Source: Pseudomonadota bacterium
Lineage (GTDB): Bacteria; Pseudomonadota; Gammaproteobacteria; Halothiobacillales; Halothiobacillaceae
Direction of reading: 5' to 3'
NCBI GenBank assembly: GCA_021801265.1
Contig: JAJYYE010000004.1
Location: 186,001 to 250,000, forward strand
DNA length: 64,000 bases
This document shows, one piece after another, positions 1 to 64,000 of the stretch. A program made the translations under genes and the position numbers. The notes under the pieces are model-generated. The model saw nothing but the letters and a program-made list of their open reading frames with translations. It ran no database searches and was not told the DNA's origin. Position 1 is the stretch's first letter; each line of letters starts with the position of its first letter.

Positions 1-737
1 TCCAATCCAATGTTTGATTTCGCCCTTGCCAGTACGCGGGTGGTTTTGCCGTCCTCGTCCTCCTTCTTGGCCGTGGCCATGACGATTCGAGCCAGTGCAC
101 CGAAGGCCAGTGAGCCGGTGACACGTTCCAGAGGATCGCGTCCACTGGTTCCTTTCGTGAAGTGCGTTATGCCGATCAATGCCGCGCCTAAATCAGCCGC
201 CAGCTCAACCATTGGCGCAAGTGCTCGCCGTACTTCGCCGTTCTTGTGGCTATCGCCAGCGACCGCATTCACAATCGGGTCAACGACGATCAGGCGAATG
301 TTGCCCACTCGTTCGGCGGCTTCACGCATCAAGGCGGTATCGGTGGCTGGGTCGAATGAGCGCACGCCCTCGCCGCCGTGAATATCGCCAACAAAATGCA
401 CTCGTGATCTATCCGCATTCATCGCCACCAATCGAGGCGCTAGGGTGTCGGTAATGTCATCCTCGCCACTCCATATCAGGACGTTTCCCTGTGGTGCTGG
501 TGATCCATCAGGCCACTTGCTGCCATTGGTGAGGATCGCCCCTAGTTCGAGCGCGAGCGTTGTTTTCCCTGTGCCTGGCTGCCCTGCCAGAATGTGCAGC
601 TTGCCGCGTGCAAGCCAGCCATCCCAGAGCCAGCGCACCGGCTGAGGCACTACGTCGGCGGCATGAATCAGGTTTAGATGATCCGGCGCGGTCATTTGGT
701 CATACTCGGCTGCTGCGAGTGCGTAAATATCAGCCAT
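1..737 (-). CDS. RepA-like AAA ATPase / replicative helicase, partial (3' end outside window)
   Basis: The frame is open from an ATG at 737 to the left edge, giving 245 residues without a stop. Residues about 52-60 are a Walker A loop (GQPGTGKTT) and a Walker B-like strand (LIVVDP) lies near residue 160. An ITHFTKG segment follows, as in hexameric RepA/RecA-fold helicases of plasmids and integrative elements (AAA_25 type). The start overlaps the end of the CHC2 zinc-finger gene upstream (its stop is at 730-732), which suggests translational coupling. Inferred role: unwinding the element's origin together with that primase-like partner. The C-terminus is missing from the window, so a purely regulatory ATPase cannot be excluded. 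Confidence 0.8.
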   Translation of the reverse strand, partial: MADIYALAAAEYDQMTAPDHLNLIHAADVVPQPVRWLWDGWLARGKLHILAGQPGTGKTTLALELGAILTNGSKWPDGSPAPQGNVLIWSGEDDITDTLAPRLVAMNADRSRVHFVGDIHGGEGVRSFDPATDTALMREAAERVGNIRLIVVDPIVNAVAGDSHKNGEVRRALAPMVELAADLGAALIGITHFTKGTSGRDPLERVTGSLAFGALARIVMATAKKEDEDGKTTRVLARAKSNIGL

Positions 738-1194
738 GACGCACCGACCTTGAAACCTTTTGGGCTGCTTCGGTTAAGACATAATGAGAACGTCGCAGGG
801 ATGCGTGATCCGTGTCGGTGAGTGCTTGCCCTTCCATCATCTTGTTGGCGCATATCCGGCAAACATTGATCTCAACCATGAGCGCGTCGAGTGTTTGCAG
901 GCACGGCCAGCCTTCAAACTTCGGCTTGACGTGTGGTGATCTGGAATGCCTCAGGTGATCGGGCAACAAGTCGACATAGTGCAGTCCTACCGACTTCAAA
1001 ATGTCAGCATGAGCGCATCCAGCAAAACAGGTGATTTGCGTCGATCCGTCGGGCATCTCTCGAAGTGCAAGCGACGTGCTGCGGCTGTTTTCTGATTGAT
1101 GAACCGGGCATCTCGCCCTTGCCGTTTTGCCGGTGATCTTCGCATTCGGAAAGCGTCGGGCGATTGCTTCAAAACCCTGAAAACTGTTATTCAT
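730..1194 (-). CDS. CHC2-type zinc-finger (primase-like) protein of the integrated element
   Basis: A 154-residue protein. The zinc-binding pattern CPVH ... CFAGC, with about 36 residues between the pairs, matches the CHC2 finger at the N-terminus of DnaG and of element-encoded primases. No TOPRIM catalytic domain follows, so this is a stand-alone finger, probably working with the RepA-like ATPase downstream. I chose the start at 1194 because GGAGG lies 8 bases upstream; an earlier in-frame ATG at 1221 has no such site and runs further into the previous gene. The gene overlaps the HTH gene upstream by 8 bases. The last 40 residues are basic and have no recognisable domain. Confidence 0.75.
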   Translation of the reverse strand: MNNSFQGFEAIARRFPNAKITGKTARARCPVHQSENSRSTSLALREMPDGSTQITCFAGCAHADILKSVGLHYVDLLPDHLRHSRSPHVKPKFEGWPCLQTLDALMVEINVCRICANKMMEGQALTDTDHASLRRSHYVLTEAAQKVSRSVRHG

Positions 1195-1459
1195 TCTTGC
1201 TACCTCCTTGCTCATCAACAAAACCTAGATAGATGTATCGGGCGCATCGTGGATGCTTGCGCCCTTGGTCGTCGGTCTGGGTTTCGTAGATGACAATCAT
1301 CTTCACGCCACGGTCACGAAGCTCTGACGCTCGCTTGGGTGGGTCAATTATGTTCAGGTGAGTACGCGCATACATGGAGGTTATGCCGCCGGGTGTCGTC
1401 CTCAACTCGTTAAAAAGTCGAGCGCGTTGGCTGTGGGTGCTGGTGTCTAGAATACTCAT
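1187..1459 (-). CDS. Small winged-helix/HTH protein of the element
   Basis: A 90-residue protein. Residues about 10-60 (QRARLFNELRTTPGGITSM ... RASELRDRG) look like the phage-type HTH_39 winged helix. The C-terminal half reads as a short beta wing (KMIVIYETQ). The start is the ATG that overlaps the stop of the preceding 71-residue gene as ATGA, so the pair is probably translationally coupled. The likely role is a DNA-binding accessory of the element's replication or control. The fold call rests on pattern only. Confidence 0.6.
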   Translation of the reverse strand: MSILDTSTHSQRARLFNELRTTPGGITSMYARTHLNIIDPPKRASELRDRGVKMIVIYETQTDDQGRKHPRCARYIYLGFVDEQGGSKNE

Positions 1460-1671
1460 TGGCTCAACCCCACAAATTCGCACAAGGCGGCAATCTGGCT
1501 ATCCTTGCGCCAGCGCGACTGCTGTTCGTTCAAATCATCAAGGGGTATGCCATAAACCCCCATCAGCCAATCGGTTTGACGACGCAATTCCGAGAGATAT
1601 TCGGCAAGGGTTTTGGTATCATCAGCATCAGCCGCCAAGCTAATGCCCTGATTATTCGGGGCTTTATTCAT
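1456..1671 (-). CDS. Small hypothetical protein of the element (71 aa)
   Basis: A 71-residue protein of unknown function. It is charged and mostly helical by eye (segment TKTLAEYLSELRRQTDWLMG), with no cysteines clustered and no membrane segment. The start at 1671 overlaps the last codons of the AlpA-like gene (stop at 1673-1675). A longer reading from 1728 would overlap that gene by 56 bases and is less likely. It sits third in a chain of overlapping small genes, so it is probably co-translated with them. I do not recognise the family. Confidence 0.5.
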   Translation of the reverse strand: MNKAPNNQGISLAADADDTKTLAEYLSELRRQTDWLMGVYGIPLDDLNEQQSRWRKDSQIAALCEFVGLSQ

Positions 1672-1672
1672 T

Positions 1673-1945
1673 CTATTTTGCCCCCCATTTCTTTCCGGCA
1701 ATCTGTGACGCTCCACCTGAGCGGACAAACTCTAGAAACTTCTGCTCGTCGATTAACAGTTTTCGACCGAATCGAACCACTGCACCCGCTTGTGCGAGTT
1801 CCTTTTCTTTTGTGAATTGAATATGCCGAATGCCGCCGGACGTGAATGCCGGGTTATCAGTGCAGAATTGGGGAATGGTTTTCAGCACACTGGGCGCGGC
1901 TGTCGCTGCTGGCGTGTACGTCTGGATTGATTGATCTTGTTTCAT
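1673..1945 (-). CDS. Putative excisionase / AlpA-like DNA-binding protein
   Basis: A 90-residue protein and the first gene of the small element operon. After a Thr/Ala-rich N-terminus, residues about 33-75 (AFTSGGIRHIQF ... VVRFGRKLLIDEQKFLEFV) resemble the winged-helix part of AlpA/MerR-like excisionases and helper regulators, in which an RFGRK-type wing contacts DNA. A small gene of this kind near an integrase is typical of tRNA-integrated elements. It is separated from the 241-residue gene by about 180 bases that presumably hold the operon's promoter. The family call is an inference from short motifs. Confidence 0.5.
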   Translation of the reverse strand: MKQDQSIQTYTPAATAAPSVLKTIPQFCTDNPAFTSGGIRHIQFTKEKELAQAGAVVRFGRKLLIDEQKFLEFVRSGGASQIAGKKWGAK

Positions 1946-2123
1946 TTAATCGCCTCATCAGTTTGGGTTAACTGCCACTTGTTGTGGGTATGAGGCGGAT
2001 TTTTGGTTGGCAATATACCCCTTGCGCAAATGCCTGAATTTAACAGTCGTTAAATGGCTTTGTGGTGAGGTTTTCTCTTTGCCTATTGCCTACCTATTGC
2101 CAAAAGGCAACAAAAAGGCAATT

Positions 2124-2849
2124 TTATGGCTTTGGCTGCGGTAAGTTTGGCTGGTTCAAGCGACTGCGCTCGGCAATGAGTTTTGCGTTCTCTTTCTTCA
2201 CGATCCGACCAATATTCTGGCGTGTTACATCAAATTCATCTGCAAGTGATTGGTGCGTTTCTGTCTTTGAGCGACGGAAGATTTCAGCATCGCGCGTTTC
2301 TTCCTGTTTGTCTGTTTCTGTAACTGCTGGCGGCTGTTCGATTGTGTCCAAACTCAAGCCAAGCATTTTTAGATATGCCTCCGCATCATCTCGGTGAATC
2401 AAGGTACCGGGTTTAACCTTGTCTGTCGGGGCAAGGTTAGGCTTAAACAATCTCAATTCGCCTCTGGCTGAGGCGGCCTCGATTGCCTTTTGATGCTCAA
2501 TAGCGGCATCTGTGCTTTCTTTCCGTGTGATGATGTACCAGTCATTGAACCCACACGTTAATACCCAATCTGGGCGATTGGGCGCGTTATCAAATGCCGT
2601 TATGTATTTTGGCCAATCGGCTTGTTCAATTGGGCAGTTGAACGGTAAATCATTTATGCGCCATATCTCCGCCAGCATTTCAGAATCAGCAAGGCTTAAA
2701 TCTTCATGCCGCCAATTATTCGGGTGTTCGGGGTGATGCTCACGAGTGGCTTTGCGGATGTTCTTTACATGGCATCCCTTCTTGATCGGCGTGATGTGGT
2801 TAGCAATGGCTTTTGCCAGTACTCCCGCTTCAATCATTGTGTTACTCAT
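2124..2849 (-). CDS. Hypothetical protein coupled to the integrase, C-terminal HTH
   Basis: A 241-residue protein of unknown function. The N-terminal 130 residues carry several Trp and His residues (NNWRHEDLSLADSEMLAEIW, CGFNDWYIITRK) without a known motif. A linker follows, and residues about 198-222 (SLADEFDVTRQNIGRIVKK) form a convincing helix-turn-helix. The ATG overlaps the integrase stop by 4 bases (2846-2849), so expression is probably coupled to integration. It could be a directionality factor or repressor of the element; nothing in the sequence proves either. Confidence 0.6.
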   Translation of the reverse strand: MSNTMIEAGVLAKAIANHITPIKKGCHVKNIRKATREHHPEHPNNWRHEDLSLADSEMLAEIWRINDLPFNCPIEQADWPKYITAFDNAPNRPDWVLTCGFNDWYIITRKESTDAAIEHQKAIEAASARGELRLFKPNLAPTDKVKPGTLIHRDDAEAYLKMLGLSLDTIEQPPAVTETDKQEETRDAEIFRRSKTETHQSLADEFDVTRQNIGRIVKKENAKLIAERSRLNQPNLPQPKP

Positions 2850-3976
2850 GCCTTCACCTCCTTGCGACTGATTCGAGCGACAAGCTCATGGCTATGCTCT
2901 GGCGATAGATGCGAGTACCGCATCAGACTTTTAAGGTCACGGTGGCCGGTCAGCTTGGCGACTTGGGCGACGGATGCGCCGGACATAATCAACTCAGACG
3001 CGAAACAATGCCTCATGTCATGCCATCTAAAATCGGTGATCTCAGCACGACGCAAAGCGGTTTCCCAAGGTCGATCAATATCAAGTGGCTTGCGCGGTGT
3101 TTCACGCGAAGGAAAGACGAGCGCCTTTGCGTCAATGGGCTGGGTACGCATCCATCCGGCCAGTGCATCGGCGGCTTCATCGTTCAGTGGCATAAGACGC
3201 GGGTAGCCGTTCTTGGTGATCTCAACAAGGATATGGCGCGGCGGTATGACAAACGGCAAACCGTCGGCCTGATAGCGCTTGGCGCGGTCTGTGATATTCA
3301 CCCGATCTTGGGTTAGGCCGAATAGCTCAGATTTCCGAAGGCCGGTATTCAGCGCCAAACGGACGGTAACGGGCAGTTCAGGCGTTTGGGATATGTCACA
3401 CGCGGCCAGTAAACGGATGCGCTCGTCATCGGTCAGGATGCGGACGCGCTCATCATTGGCTTCTGGTTTGCCGTGGACTTGGCGCATCGGGGTTTCACGA
3501 ATGAATCGCTTGGTCACGGCATACTTAAAAACGGTGCCAAGGTCGGAAAGATACTTGCGAACAGTAGACGGGCTGATCTGGCCGTGATCGTTGCCAGCGG
3601 TCGAGATGATGCGCTTCTGTTTCAACTGCTCCACGGCATCGTCGATCAATTCCGGTGTCAGTTCGCGCAAGATGACAAAACCGAAGGCATCAATCCAGAA
3701 TTTAACCTTGCCCGGCATAACCTTCTGTTGGGTAGCTGATTGCGATGGCAAACCATCAACATCATCAGCGCAAAATGCTTTCCAGAGTTCAGCAAAAGAC
3801 AATCCCGCGCCTTTGGCCTCTGGCCGGTGTTCGCCCTTGTTAATATCGGCCTCGGTTTGGGTCGCCCAATTATCCGCATCAGTTTTGCGCTTGAATGTTT
3901 TGGTCAGGGTTTTAGTACCTTTGCGCCGGACAGTCACGCGCCAAGTTCCGAACTCTGTTTGTACAACCGTAGCCAT
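2846..3976 (-). CDS. int: Tyrosine-type site-specific integrase
   Basis: A 376-residue phage/island integrase. Residues 1-50 look like the arm-binding domain (WRVTVRRKGTKTLTKTFKRK), about 57-165 is the core-binding helical domain, and about 170-376 is the catalytic domain. The catalytic set is visible: Arg in TGLRKSEL, His-x-x-Arg in HDMRH, TGHRD, and the Tyr nucleophile in LMRYSHLS. The gene starts about 125 bases from the tRNA-Arg 3' fragment at 4101-4153 and reads away from it, the usual place for an integrase that uses a tRNA 3' end as attB. All key residues are present, so the enzyme is probably functional. Confidence 0.93.
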   Translation of the reverse strand: MATVVQTEFGTWRVTVRRKGTKTLTKTFKRKTDADNWATQTEADINKGEHRPEAKGAGLSFAELWKAFCADDVDGLPSQSATQQKVMPGKVKFWIDAFGFVILRELTPELIDDAVEQLKQKRIISTAGNDHGQISPSTVRKYLSDLGTVFKYAVTKRFIRETPMRQVHGKPEANDERVRILTDDERIRLLAACDISQTPELPVTVRLALNTGLRKSELFGLTQDRVNITDRAKRYQADGLPFVIPPRHILVEITKNGYPRLMPLNDEAADALAGWMRTQPIDAKALVFPSRETPRKPLDIDRPWETALRRAEITDFRWHDMRHCFASELIMSGASVAQVAKLTGHRDLKSLMRYSHLSPEHSHELVARISRKEVKA

Positions 3977-4100
3977 CTAAAACCGCCTTTTGTTGTGGTG
4001 TTTTCTGGTGTCGATTGTAGCCTGATTTATTTCTGGCTGTTACAGGTTTTGTTACAGTTTGGTGTTTTGTCGCTATATGTTGTTGTTTGATATGGATTGA

Positions 4101-4153
4101 CTTAAGCCCTCCGAAGGCTGGGGTCACTGGTTCGAATCCAGTCGGGCGCACCA
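4101..4153 (+). repeat. Attachment-site remnant: 3' fragment of tRNA-Arg(CCG)
   Basis: The sequence reads as the anticodon arm with loop CTCCGAA (anticodon CCG), a variable region, a TTCGAAT T-loop with a paired T-stem, the 3' acceptor strand CGGGCGC, then ACCA. The matching 5' acceptor strand (GCGCCCG) and D-arm are absent upstream. This is therefore a duplicated 3' end, the mark left when an element integrates into a tRNA gene. The intact tRNA copy should lie at the far end of the element, left of this window. The exact length of the repeat cannot be set without that copy. Confidence 0.8.
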
Positions 4154-4197
4154 TATAAGTGATTGATTTTAAAAAATCATTCAAACAGCCAAATCTA

Positions 4198-4221
4198 AAG
4201 TCGCCTTGTGCGGCTTTTTTT
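4198..4221 (+). terminator. Rho-independent terminator after the tRNA-Arg fragment
   Basis: A 7-bp hairpin AAGTCGC-cttgt-GCGGCTT (one G.T pair) runs directly into seven T residues. It sits 45 bases after the CCA of the tRNA fragment and reads in the same direction. It was probably the original terminator of the tRNA-Arg gene, which would place the chromosomal side of the junction here. Confidence 0.7.
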
Positions 4222-5032
4222 GTGGTTCAGTGTTGCAGTTTTTCCGCCATACGCCGGATTGCAGAGTGCACAAAAGTGCGAGTGTGCTTGTCCAGCCACC
4301 CAAGTAACGGTGGATGGGTCATCCCCCCTTTTTTTTAGCGCTGCTTCCCGGGGGAAACCAGTATTCACTAGATTATGGTTGAGGTCACAAAATGGAACAG
4401 ACACAAAATACCAGTCAAATCAGTGGTCAGATTCATGTGGTGGATGTGACCCATAAAATACCCATGATTGGGCCGTGGCCACTTAATTGGTTTTTGTCCG
4501 TTTTTAAACTGCCAATCTGTGTCCAGTGATACGAAAAACTGTCTTTAAAAGACCTAATTTCATGCATCACTAAAAAACAAAATACATCCGCAAAGTCAAT
4601 TAGGATGCCGTTTTGATCTTTAAAGTAAGTTAGTTTCATTGTTAAGTGGTTGCAGTCCGAAGGCCGTTCGCCAAGTCCGTCTGATTTCCCCACAATTACA
4701 GCGTCATCGACCCGTGAATTGTTCGTTGGAATGCGTGCCGCCGGGGTGGCGGTTCGGTTGTTAAACGGTCTTTTCACACCGCAGATCATCGTTTGCGAAA
4801 CCATGAATGTACTTGCCGAAGAGGCAAAAAACCTCGTCCTCAGTCCCCGGTATTCAACCATAGCCCACGATCCCGATCAGTTCAAACCATCAGCTGTCGG
4901 CTCGAACCCGGCGATCAACAAGAACGTATTACCTCTCCCTGTATTCGGGCATTTGCAAGGCCAATTGTGCGCAATGTGTGCAGACCTGCGGCTTAATACG
5001 AACTAAGTCATTGATTCTTCGTCTTTGGAAAT
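4222..5032. other. Gene-poor stretch between element end and glnK promoter
   Basis: No reading frame here has a recognisable family, a good ribosome site and a plausible composition together. Open frames exist on both strands (for example 4433-4861 minus and 4650-5006 plus), but they overlap each other and look like chance frames. The stretch may hold decayed sequence from earlier insertions next to the tRNA site. I see no insertion-sequence ends. Confidence 0.5.
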
Positions 5033-5049
5033 AGGCACAGAAACTGCTT
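5033..5049 (+). promoter_or_regulatory. Sigma-54 type promoter of glnK-amt
   Basis: GGCAC at 5034-5038 and TGCT at 5045-5048 put the invariant GG and GC exactly ten bases apart, as in the -24/-12 consensus TGGCAC-N5-TTGC. The predicted transcript start is near 5059, about 100 bases before glnK. NtrC-dependent sigma-54 control is the rule for glnK-amt operons. I could not identify a clean NtrC dyad upstream. Confidence 0.65.
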
Positions 5050-5131
5050 TCCTGCAATGAAACTTTTTTTCACCACATGCACGGGAGAATGTTATGTCAC
5101 CGATCCATGGCGCACAGCCGCCTACCTGTAA

Positions 5132-5497
<366 letters not shown>

Positions 5498-5507
5498 GGA
5501 GAATGGT

Positions 5508-7004
5508 ATGAAACGCTTACTCTCGCTATTTGTATTTCTTTCGGTACTGATCTTCGGGCTGCCATCTTTCGCTGCAGATACCCCGGCAGCCTCTCCGGAA
5601 CCAGTCGCCACCAATACCATGCCTGCAGCAGCCATAGCTGCCCCGGCGCCCGCAACTGCAGCAGCCCCGGCGGCGGCGGCGGTGGCGGCAACGCCGGTTC
5701 CCGACAAGGGCGACACCGCCTGGATGATCGTTGCAACGCTGCTGGTCGTAATGATGGCCGCGCCCGGTCTCGGGCTGTTCTACGGTGGCATGGTTCGCAG
5801 CAAGAACATGCTTTCCGTACTGATGCAAACCCTGGTGATTTTTTGCCTGCTTGGCGTTCTGTGGGCCGTTTATGGCTATTCGCTGGCGTTTACCGAAGGC
5901 AATGCCTTCATCGGCGGTTTTAGCAAACTGTTCCTTGCAGGCGTCACTCCGGATTCAGTGGTGGGCACTTACAGTAAGGGCGTTGTTATCCCAGAATATA
6001 TTTACATCGCCTTCCAGTTGACGTTCGCGGCCATCACGCCAGCCCTGATCATTGGCGGTTTTGCCGAGCGCGTGAAGTTTTCTGCTGTCCTCGCATTTAT
6101 GGTGCTGTGGTTTACCTTCTCCTATCTGCCGATCGCCCACATGGTCTGGTTCTGGGCCGGGCCGGATGCCTACACCAGCCAGGCCGCTGCCGATGCCGCC
6201 GGATCAACGGCCGGATTCCTGTTCCAAAAAGGCGTACTTGATTTCGCCGGGGGCACGGTAGTTCACATCAACGCGGGTATCGCTGCACTTGTTGGCGCCT
6301 ATGTGGTCGGCAAGCGGATCGGTTACGGCCGAGAGGCAATGGCGCCGCACAGCCTGACCATGACCATGATCGGCGGATCACTACTCTGGGTCGGCTGGTT
6401 TGGCTTCAATGTCGGTTCCAACCTGGAAGCAAATGGCGCCGCAACGCTCGTGTTCGTCAATACGCTGCTGGCCACCTGTGCGGCCACCGTGGCCTGGACA
6501 ATCATCGAAGCGATTCGCAAGGGCAAGCCTTCAATGTTGGGGGCGGTTTCCGGTGCAATTGCCGGTTTGGTTGTCATTACGCCGGCCTGCGGTTTTGTGG
6601 GCCCGATGGGGAGCATCATCATGGGCGGGCTTGCGGGCTTGGTCTGTTTCTGGGGTGTCAACGGTCTGAAGCGCCGACTCGGCATGGACGATACATTGGA
6701 TGTCTTCGGCGTGCACTGCGTGGGTGGTATTCTCGGAGCCATCCTGACGGGCGTCTTCGCCGCACCCATCCTGGGTGGTACCGGCGTTTACGACTACGTA
6801 GCCAACAAGGTCGGGGACTACGATATAGTGTCTCAGGTCTTAACGCAGCTTTGGGGCGTAGGAACTACCGTCGTATGGTCGGGGTTGGTTGCATTTATCG
6901 CCTTCAAACTGGTTGATAAGGTAATCGGCCTGCGCGTCAGCGACGAAAAAGAACGAGAAGGCCTGGACATTTCCTCACACGGCGAGTCTGCTTATCACCC
7001 TTAA
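5508..7004 (+). CDS. amt: Ammonium transporter (Amt family)
   Basis: A 498-residue channel of the inner membrane. I set the start at the ATG at 5508, with AAGGAG upstream, because it opens a proper signal peptide (LLSLFVFLSVLIFGLPSFAA); a longer frame from 5421 lies inside glnK. An Ala/Pro-rich linker of about 40 residues follows before the first channel helix (DTAWMIVATLLVVMMAAPGL). The Amt signature DFAGGTVVHINAGIAALVGA contains the conserved pore-lining His. Eleven membrane helices are expected. The short cytoplasmic tail is the GlnK contact surface. Probable role here: retrieving ammonium or methylammonium for the methylamine operon nearby. Confidence 0.96.
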   Translation: MKRLLSLFVFLSVLIFGLPSFAADTPAASPEPVATNTMPAAAIAAPAPATAAAPAAAAVAATPVPDKGDTAWMIVATLLVVMMAAPGLGLFYGGMVRSKNMLSVLMQTLVIFCLLGVLWAVYGYSLAFTEGNAFIGGFSKLFLAGVTPDSVVGTYSKGVVIPEYIYIAFQLTFAAITPALIIGGFAERVKFSAVLAFMVLWFTFSYLPIAHMVWFWAGPDAYTSQAAADAAGSTAGFLFQKGVLDFAGGTVVHINAGIAALVGAYVVGKRIGYGREAMAPHSLTMTMIGGSLLWVGWFGFNVGSNLEANGAATLVFVNTLLATCAATVAWTIIEAIRKGKPSMLGAVSGAIAGLVVITPACGFVGPMGSIIMGGLAGLVCFWGVNGLKRRLGMDDTLDVFGVHCVGGILGAILTGVFAAPILGGTGVYDYVANKVGDYDIVSQVLTQLWGVGTTVVWSGLVAFIAFKLVDKVIGLRVSDEKEREGLDISSHGESAYHP

Positions 7005-7028
7005 TCAATCAAGGGAGTGCATGAAAAA

Positions 7029-7060
7029 AAAGGGTGCAACGATGCACCCTTTAATTTTTG
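7029..7060. terminator. Bidirectional Rho-independent terminator
   Basis: A 10-bp hairpin, AAAGGGTGCA-acga-TGCACCCTTT, is flanked by A residues on the left and T residues on the right. It can therefore end both the amt transcript and the convergent GNAT transcript. Confidence 0.85.
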
Positions 7061-7075
7061 GGCTGGAATATAAAA

Positions 7076-7531
7076 TCAGGAAAGCAGCTTTTTCCAGGCA
7101 ACCAATTGAGTCGGCTGCCAGTCGAGATGACGATAAAATTCAAGCGCCGGGGTGTTGTCGGCATCGACCAGCAACTGGATGCGCCCGGCACCGTTCATGA
7201 TTGCCCACCCGCGGGCACTGTCCAGAAGTGCCTTGCCCACACCCATGCCACGGAAGGTTTCGCGCACTACCATGTCTTCAATCCATACCGATGGCGCGCC
7301 AATCGCGGTCGAGATGACCAATTGGGCACTAACCATTCCAACAACACCCTGTCCGGCATGTCGAGCGACGAATACCCGGCCGCGTTTCGGGTTGGCGATC
7401 AACATCTCCAGACCACGACGCTGAGCGGCTGCGTCGGGGACGAAATCCTGCTCGATGGAAAAGAGCGTGCAGAGGAGTACCACAAGTGAATCGATATCAT
7501 CGGGAACCGCAGGTTCAATGCAAGTATTCAT
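7076..7531 (-). CDS. GNAT-family N-acetyltransferase
   Basis: A 151-residue single-domain acetyltransferase. The acetyl-CoA site is visible as VRETFRGMGVGKALLDSA (motif A, R/Q-x-x-G-x-G/A), preceded by the strand VWIEDMVV and followed by ADNTPALEFYRHLDW (motif B). The substrate is not predictable. It lies 7 bases downstream of the XRE-cupin regulator, so the two form an operon next to the methylamine genes. In analogous loci such enzymes often act on small amines or amino acids, but here that is only inference. Confidence 0.85.
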   Translation of the reverse strand: MNTCIEPAVPDDIDSLVVLLCTLFSIEQDFVPDAAAQRRGLEMLIANPKRGRVFVARHAGQGVVGMVSAQLVISTAIGAPSVWIEDMVVRETFRGMGVGKALLDSARGWAIMNGAGRIQLLVDADNTPALEFYRHLDWQPTQLVAWKKLLS

Positions 7532-7538
7532 TTACCCA

Positions 7539-8138
7539 CTAGACCTCTGCGGGATTGGGGTACATCAACACACTCAGAAAACGGATCGGACACTGGATCA
7601 ATTTTTCGGGGCCATGGGGAATTTCCGCGTCGAAGGTGAGCGAATCGCCCGGCATGAGCACGTAATTCTCCTTGCCGTGACGGTACTCGACACAACCTTC
7701 GAGCATGTAAATGAATTCGGTTCCCGGATGTTCAAAAAGCGGGAAGGTTTCCGACTCGTGATCGATCGTGATCAGAAAAGGCTCGAAAATCTTTCTCGGC
7801 CCCTGGTCGTACGCCAACAGGTGGTAGGTATGACCACGCTTGGTGCCGCGCCGGACAACTTCCATACCCTCCCCGCTCTTGACCAACTGAGCGCTGCCGA
7901 CCCGATCGTCATAACCTCTGAATAGCGTCGCCAGCGAAACGCCCAGAGCGTGCGCAAGACGGGACAAGGTTTCCAGACTGGTTGCTGTCTGGGCATTTTC
8001 AATTTTGGAAAGCATTCCCCGGCTGATACCGGCCAAATTGGCCACATCGGCAATAGTCAAACTGTGTTGCTGGCGAATATCCCGGATGGTGTTGCCAAGA
8101 TAACGTTCCAAACTGGCATGATTAGTTAATTCTGTCAC
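7539..8138 (-). CDS. XRE-family regulator with C-terminal cupin domain
   Basis: A 199-residue transcription factor. Residues about 10-65 are a Cro/CI-type helix-turn-helix (TIADVANLAGISRGMLSKIE). Residues about 110-190 are a cupin barrel (HPGTEFIYMLEG ... PGDSLTFDAEIPHGP) that probably binds a small effector. The start is a GTG with GGGA six bases upstream. The family includes PuuR- and SutR-like regulators of amine, amino-acid or sulfur use. It is divergently transcribed from purU and the methylamine operon, so it is the likely local regulator; a dyad lies between them. The effector could be methylamine, N-methylglutamate or gamma-glutamylmethylamide. Confidence 0.9.
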   Translation of the reverse strand: MTELTNHASLERYLGNTIRDIRQQHSLTIADVANLAGISRGMLSKIENAQTATSLETLSRLAHALGVSLATLFRGYDDRVGSAQLVKSGEGMEVVRRGTKRGHTYHLLAYDQGPRKIFEPFLITIDHESETFPLFEHPGTEFIYMLEGCVEYRHGKENYVLMPGDSLTFDAEIPHGPEKLIQCPIRFLSVLMYPNPAEV

Positions 8139-8157
8139 CGAGTATCCCTTTTAATAT

Positions 8158-8189
8158 CATATGGTTGAATTATCGCGTAATACCATATG
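8158..8189. promoter_or_regulatory. Candidate operator dyad between regulator and methylamine operon
   Basis: Perfect 8-bp inverted arms CATATGGT (8158-8165) and ACCATATG (8182-8189) are separated by 16 bases. A second, off-centre dyad ATTA-tcgcg-TAAT lies inside the spacer. The site is about 20 bases upstream of the regulator's GTG and about 95 bases upstream of purU, where a divergent XRE regulator would be expected to bind. Function is inferred. Confidence 0.5.
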
Positions 8190-8282
8190 TTTCATTATAG
8201 AAAAAAAAGTTGACCAAACCTAATGCGTGATGCACCATGAGAATCATAGTTTATCCACATGAATCTTTTCGGGAGTTTGTCC

Positions 8283-9143
8283 ATGTCATTGGCCCGTCGC
8301 TTTATTCTGAAACTTTCCTGTCCCGATCGGGTAGGTATTGTCGCCACGGTCAGCAATTTCATTGCCTCGAACAACGGCTGGATCACTGAGGCTAACCACC
8401 ATGCCGATGCTTTGTCTGGGCGATTTTTCATGCGCCTGGAAATCCTCGCCGACTCCCTGCCGTTCGACATCGAGACCCTGCGCGAGCGCTTCGCCCCCAT
8501 CGCCGATGATTTTGGCATGACGTGGCATATTTCCGATAGCGCCCGCAAGAAACGCGTAGTCGTCATGGTTTCCAGGCAGGAGCACTGCCTCTACGACCTG
8601 CTGGCGCGCTGGCACGCCGATGAGTTGAACATCGAAATCCCCTGTGTCATCTCAAATCACGAAACCTTCAGAGGATTGGTTGAATGGCACGGCATCCCGT
8701 TCCATTACGTTCCGGTCAAACCGGAATCCAAGGCGGATTCCTATGCAAAAGTGATGGAAATTTTTGATGAAAACGGCGGTGATGTCATGGTTCTGGCTCG
8801 TTACATGCAAATTATTCCACCTCAAATGTGCGAGAAATACCCAGGGCAGATCATCAATATCCATCACAGCTTTCTGCCCAGTTTCGTGGGGGCGAAACCC
8901 TATCATCAAGCGCACGCGCGCGGGGTAAAGCTGATCGGCGCGACCTGTCACTTCGTTACGTCAGAACTGGATCAGGGCCCGATCATTGAACAGGACGTGA
9001 TCCGAATCGATCACTCCGATCAACCGGAAGACCTTGTCCGTTATGGCAAGGATATAGAAAAAGCCGTACTTGCCCGCGGCCTGCGCTACCACCTCGAAGA
9101 CCGGGTCATCACCCACGACAACAAGACTGTCGTTTTCCGTTAA
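8283..9143 (+). CDS. purU: Formyltetrahydrofolate deformylase
   Basis: A 286-residue enzyme that hydrolyses 10-formyl-tetrahydrofolate to formate and tetrahydrofolate. An N-terminal ACT domain (RFILKLSCPDRVGIVATVS) is followed by a formyltransferase-type domain from about residue 90. The catalytic block INIHHSFLPSF lies near residues 190-200. I chose the ATG at 8283 because GGGA precedes it by 8 bases and the length then matches the family; the ATG at 8259 has no ribosome site. It is the first gene of the N-methylglutamate operon, where it can discharge the methyl-derived one-carbon unit as formate. Confidence 0.92.
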   Translation: MSLARRFILKLSCPDRVGIVATVSNFIASNNGWITEANHHADALSGRFFMRLEILADSLPFDIETLRERFAPIADDFGMTWHISDSARKKRVVVMVSRQEHCLYDLLARWHADELNIEIPCVISNHETFRGLVEWHGIPFHYVPVKPESKADSYAKVMEIFDENGGDVMVLARYMQIIPPQMCEKYPGQIINIHHSFLPSFVGAKPYHQAHARGVKLIGATCHFVTSELDQGPIIEQDVIRIDHSDQPEDLVRYGKDIEKAVLARGLRYHLEDRVITHDNKTVVFR

Positions 9144-9154
9144 GGAGTATTGCA

Positions 9155-10393
9155 ATGCCCTGGCGACTTCTCCGCTTTGCCACAACTAAAAAACATCCCG
9201 AACCGAGGATGTTTACCGAACATGCCGAACTGAAGCCTTCCTACGATGTCGTGATCATCGGCGGCGGTGGTCACGGTCTCGCTGCGGCCTATTACCTCGG
9301 GCGCGACCACGGTATCACCAATGTGGCCGTGCTGGAAAAAGGTTATATCGGTGGCGGAAATACCGGCCGCAATACGACCATCATCCGCTCCAACTACCTG
9401 ACACCCGAAGGCGTCAAGTTCTACGACGAATCCGTGAATCTATGGCAGGACCTGTCGCAGGAATTCGACCTCAATCTGTTCTATGCCAACCGGGGGCACT
9501 TTACGCTGGCCCACACCGATTCGGCACTGCGAACCATGCGCTGGCGGGCCGAGGTGAACAAGCATTACGGCGTCGATTCCGAAGTCGTCGGCCCGGATTT
9601 CGTCAAGCGGGCGGCGCCGATGATCAATCTCTCCTGCGGCCATGCGCCGATTCTCGGCGCCCTGTACCATGCGCCGGGTTCGATCGCCCGTCACGATGCC
9701 GTGGCCTGGGGCTATGGACGCGGTGCCGACATGCGCGGCGCCGAAATCCATCAGCAAACCGAGGTGTTGGGCATCGACGTCAGAGGCGGCAAGGTCTGCG
9801 GCGTCCAAACCTCGCGCGGCTATATCGCCACCGACAAGGTGCTCTGCGCTGTTGCCGGTTTCACGCCCCGCATCCTCGATATGGTCGATATCAAGACGCC
9901 GATCACTATTCACCCGCTGCAAGCCATGGTCAGCGAACCGCTCAAGCCCTGGCTCGATCCGATCCTGGTTTCAGGCAGTCTGCATATTTACGTCAGCCAG
10001 TCGGCGCGCGGCGAGCTGGTCATGGGCGCCTCGCTCGATCCTTACGAGCTGCATTCGACCCGATCCACACTCGATTTTGTCGAAGGCTTGTCGGCGCACA
10101 TGCTCGACATGTTTCCTTTCCTCTCCCACGTCAAGGTCATGCGGCAATGGGCCGGAATGGCAGACATGACCCCCGACTTCGCACCGATCATGGGCAAAAC
10201 CCCGATCGAAGGCTTCTACCTCGATGCGGGCTGGGGTACCTGGGGCTTCAAGGCAACGCCGGTCTGCGGCAAAACCATGGCACATACCATCGCCACCGAT
10301 ACGCCCCATCCCCTGATTAACGGTTTTTCCCTCGACCGCTTCCGCAACTATTCGCTGACGGGCGAAAAGGGCGCCGCGTCGGTGGGACACTAG
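9155..10393 (+). CDS. mgdA: N-methylglutamate dehydrogenase subunit A (sarcosine oxidase beta-like)
   Basis: A 412-residue FAD-dependent subunit of the DAO family. The Rossmann motif VVIIGGGGHGLAAAYYLG lies near residue 31, followed by EKGYIGGGNTGRNTTIIRSN, typical of the beta subunit of heterotetrameric sarcosine oxidase. The covalent flavin and amine oxidation site lie in this subunit. The enzyme oxidises N-methylglutamate to glutamate and passes the one-carbon unit to tetrahydrofolate. Sarcosine oxidase is a close paralogue; the downstream gmaS-mgsABC genes decide for N-methylglutamate. AAGGAG precedes the ATG, and purU ends 11 bases upstream. Confidence 0.9.
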   Translation: MPWRLLRFATTKKHPEPRMFTEHAELKPSYDVVIIGGGGHGLAAAYYLGRDHGITNVAVLEKGYIGGGNTGRNTTIIRSNYLTPEGVKFYDESVNLWQDLSQEFDLNLFYANRGHFTLAHTDSALRTMRWRAEVNKHYGVDSEVVGPDFVKRAAPMINLSCGHAPILGALYHAPGSIARHDAVAWGYGRGADMRGAEIHQQTEVLGIDVRGGKVCGVQTSRGYIATDKVLCAVAGFTPRILDMVDIKTPITIHPLQAMVSEPLKPWLDPILVSGSLHIYVSQSARGELVMGASLDPYELHSTRSTLDFVEGLSAHMLDMFPFLSHVKVMRQWAGMADMTPDFAPIMGKTPIEGFYLDAGWGTWGFKATPVCGKTMAHTIATDTPHPLINGFSLDRFRNYSLTGEKGAASVGH

Positions 10394-10403
10394 GAGCAAC
10401 CGC

Positions 10404-10661
10404 ATGAAAATCATGACCTGCCCGTTCAACGGTCCACGCCCGGTTTCCGAATTTTTCTACTGGGGCGAAATCCGGCCGATGCCAGACCCGGCCACCTGCA
10501 GTGACGAATCCTGGGCCGACTACATTTTCAACCGTAATGGCGCACCCGGCGTGAAACAGGAATGGTGGTGCCATATCGCCAGCAACACCTGGTTCATCGC
10601 CGAACGGAACACCGAAAAGGACCTGGTCTTGCGCACTTATTTGTTTGAGGAAGAACTGTGA
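10404..10661 (+). CDS. mgdB: N-methylglutamate dehydrogenase subunit B (sarcosine oxidase delta-like)
   Basis: An 85-residue small subunit. In the SoxD family it binds zinc; here the plausible ligands are Cys6 (MTCPFNGPRP) with the later Cys and His of EWWCHIA. It is rich in Trp and Phe (WADYIFNRNG, NTWFIAERN), a family hallmark. It starts 10 bases after mgdA behind a GGAG site. Its TGA stop overlaps the start of the next gene, so the alpha subunit is coupled to it. A role in assembly or in the interface of the complex is known for the family, not seen here. Confidence 0.9.
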   Translation: MKIMTCPFNGPRPVSEFFYWGEIRPMPDPATCSDESWADYIFNRNGAPGVKQEWWCHIASNTWFIAERNTEKDLVLRTYLFEEEL

Positions 10662-13540
10662 TGCGATTACCTCCTGTTCCGGGCGAATGGCTTGACCGCA
10701 GTGTGGATGTTTCGTTCAGCTTCGAAGGCAAAACCTATCGGGGTCATGCGGGTGATACGATCTCCAGCGCGTTGCTGGCCGCAGATGCGGGCATTCTCGG
10801 GCGCAGCTTCAAGTACCATCGCCCACGTAGCGTGCTGTCGATGGCCAACCACGATGTCAACGCCGTTTGCCAATGGGGCGACCGGCCCAATGTCCGCGCC
10901 GACGTTACCCGCCTGCAGGCAGGAATGGATCTCGCTGCGGTGAACACCTTCGGCGGACTGAAATCGGACAAGGCCAGCGTGCTGGGTTCCCTCTCTCGTT
11001 TCCTGCCGGTCGGTTTCTACTACAAGTCTTTTCACACGAAGCGATTGTTTCCCATGTGGGAACGCCTGTTTCGCACACTGACCGGGCTCGGCAAGGTCAG
11101 TTTCAACACGCCACACATCCGAACGGCCAAGCGCTATGGTTTTTGCGACGTACTGGTCATCGGTGCGGGACCGTCCGGTCTGGCTGCCGCCCTGGCCGCC
11201 GCAGAACAGGGTGCCGAGGTCGTCGTTGTCGATGAAAACGCCCGTGCCGGTGGTAGCGGCGGCTATGTCCGCGGGGGCTTTGGGCCGCAGGCCGAACAAT
11301 TGGCCGACGACCCATTGACCAGGGTTCTTGCCCATCCCGGCGTGCGTCTGATGACCGAGACCTACGCGGCCGGATACTATGCCGATCACTGGGTAGCCTT
11401 GGTCGGCGGAGATGTTCTGACCAAGATGCGGACAAAAAGCGTCGTAGTGGCCAGCGGCGCGTACGAGCAACCCGCCGTGTTCCGCAACAACGACCTGCCT
11501 GGCATCATGCTCGCCTCGGCGGCGCAACGCCTGATCTACCGCTACGCGGTGCGTCCGATGCAACAGGCTGTGGTTCTGACCGCCAATCAGGACGGCTACC
11601 GCGCGGCCCTTGATCTCGCAGCCCATGGCGTGGAGATCGTTGCCGTGCTGGATCTGCGTTTGTCCTCCACGGCCAGCGAACCTGAACTGGCGGTCAAAGC
11701 CCGCGGAATCCCTGTGCTCCCCGGTCACCATATCGTCGAAGCCCTGCCGGGTGCGAACGGAAAATCGGTGGTCGGTGCCATCGTCGCCGGCAGAGGAAAA
11801 ATGCGAACCCTGGCCTGCGACGGCATCCTGATGAGCATCGGCTGGGCACCTGCGGCCAATCTGCTCTATCAGGCCGGTACCCGCATGCGCTATGAGCAAT
11901 CGCTCGAACAATTCGTACCCGATACCCTGCCGCCCGGCGTTTTTGCCTGCGGCCGGGTCAACGGTGTGCATACCCTATCCGCGCGCCGCCTGGATGGTCA
12001 GCGCGCCGGGAGCGCCGCCGCCGCGCACGCCGGTTTTGGCGATGCACGGGTGATTACCGTTCCGGCCGAAATGGAATGTCCGACCCACCCCTGGCCGATT
12101 GTTGCTCACCCGAAAGGCAAGAACTTTGTCGACTTCGATGAGGACCTGCAGCTCAAGGATTTCGAAAATGCCGTCCAGGAAGGCTTCGACAACATTGAAC
12201 TGCTGAAGCGTTTTTCGACCGTCGGCATGGGCCCGAGCCAAGGCAAACATTCGAACATGAATGCCCTGCGCATCCTGGCAAGGTTGACGGGCAGGGAGCC
12301 GCAACAGGTCGGAACCACCACGGCACGCCCATTTTTCCATCCGGTGCCGATGTCGCTGCTCGGCGGTCGAGGCTTCAGCCCGGAACGCCGGACGCCTCTA
12401 CATGCCCGACATGAGGCGCTGGGCGCGCAATGGATGATGGCGAGCGTCTGGCAACGCCCCGAGCATTACAGGCTGACCGACAAGGATCGCCAGCAATGTA
12501 TCCGTGAGGAGGCCATGGCCGTACGCCAGAACGTCGGCCTGATTGATGTCGGGACACTCGGCAAGCTCGAAGTGATCGGACCGCAGGCAGCTGAACTCCT
12601 TGAGCGCGTTTATATTTCGAAATACGCGAACCTCAAGGTCGGCATGACCCGTTATGCGGTGATGTGCGACGAATCCGGCGTGGTGATCGACGATGGCGTG
12701 GTTGGCCGTCTGGCGGAGGATCATTTCTATTTCACAACCACCACCTCGGGCGCGGCAACCATCTATCGGGAGCTATCACGGCTGAACACGATGTGGCGGC
12801 TGGATTGTGGCATCGTCAATCACACCGGTGCATTTGCCGCAGTCAATCTGGCTGGGCCGAAATCGCGTGCGCTGCTTTCCCGACTGACCTCACTGGATCT
12901 GTCCGCCACGGCCTTTCCTTATCTGGCCTTGCGGGAGGGCGTCGTTGCGGGTATTCCGGCCCGTTTGATGCGGGTTGGCTTCGTCGGCGAATGGGGCTAC
13001 GAAATCCACGTTCCGGCCAATCAGGGCGCCACACTCTGGGATGCCTTGATGGCGGCTGGCAAGGCGTTTGCCCTGCGGCCGTTCGGCGTCGAAGCCCAGC
13101 GTCTGCTGCGCCTTGAAAAGGGGCACATCATCATCGGCCAGGATACGGATGGCCTGACCAATCCCTTCGATGTCGGCCTGGAATGGGCCTTGAAGATGGA
13201 CAAACCATTTTTTGTCGGCCAGCGCAGCCTGCACGTCATTGGCCGCCAGCCGCGCAAGCAGAAACTGGTCGGCTTCGTCCTCGATGCCCAATTCAACGGT
13301 TCGGCGCCACAGGAATGTCATCTGGTGATCGACTGCGGCGAGATTGCCGGTCGGGTGACCAGTATCGCCTGGAGCCCGACGCTCGGGTGTCATATCGGTC
13401 TGGCCTTCGTCCGCCCGGAACTGGCCGAGACGGGGACTGCGATAGCTATCCGTCTGACAGATCGCAGCACGGTATCGGCCACGGTTGCCAGAACGCCCTT
13501 CTACGATCCAGACAACCTCAAGCAGAAGGAGCCCGCATGA
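10661..13540 (+). CDS. mgdC: N-methylglutamate dehydrogenase subunit C (sarcosine oxidase alpha-like)
   Basis: A 959-residue multidomain subunit. The N-terminal 2Fe-2S-like fold of the alpha family (SFEGKTYRGHAGDTISSALL) comes first. The NAD(P)-type Rossmann motif VLVIGAGPSGLAAALAAAEQ follows near residue 165. The C-terminal third (from about residue 590) is a GcvT-like aminomethyltransferase domain (VGLIDVGTLGKLEVIGPQA) that receives the methylene group on tetrahydrofolate. The start is either the ATG at 10661 or the GTG three bases earlier; the ATG overlaps the mgdB stop as TGATG. The gene ends in an ATGA overlap with mgdD. The length is normal for the family. Confidence 0.92.
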   Translation: MRLPPVPGEWLDRSVDVSFSFEGKTYRGHAGDTISSALLAADAGILGRSFKYHRPRSVLSMANHDVNAVCQWGDRPNVRADVTRLQAGMDLAAVNTFGGLKSDKASVLGSLSRFLPVGFYYKSFHTKRLFPMWERLFRTLTGLGKVSFNTPHIRTAKRYGFCDVLVIGAGPSGLAAALAAAEQGAEVVVVDENARAGGSGGYVRGGFGPQAEQLADDPLTRVLAHPGVRLMTETYAAGYYADHWVALVGGDVLTKMRTKSVVVASGAYEQPAVFRNNDLPGIMLASAAQRLIYRYAVRPMQQAVVLTANQDGYRAALDLAAHGVEIVAVLDLRLSSTASEPELAVKARGIPVLPGHHIVEALPGANGKSVVGAIVAGRGKMRTLACDGILMSIGWAPAANLLYQAGTRMRYEQSLEQFVPDTLPPGVFACGRVNGVHTLSARRLDGQRAGSAAAAHAGFGDARVITVPAEMECPTHPWPIVAHPKGKNFVDFDEDLQLKDFENAVQEGFDNIELLKRFSTVGMGPSQGKHSNMNALRILARLTGREPQQVGTTTARPFFHPVPMSLLGGRGFSPERRTPLHARHEALGAQWMMASVWQRPEHYRLTDKDRQQCIREEAMAVRQNVGLIDVGTLGKLEVIGPQAAELLERVYISKYANLKVGMTRYAVMCDESGVVIDDGVVGRLAEDHFYFTTTTSGAATIYRELSRLNTMWRLDCGIVNHTGAFAAVNLAGPKSRALLSRLTSLDLSATAFPYLALREGVVAGIPARLMRVGFVGEWGYEIHVPANQGATLWDALMAAGKAFALRPFGVEAQRLLRLEKGHIIIGQDTDGLTNPFDVGLEWALKMDKPFFVGQRSLHVIGRQPRKQKLVGFVLDAQFNGSAPQECHLVIDCGEIAGRVTSIAWSPTLGCHIGLAFVRPELAETGTAIAIRLTDRSTVSATVARTPFYDPDNLKQKEPA

Positions 13541-14184
13541 AATTCCCCTCGCCATTGAGCCCGATCCACGATGCCCTGCTGACCGGAGCAGCCGTCTGGA
13601 ATAGCGCGGATTCGCTGCCGCCTTCAGTCAGCCAGTTCGATGCAAGCGATCCGCAAAAAGCCGCCCTGCTCGGCGTTGCCGACCACTCGCATCTGCCGCG
13701 CGCGGGCGTCAAGGGACCTGGCGCGACAGGATGGCTGGCCGAGCTGGGGCTGTCGTTGCCATCCCGCTCAAACAGCTGGCTCCCATTCCCCGACGGCGGG
13801 CTGATCGGTCGCCTGGGCAACACCGAATACCTGATCGAGGGAAACGCAGCGCGGGTCGCGCAAATCATGCAGACCCCGCGGGCACCGGGTGTATATCCGG
13901 TGCTGCGCCAGGATGCTGTCTTCGCGCTCTGCGGCAGCCGGGTCAACGAACTCCTGTTGCAGACCTGCAATGTTGATTTCCGCTGCCTGGTTGCCGACCC
14001 CACACAGCTGCTACTGACCTCGATGGCCGGTGTCAGCGTCCTGGTGCTCGTCGCCGGAAACAAAATCCATCCCGTATATCGACTGTGGTGCGATGGCACC
14101 TACGGTCTCTATCTCTGGGAAACCCTGACCGGCATCGCCGAAGAGCTCGGCGGCGGCGGTATTGGTCTGGATGCCCTGCCATGA
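13537..14184 (+). CDS. mgdD: N-methylglutamate dehydrogenase subunit D (sarcosine oxidase gamma-like)
   Basis: A 215-residue gamma subunit. It resembles the folate-binding part of GcvT/YgfZ proteins (LGVADHSHLPRAGVKGPGA, with the family's DHS element). The start at 13537 has AAGGAG 7 bases before it and overlaps the mgdC stop by 4 bases; a longer open frame begins inside mgdC and is not real. It completes the four-subunit dehydrogenase. The family is poorly conserved, so the call rests mainly on position and the short N-terminal pattern. Confidence 0.85.
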   Translation: MKFPSPLSPIHDALLTGAAVWNSADSLPPSVSQFDASDPQKAALLGVADHSHLPRAGVKGPGATGWLAELGLSLPSRSNSWLPFPDGGLIGRLGNTEYLIEGNAARVAQIMQTPRAPGVYPVLRQDAVFALCGSRVNELLLQTCNVDFRCLVADPTQLLLTSMAGVSVLVLVAGNKIHPVYRLWCDGTYGLYLWETLTGIAEELGGGGIGLDALP

Positions 14185-14229
14185 ACCCGTTTATCCCCAT
14201 CACTGCAAACGCCATTTCGGAGATCCACC

Positions 14230-15558
14230 ATGACCCCTGCTGAAGCGAAGGCTTTTCTCGCGGACAACAACGTTAAATACGTCCTTGCCCAGTTCGTCGA
14301 TATTCACGGTACCGCCAAGGCCAAAGCGGTGCCGGTCGACCATTTCGAGGACATCATCACCCAGGGTGCCGGGTTCGCCGGATTCGCCATCTGGGGCATG
14401 GGTATCGAACCGCACGGGCCGGATTATATGGCGGTCGGCGATCTCGATACACTTTCCCTCGTCCCCTGGCAACCCGGCTACGCACGCATTGTCTGCGACG
14501 GCCATGTCCACGGCGAGCCGTGGGCCATCGATGCCCGCGTCACGCTGAAAAAACAGTTAAAACGGCTCGAAGAAAAAGGCCTGATCTTCTACACCGGTCT
14601 TGAGCCCGAGTTTTCGCTGCTCAAAAAAGGCCCGGAAGGTCAAATCCTGCCTTGCGACGACAGCGACACGCAGGCCAAGCCCTGCTACGACTACAAGGGA
14701 TTGTCCCGTTCGCGTGCCTTCCTCGAAAAACTCACCGACAGCATCAAGGCGGTCGGGATCGATGCCTATCAGATCGACCATGAGGATGCCAACGGCCAGT
14801 TCGAGATCAATTATTCTTTCGAAGACTGCCTCAGCTCCTGCGACAACTACATTTTCTTCAAGATGGCGGCCTGCGAAATCGCCAACGACATGGGGTTGAT
14901 CTGCTCCTTCATGCCCAAGCCTTTTGCGACCCGTCCCGGCAATGGGATGCATATGCATATGTCGCTCGGCGACGGTCAACGCAACTTATTCCAGGACAAG
15001 AGCGACCCGCAGGGCATGGATCTGTCGAAACTGGCCTATCAGTTCATGGCGGGCGTGCTCAAGCACGCCCCGGCATTGGCCGCGATTTGCGCGCCGACGG
15101 TCAACTCCTACAAGCGACTGGTGGTTGGCCGTTCGCTGACCGGTGCAACCTGGGCTCCGGCCTACATCGGCTACGGCGACAACAACCGCTCTTCCCTGAT
15201 CCGCATTCCCGGCGGCCGCCTCGAACTGCGCCTGCCGGATGGTGCGTGTAATCCCTATCTGGCGACCGCCGCAGTGATTGCAGCGGGCCTGGATGGCATT
15301 GAAAACGATCTGGATCCCGGCAAGCCGCACAACATGAACCTTTATGAGCTGTCGCCCACCGATCTCAAGAATGAGGGCATCGAGATCCTGCCGCAGAATC
15401 TGCACGAAGCCGTGAAGGCGCTGGAGGAAGACGTCGTGCTCTGCACCGCGCTCGGCCCGGTGGCGGCAGAGTTCCTCAAACTCAAACACAGGGAATGGGT
15501 GGAGTACATGCGGCATGTATCGGACTGGGAAATCAAGAATTACCTGGAATTTTTCTGA
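14230..15558 (+). CDS. gmaS: Gamma-glutamylmethylamide synthetase (glutamine synthetase type III-like)
   Basis: A 442-residue member of the glutamine synthetase superfamily (GlnT / type III subgroup). It has the beta-grasp N-terminus ([19 protein letters not shown]). The catalytic domain carries [29 protein letters not shown] (ATP and metal ligands) and [20 protein letters not shown]. In N-methylglutamate operons this enzyme joins methylamine to glutamate with ATP to give gamma-glutamylmethylamide, the entry step. Ordinary glutamine synthetase activity is the alternative; its place between mgdD and mgsA argues for methylamine. The 45-base gap from mgdD holds its own GGAG site. Confidence 0.88.
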
Positions 15559-15569
15559 GACTCACACCA

Positions 15570-15589
15570 CAGCCCGCCCCACTGGGCTG
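15570..15589 (+). other. Hairpin in the gmaS-mgsA spacer
   Basis: A perfect 6-bp stem CAGCCC / GGGCTG with an 8-base loop lies in the 53-base spacer and is not followed by a T-run. It is more likely an mRNA stability or processing element than a terminator. Confidence 0.4.
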
Positions 15590-15611
15590 ACCTTAGCAAT
15601 GGGAGAAAATC

Positions 15612-16520
15612 ATGTGTGGAATTGTTGGGTTATTGGTTAAATCGCCGCCTCTGCGCGAGCGGCTGGGCGAGTTGATGGTGCCAATGCTGATCGGCATGAC
15701 CGAGCGCGGCCCCGATTCGGCAGGTCTGGCGGTATTCACGTCCCCTCTGCCGGTCAGCGAGCGCAAGATCAGCGTCTATTCCGGGCTGACCGAGGCAGGC
15801 GCCGATTTCAATTGGCAGGGTTTGGGCCACGACCTGAAATCGCATCTGGGTACCACCGTGACCGTGAACGCTCGGGGCAATCACGCCATCCTGACCACGA
15901 GCCTCGACCCCGAAGTCATCAAGCGCTGGATCAAGGAACATCACTCGAAGCTGCACCTGCTGTCCACGGGGCGCAGTATCGACCTTTACAAGGATATTGG
16001 CACACCGGCGGAGGTGGCCGCACGCTATGATTTCGCCAGCCTGAAGGGCAGCCATCTGGTCGGCCATACCCGGATGGCGACCGAGTCGGCCGTGACCCCG
16101 GACCGCGCCCACCCATTCACGGCGGGTGAAGACTTCTGCCTGGTGCATAACGGTTCACTGTCCAATCCACACGGCATTCGCCGGATGCTGGAACCTCATG
16201 GCATCACATTCGAAACGGATAACGATACCGAAGCCGCCTGCCGTTTCCTGGAGTGGCGCCTGCGCGAGGGCGATGATCTGGAGGTCGCATTGCAGAAAGG
16301 TTTTGAGGCACTCGATGGCTTCTACACCTTCCTGATGGGCACGCCAGACAAGCTGGCGCTGATCCGCGATCCCTTTGCGTGCAAACCGGCCGTGGTCGCC
16401 GAGACGGACGATTATGTGGCTATTGCCTCGGAATTCCGTTCACTCGCCCATCTGCCGGACATCAAGAATGCCCGCGTTTTCGAGCCAGCCCCCGAGGAGA
16501 TGTACGTATGGAACGCATGA
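15612..16520 (+). CDS. mgsA: N-methylglutamate synthase subunit A (class II glutamine amidotransferase-like)
   Basis: A 302-residue protein with an Ntn-type glutaminase fold. Cys2 (MCGIVG) is the nucleophile once Met1 is removed. GMTERGPDSAGLAVF, GHTRMATES and HNGSLSNP are the conserved class II elements. It corresponds to the amidotransferase part of glutamate synthase, split off as its own subunit. In this pathway it is thought to act on gamma-glutamylmethylamide and hand methylamine to the FMN subunit to make N-methylglutamate. It overlaps mgsB by 13 bases, so they are coupled. GGGAG precedes the start. Confidence 0.9.
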   Translation: MCGIVGLLVKSPPLRERLGELMVPMLIGMTERGPDSAGLAVFTSPLPVSERKISVYSGLTEAGADFNWQGLGHDLKSHLGTTVTVNARGNHAILTTSLDPEVIKRWIKEHHSKLHLLSTGRSIDLYKDIGTPAEVAARYDFASLKGSHLVGHTRMATESAVTPDRAHPFTAGEDFCLVHNGSLSNPHGIRRMLEPHGITFETDNDTEAACRFLEWRLREGDDLEVALQKGFEALDGFYTFLMGTPDKLALIRDPFACKPAVVAETDDYVAIASEFRSLAHLPDIKNARVFEPAPEEMYVWNA

Positions 16521-17197
16521 TTTTCGATCTGGCCAAAACCCCGCTTCGGGCGCTCAACCAGTTTCTGCATCACGATGCCAAAACCGGGTCGATCGAAAAG
16601 GTGGTAGTGCTCAATCCCGATGGCGCACACAACATCGCGGTGGGCCTGGATTGCCCCGTCGAAGTCGAAGTGCGGGGGCATGCCGGTTATTACGCCGGCG
16701 GCATGAACAAGACGGGCAGCGTCATCATCCACGGCAGCGCCGGAACCGGCGTGGCCGAGAATATGATGAGCGGCAAGGTGCACGTCAAGGGCTTCGCCTC
16801 CAATGGCGCCGGTGCGTCCGCTCACGGCGGCCTGCTCGTCATCGACGGCGATGCGGGGCTGCGCTGCGGCATTTCGCTCAAGGGCGGCGACATCGTGGTC
16901 GGCGGCTCGGTGGGCAGTTTCTCCGCCTTCATGGCGCAGGCGGGCCGCATGGTCATTTGCGGCGATGCCGGCGATGCCCTTGGCGATTCTCTGTACGAAG
17001 CCGTGCTCTATGTGCGCGGCAAGATCAAGTCGCTGGGCGCCGACACCCGGATCGAACCGATGAGCGAAGCCGATCTGGCCGCCGTGGCCGACCTGCTGGC
17101 CCAGGCCGGGATCGAACATGCGCCGAACGAATTCAAGCGGATCGCGTCCAGGCGCGAGCTGTACCACTGGAACGCCGACGCCAATCAGGAATATTGA
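16508..17197 (+). CDS. mgsB: N-methylglutamate synthase subunit B (GXGXG / GltB C-terminal-like)
   Basis: A 229-residue right-handed beta-helix protein equivalent to the C-terminal domain of glutamate synthase. The repeated GxGxG-like turns are visible (GHAGYYAGGMNKTGSVIIHG, SAGTGVAENMMSG, SNGAGASAHGG). The ATG at 16508 was chosen because GAGGAG lies 8 bases upstream; a second ATG at 16517 is possible. It overlaps the end of mgsA and sits 11 bases before mgsC. The role is structural: it helps tunnel the amine between the amidotransferase and FMN subunits. Confidence 0.88.
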   Translation: MERMIFDLAKTPLRALNQFLHHDAKTGSIEKVVVLNPDGAHNIAVGLDCPVEVEVRGHAGYYAGGMNKTGSVIIHGSAGTGVAENMMSGKVHVKGFASNGAGASAHGGLLVIDGDAGLRCGISLKGGDIVVGGSVGSFSAFMAQAGRMVICGDAGDALGDSLYEAVLYVRGKIKSLGADTRIEPMSEADLAAVADLLAQAGIEHAPNEFKRIASRRELYHWNADANQEY

Positions 17198-17208
17198 GGA
17201 ACCCATTC

Positions 17209-18573
17209 ATGGAAACCAAATCCGAACAATTCAAACACATCTCCCGCGAGGAATCGGCCGGTTACGACCGCAAGACCCTCGACTATATCCGCAATGCGGC
17301 TGCCCACGGTCTCTATGAAATCCGAGGCCTGGGCGCCAAGCGCAAGCTGCCGAATTTCGACGACCTGGTTTTCCTGGGCGCCTCGCTGTCACGCTACCCG
17401 CTTGAGGGCTACCGGGAAAAGTGCGTCACCAAGACCCTGCTCGGCACCCGCTTTGCGAAGAAACCCATCGAGCTGGAAATCCCGATCACCATTGCCGGCA
17501 TGAGCTTCGGTTCGCTCTCGGCCCACGTCAAGGAATCGCTGGGGCGTGCCGCTTCGGAACTCGGCACCTCAACGACCACCGGCGATGGCGGCATGACTCA
17601 GGAAGAGCGCCGTTCCTCCAAAACGCTGGTTTATCAGTGCCTGCCTTCCCGCTACGGCTTCAATCCCGACGACGTGCGCCGGGCGGACGCCATCGAAGTG
17701 GTCATCGGACAAGGCGCCAAACCGGGCGGCGGCGGTATGCTGCTGGGGCAGAAGGTCAGCCCGCGCGTCGCGAAGATGCGTACCCTGCCGGAGGGTATCG
17801 ATCAGCGCTCGGCCTGCCGTCACCCGGACTGGACCGGCCCGGATGACCTGGCGATCAAGATTCAGGAATTGCGCGAGATGACGGACTGGGAGAAACCCAT
17901 CTACGTCAAGGTCGGCGCGACCCGAACCTTCCACGACGTGAAACTGGCCGTTCATTCGGGCGCAGACGTGATTGTGGTCGACGGCATGCAGGGCGGAACA
18001 GCCGCCACGCAGACCTGTTTCATCGAGCATATCGGCATTCCAACGCTAGCCGCCGTGCGTCAGGCCGTTGACGCATTGGAAGATCTCAACATGAAAGGCA
18101 CCGTGCAGCTGATTGTTTCCGGCGGAATCCGCACCGGCGCCGATGTCGCCAAGGCATTGGCCATGGGCGCGGATGCCGTCGCCATCGGCCAGGGCATGCT
18201 GGTTGCCCTGGGTTGCAACAGCGAGTCCTACATCCAGAACGGTCAGCATCTATCCGCTGAAGCAGATTATGCGGCACTGGGAACGGCGCCGGGGTTTTGT
18301 CACCACTGCCATACGGGCAAATGCCCGGTGGGTATCACGACCCAGGATGCCATCCTCGAACAACGACTGCAGCCGGAAATCGGTGCCAAGCGCCTGCGCA
18401 ATTATCTGAAAACCCTGAACATGGAGCTGACTACCATCGCCCGCGCCTGCGGCAAGCAGAATGTCCACCACCTGGAAAGGGAAGATCTGGTCGCGCTGAC
18501 CATAGAGGCCGCAGCGATGGCACGCCTGCCGCTTGCCGGCACGGACTGGGTGCCCGGCATGGCGGGCTACTGA
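17209..18573 (+). CDS. mgsC: N-methylglutamate synthase subunit C (FMN-binding GltB-like)
   Basis: A 454-residue catalytic subunit, a TIM-barrel FMN protein equivalent to the synthase domain of glutamate synthase. Motifs seen: AGMSFGSLSAHVKESLG, GQGAKPGGGGML, KVGATRTFHDV, VDGMQGGTAA and GGIRTGADVAKALAMGADAV (phosphate/FMN site). The cysteine cluster CHHCHTGKCPVGITT matches the 3Fe-4S cluster of the family. The start at 17209 has GAGGAA upstream; an open frame continues 5' into mgsA/mgsB but is not coding. The product is N-methylglutamate, the substrate of MgdABCD. Confidence 0.92.
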   Translation: METKSEQFKHISREESAGYDRKTLDYIRNAAAHGLYEIRGLGAKRKLPNFDDLVFLGASLSRYPLEGYREKCVTKTLLGTRFAKKPIELEIPITIAGMSFGSLSAHVKESLGRAASELGTSTTTGDGGMTQEERRSSKTLVYQCLPSRYGFNPDDVRRADAIEVVIGQGAKPGGGGMLLGQKVSPRVAKMRTLPEGIDQRSACRHPDWTGPDDLAIKIQELREMTDWEKPIYVKVGATRTFHDVKLAVHSGADVIVVDGMQGGTAATQTCFIEHIGIPTLAAVRQAVDALEDLNMKGTVQLIVSGGIRTGADVAKALAMGADAVAIGQGMLVALGCNSESYIQNGQHLSAEADYAALGTAPGFCHHCHTGKCPVGITTQDAILEQRLQPEIGAKRLRNYLKTLNMELTTIARACGKQNVHHLEREDLVALTIEAAAMARLPLAGTDWVPGMAGY

Positions 18574-18627
18574 TCGGTTTTCCCGATAATCGACTTCCCT
18601 GGTAATCGATTTTTCCAAAATTCTTGA

Positions 18628-18651
18628 ATGGGGTATTTGTGCCTACCCCAT
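18628..18651 (+). other. Strong hairpin before folD
   Basis: A perfect 8-bp stem ATGGGGTA / TACCCCAT with an 8-base loop is followed by GTTTT, in the 94-base spacer between mgsC and folD. It may be a weak terminator or attenuator that lowers folD expression relative to the genes upstream, or an mRNA stabiliser. Confidence 0.5.
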
Positions 18652-18667
18652 GTTTTCCGGAGCAGCC

Positions 18668-19573
18668 ATGACAGCCAGAATCATTGATGGGAAAGCCCTT
18701 TCCGCACGACTGCGGGCGGAATTTCGCCAGCGCGTCGGCAGGCTTGTCGACCAGGGCGTGATCCCCGGACTTGCCGTCATCCGAGTCGGGGATGATCCCG
18801 CCTCCAGAATCTATGTGGGCAACAAGGTCAAGGCCTGCGAGGAATGCGGCGTCGCATCCTTCCAGCAGGCTCTCGCTGCCGATGCCAGTGAAGCGGACGT
18901 CCTCGCCGGTATCCGCCAATTCAACACCGACCCCGCGATCCATGGCATTCTGGTGCAGTTGCCCCTGCCCGGACATATTGATGTCCGCCGGGTCCTAGAA
19001 GCCATCTCGGTGAACAAGGACGTGGATGGCTTTCATCTCTACAACGTCGGCGGTCTGGTGGTTGGCAACACCATTTTTCCGCCCTGTACGCCTTATGGCG
19101 TTCAATTGCTCCTGGAAACGACGGGTACCGATGTCGCCGGAAAAAACGTGGTCGTGGTCGGCGCGAGCAATATTGTCGGCAAGCCGATGGCTTTGATGCT
19201 GCTGCAAAAGGAAGCGACCGTGACAATCTGTCACGCAAAGACTCAGAATCTCGCCCAGCATACGATTCTTGCCGACATTCTGATTGTCGCTGCCGGCAAG
19301 CCGGGGCTGATCGTACCACAAATGGTCAAGGAAGGCGCCATCGTCATCGATGTCGGTATCAACCGGCTGCCCGACGGCCGGATTGTCGGCGATGTCGATT
19401 TCGCCGGTGTCCGGGAAAAGGCTTCATGGATCACACCGGTTCCCGGCGGCGTCGGCCCGATGACGGTGACCATGCTGATCGAGAACACGCTTCGATCCGC
19501 CGAACGTGCGCATCACCTGAGAAAAAACAACGATTATCAGGATTGGGAAACGCCTTCGATCAAGGCCGGTTAG
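18668..19573 (+). CDS. folD: Bifunctional methylenetetrahydrofolate dehydrogenase / methenyl-THF cyclohydrolase
   Basis: A 301-residue FolD, about 15 residues longer than usual at the C-terminus (LRSAERAHHLRKNNDYQDWE). The catalytic Tyr49-x3-Lys53 is in RIYVGNK, the substrate site is VDGFHLYN, and NADP binds GASNIVGKP. PVPGGVGPMTVTML is the second family signature. I chose the ATG at 18668, which has GGAG 5 bases upstream, over the one at 18650. It converts the methylene-THF released by MgdABCD to formyl-THF, which PurU at the start of the operon can hydrolyse. Another folD elsewhere in the genome is likely, because this copy sits inside the methylamine operon. Confidence 0.95.
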   Translation: MTARIIDGKALSARLRAEFRQRVGRLVDQGVIPGLAVIRVGDDPASRIYVGNKVKACEECGVASFQQALAADASEADVLAGIRQFNTDPAIHGILVQLPLPGHIDVRRVLEAISVNKDVDGFHLYNVGGLVVGNTIFPPCTPYGVQLLLETTGTDVAGKNVVVVGASNIVGKPMALMLLQKEATVTICHAKTQNLAQHTILADILIVAAGKPGLIVPQMVKEGAIVIDVGINRLPDGRIVGDVDFAGVREKASWITPVPGGVGPMTVTMLIENTLRSAERAHHLRKNNDYQDWETPSIKAG

Positions 19574-19591
19574 CAATAACCAAGCGGCCCA

Positions 19592-19917
19592 TCAATGCGG
19601 CTTGCGCTGTTTTTCGTACAGGAATTTCAGCACTTCTGGCGATAGTGGTTGTGGCGGGTATCGTCGGCCAAATCGAGCCGGTGACGCGGTCGTTCCAGTT
19701 CTACCGGTAAAATCTCGCCGATGGTGGCCGCCTGACCGTTAATCATCATCACGATCCGGTCCGAAAGCAACACCGCCTCGTCAATATCATGGGTAATCAT
19801 GATGACCGTGTTTTTCAGATCGGCCTGAATTTCCATCAATGAATCCTACAGATGCGCCTGGGTCAAGGCATCCAGCGCACCGAACGGCTCATCCATCAAC
19901 ATAACGGAAGGCTCCAT
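19592..19917 (-). pseudogene. Remnant of a nitrate-type ABC transporter ATPase (NrtC/NrtD-like)
   Basis: Read from 19917 down, the frame gives Walker B and D-loop (MLMDEPFGALDALTQAHL). An in-frame TAG stands where the family usually has Gln. DSLMEIQADLKNTVIMITHD (switch His) and EAVLLSDRIVMM follow. Near 19630 the frame shifts; in the new frame FLYEKQRKPH* restores the usual C-terminus, ending at 19592. Walker A and the signature motif are missing. The segment is thus 5'-truncated, with one nonsense codon and one frameshift. Nitrate is favoured over taurine or cyanate by the ITHDIDEAVLLSDRIVMM style, with moderate certainty. The permease promoter region starts where it ends. Confidence 0.75.
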
Positions 19918-19981
19918 CCTTTATAATGGTTACCTAGTTATATTACTTTCCACCCTATCAACACACAACAAAGGAAGTGCC

Positions 19982-21373
19982 ATGGATCAACTCGCGACCC
20001 AACTTGAGAAAAATGCGCTCGGTCTCACCGAATCAACCATTATGGGGGTTGCGGGAACCGCGCCAGTTTTTTCAATTTCGGCAACCAGCGCCACACTGAT
20101 GGCGTCTGTCGGTGCCCTCGCACCTGCCAGCCTGCTCTATTGCGGGTTGATTATGCTTGGCGTTACCTTCGCCTACATGCACCTTAACCGGCTCGAAACC
20201 AATGCGGGCGCATCATATGCGTGGGTGAGTGCGATTTTTGGCCGAACGCTGGGATTTTTGGCGGGCTGGGCGTTGTTGGTTGCCTCGGCGGTATTCATGG
20301 TTTCGGGTACGGTACCAGCGGCAGATGCCACACTCGCACTCATCGCGCCTGCGTATGTGAATAATACGGCAGTGGTGAGTCTGGTCGCTTCCTTTTGGCT
20401 GATTCTGGTCAGTGCGGTGATTATCAAGGGCGTGAAGCTCACAAGCTATGTCCAGGTGGTGTTGACAGTCATCGAGTTTGCAATCGTACTGATCATTTTG
20501 GTTGCGGCTTTGTGGCAATACGCGCATCACCCCGCCCATACGCTGCATTGGAGTGACTTTGCCATCACGCAGTTCAACCCCCACCTGTTTGCTACCGGTG
20601 CGCTCACCGCACTGTTCTTTTACTGGGGGTGGGATGTGACGGCCAATCTCAATGAAGAAACCCGTAATGGGGGCCTGGTGGCGGGCTTGGGTTCGCTGTT
20701 TGCCATGTTGATCATCATGGCGCTGTTCGTGTTGTTTGCCGTTGTGACATTAATGGTTCTGAGCGATTCGGAGATTCAGTCCGCCAATACCAATGTGGTT
20801 CTGGCCATTGCAGAGAAAATCTTTCCCGCCCCCTGGAGTTATCTTGCCGTACTGGCGGTGATGTTCAGCACCTTGGGTACGCTCGAAACTTCGATTGTGC
20901 AATTCACCCGCACCATGTTCGCCCAAGCGCGGGATGGGATGCTCAATCCGCGCTACGCGAAGCTCCACTCTGCATGGCACACGCCCTGGATCGCTACCCT
21001 CGTCATTGCAGGTTTTGGTCTGGTGTTATTAATCGGCGCGGCGGGCGTACCCACCGTCAATGAAATCATTCAAGACTCGGTCGATACCATTGGCTTCCAA
21101 GCTTCGTTTTATTACGGTCTCGCCTGTTTTGCCAGTGCATGGATGATTTGGCGCAGCCAGAATAAAACCCCCATCAAGGTGATGTTGTTCCTGCTCTGGC
21201 CTTTGGGCAGCGGCCTGTTCTTGTGGGTGATCGGCATCATCAGTCTGCCCAGCTTCAATTTGACCGGCAAGATTTTTGCCGTGGGCGGCGTGCTGATTGG
21301 GCTTTTACCGTTCTGGCTCAATCGGCATCATCGACGCAAATTGGTCGGCGCGGAAAACATGCGATTGCTTTGA
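19982..21373 (+). CDS. APC-superfamily amino-acid permease
   Basis: A 463-residue integral membrane protein with about 12 hydrophobic segments. The N-terminal block GLTESTIMGVAGTAPVFSIS holds the glycine-rich unwound helix 1 of amino acid/polyamine/organocation carriers. LNRLETNAGASYAWVSAIFG, further along the N-terminal half, is also family-typical. Substrate unknown. The start has AGGAAG 6 bases upstream. A TATAAT box at 19922-19927 without a clear -35 may be its promoter. It follows the decayed ABC ATPase and is a single-gene unit. Amine or amino-acid uptake would suit the neighbouring nitrogen genes, but this is inference. Confidence 0.85.
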   Translation: MDQLATQLEKNALGLTESTIMGVAGTAPVFSISATSATLMASVGALAPASLLYCGLIMLGVTFAYMHLNRLETNAGASYAWVSAIFGRTLGFLAGWALLVASAVFMVSGTVPAADATLALIAPAYVNNTAVVSLVASFWLILVSAVIIKGVKLTSYVQVVLTVIEFAIVLIILVAALWQYAHHPAHTLHWSDFAITQFNPHLFATGALTALFFYWGWDVTANLNEETRNGGLVAGLGSLFAMLIIMALFVLFAVVTLMVLSDSEIQSANTNVVLAIAEKIFPAPWSYLAVLAVMFSTLGTLETSIVQFTRTMFAQARDGMLNPRYAKLHSAWHTPWIATLVIAGFGLVLLIGAAGVPTVNEIIQDSVDTIGFQASFYYGLACFASAWMIWRSQNKTPIKVMLFLLWPLGSGLFLWVIGIISLPSFNLTGKIFAVGGVLIGLLPFWLNRHHRRKLVGAENMRLL

Positions 21374-21484
21374 TCCTTGCTTGGGCACTCGGGTTTCTGT
21401 GCTGATCCACGCATTGATATTGGTTCCGGGTGCGCGCACGTGGGAGGGAGAGTGTGCAACACATTAAACGCTTGAGTTGATCTT

Positions 21485-21721
21485 TTAAATCCCAAGGTTT
21501 TTCTTGGCCTTGAATTTAATCACGCCGAGTTCTTTGCCGCAGCTCAATCCCGCCATGATAAAGAAGTATAGGAATACAACCGTTGCGGGCAGTTTCGCTA
21601 TATCTCGGGCTATCTCACTCATGAGATAGCCCTGTCGCCACGGGTGCCAGATTCGAGTCTTACGTTCATCCATCATGGCCCCATAAATACCGACCATTAC
21701 CCCTCTATCATATCCGATCAA
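21485..21721 (-). CDS. Short hypothetical ORF, possibly not expressed
   Basis: A frame of 78 codons from a TTG; a shorter version would start at the ATG pair near 21676. It contains one apolar stretch (LPATVVFLYFFIMAGLS) and a basic tail (FKAKKNLG), so it could be a small membrane protein. The ribosome site is poor and I recognise no family. It lies in the otherwise empty interval between the permease and tRNA-fMet. Confidence 0.25.
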   Translation of the reverse strand: MIGYDRGVMVGIYGAMMDERKTRIWHPWRQGYLMSEIARDIAKLPATVVFLYFFIMAGLSCGKELGVIKFKAKKNLGI

Positions 21722-21766
21722 TTCAATTGGCGGTGTTGCACTGACCGATTGACCCGCCCCCCAATA

Positions 21767-21807
21767 GAAAAAGCCCCTGATGATAATTTCTTATTCATCA
21801 AGGGCTT
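21767..21807 (-). terminator. Rho-independent terminator of tRNA-fMet
   Basis: On the minus strand a 13-bp hairpin with one G.U pair (arms 21795-21807 and 21771-21783) ends in a T-run. It starts 5 bases after the CCA end of the tRNA. Confidence 0.85.
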
Positions 21808-21812
21808 AATGA

Positions 21813-21889
<77 letters not shown>

Positions 21890-21951
21890 TCAGTAGGAGG
21901 CGCATATTATAGAGTTTTTGAACGGTGTCAACAGTTGATTTCACTTAATCC

Positions 21952-23349
21952 CTAATTACGTGCTGACTGACTCGTTATGTCGATTTTGGAATCGGGCGAA
22001 CCTTCCGCGACGACTTTGTTCCGGCCCGTCGCTTTGGCCATGTACAAACGCATATCAGCTTGCGCAACGAGATCTTCGGCTGTAATTGGTTTTTGCCCGG
22101 ATGTCGCCGCAATACCAATGCTTGATGTGACCTGAAGTGCCTGATCGCCAATATTAATTTTTGACTGGCCAATTGCGAATCGGATTCGCTCGGCCACATC
22201 CCGTGCATCCTGAAGGCCGGCGCCGGGCAGGACGACGACAAATTCCTCACCGCCGTAGCGCAGTAACACATCCCCTTCTCGCAGGCTTTCCCGACATAGG
22301 TTCGCGAAACGAATGAGCACCTTATCGCCACTCAAATGGCCGTAGGTATCATTGACTCGTTTGAAGTGATCCAGATCAAGCATGAGGACGGCCAACGGCG
22401 TGTGATTTCGATCGGCGCGATTCAGTTCTTCTTCGAGCCGCTTGAAACCAAATCGACGGTTATAAATACCCGTGAGCGGATCCAATGCGGCAACGCGCTG
22501 AAGATCATCGTGTAACAGGGCATTATTGAGTGCCAAACCAAGTCCTTGCATGAGGAGTGGCAACAAGCGAGGCACATCTTCGGCAAATGGTGAGGCCGAC
22601 GCAAGAATAACCCAGCCGAGAACCAAACCGTGGTTTTTAATTGGCGTCAACAAAACATCTGCAGGAACAAACCGCGACAGTATGGCGTCAACGGTAACGC
22701 CGGGAGGCAGGGTTATTCGATTTTGAACAGCCTGACCTTGATTGGCGATAAAAGCCTGACTTTGAAGAATTTGTTCGGGATGGGACAAACCTCGTGATGC
22801 CAGCACGGTCCACTCTCCCTGACGCTCAAGAACGATCGCGCCCCCTTGCGCGCGGGCATTCGCTTGAAGCATGGTGAGTGCTTGATCACCCAACTCATGC
22901 AAATCCAATTTACTGGACAGTGTCTTGGTAAATTCACGAATTTGCCCTTCAACCATATGTGCTTCGTGCAGCGCATAAAGGAGTGAATTATAGCTTTGCG
23001 CGACAGCACCCAATTCATCTTCATCATGTTCATCTAAGCGACATACTGATGGATTACACGCAGACCAGTCCCCACTGAATGTGGCTTGCTGCATCGCGGT
23101 ACGAACTTGCTGCATTCGAGCAGTTAATTGCTTGAGTCGGGGACGCACAATTCGGCTGGCCAGCGCAAAATTGAGCCCCCCCACAACCAAGCCAGCAATT
23201 AAGGTTGCCGTGATAAATGTGGGTGTTAATGCAGTCGATTTTGGAATACCAAATCCCATAACAAATCCGGGAAATGCGGCACCCATCACCAATCCCATAC
23301 TCACCATGCCCAACGCCAAGGCACGAAAAACGTGTTTAGAAATCTGCAT
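21952..23349 (-). CDS. Membrane-bound diguanylate cyclase (GGDEF)
   Basis: A 465-residue enzyme making cyclic di-GMP from two GTP. Two N-terminal membrane helices (residues about 6-30 and 38-60) lead into a HAMP-like linker. A GAF-like sensor domain at about 130-290 follows (ANARAQGGAIVLERQGEW), then the GGDEF domain at about 300-450. The active loop is GGEEF. The inhibitory site RxxD is present as REGD, 8 residues before it, so product inhibition is expected. The start at 23349 has GAGGG nearby; a longer frame from 23427 is less likely. Probable context: control of the motility genes in this window or of surface polymers. Confidence 0.9.
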   Translation of the reverse strand: MQISKHVFRALALGMVSMGLVMGAAFPGFVMGFGIPKSTALTPTFITATLIAGLVVGGLNFALASRIVRPRLKQLTARMQQVRTAMQQATFSGDWSACNPSVCRLDEHDEDELGAVAQSYNSLLYALHEAHMVEGQIREFTKTLSSKLDLHELGDQALTMLQANARAQGGAIVLERQGEWTVLASRGLSHPEQILQSQAFIANQGQAVQNRITLPPGVTVDAILSRFVPADVLLTPIKNHGLVLGWVILASASPFAEDVPRLLPLLMQGLGLALNNALLHDDLQRVAALDPLTGIYNRRFGFKRLEEELNRADRNHTPLAVLMLDLDHFKRVNDTYGHLSGDKVLIRFANLCRESLREGDVLLRYGGEEFVVVLPGAGLQDARDVAERIRFAIGQSKINIGDQALQVTSSIGIAATSGQKPITAEDLVAQADMRLYMAKATGRNKVVAEGSPDSKIDITSQSARN

Positions 23350-23527
23350 CCTGCACCCTCTATTTTTATTTTCAGCATTCACCCAACGTTTGGCGACCTT
23401 GTCCAAGCGCGTGATCTCTCCAAGCATGCTACCGCGCGGCTGGCCAAAGTCACTTAAAAGGTTTGTTGGGGCAAATCAGCCAAAGAACAGCAGAGTGCAA
23501 CCTGAGGATTAATCACAGAAAATTACG

Positions 23528-24502
23528 TTAAGAATTAATGAGTTCCCATCGCCAGGCATCTTCAATGATTCGGTTGAGTTCCCGGAACTCGGGTATCCAG
23601 CCGAGATTCAGCTGGGCTGACGCTGCATCGGCAATTAATCGTGCCGGATCACCCGGACGGCGGGCAGTGCGTTCAATCGCGATTAGGCGACCAGTCACCG
23701 TTTGCGCCGTTTCAATCACGTCCAAAACCGAAAAGCCATCGCCATTACCCAAATTGAAACGATGACTTTGATCATGTCTGCGTAACCATTCAAGCGCAAG
23801 CAAGTGCGCAGCGCATAAGTCTTGCACATGGACGTAATCGCGCAGGCAGCTGCCATCGGGCGTGGGATAATCAGTGCCGAATACGCGGATTGCTGCACGC
23901 CGTCCCGCTGCGACTTGTAGCACCAGTGGAATCAAGTGCGTTTCAGGTTCGTGGCGCTCGCCCAACTCGCCTTCCGGATCGGCACCCGCCGCATTGAAAT
24001 AGCGCAAGCAAACCGATTTCAATCCGTAGGCTTTGTCGTAGTCCTCAAGCAATTGCTCGACAGCAAGTTTGCTGCGGCCATAGGGGGTAATTGGGTTTTG
24101 CGGATGGCTTTCATCAATCCGCTCTGTACGCGGCTCACCAAATGTCGCTGCGGTCGATGAGAAAATAAAATGAAGCACTCCATGGCGAACCATCGCATCA
24201 AGCAAACTCAAGGTGTTGCTCACGTTATTGCGGTAATACTTGGCCGGGTCGCTCACCGATTCACCCACCAGACTAAACGCGGCAAAATGCATCACCGCAT
24301 CAAATTGATGAGCTTGAAACAGGGTATCGAGCAAGGCGGTGTCCGCCATGTCACCAATGACTAATGCGCCATATTTAACCGAATCGGCGTGGCCCGTGGA
24401 GAGGTTATCAAGTACCACGACGTGATGACCCGCACGTGCCAGAAATTTCACCATGTGTGAACCGATATAGCCCGCACCGCCGACCACCAAAATTTTAAGC
24501 AT
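23528..24502 (-). CDS. galE: UDP-glucose 4-epimerase
   Basis: A 324-residue extended short-chain dehydrogenase. The NAD site GGAGYIGSH lies at residue 8, followed by DNLSTGH. The catalytic triad is visible: Ser in FSSTAATFG, then Tyr-x3-Lys in YGRSK. RYFNAAGADPEGELGERH is the sugar-binding part of the GalE subgroup. It interconverts UDP-glucose and UDP-galactose for lipopolysaccharide or exopolysaccharide. It starts 6 bases after the decarboxylase gene, so the two are co-transcribed despite unrelated roles. Confidence 0.93.
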   Translation of the reverse strand: MLKILVVGGAGYIGSHMVKFLARAGHHVVVLDNLSTGHADSVKYGALVIGDMADTALLDTLFQAHQFDAVMHFAAFSLVGESVSDPAKYYRNNVSNTLSLLDAMVRHGVLHFIFSSTAATFGEPRTERIDESHPQNPITPYGRSKLAVEQLLEDYDKAYGLKSVCLRYFNAAGADPEGELGERHEPETHLIPLVLQVAAGRRAAIRVFGTDYPTPDGSCLRDYVHVQDLCAAHLLALEWLRRHDQSHRFNLGNGDGFSVLDVIETAQTVTGRLIAIERTARRPGDPARLIADAASAQLNLGWIPEFRELNRIIEDAWRWELINS

Positions 24503-24508
24503 CCGCGT

Positions 24509-26770
24509 TTAGTCGTCCCGCACGCAATCCACGAAGTAGGCCTTGCCCTGCTCGGTTTCTTCAGCCACCAAGCCATGTACATCGGTTTCAAAACCGGGGA
24601 GCTGCTTGTTGAAATCGCGGGCGAATTTGAGGTAATCCACAATGATTTTATTGAAGCGCTCACCGGGAATAAGCAAGGGAATACCCGGCGGATAGGGCGT
24701 GACCAGTGAGGCAGTAATGCGGCCTTCGAGTTGGTCGATCGGCACACGGTCGATCTGTTTGCGTGCCATTTTGGCCCAGGCATCTGCCGGGCGCATAGCG
24801 GGTTCCATGCTGGAGAGGTACATTTCGGTCGTCAGACGCGCCACATCATTTTGTTTATATAAGTTATGCAGTTGCTGGCACAAATCACGCAAACCCATCC
24901 GCTCATAGCGGGGATGTTTTGCCACAAAATCTGGCAAAATGCGCCATAAGGGTTGATTTTTGGTGTACTCGTCCTTGAACTGTTGCAGTGCAGTTAACAG
25001 CGTGTTCCAACGGCCTTTGGTAATCCCGATGGTGAACATAATAAAAAAGCTGTACAGGCCGGTTTTTTCGACTACAACACCATGTTCAGCCAAGTATTTA
25101 GTCACCACCGATGCCGGGATACCGGTTTCATCGAAGTCACCATTTAAATTTAGGCCGGGCGTAATCAAGGTTGCCTTGATGGGATCAAGCATGTTGAAGC
25201 GATCGGTCATGTACTCAAAACCATGCCAACTGTCATCGGCACAGATCATCCAGTCTTCCCGCGAGCCAATGCCCTCTTCAGCAAGGTGTTCCGGCCCCCA
25301 AACCTTGAACCACCAGTCGTCACCGTACTCGGCATCCACTTTGCGCATGGCTCGGCGGAAATCGAGGGCCTCCAGGATGGATTCTTCAACCAGCGCCGTG
25401 CCGCCTGGGGGTTCCATCATGGCGGCGGCGACATCGCACGAGGCGATAATGGCGTATTGCGGCGAGGTGGACGAGTGCATTAAATACGCTTCATTGAATA
25501 CATCCCGGTCGAAGAGATGCTGCTCACTATCCTGCACAAGCACTTGCGAGGCTTGGGATAAGCCTGCCAGCATTTTATGGGTGGATTGGGTCGAAAAAAT
25601 CACCGATTTTTTGCAGCGCGGGCGCTCAGCACCAATGGCATGGTAATCGCCATAAAAATCATGGAACGCGGCGTGCGGCAACCACGCTTCATCAAAATGC
25701 AGGTTTTCGACGTAGCCATCCAGCTCGTTTTTGATTTCCTCGACGTTATAAATAATGCCGTCGTAGGTTGATTGGGTAATAGTAAGAATACGCGGCGTCT
25801 TATCTTCAGCAAGCGAAGCAAACGGATGTGCGGCAATTTTTGCGCGAATCATTTCCACGCCAAATTCGCTTTGCGGAATCGGGCCAATAATGCCGTAATG
25901 ATTCCGTGTCGGCATCATGAATACGGGGATGGCACCCGTCAAAATAATCGCGTGCAGAATCGATTTATGGCAATTGCGATCAACCACCACAATGTCGCCG
26001 GGTGCAACATTTGAATTCCAGACCATACGGTTACTGGTCGAGGTGCCGTTGGTGACGAAAAACAAGTGATCCGCATTGAAAATTCGCGCGGCATTACGCT
26101 CAGAGGCAGCCACAGGGCCGGTGTGATCGAGCAACTGGCCCAATTCATCTACCGCATTGCAGACATCGGCCCGCAGCAAGTTTTCACCAAAAAACTGGTG
26201 AAACATTTGCCCCACCGGACTTTTCAAAAACGCGACACCGCCGGAATGTCCGGGGCAATGCCATGAATAGGAACCATCGGCAGCGTAGCCCGTGAGTGCG
26301 CGGAAAAACGGCGGTGCGACCGAATTCAAATAAGCCCGCGCTTCACGCAGTACGTGGCGTGCGACAAACTCCGGCGTATCCTCAAACATGTGAATAAAGC
26401 CATGCAGTTCTTTGAGCACTTCGTTGGGCAAATGACGGCTGGTACGGGTTTCGCCATATAAAAAAATCGGAATATCGGCGTTACGGAACCGAATCTCCCG
26501 GATAAATTTGCGTAATTGCGCAATGACTGGCAGCTCTTGAGTGACGTCATGATCAAGCGTGCTGAATTCCTCGTCATCAATCGACACAATAAAGGCACAC
26601 ACCCGGCTTTGCTGTTGCGCGAATGAGGATAAATCCACGTAACTCGTCACACCGAGCACCTCCTCCCCTTCGGCACGGATCGCATCGGCCAGCGCACGCA
26701 CGCCAAGGCCAGAGGCATTTTCTGAACGAAAATCTTCATCAATGATGACGACGGGGAAACGAAATAACAT
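24509..26770 (-). CDS. Arginine/lysine/ornithine decarboxylase (AdiA-like)
   Basis: A 753-residue fold-type I PLP decarboxylase with all three family domains. A receiver-like wing domain (residues 1-130) is followed by the PLP core (about 150-450) and a C-terminal domain. PLP-binding features are GTSTSNRMVW, the aspartate in HFDEAW, and the Schiff-base lysine in STHKMLAGLSQAS. Length and sequence are closest to biodegradative arginine decarboxylase. Lysine or ornithine specificity cannot be excluded. Roles are acid resistance or polyamine (agmatine) supply. No cognate antiporter lies beside it. galE is 6 bases downstream. Confidence 0.9.
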   Translation of the reverse strand: MLFRFPVVIIDEDFRSENASGLGVRALADAIRAEGEEVLGVTSYVDLSSFAQQQSRVCAFIVSIDDEEFSTLDHDVTQELPVIAQLRKFIREIRFRNADIPIFLYGETRTSRHLPNEVLKELHGFIHMFEDTPEFVARHVLREARAYLNSVAPPFFRALTGYAADGSYSWHCPGHSGGVAFLKSPVGQMFHQFFGENLLRADVCNAVDELGQLLDHTGPVAASERNAARIFNADHLFFVTNGTSTSNRMVWNSNVAPGDIVVVDRNCHKSILHAIILTGAIPVFMMPTRNHYGIIGPIPQSEFGVEMIRAKIAAHPFASLAEDKTPRILTITQSTYDGIIYNVEEIKNELDGYVENLHFDEAWLPHAAFHDFYGDYHAIGAERPRCKKSVIFSTQSTHKMLAGLSQASQVLVQDSEQHLFDRDVFNEAYLMHSSTSPQYAIIASCDVAAAMMEPPGGTALVEESILEALDFRRAMRKVDAEYGDDWWFKVWGPEHLAEEGIGSREDWMICADDSWHGFEYMTDRFNMLDPIKATLITPGLNLNGDFDETGIPASVVTKYLAEHGVVVEKTGLYSFFIMFTIGITKGRWNTLLTALQQFKDEYTKNQPLWRILPDFVAKHPRYERMGLRDLCQQLHNLYKQNDVARLTTEMYLSSMEPAMRPADAWAKMARKQIDRVPIDQLEGRITASLVTPYPPGIPLLIPGERFNKIIVDYLKFARDFNKQLPGFETDVHGLVAEETEQGKAYFVDCVRDD

Positions 26771-26933
26771 AGGAGCGTTCCTGTGCCGAAGTGAACAAAT
26801 AAAACAGTACCTTAAGGGATCTGAGCGGGCGATCCAAACTCAAGGCATGTGCTCGGGAGAGTAAAGTGCGGTTATTCTAACGCAGCCGGCGATGCATTTT
26901 GCGGGTTTCGCATGACGATTTGTTGAATGGATC

Positions 26934-27464
26934 TCATGCCAATGACAGAAGTGACTTAGCCTCGCTGTGATGCAAATCGGTGGGATAGGCAATGGCGATA
27001 ATTTCAGCCTGTAGCCGCTTCGGGTTGCAGTCATCGCTGGGTAAGTGCAACGTGATTTCCGCATCCAGGCATTTCCCCAGCACTGCGCGTGCCAAAGGTG
27101 AATCAATACTAATCAAGCCACTTGAGGGATCAATCTCATCGGGGCCCACCAAGCACACCGTCTGCTCCCGCTCATCGGGATATAAAAGCGTGAGGCGCGC
27201 CCCGAAGTACACTTTATTTTGATCGGTCGGTGGCGCACGCACTACTTTAATATCGGCCAGCCGTTTACTTAAATAGCGAATTCGACGGTCGATTTCCCGC
27301 AGCCGTTTTTTGCCGTATATATATTCGGCATTCTCGGAACGATCCCCCAAGGCGGCCGCGTCGGCCACAGCCTGGACGACCGCGCGTCGCTCAACCCGCC
27401 ATAAATAATCCAATTCAGCATTAAGTCGACCAAAGCCCCGCGCTGAAATGACGGGTGTACTCAT
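26934..27464 (-). CDS. greB: Transcription elongation factor GreB
   Basis: A 176-residue transcript-cleavage factor. The coiled-coil tip carries the two acidic catalytic residues in LGDRSENAEYIYGKKRLREI, the GreB rather than GreA pattern. The C-terminal FKBP-like domain (ARLTLLYPDEREQTVCLVGP ... ISIDSPLARAVLGK) is complete. It ends with about 15 residues beyond the usual end. It rescues backtracked RNA polymerase. The gene begins 3 bases after the DHH phosphoesterase gene, suggesting an operon. Confidence 0.93.
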   Translation of the reverse strand: MSTPVISARGFGRLNAELDYLWRVERRAVVQAVADAAALGDRSENAEYIYGKKRLREIDRRIRYLSKRLADIKVVRAPPTDQNKVYFGARLTLLYPDEREQTVCLVGPDEIDPSSGLISIDSPLARAVLGKCLDAEITLHLPSDDCNPKRLQAEIIAIAYPTDLHHSEAKSLLSLA

Positions 27465-27467
27465 GAT

Positions 27468-28631
27468 TTACTTGGGCTTATCATTTTTTTGCGCGCCTTT
27501 GCGGGCCGGCTGAATCGTAATCATGCTGCCCAACTTCGCCGTGGCAATGGGGGGCGCGGGGTTGATGGTTTGCCTGATGCAGCTCACCGCATGGTCGAGA
27601 TCACGCAAACGGTTGTCCCGCAGTTCCCCCCCTGCGGCACCCGGATGCCCACCGCCTCGAAAATATTTAGCCGAAATCGCGCCCGCATCCACGCCCGGAT
27701 TCGCGCGCAGTGAGAGTTTGCCATTGCCACGCACACTAATCGCCATATCCATGATTTTACGGGATTCCATCATGTCCATGATGACACCGCGCCAGACATC
27801 ATGCGGCCAATTGTAGAAAATGCCGGTTTTTACACCATCAATCTCCACCATCGGCACGGTGGTTTCGTCCAGCACAGAGGCGGCCAGCAGATGGAATTTA
27901 TCGTTGAGCGGCAGTTCAGGATTATTTAAATCGGCGGCTTCAATTTGCCCTTCGAGAAAATTTTTACGCAGATCGTACAAACTGCGTTCGATGACTTCCA
28001 AATTTTCGCCCCGCTCGTGCGCTTGGAAAAATTGTTCGATCAAGTGGAAACGGTAACTGCGTTTAAGGTCAGCCAACGGCGGTGCAAGGTGATCATCCTG
28101 CATCACCAAACCCAGCAAATACAAAGCCTTGCGAAATAGGGGTTCATCTTTTAGCCAACGATCGCCCATATCGACAAAATCAGCCCGCAACGCATATTGC
28201 GTCCGTTGCGCCTCAGGCATTAAATCGGCCACCGATTCAAACGCGAGCTTGGTCGCGCAGCGCTCAGTATCAAGGTAATACCAATCAAACTTCGCCGCAC
28301 AATCGGCACCCGTGGCGTGGTGATCGAGCAATTGGAGGGTGGTGGGCACTTTGAGTTTTTTAATGCGCTTGTCGATTTGTTCAGCTTGATCCAGTGTGAG
28401 ATTTAAATCGGTCATCAATAGGGAAGCAGGCTCGCCGCGCTCAATAATCTGCTCAACGATCCGGTCAATCGCCAAGGGAATATCGCGGTAATCTGAATTA
28501 AAACAATAGGTTTTAATTCCAGCCGCTTTAAGCATGAATTGCGCGCCGTAGCCATCCAAATCGGTATGCGATAAGTGATAAGTCCAACCGGCGGGATGGT
28601 TTTCAGGCTGAATTAATTTTGGAGTTGTCAT
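27468..28631 (-). CDS. DHH-family phosphoesterase
   Basis: A 387-residue protein of the RecJ/NrnA/PPX1 superfamily. Motif I is SHTDLDGYGAQF, motif II MTDLNLTL, and the DHH signature LLDHHATGADC. The DHHA1 domain near residue 335 has the substrate motif GGGHPGAAGGEL. Metal-dependent hydrolysis of short nucleic acids, pAp or cyclic dinucleotides is possible. Its length is close to NrnA-like proteins, not RecJ. Cyclic dinucleotide products such as pGpG could connect it with the GGDEF enzyme nearby, which is only a suggestion. Confidence 0.85.
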   Translation of the reverse strand: MTTPKLIQPENHPAGWTYHLSHTDLDGYGAQFMLKAAGIKTYCFNSDYRDIPLAIDRIVEQIIERGEPASLLMTDLNLTLDQAEQIDKRIKKLKVPTTLQLLDHHATGADCAAKFDWYYLDTERCATKLAFESVADLMPEAQRTQYALRADFVDMGDRWLKDEPLFRKALYLLGLVMQDDHLAPPLADLKRSYRFHLIEQFFQAHERGENLEVIERSLYDLRKNFLEGQIEAADLNNPELPLNDKFHLLAASVLDETTVPMVEIDGVKTGIFYNWPHDVWRGVIMDMMESRKIMDMAISVRGNGKLSLRANPGVDAGAISAKYFRGGGHPGAAGGELRDNRLRDLDHAVSCIRQTINPAPPIATAKLGSMITIQPARKGAQKNDKPK

Positions 28632-28712
28632 AAGTGCTCAATCGTCATGCTTAAAAACAGGGCGGCTAGTGTAACAGCCCGCTGCCTTGGGGGCGCCCCT
28701 CTGATGAGTTGT

Positions 28713-30086
28713 TCATCCCCGACGCCAAGTAGTTTTGCCTGCGGTGTCTTCCAGCACTATGCCCGCCGCGTGCAGTGCATCGCGTATCCGGTCCGAGGCG
28801 GCAAAATCTTTGTTCTGACGGGCGCTCACGCGTTCGGCAATTTTTTGCTCAATCGCCGCATCGCTTAAATCCGTATCGCCTGCCAAGGCCACCGGGGACC
28901 AACGCAGGAAACTTTCGGGATCGTTCTGTCCCAGATTCAATACCTGCCCCATTGCATGGATGGTCGCGGCATGACGCGTGTCCTTGCTGCGGTTGAGCGC
29001 ACTGATTTGGTCAAATACAATGGCCAGCGCTTCGGGGGTATTGAAGTCATCATCCATCACGGTATTGAAGCGCTCCAGCACTTCTGGCAAGACGGGCGCA
29101 TTGATTGTTTGTTCTTTGATCGCGGTATACCAGCGGCTCAAAGTCGCTCGGGCGGCATCCAAATTTTGATCGGAGTAATTTAAGGGGCTGCGGTAATGGC
29201 TCATCAACACAAACAAGCGGATGACCTCCGGATGATAGCGAGCCATGACCTCAGCCACAGTGAAAAAATTGCTCAATGATTTGGACATTTTTTCTTCATT
29301 AATGCGCACAAATCCGTTATGCATCCAATAATTCACATAATGATGTCCGGTCGCGCATTCGCTTTGGGCAATTTCGTTTTCATGATGCGGGAACTGCAAA
29401 TCCTGCCCGCCGCCGTGAATATCAAACGTGTGCCCGAGTGCCTGGGTAGACATGGCCGAACATTCGATATGCCAACCGGGGCGACCGGAACCGAATGGGG
29501 CGGCCCAACTCGGATCGCCGGGCTTTTCGGCTTTCCAGAGCACGAAATCGAGCGGGTCGGTTTTGGCCTCATCAATGTCCACCCGAGCACCGGCACGTAA
29601 ATCTTCCGTGTTGCGGTTGGAAAGCGCGCCGTACCGCTCAAAGGTGGATACATCAAAATACACATCGCCATTGGCTGCCCGATAGGCATGACCGCGTTGA
29701 AGCAGGGTTTCGATCATGGCGACCATGCCCCCCACCGCTTCAGTCGCTCGGGGCTCAGTGGTGGGGGGCAGACAGCCTAATGCCGCCGCATCGTCATGCA
29801 TGGCCTCAATAAACCGTTCGGTGAGGCTTTGAATACTCTCGCGATTTTGCGCGGCACGGGTAATGATTTTGTCGTCAATATCGGTGATATTGCGGACATA
29901 ATTCACCTCAAATCCGCGTGAACACAAATAACGGACCACCATATCAAACACGACCATCACCCGCGCATGACCAATATGGCAGCGGTCATACACGGTCATG
30001 CCACACACATACAAGCCCACTTTATTGGGCTTTATCGGAATAAATTCGCGTTTGGCTCGCGCGTGGGTGTCATAAATAACAAGCAT
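28713..30086 (-). CDS. cysS: Cysteinyl-tRNA synthetase
   Basis: A 457-residue class I synthetase. The zinc-binding Cys is in LYVCGMTVYD, the HIGH motif is HIGHARVMVVFD, and KMSKSLSNF is the KMSKS loop. The anticodon-binding helical C-terminus is complete. The ATG at 30086 (MLVIYDTHARAK) matches the family start; an in-frame TTG five codons earlier is unlikely. It ends 82 bases before the DHH gene and is divergent from the cyclophilin gene. Confidence 0.96.
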   Translation of the reverse strand: MLVIYDTHARAKREFIPIKPNKVGLYVCGMTVYDRCHIGHARVMVVFDMVVRYLCSRGFEVNYVRNITDIDDKIITRAAQNRESIQSLTERFIEAMHDDAAALGCLPPTTEPRATEAVGGMVAMIETLLQRGHAYRAANGDVYFDVSTFERYGALSNRNTEDLRAGARVDIDEAKTDPLDFVLWKAEKPGDPSWAAPFGSGRPGWHIECSAMSTQALGHTFDIHGGGQDLQFPHHENEIAQSECATGHHYVNYWMHNGFVRINEEKMSKSLSNFFTVAEVMARYHPEVIRLFVLMSHYRSPLNYSDQNLDAARATLSRWYTAIKEQTINAPVLPEVLERFNTVMDDDFNTPEALAIVFDQISALNRSKDTRHAATIHAMGQVLNLGQNDPESFLRWSPVALAGDTDLSDAAIEQKIAERVSARQNKDFAASDRIRDALHAAGIVLEDTAGKTTWRRG

Positions 30087-30269
30087 GGTGGGGTTTTCCA
30101 ATTAATCAGGCCATAGGTTGCGTGTATGATTGCGAGTTTGGTGCGTAATCTCAACCCGAAATTGCATTCCGATGATTTTCGATTCAGCATATTCAGCGGC
30201 TAAGGCGCTGAATTACGCGCATAACCACTTTACCCATACCGACTAACCGATTGAATCAAGAGACTTAAC

Positions 30270-30785
30270 ATGAGCAACACCCTGCCCCGCGTTTCCATTA
30301 CCACCCGCCTTGGCACCATTATTCTGGAACTTAATGCGGAAAAAGCCCCCGCCAGCGTCGCCAACTTCTTGGCTTATGTCGATAACGGTCATTATGTTGG
30401 CACCCTGTTTCACCGAGTCATTCCCGGCTTTATGGCACAAGGCGGTGGCATGACGGTGGATATGGAATCGAAAAAAACCCTGCCGCCCATTCGCAATGAG
30501 GCGGATAACGGCCTGAAAAATACCCGGGGCACGGTCGCGATGGCGCGCACAGGTGATCCCCATTCAGCCACCAGCCAATTCTTTATCAATTTAAAAGATA
30601 ACGGCTTTCTCGATTACACCGCCAGCAATCCCCAAGGTTATGGCTATGCGGTATTTGGACAGGTGATTGATGGCATGGCGGTAGTGGATGCCATGGCCAC
30701 CTTACCCACGGGTCGGCGCATGGGGCACAGCGATGTACCCGCCGAAGATGTGGTGATTACTGCGGCGGAACGACTCGCCGACTAA
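30270..30785 (+). CDS. ppiB: Peptidyl-prolyl cis-trans isomerase, cyclophilin type
   Basis: A 171-residue cytoplasmic cyclophilin with no signal peptide. The catalytic Arg and PPIase signature are in [36 protein letters not shown] completes the active site. It catalyses proline isomerisation during folding. lpxH follows 50 bases downstream on the same strand, so they may be co-transcribed. The pairing cysS/ppiB/lpxH is common in gammaproteobacteria. Confidence 0.95.
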
Positions 30786-30835
30786 CACAGTTAACGCGCT
30801 CAATCAGGCGCATGACCACCTCAAGGAAGTACCGC

Positions 30836-31609
30836 ATGGCTGAAATTTTAATCGTGGCTGATGTCCATCTGGCACCCACCAATGTCGCCGCCTTGGCGCC
30901 ATGGTCCCAACTCATGGCGCGTGCGGCCAAAGCCGATGCCTTGTATATCCTTGGGGATTTATTTGATTACTGGGTGGGTGATGACCAGCCCATTCCGGCA
31001 GAAATGAGTGTGGCGCTGGATCAACTCGCCGCCCTGACCTGCCAAAAATTCTTCCTCAGCGGCAATCGCGATTTTCTCGTCGGCCAAGCCTTGCTGGATC
31101 GAATCGGCGCCCAATCTTTGCCCGATATTTATCAATTACCGTGGAACAATCAGACGCTGGTTTTATGCCACGGTGATACCTTGTGCACCGACGACACGGC
31201 GTATCAGGCAATGCGCCAGCAACTGCGCTCGCCCGTGTTTCGCTGTGATTTTTTAGCCAAACCCTTGGTGGAGCGAATTGCCGTTGCGCAGGGCTTGCGC
31301 GCGCGCAGTCGTACCGAATCGGGCAGCAAACCCGAAGATATTATGGATGTGAATCCCGAGGCGGTGATGGCATTGCTGCAAACAAATCAGGCAAGCATTC
31401 TGATCCACGGGCATACGCATCGCCCCGCTATTCATCGATTGGAATCCAGAATGAATCGGATCGTGACGGGCGATTGGGGGGACCACGGTTGGCTTGTCGC
31501 CGTGACGCCTGAACAGATCACCCTAGAGCGTTTTAACGCGCAATCCACAGAAATTATCGACATCTTGCCCCCTTCAGCCCTGCCACCTCTCCTGAGGCCT
31601 GCCGAATGA
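30836..31609 (+). CDS. lpxH: UDP-2,3-diacylglucosamine diphosphatase
   Basis: A 257-residue calcineurin-like phosphoesterase of lipid A synthesis. It hydrolyses UDP-2,3-diacylglucosamine to lipid X and UMP at the inner membrane. Metal-binding motifs: ADVHLAPT, LGDLFDYWVGD, SGNRDFLVG, CHGDTLCTDD and HGHTHRPA. AAGGAAG precedes the ATG at 30836; an upstream ATG at 30812 is not needed. It overlaps the next gene by 4 bases (ATGA). It confirms a Gram-negative outer membrane. Confidence 0.94.
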   Translation: MAEILIVADVHLAPTNVAALAPWSQLMARAAKADALYILGDLFDYWVGDDQPIPAEMSVALDQLAALTCQKFFLSGNRDFLVGQALLDRIGAQSLPDIYQLPWNNQTLVLCHGDTLCTDDTAYQAMRQQLRSPVFRCDFLAKPLVERIAVAQGLRARSRTESGSKPEDIMDVNPEAVMALLQTNQASILIHGHTHRPAIHRLESRMNRIVTGDWGDHGWLVAVTPEQITLERFNAQSTEIIDILPPSALPPLLRPAE

Positions 31610-32178
31610 CGCTCCCCCTATTCCTGACTTGGCTGCGTATTGCGGCCATTCCCGTGCTGGTGTTGGTGTTTTTATTTGCGCCGTTTGATGCCGCTCGGCC
31701 CTTATCCGCCTGGATTTTTGGCCTGGCTTCTGCCACCGATTTTCTGGATGGCTATTTAGCGCGACGCTGGAATCAACAAACCTCATTTGGTGCATTTCTC
31801 GACCCCGTAGCCGATAAACTGATTGTCGCGGCCGCGTTGATTCTTTTGGTGCATGCCAATGGCGACATCCTCGTCGTGTTGGCGGCCATCGTGATCATTG
31901 GCCGTGAAATTTTTGTTTCGGCCCTACGCGAATGGATGGCCGAAAGCGGTAATCGGGCCGCAGTAGCCGTATCTCAAATCGGCAAACTCAAAACCGTGGC
32001 CCAAATGTTTGCCCTCCTGTTTATGCTTCAATGGTTTCCACTGTGGGGCGTGGTGCCGGTGTACCAAATGGGCTACTGGTTGCTGATGGCTGCGGCCGGG
32101 CTAACCTTACTTTCCGGCGGGTTATACGGTCTTGCCGCTTGGCGCGCCGTGAATGCACGCCGACACAGTGGCGCGTAA
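31606..32178 (+). CDS. pgsA: CDP-alcohol phosphatidyltransferase (phosphatidylglycerophosphate synthase-like)
   Basis: A 190-residue inner-membrane enzyme. The CDP-alcohol phosphotransferase motif D-G-x2-A-R-x8-G-x3-D-x3-D is complete, running from DFLDGYLARR to FLDPVADKL. Family length and the N-terminal LFLTWLRIAAIP support CDP-diacylglycerol-glycerol-3-phosphate phosphatidyltransferase, the first committed step to phosphatidylglycerol. The start overlaps lpxH by 4 bases. The plsC-like gene follows after 11 bases, so three envelope-lipid genes are coupled. Confidence 0.9.
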   Translation: MTLPLFLTWLRIAAIPVLVLVFLFAPFDAARPLSAWIFGLASATDFLDGYLARRWNQQTSFGAFLDPVADKLIVAAALILLVHANGDILVVLAAIVIIGREIFVSALREWMAESGNRAAVAVSQIGKLKTVAQMFALLFMLQWFPLWGVVPVYQMGYWLLMAAAGLTLLSGGLYGLAAWRAVNARRHSGA

Positions 32179-32189
32179 CGCACCGAATT

Positions 32190-32978
32190 ATGTGGTGGAT
32201 CCCCGCCCGAATCATCCGCCTGCAATGGCATCTGGCTCAGGGCATCTGGCTTGTACGGAGTGCGCATCGTCGTACCCCCAAAGTGCAAGCGGAGCGGGTT
32301 CGCTACTGGTTAGCGGCTGTGCTGAACAACCTCAATATTCGTAGCACGATTGAAGGCCAACGCCCTGAAAATACAGGGCATTTGTGGTTAGCGAACCACG
32401 TCAGCTGGCTGGACATTCCCTTGCTGGGTGGACTCATGCCACACACCGTGTTTCTCTCCAAAGAAGAAATCAAACATTGGCCGATTATCGGCGCACTGGC
32501 CTCAGGTGCAGGTACGTTGTTTATGGAACGCGGGGCGGGCAGTGAGGCGGCGCGCATTGCCTTAACCGAGGGACTTAAGCGTAATCAACACGTAGTGATT
32601 TTCCCGGAAGGTACCACCACCGCGGGCTATCATGTCAAACGGTTTCATGCCCGCCTGGTACAACCTGCCCTTGATGCCCGTGCACCAGTACAACCCGTGG
32701 CACTGCGGTATTTTTTAAGCAATGGCCGAGTTGACCGTCGAGCGGCTTACATTGATGATGACAGCATGCTGGGGTCAATGTGGCGTATTCTGCGCGCGAA
32801 AGAGATACGGGTTCGCGTGCAATTTCTTGAACCGATTCCCACGTCTTCATCGACAGCGACGGCATTCAATCGTGACGACATTGCTCGATTAGCCGAACAG
32901 CGAATCCGCGCCGTTTTGCATCACTGGACCCCGTACACAACGGATTCGGACCCTCTTCGGCCCGGTAAGTCGCCCTAA
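32190..32978 (+). CDS. plsC: 1-acyl-sn-glycerol-3-phosphate acyltransferase (PlsC-like)
   Basis: A 262-residue membrane-associated acyltransferase. The catalytic motif NHVSWLD (NHx4D) lies near residue 71, and FPEGTTTAG near 140 is the glycerol-phosphate binding motif. It probably acylates lysophosphatidic acid in phospholipid synthesis; lyso-ornithine lipid acyltransferases look similar. The ATG at 32190 was chosen because the 53 codons upstream in this frame overlap the pgsA-like gene. It is the last gene of the lpxH group; ovoA starts 63 bases later. Confidence 0.88.
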   Translation: MWWIPARIIRLQWHLAQGIWLVRSAHRRTPKVQAERVRYWLAAVLNNLNIRSTIEGQRPENTGHLWLANHVSWLDIPLLGGLMPHTVFLSKEEIKHWPIIGALASGAGTLFMERGAGSEAARIALTEGLKRNQHVVIFPEGTTTAGYHVKRFHARLVQPALDARAPVQPVALRYFLSNGRVDRRAAYIDDDSMLGSMWRILRAKEIRVRVQFLEPIPTSSSTATAFNRDDIARLAEQRIRAVLHHWTPYTTDSDPLRPGKSP

Positions 32979-33041
32979 ACCATGGCAGCACGCCAAGTTC
33001 TGTCTATACTTCATCAAATTGATTGAATGGAGCCCATACGG

Positions 33042-35150
33042 ATGTCTTTCACCCCCATGCCCAGCCTGAATGGTCCCGATATCGAGGCCAAGCGCGCTGA
33101 AATTCGTCAGTATTTGCACACCACGATGGATACGTTTGAACGACTGTTCACGTTACTCAAAGACGATAGCGTGTTTTATCAACGCCCCGAACGCTTGCGC
33201 CATCCGCATATTTTTTACTTTGGCCACACTGCCGTGTTCTTTGTGAATAAATTGGTGCTGGCAAAATTACTGCCTGAACGCATCAACCCGAAATTTGAGT
33301 CGATTTTTGCCGTGGGGGTTGATGAAATGAGCTGGGATGATCTCAACGACACCCCATACGACTGGCCCACCGCCGAGCAGACCCGTACCTATCGCCAACA
33401 CGTGCGCGCGGCTGTCGATCAGCTGATTCAAACCACCCCGTTCACTTTGCCGATTACCTGGGAATCGCCATTCTGGCCAATTTTGATGGGCATAGAGCAC
33501 GAGCGCATTCACCTTGAAACCTCATCCGTCTTAATTCGGCAAACCCCATTGGCATGGGTCACACCCCAACCCGAGCACTGGCCGGTGACCACGGATGCCG
33601 GTCATGCACCGCAAAACCAATTGATCGAAGTACCTGCCGGCGCCGTCACCCTCGGCAAGGCTGATAACTATTACGGCTGGGATAACGAATATGGTCAGCA
33701 CACAGCGGATATCCCTGCCTTTGCCGCCAGCAAATATTTGGTCAGCAATGCGGAATTTCTAGACTTTGTCCACGAAGGTGGCTATGAAACCGACTCCTTC
33801 TGGAGTGAGGAAGGCTTGGCTTGGCTGCAGTTTAAACAGCCTCAACATCCGGTTTTTTGGATTGCTGATACCGTGCAGCCGCACGGGTACCGGTACCGCA
33901 GCCTTGCCACAGAAATTCCGCTGCCGCTCAATTGGCCGGTCGATGTCAATCAACTGGAAGCCGAGGCGTTTTGCCGTTGGTTGGCGACCAAAACCGGTGA
34001 GCCCATTCGGCTCCCATTTGAAGATGAATGGCGGCGAATTTATGACGTGGCAGGTATTGCCGATCAAGCCGACTGGGGTAATATTCCCCCGGGCAATATC
34101 GCCTTGGGTTATGAGGCCAGTGCTTGCCCGATAAACCGCTTCAAACAAGGCGATTTTTATGATGTGGTGGGTAATGTCTGGCAATGGACCAACACGCCGA
34201 TTTACCCGTTCGAAGGCTTTGCCATACATCCGCTCTACGATGATTTCACCACGCCCACCTTCGATGGCAGACACAATTTAATTAAGGGTGGCTCATTTAT
34301 CAGTACCGGCAATGAAGCGCTGCGCTCGGCACGCTACGCATTTCGGCGGCATTTTTTTCAGCATGCGGGCTTCCGATATGTGCGCAGCCAACACCAAGAG
34401 CGCGTCAACACCACACTCTATGAAACGGACGCACTGGTCAGTCAATATTGCGAATTCGGCTGGGGCGCAGACTATTTTGGGGTAGAAAACTTCGCCGCCC
34501 GCTGCGCCGCGCTGTGCGTGCAAGCGATGGGCAATCGTCCCAAAGCCCGCGCCCTGGATGTGGGTTGCGCGACCGGGCGATCCAGCTTTGAGCTTGCCAC
34601 CGCGTTCGCATCAGTCACCGGCCTGGATTTTTCAGCACGATTTATTCAGGTCGCCGAGCAGATGCGCGAGCAAGGCCGAATTCGCTACACCATCACCACC
34701 GAAGGCGAGCTGGTCAATTTTTGCGAAGCCGCCCTGCCAGAACCGTTGTCCACCACGCCCCATAAAGTGGAATTTTGGCAAGCGGATGCCTGCAATCTCA
34801 AACCCCAATTCACGGGATACGATTTGATCTTTGCCGGCAATTTGATTGATCGGCTCTACGATCCGGCCAAGTTTCTCCATGATGCGGCGCAGCGGCTCAA
34901 TCCCGGCGGATTGCTCATCCTCACCTCGCCCTACACTTGGCTAGAAGCGCATACGCCCAAAGCGAAGTGGCTCGGCGGCATCAAGCGTGATGGCGAGTCT
35001 ATCGGCACATGGGAGGGCTTAACCGCACAGCTTGGCGGCGAATTTCAGTTAATTGAAACCCATGATATCCCGTTTGTCATTCGGGAAACCGAGCGTAAAT
35101 TCCAGCACAGCGTGGCAGAAATGACGATTTGGGAAAAACATCTTGGCTAA
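33042..35150 (+). CDS. ovoA: OvoA: 5-histidylcysteine sulfoxide synthase fused to 4-mercaptohistidine N1-methyltransferase
   Basis: A 702-residue fusion. Residues about 20-170 form a DinB-like domain whose iron ligands are in IEHERIHLETSS (HxxxHxE). About 180-450 is the FGE-type C-type-lectin domain (RLPFEDEWRRIYD, GNVWQWTNTPIYP, GSFISTGNEALRSARYAFRR). About 470-700 is a SAM methyltransferase (ALDVGCATGRSSFELA). It joins oxidised cysteine to His C5 and later methylates the imidazole to make ovothiol A. The extra methyltransferase separates it from EgtB of ergothioneine synthesis. The ATG at 33042 has GGAG upstream. It overlaps ovoB by 8 bases. Confidence 0.9.
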   Translation: MSFTPMPSLNGPDIEAKRAEIRQYLHTTMDTFERLFTLLKDDSVFYQRPERLRHPHIFYFGHTAVFFVNKLVLAKLLPERINPKFESIFAVGVDEMSWDDLNDTPYDWPTAEQTRTYRQHVRAAVDQLIQTTPFTLPITWESPFWPILMGIEHERIHLETSSVLIRQTPLAWVTPQPEHWPVTTDAGHAPQNQLIEVPAGAVTLGKADNYYGWDNEYGQHTADIPAFAASKYLVSNAEFLDFVHEGGYETDSFWSEEGLAWLQFKQPQHPVFWIADTVQPHGYRYRSLATEIPLPLNWPVDVNQLEAEAFCRWLATKTGEPIRLPFEDEWRRIYDVAGIADQADWGNIPPGNIALGYEASACPINRFKQGDFYDVVGNVWQWTNTPIYPFEGFAIHPLYDDFTTPTFDGRHNLIKGGSFISTGNEALRSARYAFRRHFFQHAGFRYVRSQHQERVNTTLYETDALVSQYCEFGWGADYFGVENFAARCAALCVQAMGNRPKARALDVGCATGRSSFELATAFASVTGLDFSARFIQVAEQMREQGRIRYTITTEGELVNFCEAALPEPLSTTPHKVEFWQADACNLKPQFTGYDLIFAGNLIDRLYDPAKFLHDAAQRLNPGGLLILTSPYTWLEAHTPKAKWLGGIKRDGESIGTWEGLTAQLGGEFQLIETHDIPFVIRETERKFQHSVAEMTIWEKHLG

Positions 35151-36351
35151 AACGACCCCACAATCCCCCGTAGATTTTGCGCAGATCATTCCCCGCGAAC
35201 ACACCGGCTGTGTGAAATACGATGCGCGACGCGAACGCTTTGGCCGGGCGGATGTACACCCTCTGTGGGTCGCGGACATGGATTTCGCTGCACCGGATTG
35301 TGTGCAACGCGCACTTGCCGAGCGGGTAGCCCATCCCATTTATGGTTATGCCATTTTCCCGGATGCATTTTTTACCACCATTCAACGCTGGCTCAGCATC
35401 CGTCATGGCTGGGTGGTCGCGCGCGCGGCAATCGTGCCACTACCGGGCATCGTACCCGCCCTGAATCTGTTGGTGCAGGCCTTAAGTCAGATGGGTGACG
35501 GTATTCTGGTACAAACGCCGGTGTATCCGCCCATTCATCAATTACCGCTTAATCACGGCCGAATGCTGCTCGAAAATGCCTTGATCAGCACGCCGCAAGG
35601 CTATGAAATTGATTGGTCCGACTTCACCACCAAAGTCGCACAGGCCCGGCTATTTATCCTGTGCTCGCCGCATAACCCGGTCGGGCGCGTGTGGCGGCGG
35701 GACGAACTCGAGCGCATGGCTACCCTTTGTTTGGCGCATCAGGTCATCATATTGGTCGATGAGGTTCATGCCGATCTCGTCTATGCCCCGCACCAACACC
35801 TGTCCGTTGCCAGTCTTTCAAACGAAATAAGCGCGCAGTGCATCACGCTGAATGCGCCCTCCAAAACATTTAATATCGCGGGCTTAAATACGGCCTACGC
35901 CATTATCGACAACCCGAACCTGCGGGCAACACTTCACACCGCCGTGCAACATACGGGTTTGGGCTCGGGCAATGTGTTCGGCATTACCGCGCTCATTGCC
36001 GCGTATCAACAAGGCGCGCCGTGGCTGAATCAGTTGCTGCACCAGTTGCAACAAAACCGGGATTTTGTGGTGGGTTATTTCACCGAGAATGATTTGGGCA
36101 TTACCGTGGTGCGCCCCGAGGCTACGTTTTTATTGTGGCTCGATTGTCGGCAACTGATGCAGCGGCTTCACTTGTCCGACGATGCCGCGTTAGCCCGATT
36201 TTTTATTGAGCGTGCCGGGTTGGGTTTAAACCCGGGGATCAGTTTCGGCGCACCCGGGAGCGGCTTTATGCGCCTGAATACCGGCTGCCCGCCATCCGTG
36301 CTGCACACGGCATTAGCAAGTTTAAATCACTCAATTAGCGAAGATAATTAA
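35143..36351 (+). CDS. ovoB: PLP-dependent C-S lyase, probable OvoB
   Basis: A 402-residue fold-type I PLP enzyme of the PatB/MalY type. VADMDFAAPDCVQRAL is the family N-terminal signature, CSPHNPVGRVW the PLP-contact region, and NAPSKTFNIAGL holds the Schiff-base lysine. Members cleave C-S bonds of cysteine conjugates; next to ovoA it should split the sulfoxide conjugate to 4-mercaptohistidine. The start is a TTG inside the end of ovoA with GGGAAAA upstream, and no later in-frame Met precedes the conserved domain, so translation is coupled. Its last 17 bases overlap the antisense end of flgL. Cystathionine beta-lyase is the alternative. Confidence 0.85.
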   Translation: MAKTTPQSPVDFAQIIPREHTGCVKYDARRERFGRADVHPLWVADMDFAAPDCVQRALAERVAHPIYGYAIFPDAFFTTIQRWLSIRHGWVVARAAIVPLPGIVPALNLLVQALSQMGDGILVQTPVYPPIHQLPLNHGRMLLENALISTPQGYEIDWSDFTTKVAQARLFILCSPHNPVGRVWRRDELERMATLCLAHQVIILVDEVHADLVYAPHQHLSVASLSNEISAQCITLNAPSKTFNIAGLNTAYAIIDNPNLRATLHTAVQHTGLGSGNVFGITALIAAYQQGAPWLNQLLHQLQQNRDFVVGYFTENDLGITVVRPEATFLLWLDCRQLMQRLHLSDDAALARFFIERAGLGLNPGISFGAPGSGFMRLNTGCPPSVLHTALASLNHSISEDN

Positions 36352-37255
36352 ACAGCGACAACCCCTGAATTTTAACCATGCTTTGCTGCGTCGCTTGTAA
36401 ATTGATATAGCTCTGATTCAGTTGCGTAATGGCCGTGGCCATATCGGTATCGCGCAAAGTCGACAAGGTTTTTTGCGTCACCACATTTTGCGCCGCGTTA
36501 TCATTTTTTGCCGCATCAAGCGTATTCAACGTATTGCCCATATTTCCACGCGCATCTGTCACCTGATTCATCACCACATCAATATCTTTTTGGGCGTTTT
36601 GGTAAATCGCCTGCACATTGGCCGGTTGGGTCGTGATAGCGGTCTTCAATTGGCTAATGACCTGCAAAATACTGGCATTACCGCCCGTCGTTGCACTGGT
36701 GGATAATTGAAAAATGTTGCCTGCCGGTTGATTGACGGTAACGGATTGCCCTTGGGCAATAGCCAAATTCACAGACCCAGCCGTAGCCACATTCGCATTC
36801 AGAACGCCTGCCGAATCATACGGCTGCTGCCGCGCCGCCGTACCTGAAAAAAGATACTCGCCGCGCTCGTCAGTGGCATTCATTTGCGCGGTTAGGGCTT
36901 TCTGCATTTGATCCAACTGATCGGCCAAAGCGCCAAGTGAAGTGCCACTTTGCGCGGCATTATTCGCTTGAATGGCGACATCGCGCACGCTTTGTAAAAT
37001 ACTCGTGACGGAACCCAGCGTCGATTCCTGCACTTGCACCTTCCCGGTCGCATTATCAATATTCGTGCTGTATTGCTGATCCTTGCTGCTTTGCACGGCA
37101 AGATTCGTCGCCATGGCAAAAGCGACCGGATCGTCGGCCGGGTTGGAAAGCTTTACCCCGGAAGCGATTTGTGCCTGATTTTGCAGCATGGTGCTTTGCT
37201 GCAGCTGCATATTCGACAAGCCCTGGCTATAAATCATCGAGGTAGAGACACGCAT
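36335..37255 (-). CDS. flgL: Flagellar hook-associated protein 3 (hook-filament junction)
   Basis: A 306-residue flagellin-like junction protein. The N-terminal heptads (MRVSTSMIYSQGLSNMQLQ, LSNPADDPVAFAMATNL) and C-terminal SYINLQATQQSMVKIQGLSL are the paired helices that form the D0/D1 core. It is exported by the flagellar type III system and joins FlgK to filament. It starts 12 bases after flgK and is the last gene of the cluster. No terminator follows; it ends inside the convergent ovoB. Confidence 0.94.
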   Translation of the reverse strand: MRVSTSMIYSQGLSNMQLQQSTMLQNQAQIASGVKLSNPADDPVAFAMATNLAVQSSKDQQYSTNIDNATGKVQVQESTLGSVTSILQSVRDVAIQANNAAQSGTSLGALADQLDQMQKALTAQMNATDERGEYLFSGTAARQQPYDSAGVLNANVATAGSVNLAIAQGQSVTVNQPAGNIFQLSTSATTGGNASILQVISQLKTAITTQPANVQAIYQNAQKDIDVVMNQVTDARGNMGNTLNTLDAAKNDNAAQNVVTQKTLSTLRDTDMATAITQLNQSYINLQATQQSMVKIQGLSLFNYLR

Positions 37256-37267
37256 GACATAAACTCC

Positions 37268-38917
37268 TTAACGGAAGGCCGACAGCAACGATTGAAACAG
37301 GATATTGGCGCTACTGATGGACTGCGCCAGCGCTTGATAATTCTGCTGGTATTTCATCAAGTTGGCTGCCTCTTCATCTAAATTAACCCCAGAGACTGAC
37401 TGTTGCTGCGCGGTTAAATTCTGCACTGTGGCGCTCGCCGCCGCTACCGATAACTGAATTTGTGCCGCAAACGCGCCCGCTTGGCTCACCGCCGAACTGA
37501 TGGTGCCATTCAAACTTGAACCATCATTGGCGCCCACGGCCGTTTGCCCAACCATATTGGTGGTGCTCAAAGCAAATAAGGCCTGAATCTGGGTGTTATC
37601 GCGTGAGTTTGCCGGTTGCCCCGCTGCTGCGGCCGCAATACCCGATGCGCTTTGCTGCACAACGCTGATTTTTCCTGCCGCGCCCACAGTCGGCAGCATA
37701 TTCAGCACATCGCCCGATTGGGGGGTACCGGAAAAATTCATGCTCAGCCCCGGTAAATTCAAGGCGCCGCCCGATGCTACCGTCACGGGAGCTGCGCCAT
37801 TATCCGGCTGGGTACGCACTTGCCAATTGGCGCCGTCATACCGTGCTACGTAGGTTTGGCCGGTCAGCAGACTCGGGTCGGTATAGGTACCGGTCAACGT
37901 ACCAGTGCCTTTATTGGTCGCTGCGGCAGTGGTTTGGGGAGCGAAACTGCTGGCGGCGGTAAATAAATTCGTACCCGGATTACCCTTAAGATCAACCCCG
38001 GCAAGCTGGTTTTTATTCACTTGATCGGCCAGCACTAATGCCGCCTGCCCTAACTGATTGCGTAAGGGGGTAACCAGCTGACTTTGGGCTTGTAGCATAC
38101 CGCCCAAGGTACCGCCGGAAACACGCGAGGTAATATCGGTGCTGCCCAACATAATATTGATGCCCGAAGGTGGATTGCCGACTGTCAACGTGGTTGACTT
38201 GCTATTGAGCACCAGCGATTGCCCAGAGCCCAGCATCAAATTGATATTCCCCTGACCATCGCTTGTTGTTTTCACATCAATTTGTGCGGAAATTTTATTA
38301 ATCAGCAAATCTCGCTGATCCATTAAGTCGTTTGGCGGTGCATTGGGGTTAATTACCTGAGCCTTGCTGATTTGGCCGTTTAACTGTGCAATTTGCTGAG
38401 CATAGGTATTAATTTGACGGCCAATATCGCTGGCTTGCTGCCCAATCTGGCTATCTAAATTTTGCAGTTGGGTATCTATTTGGTTGAATTTACTGGTCAA
38501 AGCCTGGGCCGAGCCCAAAAAAGCCGAACGCGCAGTTGAATCGGTGGGGTTTGCGGCAACGGCTTGGGTCGCATTAAAAAACGCTTGGGTTTGTTGCGTA
38601 ATGCCCGTTTTGGTATCACCCAATAACTGGGTGGCTTGGGTAGAAAAGTTATTTAAAAAACTCAGACGGCTGTTATCGGATGTGGCGGTGTTTAATTGGC
38701 TCACTACAAATTGATCGTAACTGCGCGTAATGGAGGCCACTTGCACACCGGAACCGACATACCCACCTGACTGATATTGCGGCGCCAACGTGGTTAAGTT
38801 AACGCTTTGACGCGAATAACCCGGAGTGTTGGCGTTGGCCACATTCTGTCCGGTGGTCGCCAAGGCTTGCTGCATGGAGAGCAAACCCGATACGGCATTA
38901 CTCATTAAATCGGGCAT
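37268..38917 (-). CDS. flgK: Flagellar hook-associated protein 1
   Basis: A 549-residue hook-filament junction protein. The N-terminus (LMSNAVSGLLSMQQALATTG, NVANANTPGYSRQSVNL) contains the flagellar rod/hook signature with ANxNTPGYSR. The C-terminus (VSGVNLDEEAANLMKYQQ) is the closing helix of this family. The central region is Thr/Gly/Gln-rich and variable, as expected for an exposed domain. A 97-base gap separates it from flgJ, with no sigma-54 site that I can find, so it is probably read from the flgF promoter. Confidence 0.95.
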   Translation of the reverse strand: MPDLMSNAVSGLLSMQQALATTGQNVANANTPGYSRQSVNLTTLAPQYQSGGYVGSGVQVASITRSYDQFVVSQLNTATSDNSRLSFLNNFSTQATQLLGDTKTGITQQTQAFFNATQAVAANPTDSTARSAFLGSAQALTSKFNQIDTQLQNLDSQIGQQASDIGRQINTYAQQIAQLNGQISKAQVINPNAPPNDLMDQRDLLINKISAQIDVKTTSDGQGNINLMLGSGQSLVLNSKSTTLTVGNPPSGINIMLGSTDITSRVSGGTLGGMLQAQSQLVTPLRNQLGQAALVLADQVNKNQLAGVDLKGNPGTNLFTAASSFAPQTTAAATNKGTGTLTGTYTDPSLLTGQTYVARYDGANWQVRTQPDNGAAPVTVASGGALNLPGLSMNFSGTPQSGDVLNMLPTVGAAGKISVVQQSASGIAAAAAGQPANSRDNTQIQALFALSTTNMVGQTAVGANDGSSLNGTISSAVSQAGAFAAQIQLSVAAASATVQNLTAQQQSVSGVNLDEEAANLMKYQQNYQALAQSISSANILFQSLLSAFR

Positions 38918-39014
38918 GGCCTTAACCTCTTTGTCGGGATGGTGCCTATCATTGTGTTCTTTATCGGCTCAATGGCCGAAATCTTGAGCGCCAGGCCCAT
39001 CATAACCATTAAAT

Positions 39015-40103
39015 TCAAGATGTAGCCATGCGAAACGGAGCCACTGCTGACGTCTGGATGGATGGTGGGGTTGCGGCTGGGTCTGGAATACGGCCAGATC
39101 GCATAATCGCGATCAGTTTATCGGCATATTGCGGATCCGTTGCGTAACCCGCTTTTTGGAGTTCCCGTGCGAAATTTTCCGGATTGCCTTTTGCCGCCAA
39201 AACCTGACTATAACGTGGATTGTTATGCAAAAATTGCACAAAATCATTAAACGATGCACCGACCGAATCATACGCCCGGAATGCGGCTTTACGCTGCACC
39301 ATGGCGCCACCTTCAAATTCAAGTGTATTGACCGTTTGTTTCGCGCCTTGCCAAGCGGAATCCGCCTTAATACCAAAAAAATTGTAATTCGTCTGCCCCT
39401 GCGCATTAGTGGGCAAGTGCTTACCCCAACCCGTTTCCAGCGCCGATTGAGCCACCAGCACTTGCGCGGGAATGCCCAGTTTTTTCGCGGCGGCCTCGGC
39501 GTGCGGCAAAATGGCGTTCACAAATGCTTCGGGAGAATCCCAGTACTTGGGTTGATTCGCCGTACCGCGCCCCACACCAGCCAAAGTCACGGGTGCTGCA
39601 TTGCCGCGCGCCGTCACCGCATCGGTTGGATTAATGGGCAACGATTTGGCCTGATTGGGCAAAGTAAACGCACGCAATGCCATGTTGCGTTCGGGTAATT
39701 TGAAGGCACGCGGCAAATTTTCTAGCGGCGCGCTGGCGGCCGCGTTTGCCGGGTGCAGCACAAAGGTTTTAGGCTTCACCTGGACGCCAGGTGGCGAGGT
39801 GTCCTGGTGAAGTTGTTGTTCAATCATGCCCGCCAGCCCGATGCCGCCATGAGCTGCGATTTTCTGCGCGACCTCTTTGTCCATCATGCCCTGAAAAGTC
39901 TGGCCTTGTTGGCTATCGAGCAGGCCATCCTGCGGAGTGGCATCGCGCATGGATTTGAGCATCATCGAAATGAATTGCGTTTCAAATTGATGCGCCACCG
40001 TCTTAAGCGCCGCGCGCGGATCACTTTTTGCCGTGGATTTCAGGCGTGCCAAGCCTTGGAAATCGCTATAACTCGTCACATCGATATTTTGACTGATGGC
40101 CAT
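39015..40103 (-). CDS. flgJ: Flagellar rod-cap protein and peptidoglycan hydrolase FlgJ
   Basis: A 362-residue two-domain protein. The N-terminal 110 residues are the rod-capping domain (QFETQFISMMLKSMRDATPQ). A Pro/Ala-rich linker follows, and the C-terminal 150 residues are a glucosaminidase-type domain (SALETGWGKHLPTNAQGQTN, with the catalytic Glu; YNFFGIKA). It assembles the rod and opens the murein layer. The dual-domain form is the usual beta/gammaproteobacterial arrangement. It starts about 48 bases after flgI. Confidence 0.94.
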   Translation of the reverse strand: MAISQNIDVTSYSDFQGLARLKSTAKSDPRAALKTVAHQFETQFISMMLKSMRDATPQDGLLDSQQGQTFQGMMDKEVAQKIAAHGGIGLAGMIEQQLHQDTSPPGVQVKPKTFVLHPANAAASAPLENLPRAFKLPERNMALRAFTLPNQAKSLPINPTDAVTARGNAAPVTLAGVGRGTANQPKYWDSPEAFVNAILPHAEAAAKKLGIPAQVLVAQSALETGWGKHLPTNAQGQTNYNFFGIKADSAWQGAKQTVNTLEFEGGAMVQRKAAFRAYDSVGASFNDFVQFLHNNPRYSQVLAAKGNPENFARELQKAGYATDPQYADKLIAIMRSGRIPDPAATPPSIQTSAVAPFRMATS

Positions 40104-40151
40104 ACTGCTTTGCCTCCTTGAACCGCTGATATCTGCTTTATAACGGCTGAA

Positions 40152-41279
40152 TCAAATCACAATGAGCTGCGCTTTGAGTGCCCCGGCACTTTTCAGTGCT
40201 TCGAGAATAGCGACGAGATCCGATGGAGACGCACCAACGGCATTCACTGCTTTGACAATATCGTTCAAGGTCACGCCGGGGTTAAACAAAAAGGCACGTT
40301 TCTTGTCTTCCTTAACACCCACCTGAGAGTTGGGTGTAACAACGGTTTGCCCGCCAGAAAAAGGCTTCGGCTGCGAGACATCCAGATTTTCCTTCACCGT
40401 GACCGTGATATCGCCATGCGACACCGCCGCCGCTTCAATCCGCACATTTTGACCGATCACTACCGTGCCGGTACGGGCATTCACCACCACTTTCGCCGCG
40501 CCTTCGCCAGGGCTAACTTCGATATTTTCCAGCACCGACATAAAACTCACGCGCGAATTGGCATCTTGTGGCGCACGAATCCGGATCGTCCCGCCATCAA
40601 CTGCCTCGGCTACGCCGCCGCCCAACGCCTGATTGATGGCTTGCTCCATGTGTTTTGCGGTCGTGAAGTCAGGAGAATTCAAATCTAAAAACACCGAATT
40701 CACGCCACCCATCGTGCTGGCGATTGAGCGCTCTACCAAGGCACCATTGGGAATGCGACCTGCTGTCGGAATATTGACAGTCACCCGCGAACCATCTTTG
40801 CCACTGGCATCCAAACCACCGACCAGCAAACTCCCCTGGCCAATGGCGTAAATTTGACCATCTACCCCTTTAAGTGGCGTCATCAGGAGCTCGCCGCCGC
40901 GAAGACTTTTGGCATTACCGATAGAAGACACGGTGACATCAATTTGCTGCCCCGGCTTGGCGAACGGCGGTAAATTGGCAGTCACCATCACCGCAGCCAC
41001 GTTTTTAAGCTGCACGTTGCCCGCGCCTGCGGTGGATAAGCCTTGGCGCGCCAGCATGTTCTGAATGCTTTGCAAGGTAAACGGCACTTGGGTGGTTTGA
41101 TCGCCGGTACCCGGTAAGCCAACCACAATGCCATAACCAATAATCTGGTTATCACGCACGCCGGCAAAGGTGGCTAAATCTTTAATCCGCTGCGTGGGCT
41201 CACGTGTTTGGGCACTGGCAAAGGGCAACGCGACTGGCAGCATCAGGCCAAGCAATAAAATCAGGGGAAAATGACGCAT
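40152..41279 (-). CDS. flgI: Flagellar P-ring protein
   Basis: A 375-residue periplasmic protein with a clear signal peptide ([22 protein letters not shown]). [20 protein letters not shown] and [20 protein letters not shown] are family signatures, and [20 protein letters not shown] closes the protein. It forms the ring around the rod in the murein layer. I set the start at the ATG at 41279, with GAGG 6 bases upstream; an ATG at 41282 or a GTG at 41291 is possible. It follows flgH almost directly. Confidence 0.95.
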
Positions 41280-41291
41280 CATCGGCCTCAC

Positions 41292-41972
41292 TCAAAACGG
41301 GAAAATCGGGCTATTAAAAAAGCGGGCTAACCAGCCTATATTATTGGCATCATTCACAGTGCCACTGCCGCCATAGGAAATATGCGCGTCCGCAATCCGA
41401 GTCGAACTGACCGTATTATCCGGCGCAATATCCTGCGGACGAATGAGCCCCGAGAGTTTCACCGATTCCGTGCCCTGGTTAATCCCAATATATTTTTGGC
41501 CTTGGATAAATAAACTGCCGTTGGCATACACCCGGGCCACCGTGACGGTAATTTGACCATTTAAACTATTGGTTTGAGCGCTGGTGCCGTTCCCTTTGAA
41601 TTGATTAGCGGTCGTCATTTGCACGCCAAAGCGATTCATAATGTTTGCCGATAAACCTGCGATGGCGGGCGGCGTAATCGCCACTGAATCCACTTTGCCC
41701 GTCGCCGTGGTCGCACTTTTGGTGCCGTTCATGCTTTCCTGCAACACCACCGTCAAAATATCGCCGACACGATAGGGGCGTGAATCGACAAACATATTGT
41801 CCATTTGCCCCGCCTGATAAATAGAGCCATTATTTTGCATGGGGTTGTTTTGTGATTCTTCTGGCGGCATCACCACCGCAAATGAGGGGTCAGGCTTGAC
41901 GGGTGGCTGGCTGGCGCACCCACTCAAACCTAAAACCACTGCGGATATTGCCCCCATTAAGCGCACGGATTG
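41292..41972 (-). CDS. flgH: Flagellar L-ring lipoprotein
   Basis: A 226-residue outer-membrane lipoprotein. The lipobox LGLSGC follows a short hydrophobic signal (MQSVRLMGAISAVVLGLSGC), fixing the start at 41972, which has GGGAG nearby. DSRPYRVGDILTVVLQESMN and NGSLFIQGQKYIGINQGTES are conserved family segments. It makes the ring in the outer membrane. It lies 28 bases after flgG. Confidence 0.95.
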   Translation of the reverse strand, partial: QSVRLMGAISAVVLGLSGCASQPPVKPDPSFAVVMPPEESQNNPMQNNGSIYQAGQMDNMFVDSRPYRVGDILTVVLQESMNGTKSATTATGKVDSVAITPPAIAGLSANIMNRFGVQMTTANQFKGNGTSAQTNSLNGQITVTVARVYANGSLFIQGQKYIGINQGTESVKLSGLIRPQDIAPDNTVSSTRIADAHISYGGSGTVNDANNIGWLARFFNSPIFPF

Positions 41973-42000
41973 CATGACGCGTCTCCCTGATTTTGCGGCA

Positions 42001-42789
42001 CTACACATTCTGATTAAGGGTTTGCAGCATGCTTGAGGTAGTTGAAATCGCCTTGGAGTTCATTTCATAAGCCCGCTGAGTCTCGATCATACTCACCAGC
42101 TCTTCAACCACATTCACGTTTGAACTTTCCAGCATACCCTGCTGTAATGAGCCTACCCCATTCAAACCCGGCGTACTGGCTTGAGGCGCGCCACTGGCAC
42201 CCGACTCCAGAAACAGGTTATTTCCAATCGGTTGCAACCCGGCGGGGTTCACAAAATCGGCTAATGTGACCGAACCCACCTGCGAGGGCTGCGCCTGTCC
42301 GGGTAATTGCACGCTCACCGTGCCATCACTGCCAATCGTGATGGATTGCGCGCCTTGCGGTACCGTAATCGCTGGCTGCAAGGGCATGCCGTTGGCATTC
42401 ACCACCTGCCCCGTGCTGTTCAGGCTAAACGTGCCATCCCGGGTATACGCCTCGGTGCCATCGGGTTGCAGAATCTGGAAAAATCCTCGGCCATTTACCG
42501 CCAGATCCAGCGCGTTATTGGTCGTCACCAAGTTGCCCTGCGTATGGTTTTTTTCGGTAGACACCACTTTGACGCCCGTGCCGATATTCAGGCCGGTGGG
42601 CACTTGATTTTGCTGCGTATCGGCTGAGCCAACCTGGCGGTAATTCTGGTAGACCAAATCTTCAAACACGGCACGATCTTGCTTGAAGCCCGTGGTATTG
42701 ACGTTGGCCAAATTATTTGAAATCACCGACATGCGGGTTTGTTGGGCGTCAAGGCCGGTTTTTGCGATCCATAAGGCAGGAGTAGTCAT
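42001..42789 (-). CDS. flgG: Flagellar distal rod protein
   Basis: A 262-residue axial protein of the usual length. The N-terminus [20 protein letters not shown] with [12 protein letters not shown] is the rod/hook signature, and the C-terminus [20 protein letters not shown] is the matching helix. It forms the distal rod on which hook and rings assemble. It starts 10 bases after flgF. Confidence 0.96.
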
Positions 42790-42799
42790 GATTTAATCC

Positions 42800-43543
42800 T
42801 CAACTAAATACCAATAATTTGTCGGCCGTCGCGCTGTTATCGTCGGCGGTTTTAATCATCTTGGTTTGCATTTCAAACAAACGGCCGTACTCGATCATCT
42901 TCACCATCGAATCCACCGGGTTCACATTACTGCCTTCCAACACGCCATTGGCGACCTGAATGGCGGCATCTGGCTGGGGTGACGGCGTGTTGGGTTTCAA
43001 GCCAAACAAACCATCGCTGCGTTTTTGCAGATCGGCCAGCGGCGGGTTAACCAGCTTGATACGATCAATTTGCGCGGGCGCATTTACCGTGCCGCCCAGG
43101 GGGATAATCGAGATCGTGCCATCGGCCAAAATATCGATTTTACCGGCCGGTGGTATCGCAATGGGTCCTTGGTTGCCGATCACCGAATCGCCTTCCGCTG
43201 TTTGCAGTTGGCCATTGGGAGAAACATGCAAATCACCCCGACGAGTGTAGGCTTCGGTACCGTCCGGTGCTTGCACAGCAATAAACCCCTGCCCTTTCAG
43301 GGCAATATCCAAATCTCGGCCGGTCGTCATGAGCGGCCCTTGTTCAAAATTTGTTCCACTGCGCACATCTTGGGCATACACCCGGCTGGCATAGCCCGGC
43401 CCATAGACGGGCAGTGATTTAAACGCATCCAGATCAGCCTTAAAACCTTGGGTGCTCACATTCGCCAAATTATTGGCGTTGGTCGCCTGTGCCAGCAAGG
43501 TTTGCTTGGCGCCACTCATCGCGATATAGGCTAAACGATCCAT
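42800..43543 (-). CDS. flgF: Flagellar proximal rod protein FlgF
   Basis: A 247-residue rod protein. The N-terminus IAMSGAKQTLLAQATNANNL with NVSTQGFKADLD and the C-terminus GSNVNPVDSMVKMIEYGRLF are the conserved axial helices. The ATG at 43543 was chosen because a G-rich ribosome site (GGGGG) precedes it; an upstream ATG at 43564 would extend into the leader. It is the first gene after the internal terminator and sigma-54 type promoter, so it heads the flgFGHIJKL unit. Confidence 0.94.
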   Translation of the reverse strand: MDRLAYIAMSGAKQTLLAQATNANNLANVSTQGFKADLDAFKSLPVYGPGYASRVYAQDVRSGTNFEQGPLMTTGRDLDIALKGQGFIAVQAPDGTEAYTRRGDLHVSPNGQLQTAEGDSVIGNQGPIAIPPAGKIDILADGTISIIPLGGTVNAPAQIDRIKLVNPPLADLQKRSDGLFGLKPNTPSPQPDAAIQVANGVLEGSNVNPVDSMVKMIEYGRLFEMQTKMIKTADDNSATADKLLVFS

Positions 43544-43578
43544 GACCGACCCCCGTTTATTCAAGATACCTAACTATT

Positions 43579-43595
43579 AGCACTTGCCATGCCAA
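43579..43595 (-). promoter_or_regulatory. Sigma-54 type promoter of flgFGHIJKL
   Basis: On the minus strand TTGGCAT-GGCAA-GTGCT places the invariant GG and GC ten bases apart. The predicted start near 43568 is about 25 bases before flgF. It lies just after the flgE terminator, which makes a new transcript here necessary. Sigma-54 (FleQ-type) control of this operon class is known in polar-flagellated gammaproteobacteria. Confidence 0.65.
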
Positions 43596-43623
43596 CTGTC
43601 GGCAATCACCCCATTTCAACTAT

Positions 43624-43646
43624 AAAAAAACGGGCTTTCGCCCGCC
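43624..43646 (-). terminator. Rho-independent terminator after flgE
   Basis: On the minus strand the hairpin CGGGC-gaaa-GCCCG (GNRA-type loop) runs into seven T residues. It lies in the flgE-flgF gap and splits the cluster into two transcripts. Confidence 0.85.
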
Positions 43647-43672
43647 TTCATCACGAAATGCTGCGTTGAAAA

Positions 43673-44926
43673 TTAACGAATTTGCATCACGGCATCGGTG
43701 GCGGTTTTATCCGTTTGAATCGCTTGCGCATTCGCTTGAAAGTTTCGTTGCGCCACAATCATATTCACAAGCTGGGTGGTTAAATCAACGTTTGATTGCT
43801 CCAGCGCACCCCCTTGAATAGCGCCAAACGTGCCTGTCCCCGGCTGACCTGCCAAAGGTTCACCCGAATCGACGGTTTGTTTCCACGAGTTACTCCCGAC
43901 CTGCTTTAAGGCTTGCGGGTCGCTGAAATTGACCAAAGCCACCATGCCCAGTGCCACCGATTGGCCATTGGAATAACTGGCTTGAATCAGGCCATTGCTC
44001 CCCACCGAAACCCCGGTTAACTGTCCCGTTGTGTTGCCATCTTGCGATTGCGAAGCCATATTGAACGGTGCGTTGTATTGGGTGGAATCGGGCTGAGTAG
44101 TGACATTAATCGCCAAAGGCGCCGCCCCCGTGCCCAAGCTGGCCGAGGTTGCGCTCACAGTAAAAGGTGCCGGAGCCGTCGGCAATTTACCATTGGCATC
44201 GAAGGTTAAGGTGGAAGGCCCTTGAATTGGCGTTTGCGTGTCTACTTGGTAGTACACATTCCATTCATTGGGGTTCGCCGTTTTTACATAGTAGCTGCTC
44301 ATCGTATGAGTATTACCCAATGAATCATATACTTGCTGAGAGTTGGCTTGCGTATAGGAAGCGGGGTCCGGCGTCGCTTGAGTCGTATTAAAGGCTACGA
44401 CAGGCGCGGTGGCACTGGCGGGCAAGTTAAACGATTGCGTCACCGTCGTGGTGGCTTTCGGCGCACCCGCTGCCACAGGCAATTGAATCGGCTTGGCGCT
44501 GGTCAATGAGGTCGATTGCAGCGTACCATTGACACTCACCGGCAATGCCTTCAAAAACTGCCCCGCCGTATTCACGATAAAACCGTCTTTATTCACCCCC
44601 AGCGCGCCCGCGCGGGAATACACCGATTCCTGGCTATCTATGGTGGGTTGGAAGGCGAAAAACCCCTGACCTGAAATCGCCAAGTCCAGCGAGTTATTTG
44701 TAAACTGCAAACTGCCTTGCGTGAACTGCTGTTGTACGGCCTCGGTCAACACACCTTGGCCGGTAGCCGTTTTGCTATTGCCATACGCACTCACCGCATA
44801 AATATCACCAAACTGTGCCCGGGAGCTTTTAAAACCCGTCGAGTTCGCATTGGCGATGTTGTTGCTGGTCACATCTAAATCTTTTTGCGCCGCATTCAAA
44901 CCGGTAATTGAGGTATTAAAGGACAT
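43673..44926 (-). CDS. flgE: Flagellar hook protein
   Basis: A 417-residue hook subunit. The N-terminus FNTSITGLNAAQKDLDVTSN with NIANANSTGFKSSRAQFGD and the C-terminus EQSNVDLTTQLVNMIVAQRN are the axial core helices. The middle is Thr/Ala/Ser-rich, surface exposed and typical of hook proteins. It starts 61 bases after flgD and is followed by the strong terminator, so it closes the flgBCDE unit. Confidence 0.95.
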   Translation of the reverse strand: MSFNTSITGLNAAQKDLDVTSNNIANANSTGFKSSRAQFGDIYAVSAYGNSKTATGQGVLTEAVQQQFTQGSLQFTNNSLDLAISGQGFFAFQPTIDSQESVYSRAGALGVNKDGFIVNTAGQFLKALPVSVNGTLQSTSLTSAKPIQLPVAAGAPKATTTVTQSFNLPASATAPVVAFNTTQATPDPASYTQANSQQVYDSLGNTHTMSSYYVKTANPNEWNVYYQVDTQTPIQGPSTLTFDANGKLPTAPAPFTVSATSASLGTGAAPLAINVTTQPDSTQYNAPFNMASQSQDGNTTGQLTGVSVGSNGLIQASYSNGQSVALGMVALVNFSDPQALKQVGSNSWKQTVDSGEPLAGQPGTGTFGAIQGGALEQSNVDLTTQLVNMIVAQRNFQANAQAIQTDKTATDAVMQIR

Positions 44927-44987
44927 CGGGATGTCTCCTGTTTCACATAAAAATACAATAGAAAAAACATCGGGGAAAATGCACCGA

Positions 44988-45701
44988 CTAACTCATAATT
45001 TCCACCACATCCGTTAATTTAGCGGGTGGCAAACCACCATCCAAATTCAGTTGTGGGCCGTTATTGGTCACACCCACACTTTTAATTACCGCACCCACGT
45101 AAGTTTGTGCGGCCTGCGCTTTGCCGCCAACCGTGGCATTGGCGCTGAAGGAATAATTGCCTGCAAGCGCATTACTGCCATCGGACATTTTGCCATCCCA
45201 GGTAAACGTGGGTCGTGTATCGCCATTCACCGGTATCGATTGGCTGTTCACCACCTGCCCGCTGGCATTGGTCACCGTCACGGTCATATTGGTGACACCG
45301 GTGGGCATATCCACCGCGCCCAACACACCTGAGGGCGTGGTCGAACCGTCGGCAGCCTTCGTTGAGTACATGTAGGCCGTATTACCCTTAACAATCGCCG
45401 CCTTGCCCACCAACGAGGCCGCCTGCATCACCTGATTCGATTGCAAAGTCGATTGAAACCCGCTCACCGTGGTATTGAGTTGGCTAATTCCTTGCAGCGA
45501 GCTAAATTGCGCCAATTGCGCAATCATCTGGCTGTTATCGGTGGGTTTAGTGGGGTCTTGATTTTGCAATTGCGTCGTCAAAAGCTTCATAAAACTGTTC
45601 ATATCTAACGATTGTGTACCGCCACCGGCGGTGGTGCTGGCTGGCGGAATCGCAAGGCCCAAACTCGTGTATGGGTTTGTCGCGTTGGTGCTGGTTGTCA
45701 T
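44988..45701 (-). CDS. flgD: Flagellar hook assembly (capping) protein
   Basis: A 237-residue hook-cap protein. The N-terminal FMKLLTTQLQNQDPTKPTDN with SQMIAQLAQFSSLQGI is the conserved export and cap region. The C-terminal part holds a FlgD Ig-like domain (PTFTWDGKMSDGSNALAGNY). It scaffolds hook growth and is then displaced. It begins 11 bases after flgC. Confidence 0.95.
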   Translation of the reverse strand: MTTSTNATNPYTSLGLAIPPASTTAGGGTQSLDMNSFMKLLTTQLQNQDPTKPTDNSQMIAQLAQFSSLQGISQLNTTVSGFQSTLQSNQVMQAASLVGKAAIVKGNTAYMYSTKAADGSTTPSGVLGAVDMPTGVTNMTVTVTNASGQVVNSQSIPVNGDTRPTFTWDGKMSDGSNALAGNYSFSANATVGGKAQAAQTYVGAVIKSVGVTNNGPQLNLDGGLPPAKLTDVVEIMS

Positions 45702-45712
45702 AAAGGGTACTC

Positions 45713-46114
45713 CTATTGACCTAATTGCAGGGTTCTAAGTGCCAAATTTTTGGCGGTATCCATCACTTGGACATTGGTTTGGTAGGAGCGGGAAGCCGAC
45801 AACATATTGACCATCTCCTCCACCGGATTCACATTGGACGAATACACATAACCGTCTTTATTGGCCAAGGGGTTACCCGGTTGATACAACGCCGGATTGG
45901 GCGCATTGCTTTGAGTAATACCCGAAACCTGCACCCCCACCCCACCGTTTTGTTCCAGCACCTGCTGGAATACCGGTTCGCGCGCCTTGTAGGCATCTTC
46001 TGGCTTGGTTGCGACCGAATCGGCATTGGCCATATTCGATGCCGTGGCGTTCAGGCGCAGGGTTTGCGCCGCCATCGCCGAGCTTGATACATTAAAAATC
46101 GAAAAAAGGCTCAT
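45713..46114 (-). CDS. flgC: Flagellar proximal rod protein FlgC
   Basis: A 133-residue rod protein of normal length. MSLFSIFNVSSSAMAAQTLR with LNATASNMANADSV is the N-terminal axial signature, and SNVNPVEEMVNMLSASRSYQ is the C-terminal helix. It begins about 24 bases after flgB, in one operon. Confidence 0.95.
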   Translation of the reverse strand: MSLFSIFNVSSSAMAAQTLRLNATASNMANADSVATKPEDAYKAREPVFQQVLEQNGGVGVQVSGITQSNAPNPALYQPGNPLANKDGYVYSSNVNPVEEMVNMLSASRSYQTNVQVMDTAKNLALRTLQLGQ

Positions 46115-46138
46115 ATTGGTTCCTCAGTTGTCGAGCGG

Positions 46139-46543
46139 TTATTGCCCCGTTAAGGCCGAGTTAATCCCTTTAATCCGGCTGTTCAAGAAGCTCAATGTCG
46201 TTTGATACGACACCGCATTTTCAGTAAACCGCACGCGCTCACGCTCCAAATCCACAGTGTTTCCATCCAAGGCCGGCTGATCGGGCATGCGGTACAACTC
46301 CTGAGCGCCGCCCCCGCTGCCACTCGATAGCTGTCCGGGCTGGTCGCACGTTAACGCCAGCGATTGCCCCGTGGCGGCCTGCCCCGCCGGTCCGGCCGCC
46401 GCGCGCAATGCATCGGTGAACGATAAATCACGCGCCTTGTAATTCGGCGTATCCACATTGGCAATATTTGAAGCCAAGATACCCATACGCTGGGAGCGAT
46501 AGGCCAGCGCATCCCCATGAACTCCGAATAGTTGATCACTCAT
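46139..46543 (-). CDS. flgB: Flagellar proximal rod protein FlgB
   Basis: A 134-residue rod protein, the first gene of the cluster. AYRSQRMGILASNIANVDTP with NYKARDLSF is the FlgB signature, and NAVSYQTTLSFLNSRIKGIN is the C-terminal helix. The ATG at 46543 was chosen over the GTG one codon earlier; AGAGAGG lies just upstream. A sigma-54 type promoter ends about 37 bases before the start codon. Confidence 0.95.
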   Translation of the reverse strand: MSDQLFGVHGDALAYRSQRMGILASNIANVDTPNYKARDLSFTDALRAAAGPAGQAATGQSLALTCDQPGQLSSGSGGGAQELYRMPDQPALDGNTVDLERERVRFTENAVSYQTTLSFLNSRIKGINSALTGQ

Positions 46544-46578
46544 CACCTCACCTCTCTTATCACTTCATGAGCAATACA

Positions 46579-46596
46579 AAGCGATAAGTGTGCCAA
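46579..46596 (-). promoter_or_regulatory. Sigma-54 type promoter of flgBCDE
   Basis: On the minus strand TTGGCAC-ACTTA-TCGCTTTG matches TGGCAC-N5-TTGC with GG and GC ten bases apart and one mismatch in the -12 box. The transcript would start near 46569 and reach flgB after a leader of about 26 bases. Confidence 0.7.
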
Positions 46597-46688
46597 TAAA
46601 CAAAAACATTTCATGCGATCCCTGCGCACCCAGGTCAACGTCCTTTTCATGAGCCCAATTTCAAAAATATGCCACCATTCGGCCGATA

Positions 46689-48023
46689 TTGTTTTCCGCC
46701 ATTCACCAAATTTGGCTACACTACCTGCCTGTTTGGCTACCCACAGATACTTCATTGAACGACATTCCCCTCGGTGCGCTGTTAACGGCGCTCGTTATTC
46801 TCATTCTGTTATCGGCATTTTTCTCCAGCTCAGAGACAGCACTTATTTCTCTGAACCGATACCGATTACGCCACCTCGCCAAGCGAGGCCATGGCGGTGC
46901 CATTCGAGCACAAAAATTGCTGGAAAAACCCGACCGGTTACTGGGGTTGATTTTATTTGGCAACACCTTCGCCAATATCCTGGTGTCTTCCCTAGCAACC
47001 GTCGTTGGCTTGCGTTTATTTGGCGATAGCGGTATTGCAATTGCTACCGGGATCATGACGTTTGCCCTTTTAATCTTTGGTGAGGTGGCACCAAAAACTG
47101 CTGCCGCGACTGCGCCAGAACGCTTCGCATGGCCTGCCGCCTATATTTATACCTTTATATTGCCCCTCATTTTGCCTTTAATCCGGTTAATCAGTTTGCT
47201 CTCCAATGGCCTGCTAAACCTTTTAGGATTTGATACGAAAACTCCGCGTTCACATGGATTATCTTCAGCAGAATTACAAACCTTAGTGCGTGAATCGAGC
47301 CAGCATTTACCTGAGCAAAACGTCAATTTATTGCTCTCGGTATTGGAACTTGAGCAAGCCCAAGTGGAAGACATCATGATCCCCCGCGCCGATATCGCAG
47401 GCATCGATCTGGATGCACCATGGGATAACGTATTGAATCAACTCAAAACGGCAAGTTACAGCCGGATGCCCGTATATAATGGTTCGATTGAAAATACCAT
47501 CGGCATTATCAATGTTCGGCGATTATTTGGCCCCTTAATGGACAATTCGCTCACCTTAAGCAAACTCAAACGCCTGCTGCGCGAGCCCTACTATGTACCT
47601 GAAGGCACCGCACTCACGACTCAACTCCTGAATTTTCAGACTGAAAATCGCCGGTCTGCCCTTGTTGTAGATGAATATGGCGATGTGCAGGGACTTGTCA
47701 CCTTGGAAGACATCCTTGAAGAAATTGTGGGCGATTTCACCACATCGCCCGTACCCGATCACAACGACATCATCACGGAACCCGATGGTAGCTTCTTGCT
47801 GCGCGGCAACATGCCCATCCGTGAAATTAACCGGGAACTGGCGATTGATCTCCCCACAATGGATGCCAGCACCTTAAATGGCTTGATTATCGAACAGCTT
47901 GAAACCTTACCCATTCCAGGAGCCGCCATTACCTTGAACGGCATACAAATTGATGTGCTGTCCGTGCAACATCACGCTGTGGATTCTGCTCGCCTCACCA
48001 TCCTGCAAAACGACAACACCTAA
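46689..48023 (+). CDS. CNNM/CBS-domain membrane protein (CorB/YfjD-type, HlyC/CorC family)
   Basis: A 444-residue inner-membrane protein. The N-terminal DUF21/CNNM domain (residues about 25-190, FFSSSETALISLNRYRLRHL, FGNTFANILVSSL) has three to four helices. A CBS pair (about 205-335, VEDIMIPRADIAGIDLD, VDEYGDVQGLVTLEDILEEI) and the C-terminal CorC/HlyC domain follow. Relatives act in magnesium or cobalt homeostasis. The TTG at 46689 is the only start upstream of the first helix given by the frame, so the true N-terminus is uncertain. Its stop overlaps the radA start (TAATG). Confidence 0.9.
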   Translation: MFSAIHQIWLHYLPVWLPTDTSLNDIPLGALLTALVILILLSAFFSSSETALISLNRYRLRHLAKRGHGGAIRAQKLLEKPDRLLGLILFGNTFANILVSSLATVVGLRLFGDSGIAIATGIMTFALLIFGEVAPKTAAATAPERFAWPAAYIYTFILPLILPLIRLISLLSNGLLNLLGFDTKTPRSHGLSSAELQTLVRESSQHLPEQNVNLLLSVLELEQAQVEDIMIPRADIAGIDLDAPWDNVLNQLKTASYSRMPVYNGSIENTIGIINVRRLFGPLMDNSLTLSKLKRLLREPYYVPEGTALTTQLLNFQTENRRSALVVDEYGDVQGLVTLEDILEEIVGDFTTSPVPDHNDIITEPDGSFLLRGNMPIREINRELAIDLPTMDASTLNGLIIEQLETLPIPGAAITLNGIQIDVLSVQHHAVDSARLTILQNDNT

Positions 48024-49411
48024 TGGCCCGCGCCAAAGAAAAATCGGCATATGTCTGTCAGGAATGCGGGGCAGATTTCCCCAAATGGGCCGGGCGTTGC
48101 ACCGAATGCAATGCGTGGAACAGCCTGACTGAGATTCGTCTACCCAGCACGGCAACGAGCCATACCACCGGTCCAGCGGGCGTGAGTGGCTACGCGGGCG
48201 GCAACCCACAAATTACCTTGCTGTCTGAAGTACGCATCAGCGAAACCCCGCGGGAAACCACCGGGCTCGATGAACTCGACCGCGTGTTGGGCGGCGGGCT
48301 GGTTGAAGGCTCCGTGATTTTAATTGGCGGTGATCCGGGTATCGGCAAATCCACACTGTTGCTGCAAACCTTGCTCTTGCTGCAATCGCGAATGCCCTGC
48401 CTGTATGTGACTGGCGAGGAATCATTGCAGCAAGTCGCACTGCGTGCTCAACGGCTGGATGCGGACATGCAGGGCAAGCAAGGCCAGCTCACCCTCATGA
48501 GCGAAACTTCGGTTGAAGCGATTTTGGCGCACTGCGCGCGGCAACTGCCCCGGCTTTTGGTCGTGGACTCCATCCAAACGCTTCACACCGAAGGGCTGAC
48601 CGCTGCCCCCGGATCCGTCTCGCAACTGCGAGAAGGCACCGCGCAATTGGTTCGATTTGCCAAGCGACATGAAGTCACCATTTTTATTGTCGGCCATGTC
48701 ACCAAAGAAGGTGCACTGGCGGGGCCGCGGGTACTCGAACACATGGTGGATACCGTGCTGTATTTTGAAGGCGACCCTGGCGCGCGGTTCCGCGTGATTC
48801 GTGCGGTGAAAAACCGCTTTGGTGCAGCGAACGAAATCGGTGTATTTGCGATGACCGATCGGGGCTTAAAACCGGTCAGCAACCCCTCCGCCATTTTTTT
48901 GTCGCGGCATGAGCAACCCGTACCCGGCAGCGTGATTACCGTCACACGGGAAGGCACTCGCCCCCTCTTGGTTGAAGTTCAGGCACTGGTTGCCGAACAC
49001 CCCGGCGGCAACCCCAAACGGTTAACGGTCGGGCTGGATCAAAATCGACTCGCCATGTTACTCGCCGTACTGCATCGACATGGCCAAATTGCCCTGTATG
49101 ATCAGGATGTGTTTTTAAATGTGGTCGGCGGCGTGCGGGTAACAGAAACTGCGGCCGATTTACCCAGCCTCATCGCCATTTTATCGAGTTTCCGCGACCG
49201 CCCCTTGCCGGATGGTTTAATTGTATTTGGCGAAGTGGGCTTGGCAGGCGAAATTCGCCCGGTGACGGGCGGCCAAGAGCGTCTGTTTGAAGCCGCCAAG
49301 CATGGCTTTACCCACGCCATCGTACCCAAGGCCAACCTACCCGCTCGCCCGATCGAAGGCTTAAGCATCACGGCGGTTAGCCATATCAACCAAGCCTTGG
49401 ATTTGCTTTAG
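48023..49411 (+). CDS. radA: DNA repair protein RadA
   Basis: A 462-residue RecA-like ATPase that drives branch migration in recombination. It has the four-Cys zinc finger at residues about 10-28 (CQECGADFPKWAGRCTEC), Walker A GGDPGIGKST near residue 96, and the RadA-specific KNRFG motif. The C-terminal Lon-protease-like domain (GEVGLAGEIRPVTGGQERL) is complete. The start overlaps the stop of the CorB-like gene by one base. Confidence 0.96.
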   Translation: MARAKEKSAYVCQECGADFPKWAGRCTECNAWNSLTEIRLPSTATSHTTGPAGVSGYAGGNPQITLLSEVRISETPRETTGLDELDRVLGGGLVEGSVILIGGDPGIGKSTLLLQTLLLLQSRMPCLYVTGEESLQQVALRAQRLDADMQGKQGQLTLMSETSVEAILAHCARQLPRLLVVDSIQTLHTEGLTAAPGSVSQLREGTAQLVRFAKRHEVTIFIVGHVTKEGALAGPRVLEHMVDTVLYFEGDPGARFRVIRAVKNRFGAANEIGVFAMTDRGLKPVSNPSAIFLSRHEQPVPGSVITVTREGTRPLLVEVQALVAEHPGGNPKRLTVGLDQNRLAMLLAVLHRHGQIALYDQDVFLNVVGGVRVTETAADLPSLIAILSSFRDRPLPDGLIVFGEVGLAGEIRPVTGGQERLFEAAKHGFTHAIVPKANLPARPIEGLSITAVSHINQALDLL

Positions 49412-49545
49412 TTTTTTGCGTGTTTCTTTTCTTCGATGGCTTCGCCCGATTTTTTCCAGAACCACCAAAAAATGCCCAACGGCACCCCAACAATGCCGAT
49501 CATCGCCAGAATAGACAAAATGACAATTTGTGCTTCAACATGCAT
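49408..49545 (-). CDS. Small single-span membrane protein (45 aa)
   Basis: A 45-codon gene starting at the ATG at 49545, with GAGAGG 6-7 bases upstream. The product has one membrane helix (VILSILAMIGIVGVPLGIFW) and then a basic-acidic tail (KKSGEAIEEKKHAKN). The size, the WFWKK boundary and the helix near the N-terminus resemble small accessory subunits of cbb3 oxidases (CcoM/CcoQ type), but no sequence family can be claimed by eye. It converges on radA and overlaps its stop by 3 bases. It is too short for standard gene finders. Confidence 0.6.
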   Translation of the reverse strand: MHVEAQIVILSILAMIGIVGVPLGIFWWFWKKSGEAIEEKKHAKN

Positions 49546-49777
49546 ACATCACCTCTCATCGACCACCTCACCCCAGGAAATAGGGCAATAGACGCACTTT
49601 ATCGAGAAAATAGTGCATTTCAACCTAGTAAAATACTCATGAATTATGACGAAACTTATGATTTTCAGGGGAGCGGGCACCACTGATACTCAATCCAAAT
49701 TTTGCTGGCTATACTATTAAGCCTGACTAAGCACTTAAGAGCCTGTCTTAACACTCAACAAAGCCTCGGTAATTGAT

Positions 49778-50209
49778 ATGTACGAATTTTGTTTTCTCAC
49801 CGCCGACCGGGGCGAAACCTTTATTGCTCGTCTCACAACCTTGGGGTTAGCCGTGACTTCCCGTCCCGACCCCATGAATGACGCGGTCACTACTGTGGCG
49901 ATTCCAGACACCATCGACGATGCACTCTATGATCAAATTGAGCAGTGGTATGAAGAGGAAACCATGCGCAACGAGGCGATTGCGCGCGCTGCCGAAGAAA
50001 GTGACGAGGTGGTTTCAGCGGGCATTTGGGTGCAGCTTGAAAGTGGGGGCTCCAGCCTTGCACGCGTGGACGCGAACATGATGGGGCGGGTGTTATCGGT
50101 GCTCACCCCCGACGAGCTGGGACAATTGGTGGCCACCATTGCCGATGCGGTTGAACATCCCGATGTCACCCCGATTTGCCACAGCAAAAGCACCAAGAAT
50201 ACGGGGTAA
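49778..50209 (+). CDS. Conserved-looking hypothetical protein (143 aa)
   Basis: A 143-residue acidic, soluble protein without signal peptide or membrane segment. The N-terminal half alternates strand and helix (MYEFCFLTADRGETFIARLT). The middle is rich in Glu (YEEETMRNEAIARAAEESDE). The end contains VLTPDELGQLVATIADAVEH and two late Cys/His positions. I recognise no family. Codon use looks like the neighbours, and the frame is open with no competing frame, so I take it as real. It is a single gene between the 45-residue gene and the convergent rnfE. Confidence 0.6.
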   Translation: MYEFCFLTADRGETFIARLTTLGLAVTSRPDPMNDAVTTVAIPDTIDDALYDQIEQWYEEETMRNEAIARAAEESDEVVSAGIWVQLESGGSSLARVDANMMGRVLSVLTPDELGQLVATIADAVEHPDVTPICHSKSTKNTG

Positions 50210-50247
50210 ATCTCGCCAATATATCCGGTGCGCCGCAGAGATTCAGC

Positions 50248-50946
50248 TCATTGGGCGGGGGATGCCACAACAGCCACTTTAATATTCGATTTTTGGGTTA
50301 GACGAACGGCGCGACGTTGCTCAAACCCTTGTTTGAGCGCGATCAATACGGCTAACGCCATAAATGCGCCGGGGGGCAGAATGGCGAGCAGGAAGTGGGC
50401 TTGATCGGGCAGGATATGCAACGTCCAGTTTGTCGCCATCGGCCCAAACAATTGTTGAGCATTGGCAAGCAAGGTGCCAAACCCCAGAATTTCCCGAATG
50501 ACTCCCAGCGTAACGAGCACGAGACCGAAGCCCATCCCCATCATCAAGCCATCATAAAGCGAAGGCAGCACGCGGTTTCGCGCGGCAAAGCCCTCTACCC
50601 GGGCAATCACGATGCAGTTGGTCACAATCAGGGGCAGAAAAATCCCAAGTACGTGATAGAGCGTATTGAGATACGCATTCATCAGTAATTCGATAATGGT
50701 CACAACCGAAGCCACCACCATCACAAACACCGGCAGCCGCACTTCGGGACGCACCCAATGGCGAATCGCGGAGGCCAAACCGTTGGACACCACCATCGTT
50801 AACATGGTGGCCAGTGCCAGACCCATCGCATTAACGACTGTATTGGAAATCGCCATCATCGGACACATGCCGAGAATTTGCACGAGACCCGGATTGTTTT
50901 TCCAAAGCCCTTGAACCGTAAGTTCACGGTATGACACATCACTCAT
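50248..50946 (-). CDS. rnfE: Electron transport complex subunit RnfE
   Basis: A 232-residue membrane subunit with six helices. GLWKNNPGLVQILGMCPMMA and FLPLIVTNCIVIARVEGFAA are the family signatures shared with NqrD. It forms the membrane core with RnfA. It overlaps the end of rnfG by 8 bases and is the last gene of the operon; the nth gene that often follows is absent here. Confidence 0.95.
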   Translation of the reverse strand: MSDVSYRELTVQGLWKNNPGLVQILGMCPMMAISNTVVNAMGLALATMLTMVVSNGLASAIRHWVRPEVRLPVFVMVVASVVTIIELLMNAYLNTLYHVLGIFLPLIVTNCIVIARVEGFAARNRVLPSLYDGLMMGMGFGLVLVTLGVIREILGFGTLLANAQQLFGPMATNWTLHILPDQAHFLLAILPPGAFMALAVLIALKQGFEQRRAVRLTQKSNIKVAVVASPAQ

Positions 50947-51694
50947 GGGGCACCTCGTTATGACGGGTCGTTTGGGGGGTCATCAGCGTCTGCTGTTCAG
51001 GCTGACTGGGCGCTGTAAACAATTGTGCATGGTGCGCATGAACATAAATCAAGGCTTGATGGATTGCACCCACCACCGCCCGGGGGGTGATGGTGGCACC
51101 GCTGAATTGATCGAATACACCACCATCTTTCTTCACTGCCCAGCCTTGTTTGGTCGGATTATTCAAACTTTTATCATTAAAGCCAAAAATCCACGGGGAT
51201 TTTTCAGGCTCGATTTTATCACCTAAACCGGGGGTTTCATTTTGACGCGTGACCCGAACGCCCGTTACCTTCCCGGAGCGGTCTACACCGATAATCAACT
51301 TAATATCGCCGCTATAGCCGAAATGAGTAATAACCGGCAACACAACCGCGGCAACCTCGCCCGCTTTCATGGCGCGAAAGCCGACAATACCCGCCTCCGT
51401 GGAAGCATTGAGTATTTGGTGTGGATCGGCAATCGGAGGTTTTAACGGCGGCAAATTCAGTGATACGGGATCGGGCAGCAAAAACGCCGTATCGGCGGGA
51501 TTATTATCAAAGCTGCCGGGCACCAATACAGCACTGATTTGACCCAACAGCACCGCAAGCGCACTTTGGGCAATGCGCTCGCGCGTGGCTTCCTGGGTGA
51601 GCGCGACCAGCCCGACCCCAATCACCGAAAAACCACCCAAGAGCAGCGCGGTAATCACAATACGGCTTTTATCCAAACGGAGCAGGCGTTTCAT
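50939..51694 (-). CDS. rnfG: Electron transport complex subunit RnfG (covalent FMN)
   Basis: A 251-residue subunit with one N-terminal helix (IVITALLLGGFSVIGVGLVA) and a periplasmic FMN-binding domain. The flavinylation site is FDQFSGATITPRAVV, where the second Thr is expected to carry FMN through a phosphoester bond. GVRVTRQNETPGLGDKIE is another family block. The C-terminus is extended and Gln/Thr-rich. It overlaps both neighbours. ApbE, needed to attach FMN, is not in this window. Confidence 0.93.
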   Translation of the reverse strand: MKRLLRLDKSRIVITALLLGGFSVIGVGLVALTQEATRERIAQSALAVLLGQISAVLVPGSFDNNPADTAFLLPDPVSLNLPPLKPPIADPHQILNASTEAGIVGFRAMKAGEVAAVVLPVITHFGYSGDIKLIIGVDRSGKVTGVRVTRQNETPGLGDKIEPEKSPWIFGFNDKSLNNPTKQGWAVKKDGGVFDQFSGATITPRAVVGAIHQALIYVHAHHAQLFTAPSQPEQQTLMTPQTTRHNEVPHE

Positions 51695-52740
51695 CGAGCC
51701 TTGCCTGCCTGCTTATGCCCAAATACTTTGGGCTGGGTGTAGTAATCAATCAGGGGCACGCATAAATTCATCAGCAGTACGGCAAATGCGACACCATCCG
51801 GATAACTCCCGAAACTGCGAATCAGCACCGTGATCACGCCAATGCCGAAGCCAAAGATCAGCCGACCACGCGGCGTGGTGGAGGCGGTCACGGGATCGGT
51901 CGCCACAAAGAACGCCCCGAATATCGTGGCGCCCGTGAGCAAATGAAACACCGGGCTCGCATGTTTGGTAGAATCCAGGAGCCATAGAAAACCCGACATC
52001 ACCAACACGCCCGTGATAACCGCAATGGGGATTTGCCAACGAATCACACCGCGCCACAGCATGAACAAGCCGCCCACAAAAAATGCCACGCTCAACCACA
52101 AGTTCCACGATTGCAACAGTGTGCTGCCATTAAACAAACTGGCCGTGGCGTTATGGATGGTTGCGCCTGCGGTGAGTTGCTCACGCACATGATCTAGCGG
52201 CGTGGCAACGCTTAGGCCGTCATACCCCACACCGCTGGGCAAAATGCCATTCAATGACCAGGCCAACGATTGGGTAAAATTCAGTGCCGCGCCACTCACA
52301 TCAATCGCTGGCCCCCATCGTGTCATCGGCTCCGGGAAGGAAATCAGTAACACGACATAACCGACCATTGCCGGGTTGAATAAATTGAACCCCAAACCGC
52401 CATACAGTTGTTTCGCCACAACCACGGCAAAGATGGCGCCGAACACCGGCAACCACCACGGTCCCAAATTGGGAAGGCAAAGCGCAAAAATCCATGCCAG
52501 AACGATCACAGACCCATCAGTGATCGCCGGACGCACAGGCCGGGTGCGGATTTTGAGCATGGCCGCTTCGGCCAAGAGCCCAGTGACGATTGCCAGCAGT
52601 ACATTAATCAGCACCCCCCAACCGAGCAACCAAGTCGCGACCATCGTCCCCGGTAGTAGCGCCAGAAGAACGAGCGTCATGACCCGCCGCACGCTATTTT
52701 CGGCTTCGGGTAACGGTGCGGTGTGCGTGGGGAATCTCAT
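51691..52740 (-). CDS. rnfD: Electron transport complex subunit RnfD
   Basis: A 349-residue membrane subunit of the NqrB/RnfD family with about nine helices. YDGLSVATPLDHVR contains the Ser-x-Ala-Thr-Pro-Leu segment where FMN is attached in relatives. TPRGRLIFGFGIGVITVLIR and FGSYPDGVAFAVLLMNLCVP are C-terminal signatures. It carries part of the ion-translocating path. The start overlaps the rnfC stop by 4 bases. Confidence 0.94.
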   Translation of the reverse strand: MRFPTHTAPLPEAENSVRRVMTLVLLALLPGTMVATWLLGWGVLINVLLAIVTGLLAEAAMLKIRTRPVRPAITDGSVIVLAWIFALCLPNLGPWWLPVFGAIFAVVVAKQLYGGLGFNLFNPAMVGYVVLLISFPEPMTRWGPAIDVSGAALNFTQSLAWSLNGILPSGVGYDGLSVATPLDHVREQLTAGATIHNATASLFNGSTLLQSWNLWLSVAFFVGGLFMLWRGVIRWQIPIAVITGVLVMSGFLWLLDSTKHASPVFHLLTGATIFGAFFVATDPVTASTTPRGRLIFGFGIGVITVLIRSFGSYPDGVAFAVLLMNLCVPLIDYYTQPKVFGHKQAGKAR

Positions 52741-54491
52741 GGTAAGTCGCTCTTAGATTCTGGGGCAAGTTTCGATTCTTGCTGGGCGCGCTCGGCATCT
52801 AGCGCAGCACGGCGGGCTTTGGCACGCACACAGGCGGCTTCAACGGCACTATCCAGAATCACGGGTTCTGTGCCAACGTCCCCTGGACGCTGCGTACCGA
52901 GGGCTTTGGGTTCGGGGCGATATTCGCCAAATGCCTCATCAGAGGCTGGCGCAGAGGGCACCATTGTAGCGGTATCCATGCCGGTCGCCACGCTCGGGGC
53001 GACCGCCGTGTTGACGGCCAAATTTTGGCGTTTTTTGTTCAATGCCGCTTCGCGCTCGGCCTTGATCCGTTCGAGCCGTTCGTTACGAAACTCAAATCGC
53101 TCGCGGGCAAGGCTGGCTTTCGAATGGTCGCGCTCTTGCGCCCAGACTTCCGTTTTGGCAAAGCGATAAAAATCGACCAAGGGCAAATGCGATGGGCAAA
53201 CGGCACTGCACACGCCGCATTCAATGCAATCGAATAGGTGATACTCGACCGCGCGATCGAACTGCTTGGCGCGCGCATACCAATATAATTGCTGCGGCAA
53301 AAGATCGGCAGGGCACGCCTCGGCGCACAAGCTGCAACGAATACAGGGCTGTGGCGCCGGCGTGGTGGGGCGATCTTGCGGGCGCAAGGCAAGCAGACAA
53401 TTCGTGGCCTTAACCACCGGCACCTCATCATCGTGCAGAGCAAACCCCATCATCGGCCCGCCCATAATCAGCCGATCGGCGCCTGCGGTATAACCGCCTG
53501 CTGCCGCAATCACATCGCTGATTTTGGTGCCCAAAGGCACACGGAAGTTTTCGGGCTGAACAATGCCCTCACCCGTCACCGTCACGATCCGTTCAGTCAT
53601 CGGTTCACCCAAGACCACGGCACGATAAATGGCCGCCACGGTGGCTACATTCAGGCACAGCAAACCATATTCGGTGGCACGACGTCCCCGAGGCACCTCT
53701 ACATTGGTCAGCACTTTGAGCAATTGTTTCTCGCCCCCCGCCGGGTAGCGCGTAGGCACCGCGATGGTCTCAAAGCGCGTGTCCTGTGCGCTGGCCGTCA
53801 GCAAGGTCGCGATCGCTTCGGGCTTATTATCTTCAATACCAATCAAACAGCGGTTAGCGCCCATCATGTGCAGCACAATCGCTGCACCATGCAGAATGTC
53901 TTCGGGCCGCTCGCGCATGAGCCGATCATCACAAGTGATATAGGGCTCACATTCCGCGCCGTTCAGCACCAAGGTGTGCACGGACGAGGTGCCGCCTGTG
54001 GCCAGCTTCGCCGCGGTGGGGAATACCGCCCCACCCAACCCGACGATTCCCGCCTCGCGCAGCCGTCCGCGCAATTCGGTGGCTGATTTTGTGGTGAAAT
54101 CCGGCCAGGGTGGCAGAGGTTCACCCGCGCGATCTTCGCCGTCGGCCTCCAAAATGAGCGCAGCGGCAGCCAGTCCGCCCGGATGGGGAATGGGATGCTC
54201 GGTAATCGCGATAATCACGCCCGACGTGGGTGCATGAATCGATGCGGAAATAAAATCGGTCGCCTGTGCCAACACCTGCCCTTTCGCAACCCACTGCCCG
54301 ACCTGCACAATGGCACGCGCCGGTGCGCCAATATGCATATGCAAAGGCAAGACATAATGCGGCATGATGGGGAGCGATTTAATCGGGCGATCCCGGGTGA
54401 GGTCTTTATGTTCAGGCGGGTGGATGCCGCCGTGAAACGCGAAACGGGCAATCTGGGGTGATCGTGCATGGGATGGAGACATCTTAGCCAT
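52737..54491 (-). CDS. rnfC: Electron transport complex subunit RnfC (NADH-linked Fe-S)
   Basis: A 584-residue peripheral subunit. [11 protein letters not shown] opens it. [16 protein letters not shown] and [19 protein letters not shown] are the NADH/FMN-binding region shared with complex I NuoF. Two 4Fe-4S sites are [17 protein letters not shown] and [17 protein letters not shown]. The C-terminal 110 residues are charged and Ala-rich, a known variable extension. I chose the ATG at 54491, which has GGAAG upstream; an upstream start at 54509 would overlap rnfB more. Confidence 0.94.
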
Positions 54492-55086
54492 GGGTCGCTT
54501 CCGGTTCACTCGCCAGGTTTTCGGCCGGTTGATCAGCCAACCGTGCCGCTAACCACTGCGGTTCGGGAAAACGGAAGCCTTCAATGCCCAAATCCACGGG
54601 AACCATATCAATGCAATCAACCGGGCACGGTGCCACACATAGCTCGCAGCCCGTGCATTCTGCTGCAATGACGGTATGCATTTGTTTGGCCGCACCCAAA
54701 ATGGCATCAACCGGGCAGGCCTGAATACATTTGGTACAGCCAATACACACGGCCTCATCAATCACCGCGACTAACGGTACTGCTTTGATTTTGCCATTAT
54801 CGGCATTGAGGGGTTTTGCTTCGACGCCAAGCAAATCAGCCAAGTTTTTAATGGTTGTCTCACCGCCGGGCGGGCATTGGTTAATATCCGCCTGACCGGT
54901 TGCAATGGCTTGTGCGTAGGGTTTGCATCCTGGAAACCCACACTGGCCACACTGGGTTTGCGGCAAAATGGCATCAATTTTTTCAGCCAGCGGATTACCC
55001 TCAACATGAAACCACTGCGCTGCAATCCCAAGCAACAAACCAAAAGCCAGCGCCAACCCCGCTGCCACAAGAATTGCGGTCAGCAT
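54484..55086 (-). CDS. rnfB: Electron transport complex subunit RnfB (ferredoxin-type)
   Basis: A 200-residue subunit with an N-terminal membrane anchor ([20 protein letters not shown]). A Fe-S domain follows ([16 protein letters not shown]), then two 4Fe-4S ferredoxin motifs ([17 protein letters not shown] and [17 protein letters not shown]). It passes electrons between the ferredoxin and the membrane core. The start overlaps rnfA by one base. Confidence 0.95.
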
Positions 55087-55667
55087 CAGGCTTTAACCAT
55101 ACCGGCAAAGCCCATAAAGCCCAAGGCCATTAAACCTGCGGTAATCAGGGCAATCGGCACGCCTTCAAACGCCATAGGCACATCGGCAACATGAATACGC
55201 TCGCGCAGTGCCGAAAACAAAATCAGCACCATCGAAAAACCGATGGATGCGCCAAAACCATACAGCGCCGATTCCATAAAATTATGCGCCTGCTGCACAT
55301 TCAACAAGGCAACACCCAGCACCGCACAATTGGTGGTGATCAGCGGCAGATAAATGCCCAGCACGTTATGCAGCAGGGGGCTGGTTTTACGCACCACCAT
55401 TTCGGTAAAGTTCACCACCACCGCAATCACGACGATAAACATAATCGTGCGCAAATAGGTGAGGCCCAAAGGCTCCAAAATAAAGGCTTCCGTGAGGTAA
55501 CTCGCAATCGCGGATAACGTGAGCACAAAGGTTGTTGCCATCGACATGCCAATGGCGGTTTCGATTTTTTTGGACACCCCAAAAAAGGGGCACAAGCCCA
55601 AAAATTTCACTAAAACAAAATTATTAACCAACACCGTGCTAATGAGAATAAGCGCATATTCGGACAC
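55086..55667 (-). CDS. rnfA: Electron transport complex subunit RnfA
   Basis: A 193-residue membrane protein with six helices, the first gene of the operon. [20 protein letters not shown] and [20 protein letters not shown] are RnfA/NqrE signatures. With RnfE it binds the membrane 2Fe-2S cluster through conserved Cys (CPFF and TNCA). The 160 bases upstream to dnaQ hold no gene and presumably the promoter. Confidence 0.95.
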
Positions 55668-55827
55668 GTTTGAACCTCGGTGGCATGTTGCCTGTTACCG
55701 CAAGCATAGGGGCAATTAGATAGTCAGGCTAAAATAGCCGATGAGTCATTAATTATAGGCAATCGGTTTATATTTACCTAACCGATTAAGCGCCGCGTCA
55801 GACTAAAACACGATCCATTTTGGATTA

Positions 55828-56550
55828 TTATGGCCAGACTTGAGGCACGTCCTCTTTGCCCAATTTTTGCAGCCAGGCAGCATGGGCAGTTTGTTCTTCA
55901 CGATCCGGGGCAATCACAATCAAAGCGGGGCGATCTGAGGGCAAACGCATAATGCCTGATTCAGTCGTGTGATGTTGGCCATCGCCCGCGCTGTGTTGGG
56001 TTTCCGCATCAAAACTCAAGGTTTTTTGGCCACCGGTGAGCGCAAGGTACACATCGGCCAGAATTTCCGAATCCAGTAAGGCGCCGTGTAAAATGCGCGC
56101 GCTGTTATCGATATTCAAGCGTCGACACAGCGCATCCAGACTATTGCGTTGCCCCGGGTATTTTTGCCGTGCCATAGCCAGTGAATCGGTAATTTTAGGG
56201 GAATAATCCTGCAGCTTGCCTCGCCCCGGCAAACGCTCAAGTTCGGCATTGATAAACCCGACATCAAAATCTGCGTTGTGGATAATCAGCTCACTATCAC
56301 CGATAAATTCCAGAAACTCGGAAACGATTTCGACAAATTTGGGTTGATCTGCCAAGAAGCCATCATCCAAACCGTGAATTGCCAGCGCCTCAGGATCCAC
56401 CTGGCGCTCTGGGTTTAGGTACACATGATAGTGTTGCCCGGTCAGCCGCCGGTCAAGCAGTTCCACCGCGCCGATTTCCACCAAGCGATGCCCCTCAATC
56501 GCTGGCAGGCCGGTTGTTTCGGTATCTAAAATAATTTGGCGTTCGGCCAT
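55828..56550 (-). CDS. dnaQ: DNA polymerase III epsilon subunit (3'-5' exonuclease)
   Basis: A 240-residue proofreading subunit of the DEDDh class. Exo I is ILDTETTGL, Exo II HNADFDVGFIN, Exo III HGALLDSEILADVYLALTGG. Directly after the domain, QKTLSF has the shape of the beta-clamp binding motif found at this position in DnaQ. The C-terminal tail (about 50 residues) would contact the alpha subunit. It starts 17 bases after rnhA; the rnhA-dnaQ pairing is conserved in gammaproteobacteria, although usually divergent in enterics. Confidence 0.95.
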   Translation of the reverse strand: MAERQIILDTETTGLPAIEGHRLVEIGAVELLDRRLTGQHYHVYLNPERQVDPEALAIHGLDDGFLADQPKFVEIVSEFLEFIGDSELIIHNADFDVGFINAELERLPGRGKLQDYSPKITDSLAMARQKYPGQRNSLDALCRRLNIDNSARILHGALLDSEILADVYLALTGGQKTLSFDAETQHSAGDGQHHTTESGIMRLPSDRPALIVIAPDREEQTAHAAWLQKLGKEDVPQVWP

Positions 56551-56567
56551 CAGTTCACTCCAAAAAA

Positions 56568-57095
56568 TTAACGGGTTTCAATGCCCCGGCCAGTGTCAAT
56601 ACCCCGATTGGCAAGTTGATCGGCGCGTTCATTTTCGCAATGCCCCGCATGGCCTTTAATCCAATGCCAGTGCATTTGGTGCCGTTTGGCGGCTTCATCA
56701 AGCCGTACCCATAAATCCGCATTTTTAACAGGCTGACCGTCGGCGCGGCGCCAATTCCGTTTGCGCCAATTGGCCAGCCATTCGAGCATGCCCTGACGGA
56801 CGTACTGTGAATCGGTGGTCAAATGCACGATACAAGGGCGTTTCAGGGTTTCCAGTGCGGTAATCGCTGCCAGCAATTCCATGCGATTATTCGTGGTGTG
56901 CGCCTCGCCACCGCAGAGTTCCCGCTCATGGCCGCCATAGCGCAACAAGGCACCCCAGCCACCAATACCGGGGTTCCCTTTGCACGCGCCGTCCGTCCAG
57001 ATATGCACGATGGTCAGCGGTGATTCTCTTGGTGATACGTCCGATAATTCACTCAGAGCGTCACTCAATGGTTGAGTGGGTAATTCTTGGGTCAT
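56568..57095 (-). CDS. rnhA: Ribonuclease HI
   Basis: A 175-residue RNase H. The catalytic acids are in [12 protein letters not shown] (Asp), [11 protein letters not shown] (Glu), TDSQYV (Asp) and [11 protein letters not shown] (Asp), with the basic handle [20 protein letters not shown]. It removes RNA from RNA-DNA hybrids. About 24 extra residues precede the domain, so translation may begin later. The start overlaps the end of the methyltransferase gene by 4 bases. Confidence 0.95.
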
Positions 57096-57991
57096 CGGTG
57101 GTTATTTTTTAGCGTTGGAATAGATTTTTTTATTGAACATTGGCGACTGATTTTACCTGACACGGGGTCGCCCACCGCAGTCTTTCCCGCCACTTGCGCA
57201 CGGGCCTTATTGGGTAACAAGGTTTTCAGTCGGAAAGTCGGGCGAATCGCCGTCGGCGTGCTCACGCGGCGCACCGCATCAATCACGTAAAATCCTTGTA
57301 AAAACCCTACCCAGCTTTGGCTCCATTGCCGCATGGCTTGCATGTTCTGAAAGAATCTCGGGCGACAGATTGGGCACACGCCCCCGATATGCTCGACCGC
57401 CAGCACGTCGTAGCCCAGCACGCGCAGCCAATCGACCACACGCCAGGCGGCATGATGCCAGCCTTCGGCGAGCGCAGCGTGGCAACCCGAGCGAAACCAG
57501 CGCTGCCCATGCCACAGACTCATCGGGTTAATCCCCACGATCAACAAGCGGCCCTCGGGATGCACCATGCGATCAATTTCCCGAAGCAGTTCATGCGGTT
57601 CACGACGATTTTCAAGCACATGCAGTGCTATCACCAGATCCGCTGCCGCACTGTCAATCGGCAATTCCGCATAGTCGGCAACGACGCCCATCACGGCAGG
57701 CAACGCATTGAGCTCTGTCGAATTTTGAACAACCGGGGGTAAATCGACGGGCGTGGAGGCCACTTGGGTCACACAGCGAATCCGCAACCGTGCCGCCAAC
57801 GACGGTGAGGACAGAGAATACATGGGCAAAGCCGCCCCCAGTATCACCGCATGGTAACCAAACGCATCATCTACCCGCCGACCGATGCAATCGACCAAAT
57901 CCTGCCCAACCCGTGTGCCAATGGGGCTGCGGTACCAGTCCGAAAGCGATTCGGTGGGCAGCACTGTTGTTTTGATGGGCCGCATTTCCAT
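57092..57991 (-). CDS. SAM-dependent methyltransferase (YafS-like)
   Basis: A 299-residue class I methyltransferase-like protein. The central part has the acidic loop [27 protein letters not shown], and [18 protein letters not shown], as in methyltransferase-11 proteins. The usual GxGxG motif I is degenerate ([14 protein letters not shown]). A basic C-terminal tail of about 50 residues follows. Its place before rnhA and dnaQ matches yafS in Escherichia coli. Substrate unknown. Confidence 0.8.
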
Positions 57992-59232
57992 CAGACAACC
58001 TGCTCAATGCGATCATCGGTTTCCACCGCATGCGCCTGAGAGACCAGACGATGACACGTCAATAACATCAACCCTGCCGCGAGTGAAACGAAGGACATCA
58101 TCAAAAATGATTGCGTTGCGCCCACGTTCGACCATAGCCAGCCCGCCAGCATCAAACCCGTCGCCGCACCGCCGCCGTAGCTAAAACCTGAAAAAATCGA
58201 CTGCCCGCGTGATTGTAAGCGCCCCGTAAATTGCTGATGAATCACGGCGATACCCACAGCATGCGTCAGACCAAAACTGGCGGCATGCAGAATCTGGGCA
58301 AATAACAGCCAACCCAACGAATCAATCAGTGTGCCAATCAATGCCCAGCGCAGCGCCATCAGGCCAATGGCCACAGCCAGCAAGCCCGAAAGCGAAAAGC
58401 GCAATAAAAATTTGGACAACACAAAAAACAAAACAATCTCCGCGACTACGCCCAAGGCCCAGAGCAAACCAATCACGCCCGTTGAATAACCCTGTTCACT
58501 TAAATAAACGCTAAAAAACGCGTAATACACGCCATGCGCAACATTCACCAAAAACTGCATCACCAAAAAACCGAGCATGTCAGGTCGGCATAACTGTCGC
58601 CAAAAAACCTGGGGGTTATCTGTCACCATGGTCGGAGAAATAGCCGGTGCTTGCGGCTCCTGCAACCGCATCAGCAAAGCCAATAAGCCGACTAATGCGG
58701 CTAAAAGCAGTCCGGGTATCCACTCCGATTGCTGTGCCGGCGCCATGCCATTAATCGCCCAACCCAAACCCACCGAAGACACAATAAAACCGATCGAGCC
58801 CCACGCGCGTAGCGAGGAATACACTTGGGCTCGCCCCGCCACCAACCGCAACGTCAATACATCTAATTGCGCTAACAACGGCTGCCAAGCCAAACCAAAC
58901 AGGCCCAGCAACACTGCCCAGAATAAAAACGGCGCATGGGCAAGTTTCAATACAAAGATCAGTGAAAACAATGCAATAGCGACAAGCGTCATGACCCGTA
59001 AAGCAGGAATGAGCCGATTGTGATGATCAACCCACCAGCCCAACAGCGGCGGCCCAATCACCTTTGACAGCATCACTGCCGCCAATAAGAAGCCCACTTC
59101 CTGAGGGTTAAACCCCTGCGCAATCAGAAACGGGCTGAAGTACGGCAAAAAAACCCCAAAGCCAAAAAAATACACAAACAACGTCAAGCGCATGACGTTT
59201 TCGGCGCGAATTTGCGTGCGGGGATTAGTCAC
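57991..59232 (-). CDS. MFS transporter (MFS_1-like / HcaT-type)
   Basis: A 413-residue, 12-helix carrier. FFGFGVFLPYFSPFLIAQGF and NPQEVGFLLAAVMLSKVIGP at the N-terminus, and the GWWVDHHNRLIPALR loop between helices 2 and 3, match the subgroup that includes HcaT and nucleoside:H+ symporters. The substrate is unknown. The stop overlaps the start of the methyltransferase gene, so the two are co-translated. aroC lies 7 bases upstream. Confidence 0.82.
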   Translation of the reverse strand: MTNPRTQIRAENVMRLTLFVYFFGFGVFLPYFSPFLIAQGFNPQEVGFLLAAVMLSKVIGPPLLGWWVDHHNRLIPALRVMTLVAIALFSLIFVLKLAHAPFLFWAVLLGLFGLAWQPLLAQLDVLTLRLVAGRAQVYSSLRAWGSIGFIVSSVGLGWAINGMAPAQQSEWIPGLLLAALVGLLALLMRLQEPQAPAISPTMVTDNPQVFWRQLCRPDMLGFLVMQFLVNVAHGVYYAFFSVYLSEQGYSTGVIGLLWALGVVAEIVLFFVLSKFLLRFSLSGLLAVAIGLMALRWALIGTLIDSLGWLLFAQILHAASFGLTHAVGIAVIHQQFTGRLQSRGQSIFSGFSYGGGAATGLMLAGWLWSNVGATQSFLMMSFVSLAAGLMLLTCHRLVSQAHAVETDDRIEQVV

Positions 59233-59239
59233 ACGACTC

Positions 59240-60349
59240 TTACCGTTGGCTGTTAACGGCAGCGGGAATAATCGGCGTGTTCGTCACTACCCCGCCGCAC
59301 TGGCCCCGATGGCGTAGCGCGTGGTCGATGAGCGTCAATGCCATCATTGCCTCGGCGATTGGTGTGGCGCGAATACCGACACAGGGATCGTGCCGCCCCG
59401 TCGTAATCACTTCGGCAGGCGCGCCACTCACATCCACACTATGCCCCGGCAAGCGAATACTGGAGGTGGGCTTGAGCGCGATATGCGCCACAATGTCTTG
59501 ACCACTGGAAATGCCACCCAGCACGCCACCGGCGTGGTTGCTCAAAAAACCATCGGGCGTCATTTCATCTCGAAACTCGGTGCCGAGCGCCGACACGCAT
59601 GCAAAGCCTGAACCGATTTCAACGCCCTTCACCGCATTAATGCTCATTAAACCATGCGCCAATTCCGCATCGAGACGATCGAATACCGGCTCGCCCCAGC
59701 CCGGCGGGCAGCCCATCGCCACGACCGATACGCGCGCGCCTACCGAATCCCCGGATTTGCGTAAATCATCCATAAAGGCTTCCAATTCGGGCACTTGTGA
59801 TTCATTAGGCCAAAAGAACGGATTATGTTCTACCGCCAACCAATCAAACCCACGGTGTTTAATGGGTCCAATTTGCGATAAAAACCCGCGCACTTGCACG
59901 CCAAACGTTTCAAACAGCCATTTTTTTGCAATGGCACCCGCCGCTACTCGCATCGCGGTTTCCCGCGCCGAGGACCGACCGCCGCCGCGATGATCGCGAA
60001 TGCCGTATTTTTGTAAATAGCTGTAATCCGCATGGCCGGGGCGGAATTGGTCGGCGATTTTACCGTAATCCTTCGAGCGCTGATCGGTGTTTTCAATCAG
60101 CAGGCCAATCGGCGTGCCGGTGGTTTTCCCTTCAAACACGCCGGATAAAATTTTCACTTCATCTGCCTCACGGCGCTGCGTGGTATGGCGCGACGTGCCG
60201 GGTTTACGACGATCTAAATCGACCTGTAAATCGGCTTCACACAACGCCATGCCCGGCGGACAGCCATCGACAATTGCGCCCAATGCCAGCCCATGTGATT
60301 CGCCAAAGGTGGTGACGGTAAATAGTTTGCCGAAGGTATTGCCTGCCAT
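59240..60349 (-). CDS. aroC: Chorismate synthase
   Basis: A 369-residue enzyme that converts 5-enolpyruvylshikimate-3-phosphate to chorismate using reduced FMN. The three family signatures are [36 protein letters not shown] and [17 protein letters not shown]. Length is normal. A second shikimate gene, aroQ, begins at the right end of the window on the other strand. Confidence 0.96.
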
Positions 60350-60479
60350 AATGTGATACTTCTTGCGCTGGATTGGGTCAGGGGTTGGATTAATGAGCCG
60401 AGGGAATTACCCAAAGTGATGGCATCATTATACGCATCCCGCTGCCCAATAACCGTCCCACCTTAATTCAGACAGTACG

Positions 60480-62057
60480 ATGCCGATCGACCTAATCGCC
60501 CGCCTCAGCCACCATGCCCGACACCGCCCCGCACGCATTGCCCTGCGGCAGGGCGATCATACCTTAAGCTATGCCGAGCTTGCCACGCAGGTTGCCATCG
60601 CGGCGGCGCATCTGTGCGCACTGGGCTTGACGCCGGGTGATCGCCTCGTAGTGTGGGCGAATAAACGCATCGAGTCCGTGGTATTGATTTTAGCGGCGTG
60701 GTCTGCGGGCATTGTCATCGTGCCGCTGCATCCGGCGCTGCGAGCGGGGCAACTGCGGGATATTTTCGACCGCGCCCACGCACATGGGCTGATTATCGAC
60801 GCATCTCACGCCAAAATTTTAGGCTTCACCGCAATCGCGCAGCATGACTTGGGATTCACACCCCAACCAACCCAATCACCCGTTGCCTTTGAACTGAAGG
60901 CTGCTCTTGGCGAGGCGGCGCTGAATTTGACCCACCAGCCACAACCCAGTGATCTCGCTGCACTTCTTTATACCTCAGGCAGCACGGGACAACCCAAAGG
61001 CGTGATGGTGACTCGCGGCAATCTCAACCACGGTGCGGCGGCAGTGCGGGATTACTTGGGCTTAACGACCGCCGACGAATTGCTCGCCGTGTTACCGCTA
61101 TCGTTTGATTATGGTTTATCGCAGATCACCACCGCGCTCATGGCGGGGGCAGGCGTGACTTTACTCAATTACTTGCTGCCCAATGATCTGAAAAAACCCC
61201 TGCTCACCGGCGGCATCACGGTATTAGCAGGCACACCGGGGTTACTGATCCCCTTGGCTATCGGCACGGCGCACCAGACATGGCTGACCGATGCACCGCA
61301 CCTGCGCCTCATCACCAATTCCGGCGGCAAGCTGCCTGTGGCAACCGTTCATGCCCTGCGTGCCGCGCGACCACAAACCGATCTCTATTTAATGTATGGC
61401 CTCACCGAAGCGTTTCGAGCAAGTTTTCTGCCCCCCGCAGAAGTCGATGCCCACCCCGATTCCATCGGCCGCGCATTTTCGGCTACCGTTTTGGCGCTGG
61501 TGGATGCCCACGGTCAACTGTTGCCGGAGGGTGAAGCTGAAGGTGAGCTCGTGCAAGGCGGCGTACTGGTCACAGCGGGTTATTTCAACGATGCCGCTGC
61601 CACAGCCGAGTGCTTTCGCGTGCCCCCCACAGGCTGGCCAAACCCCGAGGATCGCCGCGTCGTATTTTCCGGCGATCGGGTTCGGCGCGATCGGGACGGT
61701 CGCTTATATTTTTTAGGCCGACGGGATGAGCAGATTAAAACGCAAGGCTATCGGGTCAGCCCCGAAGAAATCGAGGCCGAGGCTTTGCGCTATCCCGGCG
61801 TGGTGGAAGCACTCGCCTTCGGCTTTGCACCCGCAGATGCCCCTGAGAACACCCGTATTGGATTAGTCATCGCCCCCGAAACGGTTGCTATTAATGCACT
61901 CCATCCATGGCTTCAGGCGCGGCTTGCGCCCTATCAAATGCCAAAACATACGCTTGCCCTGCCCGTTTTGCCCCGATCAAACAATGGCAAACTCGACCGC
62001 AGCGCCAGCCGGGCAATATTTCTTAAACAGTTTCCCAGCCCTTTTCAGGCAAACTAA
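60480..62057 (+). CDS. Acyl-CoA ligase (AMP-forming), exosortase A system-associated type
   Basis: A 525-residue adenylate-forming enzyme. The P-loop is LLYTSGSTGQPKGVMVT, followed by the adenine contact LMYGLTEAF, the hinge YFLGRRDEQIKTQGYRVSPE and the catalytic Lys in RSNNGKLDRSA. The order of domains is standard. It pairs with the PLP decarboxylase 5 bases downstream; this pair is described as associated with exosortase-A loci. The substrate is unknown; an amino or acyl acid is activated. It is divergent from aroC across about 130 bases. Confidence 0.85.
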   Translation: MPIDLIARLSHHARHRPARIALRQGDHTLSYAELATQVAIAAAHLCALGLTPGDRLVVWANKRIESVVLILAAWSAGIVIVPLHPALRAGQLRDIFDRAHAHGLIIDASHAKILGFTAIAQHDLGFTPQPTQSPVAFELKAALGEAALNLTHQPQPSDLAALLYTSGSTGQPKGVMVTRGNLNHGAAAVRDYLGLTTADELLAVLPLSFDYGLSQITTALMAGAGVTLLNYLLPNDLKKPLLTGGITVLAGTPGLLIPLAIGTAHQTWLTDAPHLRLITNSGGKLPVATVHALRAARPQTDLYLMYGLTEAFRASFLPPAEVDAHPDSIGRAFSATVLALVDAHGQLLPEGEAEGELVQGGVLVTAGYFNDAAATAECFRVPPTGWPNPEDRRVVFSGDRVRRDRDGRLYFLGRRDEQIKTQGYRVSPEEIEAEALRYPGVVEALAFGFAPADAPENTRIGLVIAPETVAINALHPWLQARLAPYQMPKHTLALPVLPRSNNGKLDRSASRAIFLKQFPSPFQAN

Positions 62058-62062
62058 ACGGC

Positions 62063-63442
62063 ATGAATATTCAAACCCACACCAACCCTGCGCCCGACCT
62101 GCAACGCGACAGCTTGGCCGCCAACACGAGCCAGGCCATCACGGGTCAAGCCATGACGGGCAGAGCCATCCTCAATCACTGTTTGGGCGACGCCGCCATC
62201 CACTGGCCCGAGGCACAAGGCCAATTGATGATGGGTGGTGGTGAGCCATTATCGGATTGGCTCAAGGCGCACGCCACACCGGCCTATCTCTATAACCTGG
62301 AGGTCATCTCGGCACAGGTTCACGCCGTGCGCGCGATATTGCCATCCGCCATCCGGCTGCATTACGCCATCAAGGCCAATCCTCATCCGGCCATCATTGC
62401 GCACTTGGCAAACTCAGTGGATGGCTTTGATTGTGCCTCGCTCCAGGAAATGCAGCATGTAGCCAAACTGGTCCCCGCTCTGCTTTGCCATACCAGCATG
62501 GCAGGCCCTGCAAAATCGTTAGCTGAGCTTGAGTTCTCATTAGAAAACAATGTGTTAATTAATGTGGAATCGTTGGGCGAGCTTGAGCGGATTCAAAGCC
62601 TCTGCCAGCAAACCCACCCCCGTGCCCGCGTGGCTTTACGCATTAATCCGCCGTTTGAACTCAAAGGCTCCGGCATGAAAATGGGCGGCGGCGCGAGACC
62701 ATTTGGGATTGATAGCGAACAAATCCCAGCGATAATTCACCTTATTCAAACCGATAACACATTCCGGGAAGTCATTGATCTGGAGGGATTTCACCTCTAT
62801 ATTGGCTCACAGAATCGCGATGCGGCAGCGATCAGTGCCGGGCTTGCCGCCTCGCTGAACTTAATTGAACAACTCTGTAGTGACACCGGCTACACGCCCC
62901 GGCATCTCAACTTAGGCGGTGGTTTTGGCGTGGTTTATCACCCAAAGGATACGCCGCTGGATTTAACGGCCCTGCAACCTGCGCTGGGTGAAATTGCCAC
63001 CCGCGCCCAATCACTTTGGCCGAACATACGCCTGAATTTAGAGTTGGGACGCTACCTGGTGGCCAGCGCGGGCATGTACCTCGCACGGATTGTCGAGCGC
63101 AAAATCTCACGCGGGAAAACTTATCTTCTATGCGATGGTGGCATGCACCACCACCTCGCCCTCTCGGGCAATTTAGGCCAAGTGCTACGTCGAAACTGGC
63201 CGATTATCGGCATCGATCAGCTGAATCGACCCCACACCGACACGGTCGATATGGCCGGACCACTCTGCACACCGCTGGATGTGTTAGGTCAAGGCCAACC
63301 CGTCCCCCCGCTGGCCCCAGGCGATGTGATTGGCGTGCTGCAATCGGGAGCCTATGGCTTAACCGCCTCACCCAATGGGTTTTTATCGCATCCTGCCTGT
63401 GAAGAATACTTTTTCAAACGGGGGCTCAGTCATGCGCCTTGA
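62063..63442 (+). CDS. PLP-dependent decarboxylase, exosortase A system-associated type
   Basis: A 459-residue fold-type III enzyme of the diaminopimelate/ornithine decarboxylase family. The Schiff-base Lys is in RLHYAIKANPHPAI near residue 104. GSGMKMGGGARPFGID and LNLGGGFGVVYHP hold the glycine-rich phosphate site, and CDGGMHHHLALSGN lies near the active site. About 40 residues precede the domain, so a later start is possible. With the ligase upstream it forms a two-gene unit. No exosortase or polysaccharide gene is nearby in this window. Confidence 0.85.
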   Translation: MNIQTHTNPAPDLQRDSLAANTSQAITGQAMTGRAILNHCLGDAAIHWPEAQGQLMMGGGEPLSDWLKAHATPAYLYNLEVISAQVHAVRAILPSAIRLHYAIKANPHPAIIAHLANSVDGFDCASLQEMQHVAKLVPALLCHTSMAGPAKSLAELEFSLENNVLINVESLGELERIQSLCQQTHPRARVALRINPPFELKGSGMKMGGGARPFGIDSEQIPAIIHLIQTDNTFREVIDLEGFHLYIGSQNRDAAAISAGLAASLNLIEQLCSDTGYTPRHLNLGGGFGVVYHPKDTPLDLTALQPALGEIATRAQSLWPNIRLNLELGRYLVASAGMYLARIVERKISRGKTYLLCDGGMHHHLALSGNLGQVLRRNWPIIGIDQLNRPHTDTVDMAGPLCTPLDVLGQGQPVPPLAPGDVIGVLQSGAYGLTASPNGFLSHPACEEYFFKRGLSHAP

Positions 63443-63489
63443 TACCGCGGACCACAATAGAAAATCCGTCTCACGACACAGCTGATTGA

Positions 63490-63726
63490 TGTTTCATGCA
63501 CGACAACAGCGCGGCATGGAAATTTCCATCGAGGGACGCATTATGGCCATTGCCGAGGTGTTTGATGCGCTATCCTTTGCCCGGGTATATCAACCCGCAT
63601 GGACAGATAAAGCCATTAGTTCGGTACGTTGAAACGTTATCGGAATCACCATTCGATCCGCAACTGGTCGTCCTGTTCCTCGAAAACCCTCTGCAATTTT
63701 CCGAACTGCGGGGTTCAATTTTTTAG
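63490..63726 (+). pseudogene. HD-GYP domain remnant with frameshift
   Basis: One frame gives GMEISIEGRIMAIAEVFDAL and SFARVYQPAWTDKAIS, the helix after the GYP motif of cyclic-di-GMP phosphodiesterases. That frame stops at 63630-63632. In another frame SPFDPQLVVLFLENPLQFSE, ending at 63726, continues the same domain. The HD and GYP motifs upstream are lost. The segment is therefore a decayed 3' end of a response-regulator-type HD-GYP gene. Confidence 0.7.
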
Positions 63727-63873
63727 GCCACGTACCGAATGCCTGCCCCAATGCGGCCGATATCGCCCCCTGGGTGGCGCGGGCCCGGCGTAGACATTCC
63801 ATGGCACTCGCGGCACAATGCCGAGATATTTTCAACCAGATCAAAACCCCTCCGCGATAAGGAACTGCGACGC

Positions 63874-64000
63874 ATGGCAACCATTCTGCTGCTGAACGGC
63901 CCAAATCTGAATCGACTCGGCACACGTGAGCCCGAACGCTATGGCAACACGACACTTGTTGATATTGTGGCCCAGCTTCAAAGCCACTGCCAAAGTACAT
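63874..64000 (+). CDS. aroQ: 3-dehydroquinate dehydratase type II, partial (N-terminus)
   Basis: The first 42 codons are in the window. [19 protein letters not shown] is the type II dehydroquinase N-terminus, with catalytic Asn and Arg residues and the start of the flexible lid. AAGGA precedes the ATG at 63874. The rest lies beyond 64000. It catalyses the third step of the shikimate pathway. accB and accC often follow aroQ in gammaproteobacteria. Confidence 0.92.

Follow-up and report, generated by a model that had tools for sequence, protein, structure and literature searches.

Ovothiol A is formed from histidine, cysteine and SAM in three known steps, according to the part of PMC12631010 available to us. 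The closest described system is the OvoA/OvoB pathway of the Erwinia tasmaniensis type (PMC9103826 and PMC12631010, both available in part), with which the locus considered here would share the same three activities, an OvoA made of two halves and a PLP lyase. In the literature searched, ovothiol and Halothiobacillus came together in one paper, which in the part available concerns fuel-cell anodes, and no paper joining ovothiol with Nitrosomonas was found; titles and abstract openings of the literature on selection for weak or non-ATG starts yielded nothing on ovoB.

Our locus lies in a genome of the genus Halothiobacillus (2.66 Mb, 99.9% complete), on a 308 kb contig (C3). By the window we mean the whole stretch of 64,000 nucleotides that was analysed; ovoA and ovoB occupy positions 33042-36351 of it, both on the plus strand (Table 1). 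The initial annotation had claimed that the pair contains every activity needed for ovothiol A, and this agrees with what we find, each of the three steps known for the pathway (PMC12631010, in the part available) being accounted for by one or other gene. The pair is thus a standard, ordinary two-gene ovothiol A operon, and through it ovothiol genes are located in a genus of sulfur oxidisers. The iron half of OvoA would couple the histidine ring with cysteine to give a sulfoxide, OvoB would split off pyruvate and ammonia to leave 5-thiohistidine, and the C-terminal half of OvoA would methylate a ring nitrogen from SAM, giving ovothiol A. Translation of OvoB would be tied to that of OvoA by a start codon placed over the OvoA stop and a ribosome site within the last OvoA codons; given the weak TTG, OvoB would depend largely on ribosomes completing ovoA, and this dependence would hold a lyase of broad specificity at a low level compared with the synthase. 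In this reading as a whole, that of an ovothiol A operon with overlap-tied, low-level translation of OvoB, we place high confidence.

Table 1. Features of the ovoA-ovoB locus, with positions in the window
Feature	Position	Strand	Evidence or remark
ovoA Shine-Dalgarno, GGAG	33029..33032	+	9 nt 5' of ATG
ovoA, 5-histidylcysteine sulfoxide synthase fused to 4-mercaptohistidine N1-methyltransferase, 702 aa	33042..35150	+	TIGR04344, TIGR04345, 8khq
ovoB Shine-Dalgarno-like GGGA, weak, in the conserved Trp-Glu codons of OvoA	35131..35134	+	8 nt 5' of TTG
Stop/start overlap, 8 bases, TTGGCTAA	35143..35150	+	ovoA TAA end / ovoB TTG
ovoB, PatB-family PLP-dependent C-S lyase, TTG start, 402 aa	35143..36351	+	TIGR04350, PF00155, solved homologues

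The first gene had been described as a full-length OvoA including the methyltransferase half, and the profile matches bear this out: the N-terminal half reaches 696 bits against the sulfoxide synthase equivalog TIGR04344 (cut-off 400) and the C-terminal half 327 bits against the N1-methyltransferase equivalog TIGR04345 (cut-off 170), the latter half also matching OvoM 9bxl (258 bits). The protein contains DinB_2, FGE-sulfatase and methyltransferase domains. Its closest solved relative is the bifunctional OvoA 8khq, presumably from Hydrogenimonas and yet from a different phylum, with 1077 bits over nearly the full length (residues 20-706 of the 707-aa reading begun at 33027). The sequence HERIHLE at residues 153-159 fits HX3HXE, which we take to be the iron-binding motif of OvoA, and is invariant across seven aligned genus sequences; in the SAM-type DVGCATGR at 506-513 only residue 507 varies in such an alignment of seven. 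The enzyme is predicted to act on histidine and cysteine. The EgtB and SenA sulfoxide/selenoxide synthases belong to the same iron enzyme superfamily, but the protein falls well short of both cut-offs (EgtB, 171 bits where 360 are required; SenA, 167 where 420 are), on which ground an ergothioneine or selenoneine assignment was rejected; neither is known to carry the fused OvoA methyltransferase.

For ovoA, which ends with TAA at 35148-35150, two starts were compared. The ATG at 33042 is the one preceded by GGAG, and an in-frame ATG at 33027 lacks a Shine-Dalgarno sequence. Among six relatives from the genus, three have no start codon 5' of the equivalent of 33042, two resemble the window in having an ATG 15 nt further upstream and carry GTG at the place of 33042, and one has upstream of it only a TTG, just before. 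A start at 33027 was therefore rejected, for want of a Shine-Dalgarno sequence and because the upstream start is absent in three of the six.

The second gene had been annotated as a PatB-type lyase opening with TTG, which holds on both counts (TTG at 35143-35145): the product scores 517 bits against the PatB C-S lyase model TIGR04350 (cut-off 340), matches PF00155 and carries an SKTFN motif whose lysine, K241, is presumably the one that binds PLP. PatB membership is by itself no proof of OvoB function, and no OvoB-specific model appears among the NCBIfam matches listed (best 25 of 62). Among proteins of solved structure, the window lyase comes closest to a putative PLP transferase, PatB-type lyases and MalY. 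Against 5z0q, which we take to be OvoB of E. tasmaniensis, it scores 244 bits, less than against a number of further PatB-type structures (317 bits at most), so it is no close copy of that enzyme.

We could confirm the reported 8-base overlap between the genes, TTGGCTAA at 35143..35150. In the ovoB frame the TTG is the single ATG, GTG or TTG near the junction; the next in-frame start, a GTG 69 nt downstream, lies within the conserved N-terminus, which would be lost, and was rejected for that reason. All nine genus members with ovoA (a named relative, the Halothiobacillus neapolitanus MAG L023, and genus member G003 being treated as one in the counts) have an adjacent, overlapping ovoB, a genetic association that favours its identity as OvoB. 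Its start lies over the ovoA stop at -8 in four of them (TTG, GTG, TTG, GTG) and, as ATG, at -4 in the other five. The four -8 members form one clade of the OvoA tree, and they retain NTG although the last two OvoA residues vary, so that the TTG is more than a chance opening of the frame.

Translational coupling of ovoB to ovoA is plausible: both -8 and -4 figure as enriched stop/start motifs in the available part of PMC12548453, where -4 is the commonest in bacteria, -8 is lesser yet enriched, and an overlap deeper than -4 is said to lower coupling. In these two motifs, and in having its ribosome site in the upstream gene, the junction resembles termination-reinitiation overlaps (PMC6728339 and PMC12548453, as far as available); unlike known overlap coupling, several ovoB lineages conserve TTG or GTG instead of ATG. 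Local folding around the ovoB start is unremarkable (z +0.85) and so lends no support to coupling; RNA structure at the junction was rejected as a coupling device for the same reason. Counting against a coupled weak start are the ribosome site of the window, which is only GGGA, and the ATG used by the -4 members of the genus.

A survey of ovoA-ovoB adjacency, as the initial annotation had proposed, was made on named ovoA loci, the best 80 of at least 581 confirmed; it revealed a stop/start overlap in 42 of the 80. The PatB start is at -4 in 38 of these 80 best loci, at -8 in two (one of them L023, also part of the genus count), and at -11 and -1 in one each; L027 and L092, whose ovoB is cut by a contig end, are counted at -4, and at several loci another possible start lies close by. 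In eight more the genes are separated or their arrangement is unclear, PatB is missing from 24 that extend 1.5 kb or more downstream, and six lack room for it, so that adjacency is not required among these best 80 loci. Since -4 and -8 overlaps are enriched in bacteria and common at ovoA-ovoB, the overlap in the window is an ordinary one. Nor can its start be called rare, as had been claimed, because the 38 overlaps at -4 in this set of 80 open with TTG in 20 cases, ATG in 12 and GTG in six. In the 24 betaproteobacterial -4 loci (assigned by title) the base before TGA is T in 20, G in four and never A, and in the other 14 of the set A in 12 and G in two. Among 14 loci from other genera of the family, nine have ATG at -4, four are separated and one is cut by a contig end. 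In Dechloromonas, Azonexus and related betaproteobacterial loci (L054, L080, L084, L085, L089, L091 and L094), ovoA stands without PatB within the fetched 12 kb.

The family Nitrosomonadaceae was followed up after this betaproteobacterial pattern of T and G had been seen. The OvoA methyltransferase half is present in 114 of 125 genomes, and 112 of these loci were examined (L153-L264), G096 and G047 being left out; the latter has a TAG within its methyltransferase match. In 108 of the 112, ovoB starts at -4, with TTG in 101, GTG in seven and ATG in none; the remaining four comprise one GTG at -8 and three without NTG at -4 or -8. In 98 of the 108, replacing the start base by A would leave the OvoA protein unchanged, and in 89 the codon (TTG 86, GTG 3) is the only ATG, GTG or TTG within 39 nt on either side. 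Over the last 240 OvoA codons, the start base shows the strongest constraint among 109 fourfold columns, its own included, although C is barred there (CTG not being counted as a start), which alone raises the constraint. It is also the only one of these columns, all drawn from the same sequences and hence the same tree, with one letter in at least 90% (T in 89 and G in 7 of 96); A is absent from it and from just one other.

As a control, -4 junctions other than that of ovoB were collected with a crude gene finder from 39 stretches of 20 kb in 20 Nitrosomonadaceae genomes, and gave ATG 27, TTG 5, GTG 3 and CTG 4; as CTG lies outside the start codons counted, chance probably accounts for about four per base. 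Control junctions with no other start within 39 nt had ATG in 12 cases and GTG in one, and comparison of this 12 of 13 with 0 of 89 for ovoB gives 1e-14 in Fisher's test, a value overstated by the non-independence of orthologous ovoB rows. A mere termination preference for T before TGA was rejected, since in this family 125 TGA-ending ORFs of at least 300 aa, taken mechanically from 39 stretches, carry T in 30 cases and A in 49. The weak ovoB start is thus not odd for this gene, and relatives keep TTG or GTG steadily enough for it to look selected.

The ribosome site inside OvoA differs between the two lineages. The end of OvoA carries a conserved Trp-Glu, whose Glu codon is GAG in 103 of the 108 Nitrosomonadaceae loci, as against a GAG share of 12-40% at 11 other Glu columns. 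With GAG after Trp, a GGAG ribosome site is formed within OvoA codons; it lies 8 nt before the ovoB start in 102 of the 108 and 5 nt before it in one, and is missing in five. In the -8 lineage of the window the Glu codon is GAA in four of four, and the site is the weaker GGGA. The weak start thus follows a strong site in Nitrosomonadaceae and a weaker one in the Halothiobacillus lineage of the window.

What the lyase acts on, and what its weak start means, can each be read in another way. The enzyme could serve chiefly as a general beta-lyase of cysteine or cystathionine, its place beside ovoA being incidental: PatB is a broad family, a cystathionine beta-lyase PatB is among the top solved matches, to which the sequence is as close as to other C-S lyases, and in 24 of the best 80 loci (of at least 581) PatB is missing downstream despite room for it. 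We consider this improbable, because the ovoB product is the sole PatB above cut-off in the genome (four further matches fall far below) and because the overlap with ovoA is kept in every genus member that has the gene. Moreover, of five matches to PF01053 only one is above cut-off, and this is an O-succinylhomoserine sulfhydrylase of MetZ type (TIGR01325, 551.6 bits, cut-off 510). A role of the lyase in cystathionine cleavage was therefore rejected as unlikely; gene content also argues against action on cystathionine only, the outcome that the initial annotation had named beforehand as speaking against OvoB. Homocysteine is probably made directly, with cystathionine bypassed, which would leave histidylcysteine sulfoxide as the natural substrate. 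No cystathionine beta-synthase above cut-off was found in the genome, a weak test since none of 14 control genomes reached the cut-off either. Homoserine activation is plausible, the best MetX match having 478 bits, below a cut-off of 500 bits that was likewise reached in none of the 14.

As for the start, overlap and TTG may be a matter of genome compaction only, with no regulatory meaning. Bacteria are generally enriched in -4 and -8 overlaps (PMC12548453, in the part available), any TGA stop yields an NTGA start unless the preceding base is C, and ATG is used by the -4 members of the genus, by all nine overlapping loci of the sister genera (of 14) and by 12 of the 14 non-betaproteobacterial -4 loci (best 80 of at least 581). 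This explanation is quite possible, though we would put it below an even chance. It has difficulty with the Nitrosomonadaceae, where ATG is missing from 108 of 108 junctions though mostly synonymous, where no other fourfold column is as uniform as the start base, and where comparably isolated -4 junctions of other genes nearly always use ATG. The weak start may instead be a selected control of dose, of which the -8 TTG or GTG of Halothiobacillus would be a second version, a tentative proposal that we place just short of an even chance. Under dose control, several lineages, Nitrosomonadaceae above all, would hold TTG or GTG, reject the mostly synonymous ATG and strengthen the Trp-Glu ribosome site, so that the lyase would be made only as ribosomes finish OvoA and would be scarce enough to spare free cysteine. 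Why a weak start should be favoured we may only speculate: it may cap a broad-specificity lyase able to attack, and thus destroy, free cysteine. In our opinion the start-codon pattern matters more than the operon, as a weak start is kept in more than 100 species of one family, most of which could reach ATG by a single synonymous change; selection on start-codon strength thus becomes testable by altering one base.

An OvoA-grade match is found in nine of 10 Halothiobacillus genomes, the tenth (G004, 81% complete) having a weak match only (E 7e-4), and the window OvoA is 79% identical to that of L023. Family-wide, 23 of 27 genomes have a match above the family cut-off; G023 (99% complete) and G026 (92%), of the same family as the window, have no OvoA above it. 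In a tree of 101 OvoA rows built by a quick method, Halothiobacillus falls within a Campylobacterota clade (17 rows, SH-aLRT 98), adjoining Hydrogenimonas and a Campylobacterales MAG (97), and other genera of its own family are placed elsewhere; of the rows used, those of Campylobacterota OvoA are thus its closest relatives beyond the genus. With a 43-row subset and groups picked after the first tree was seen, the AU test rejected a single clade for the family (p 5e-5) and, weakly, one joining Halothiobacillus to genus group g2 alone (p 0.025); a Campylobacterota clade that leaves Halothiobacillus out was not rejected (p 0.083). The OvoA of the genus was probably exchanged between phyla, and the value of 0.083 fixes no direction. 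OvoB groups with Campylobacterota as OvoA does (support 93; long branches were flagged among other rows of this tree), which makes joint transfer of the two genes likely.

Five of six genus loci share the same upstream neighbours, from a peptidyl-prolyl isomerase to an acyltransferase; cysS is among them in four, the fifth stretch ending before it, and L142 has none of the neighbours in common. Downstream, flgL/flgK are present in two of the six. None of these seven neighbours was found at the 14 loci from other genera of the family. In the window, flgL on the opposite strand overlaps ovoB tail to tail by 17 bases (36335-36351), and the two genes also lie tail to tail in the relatives L139 and L141.
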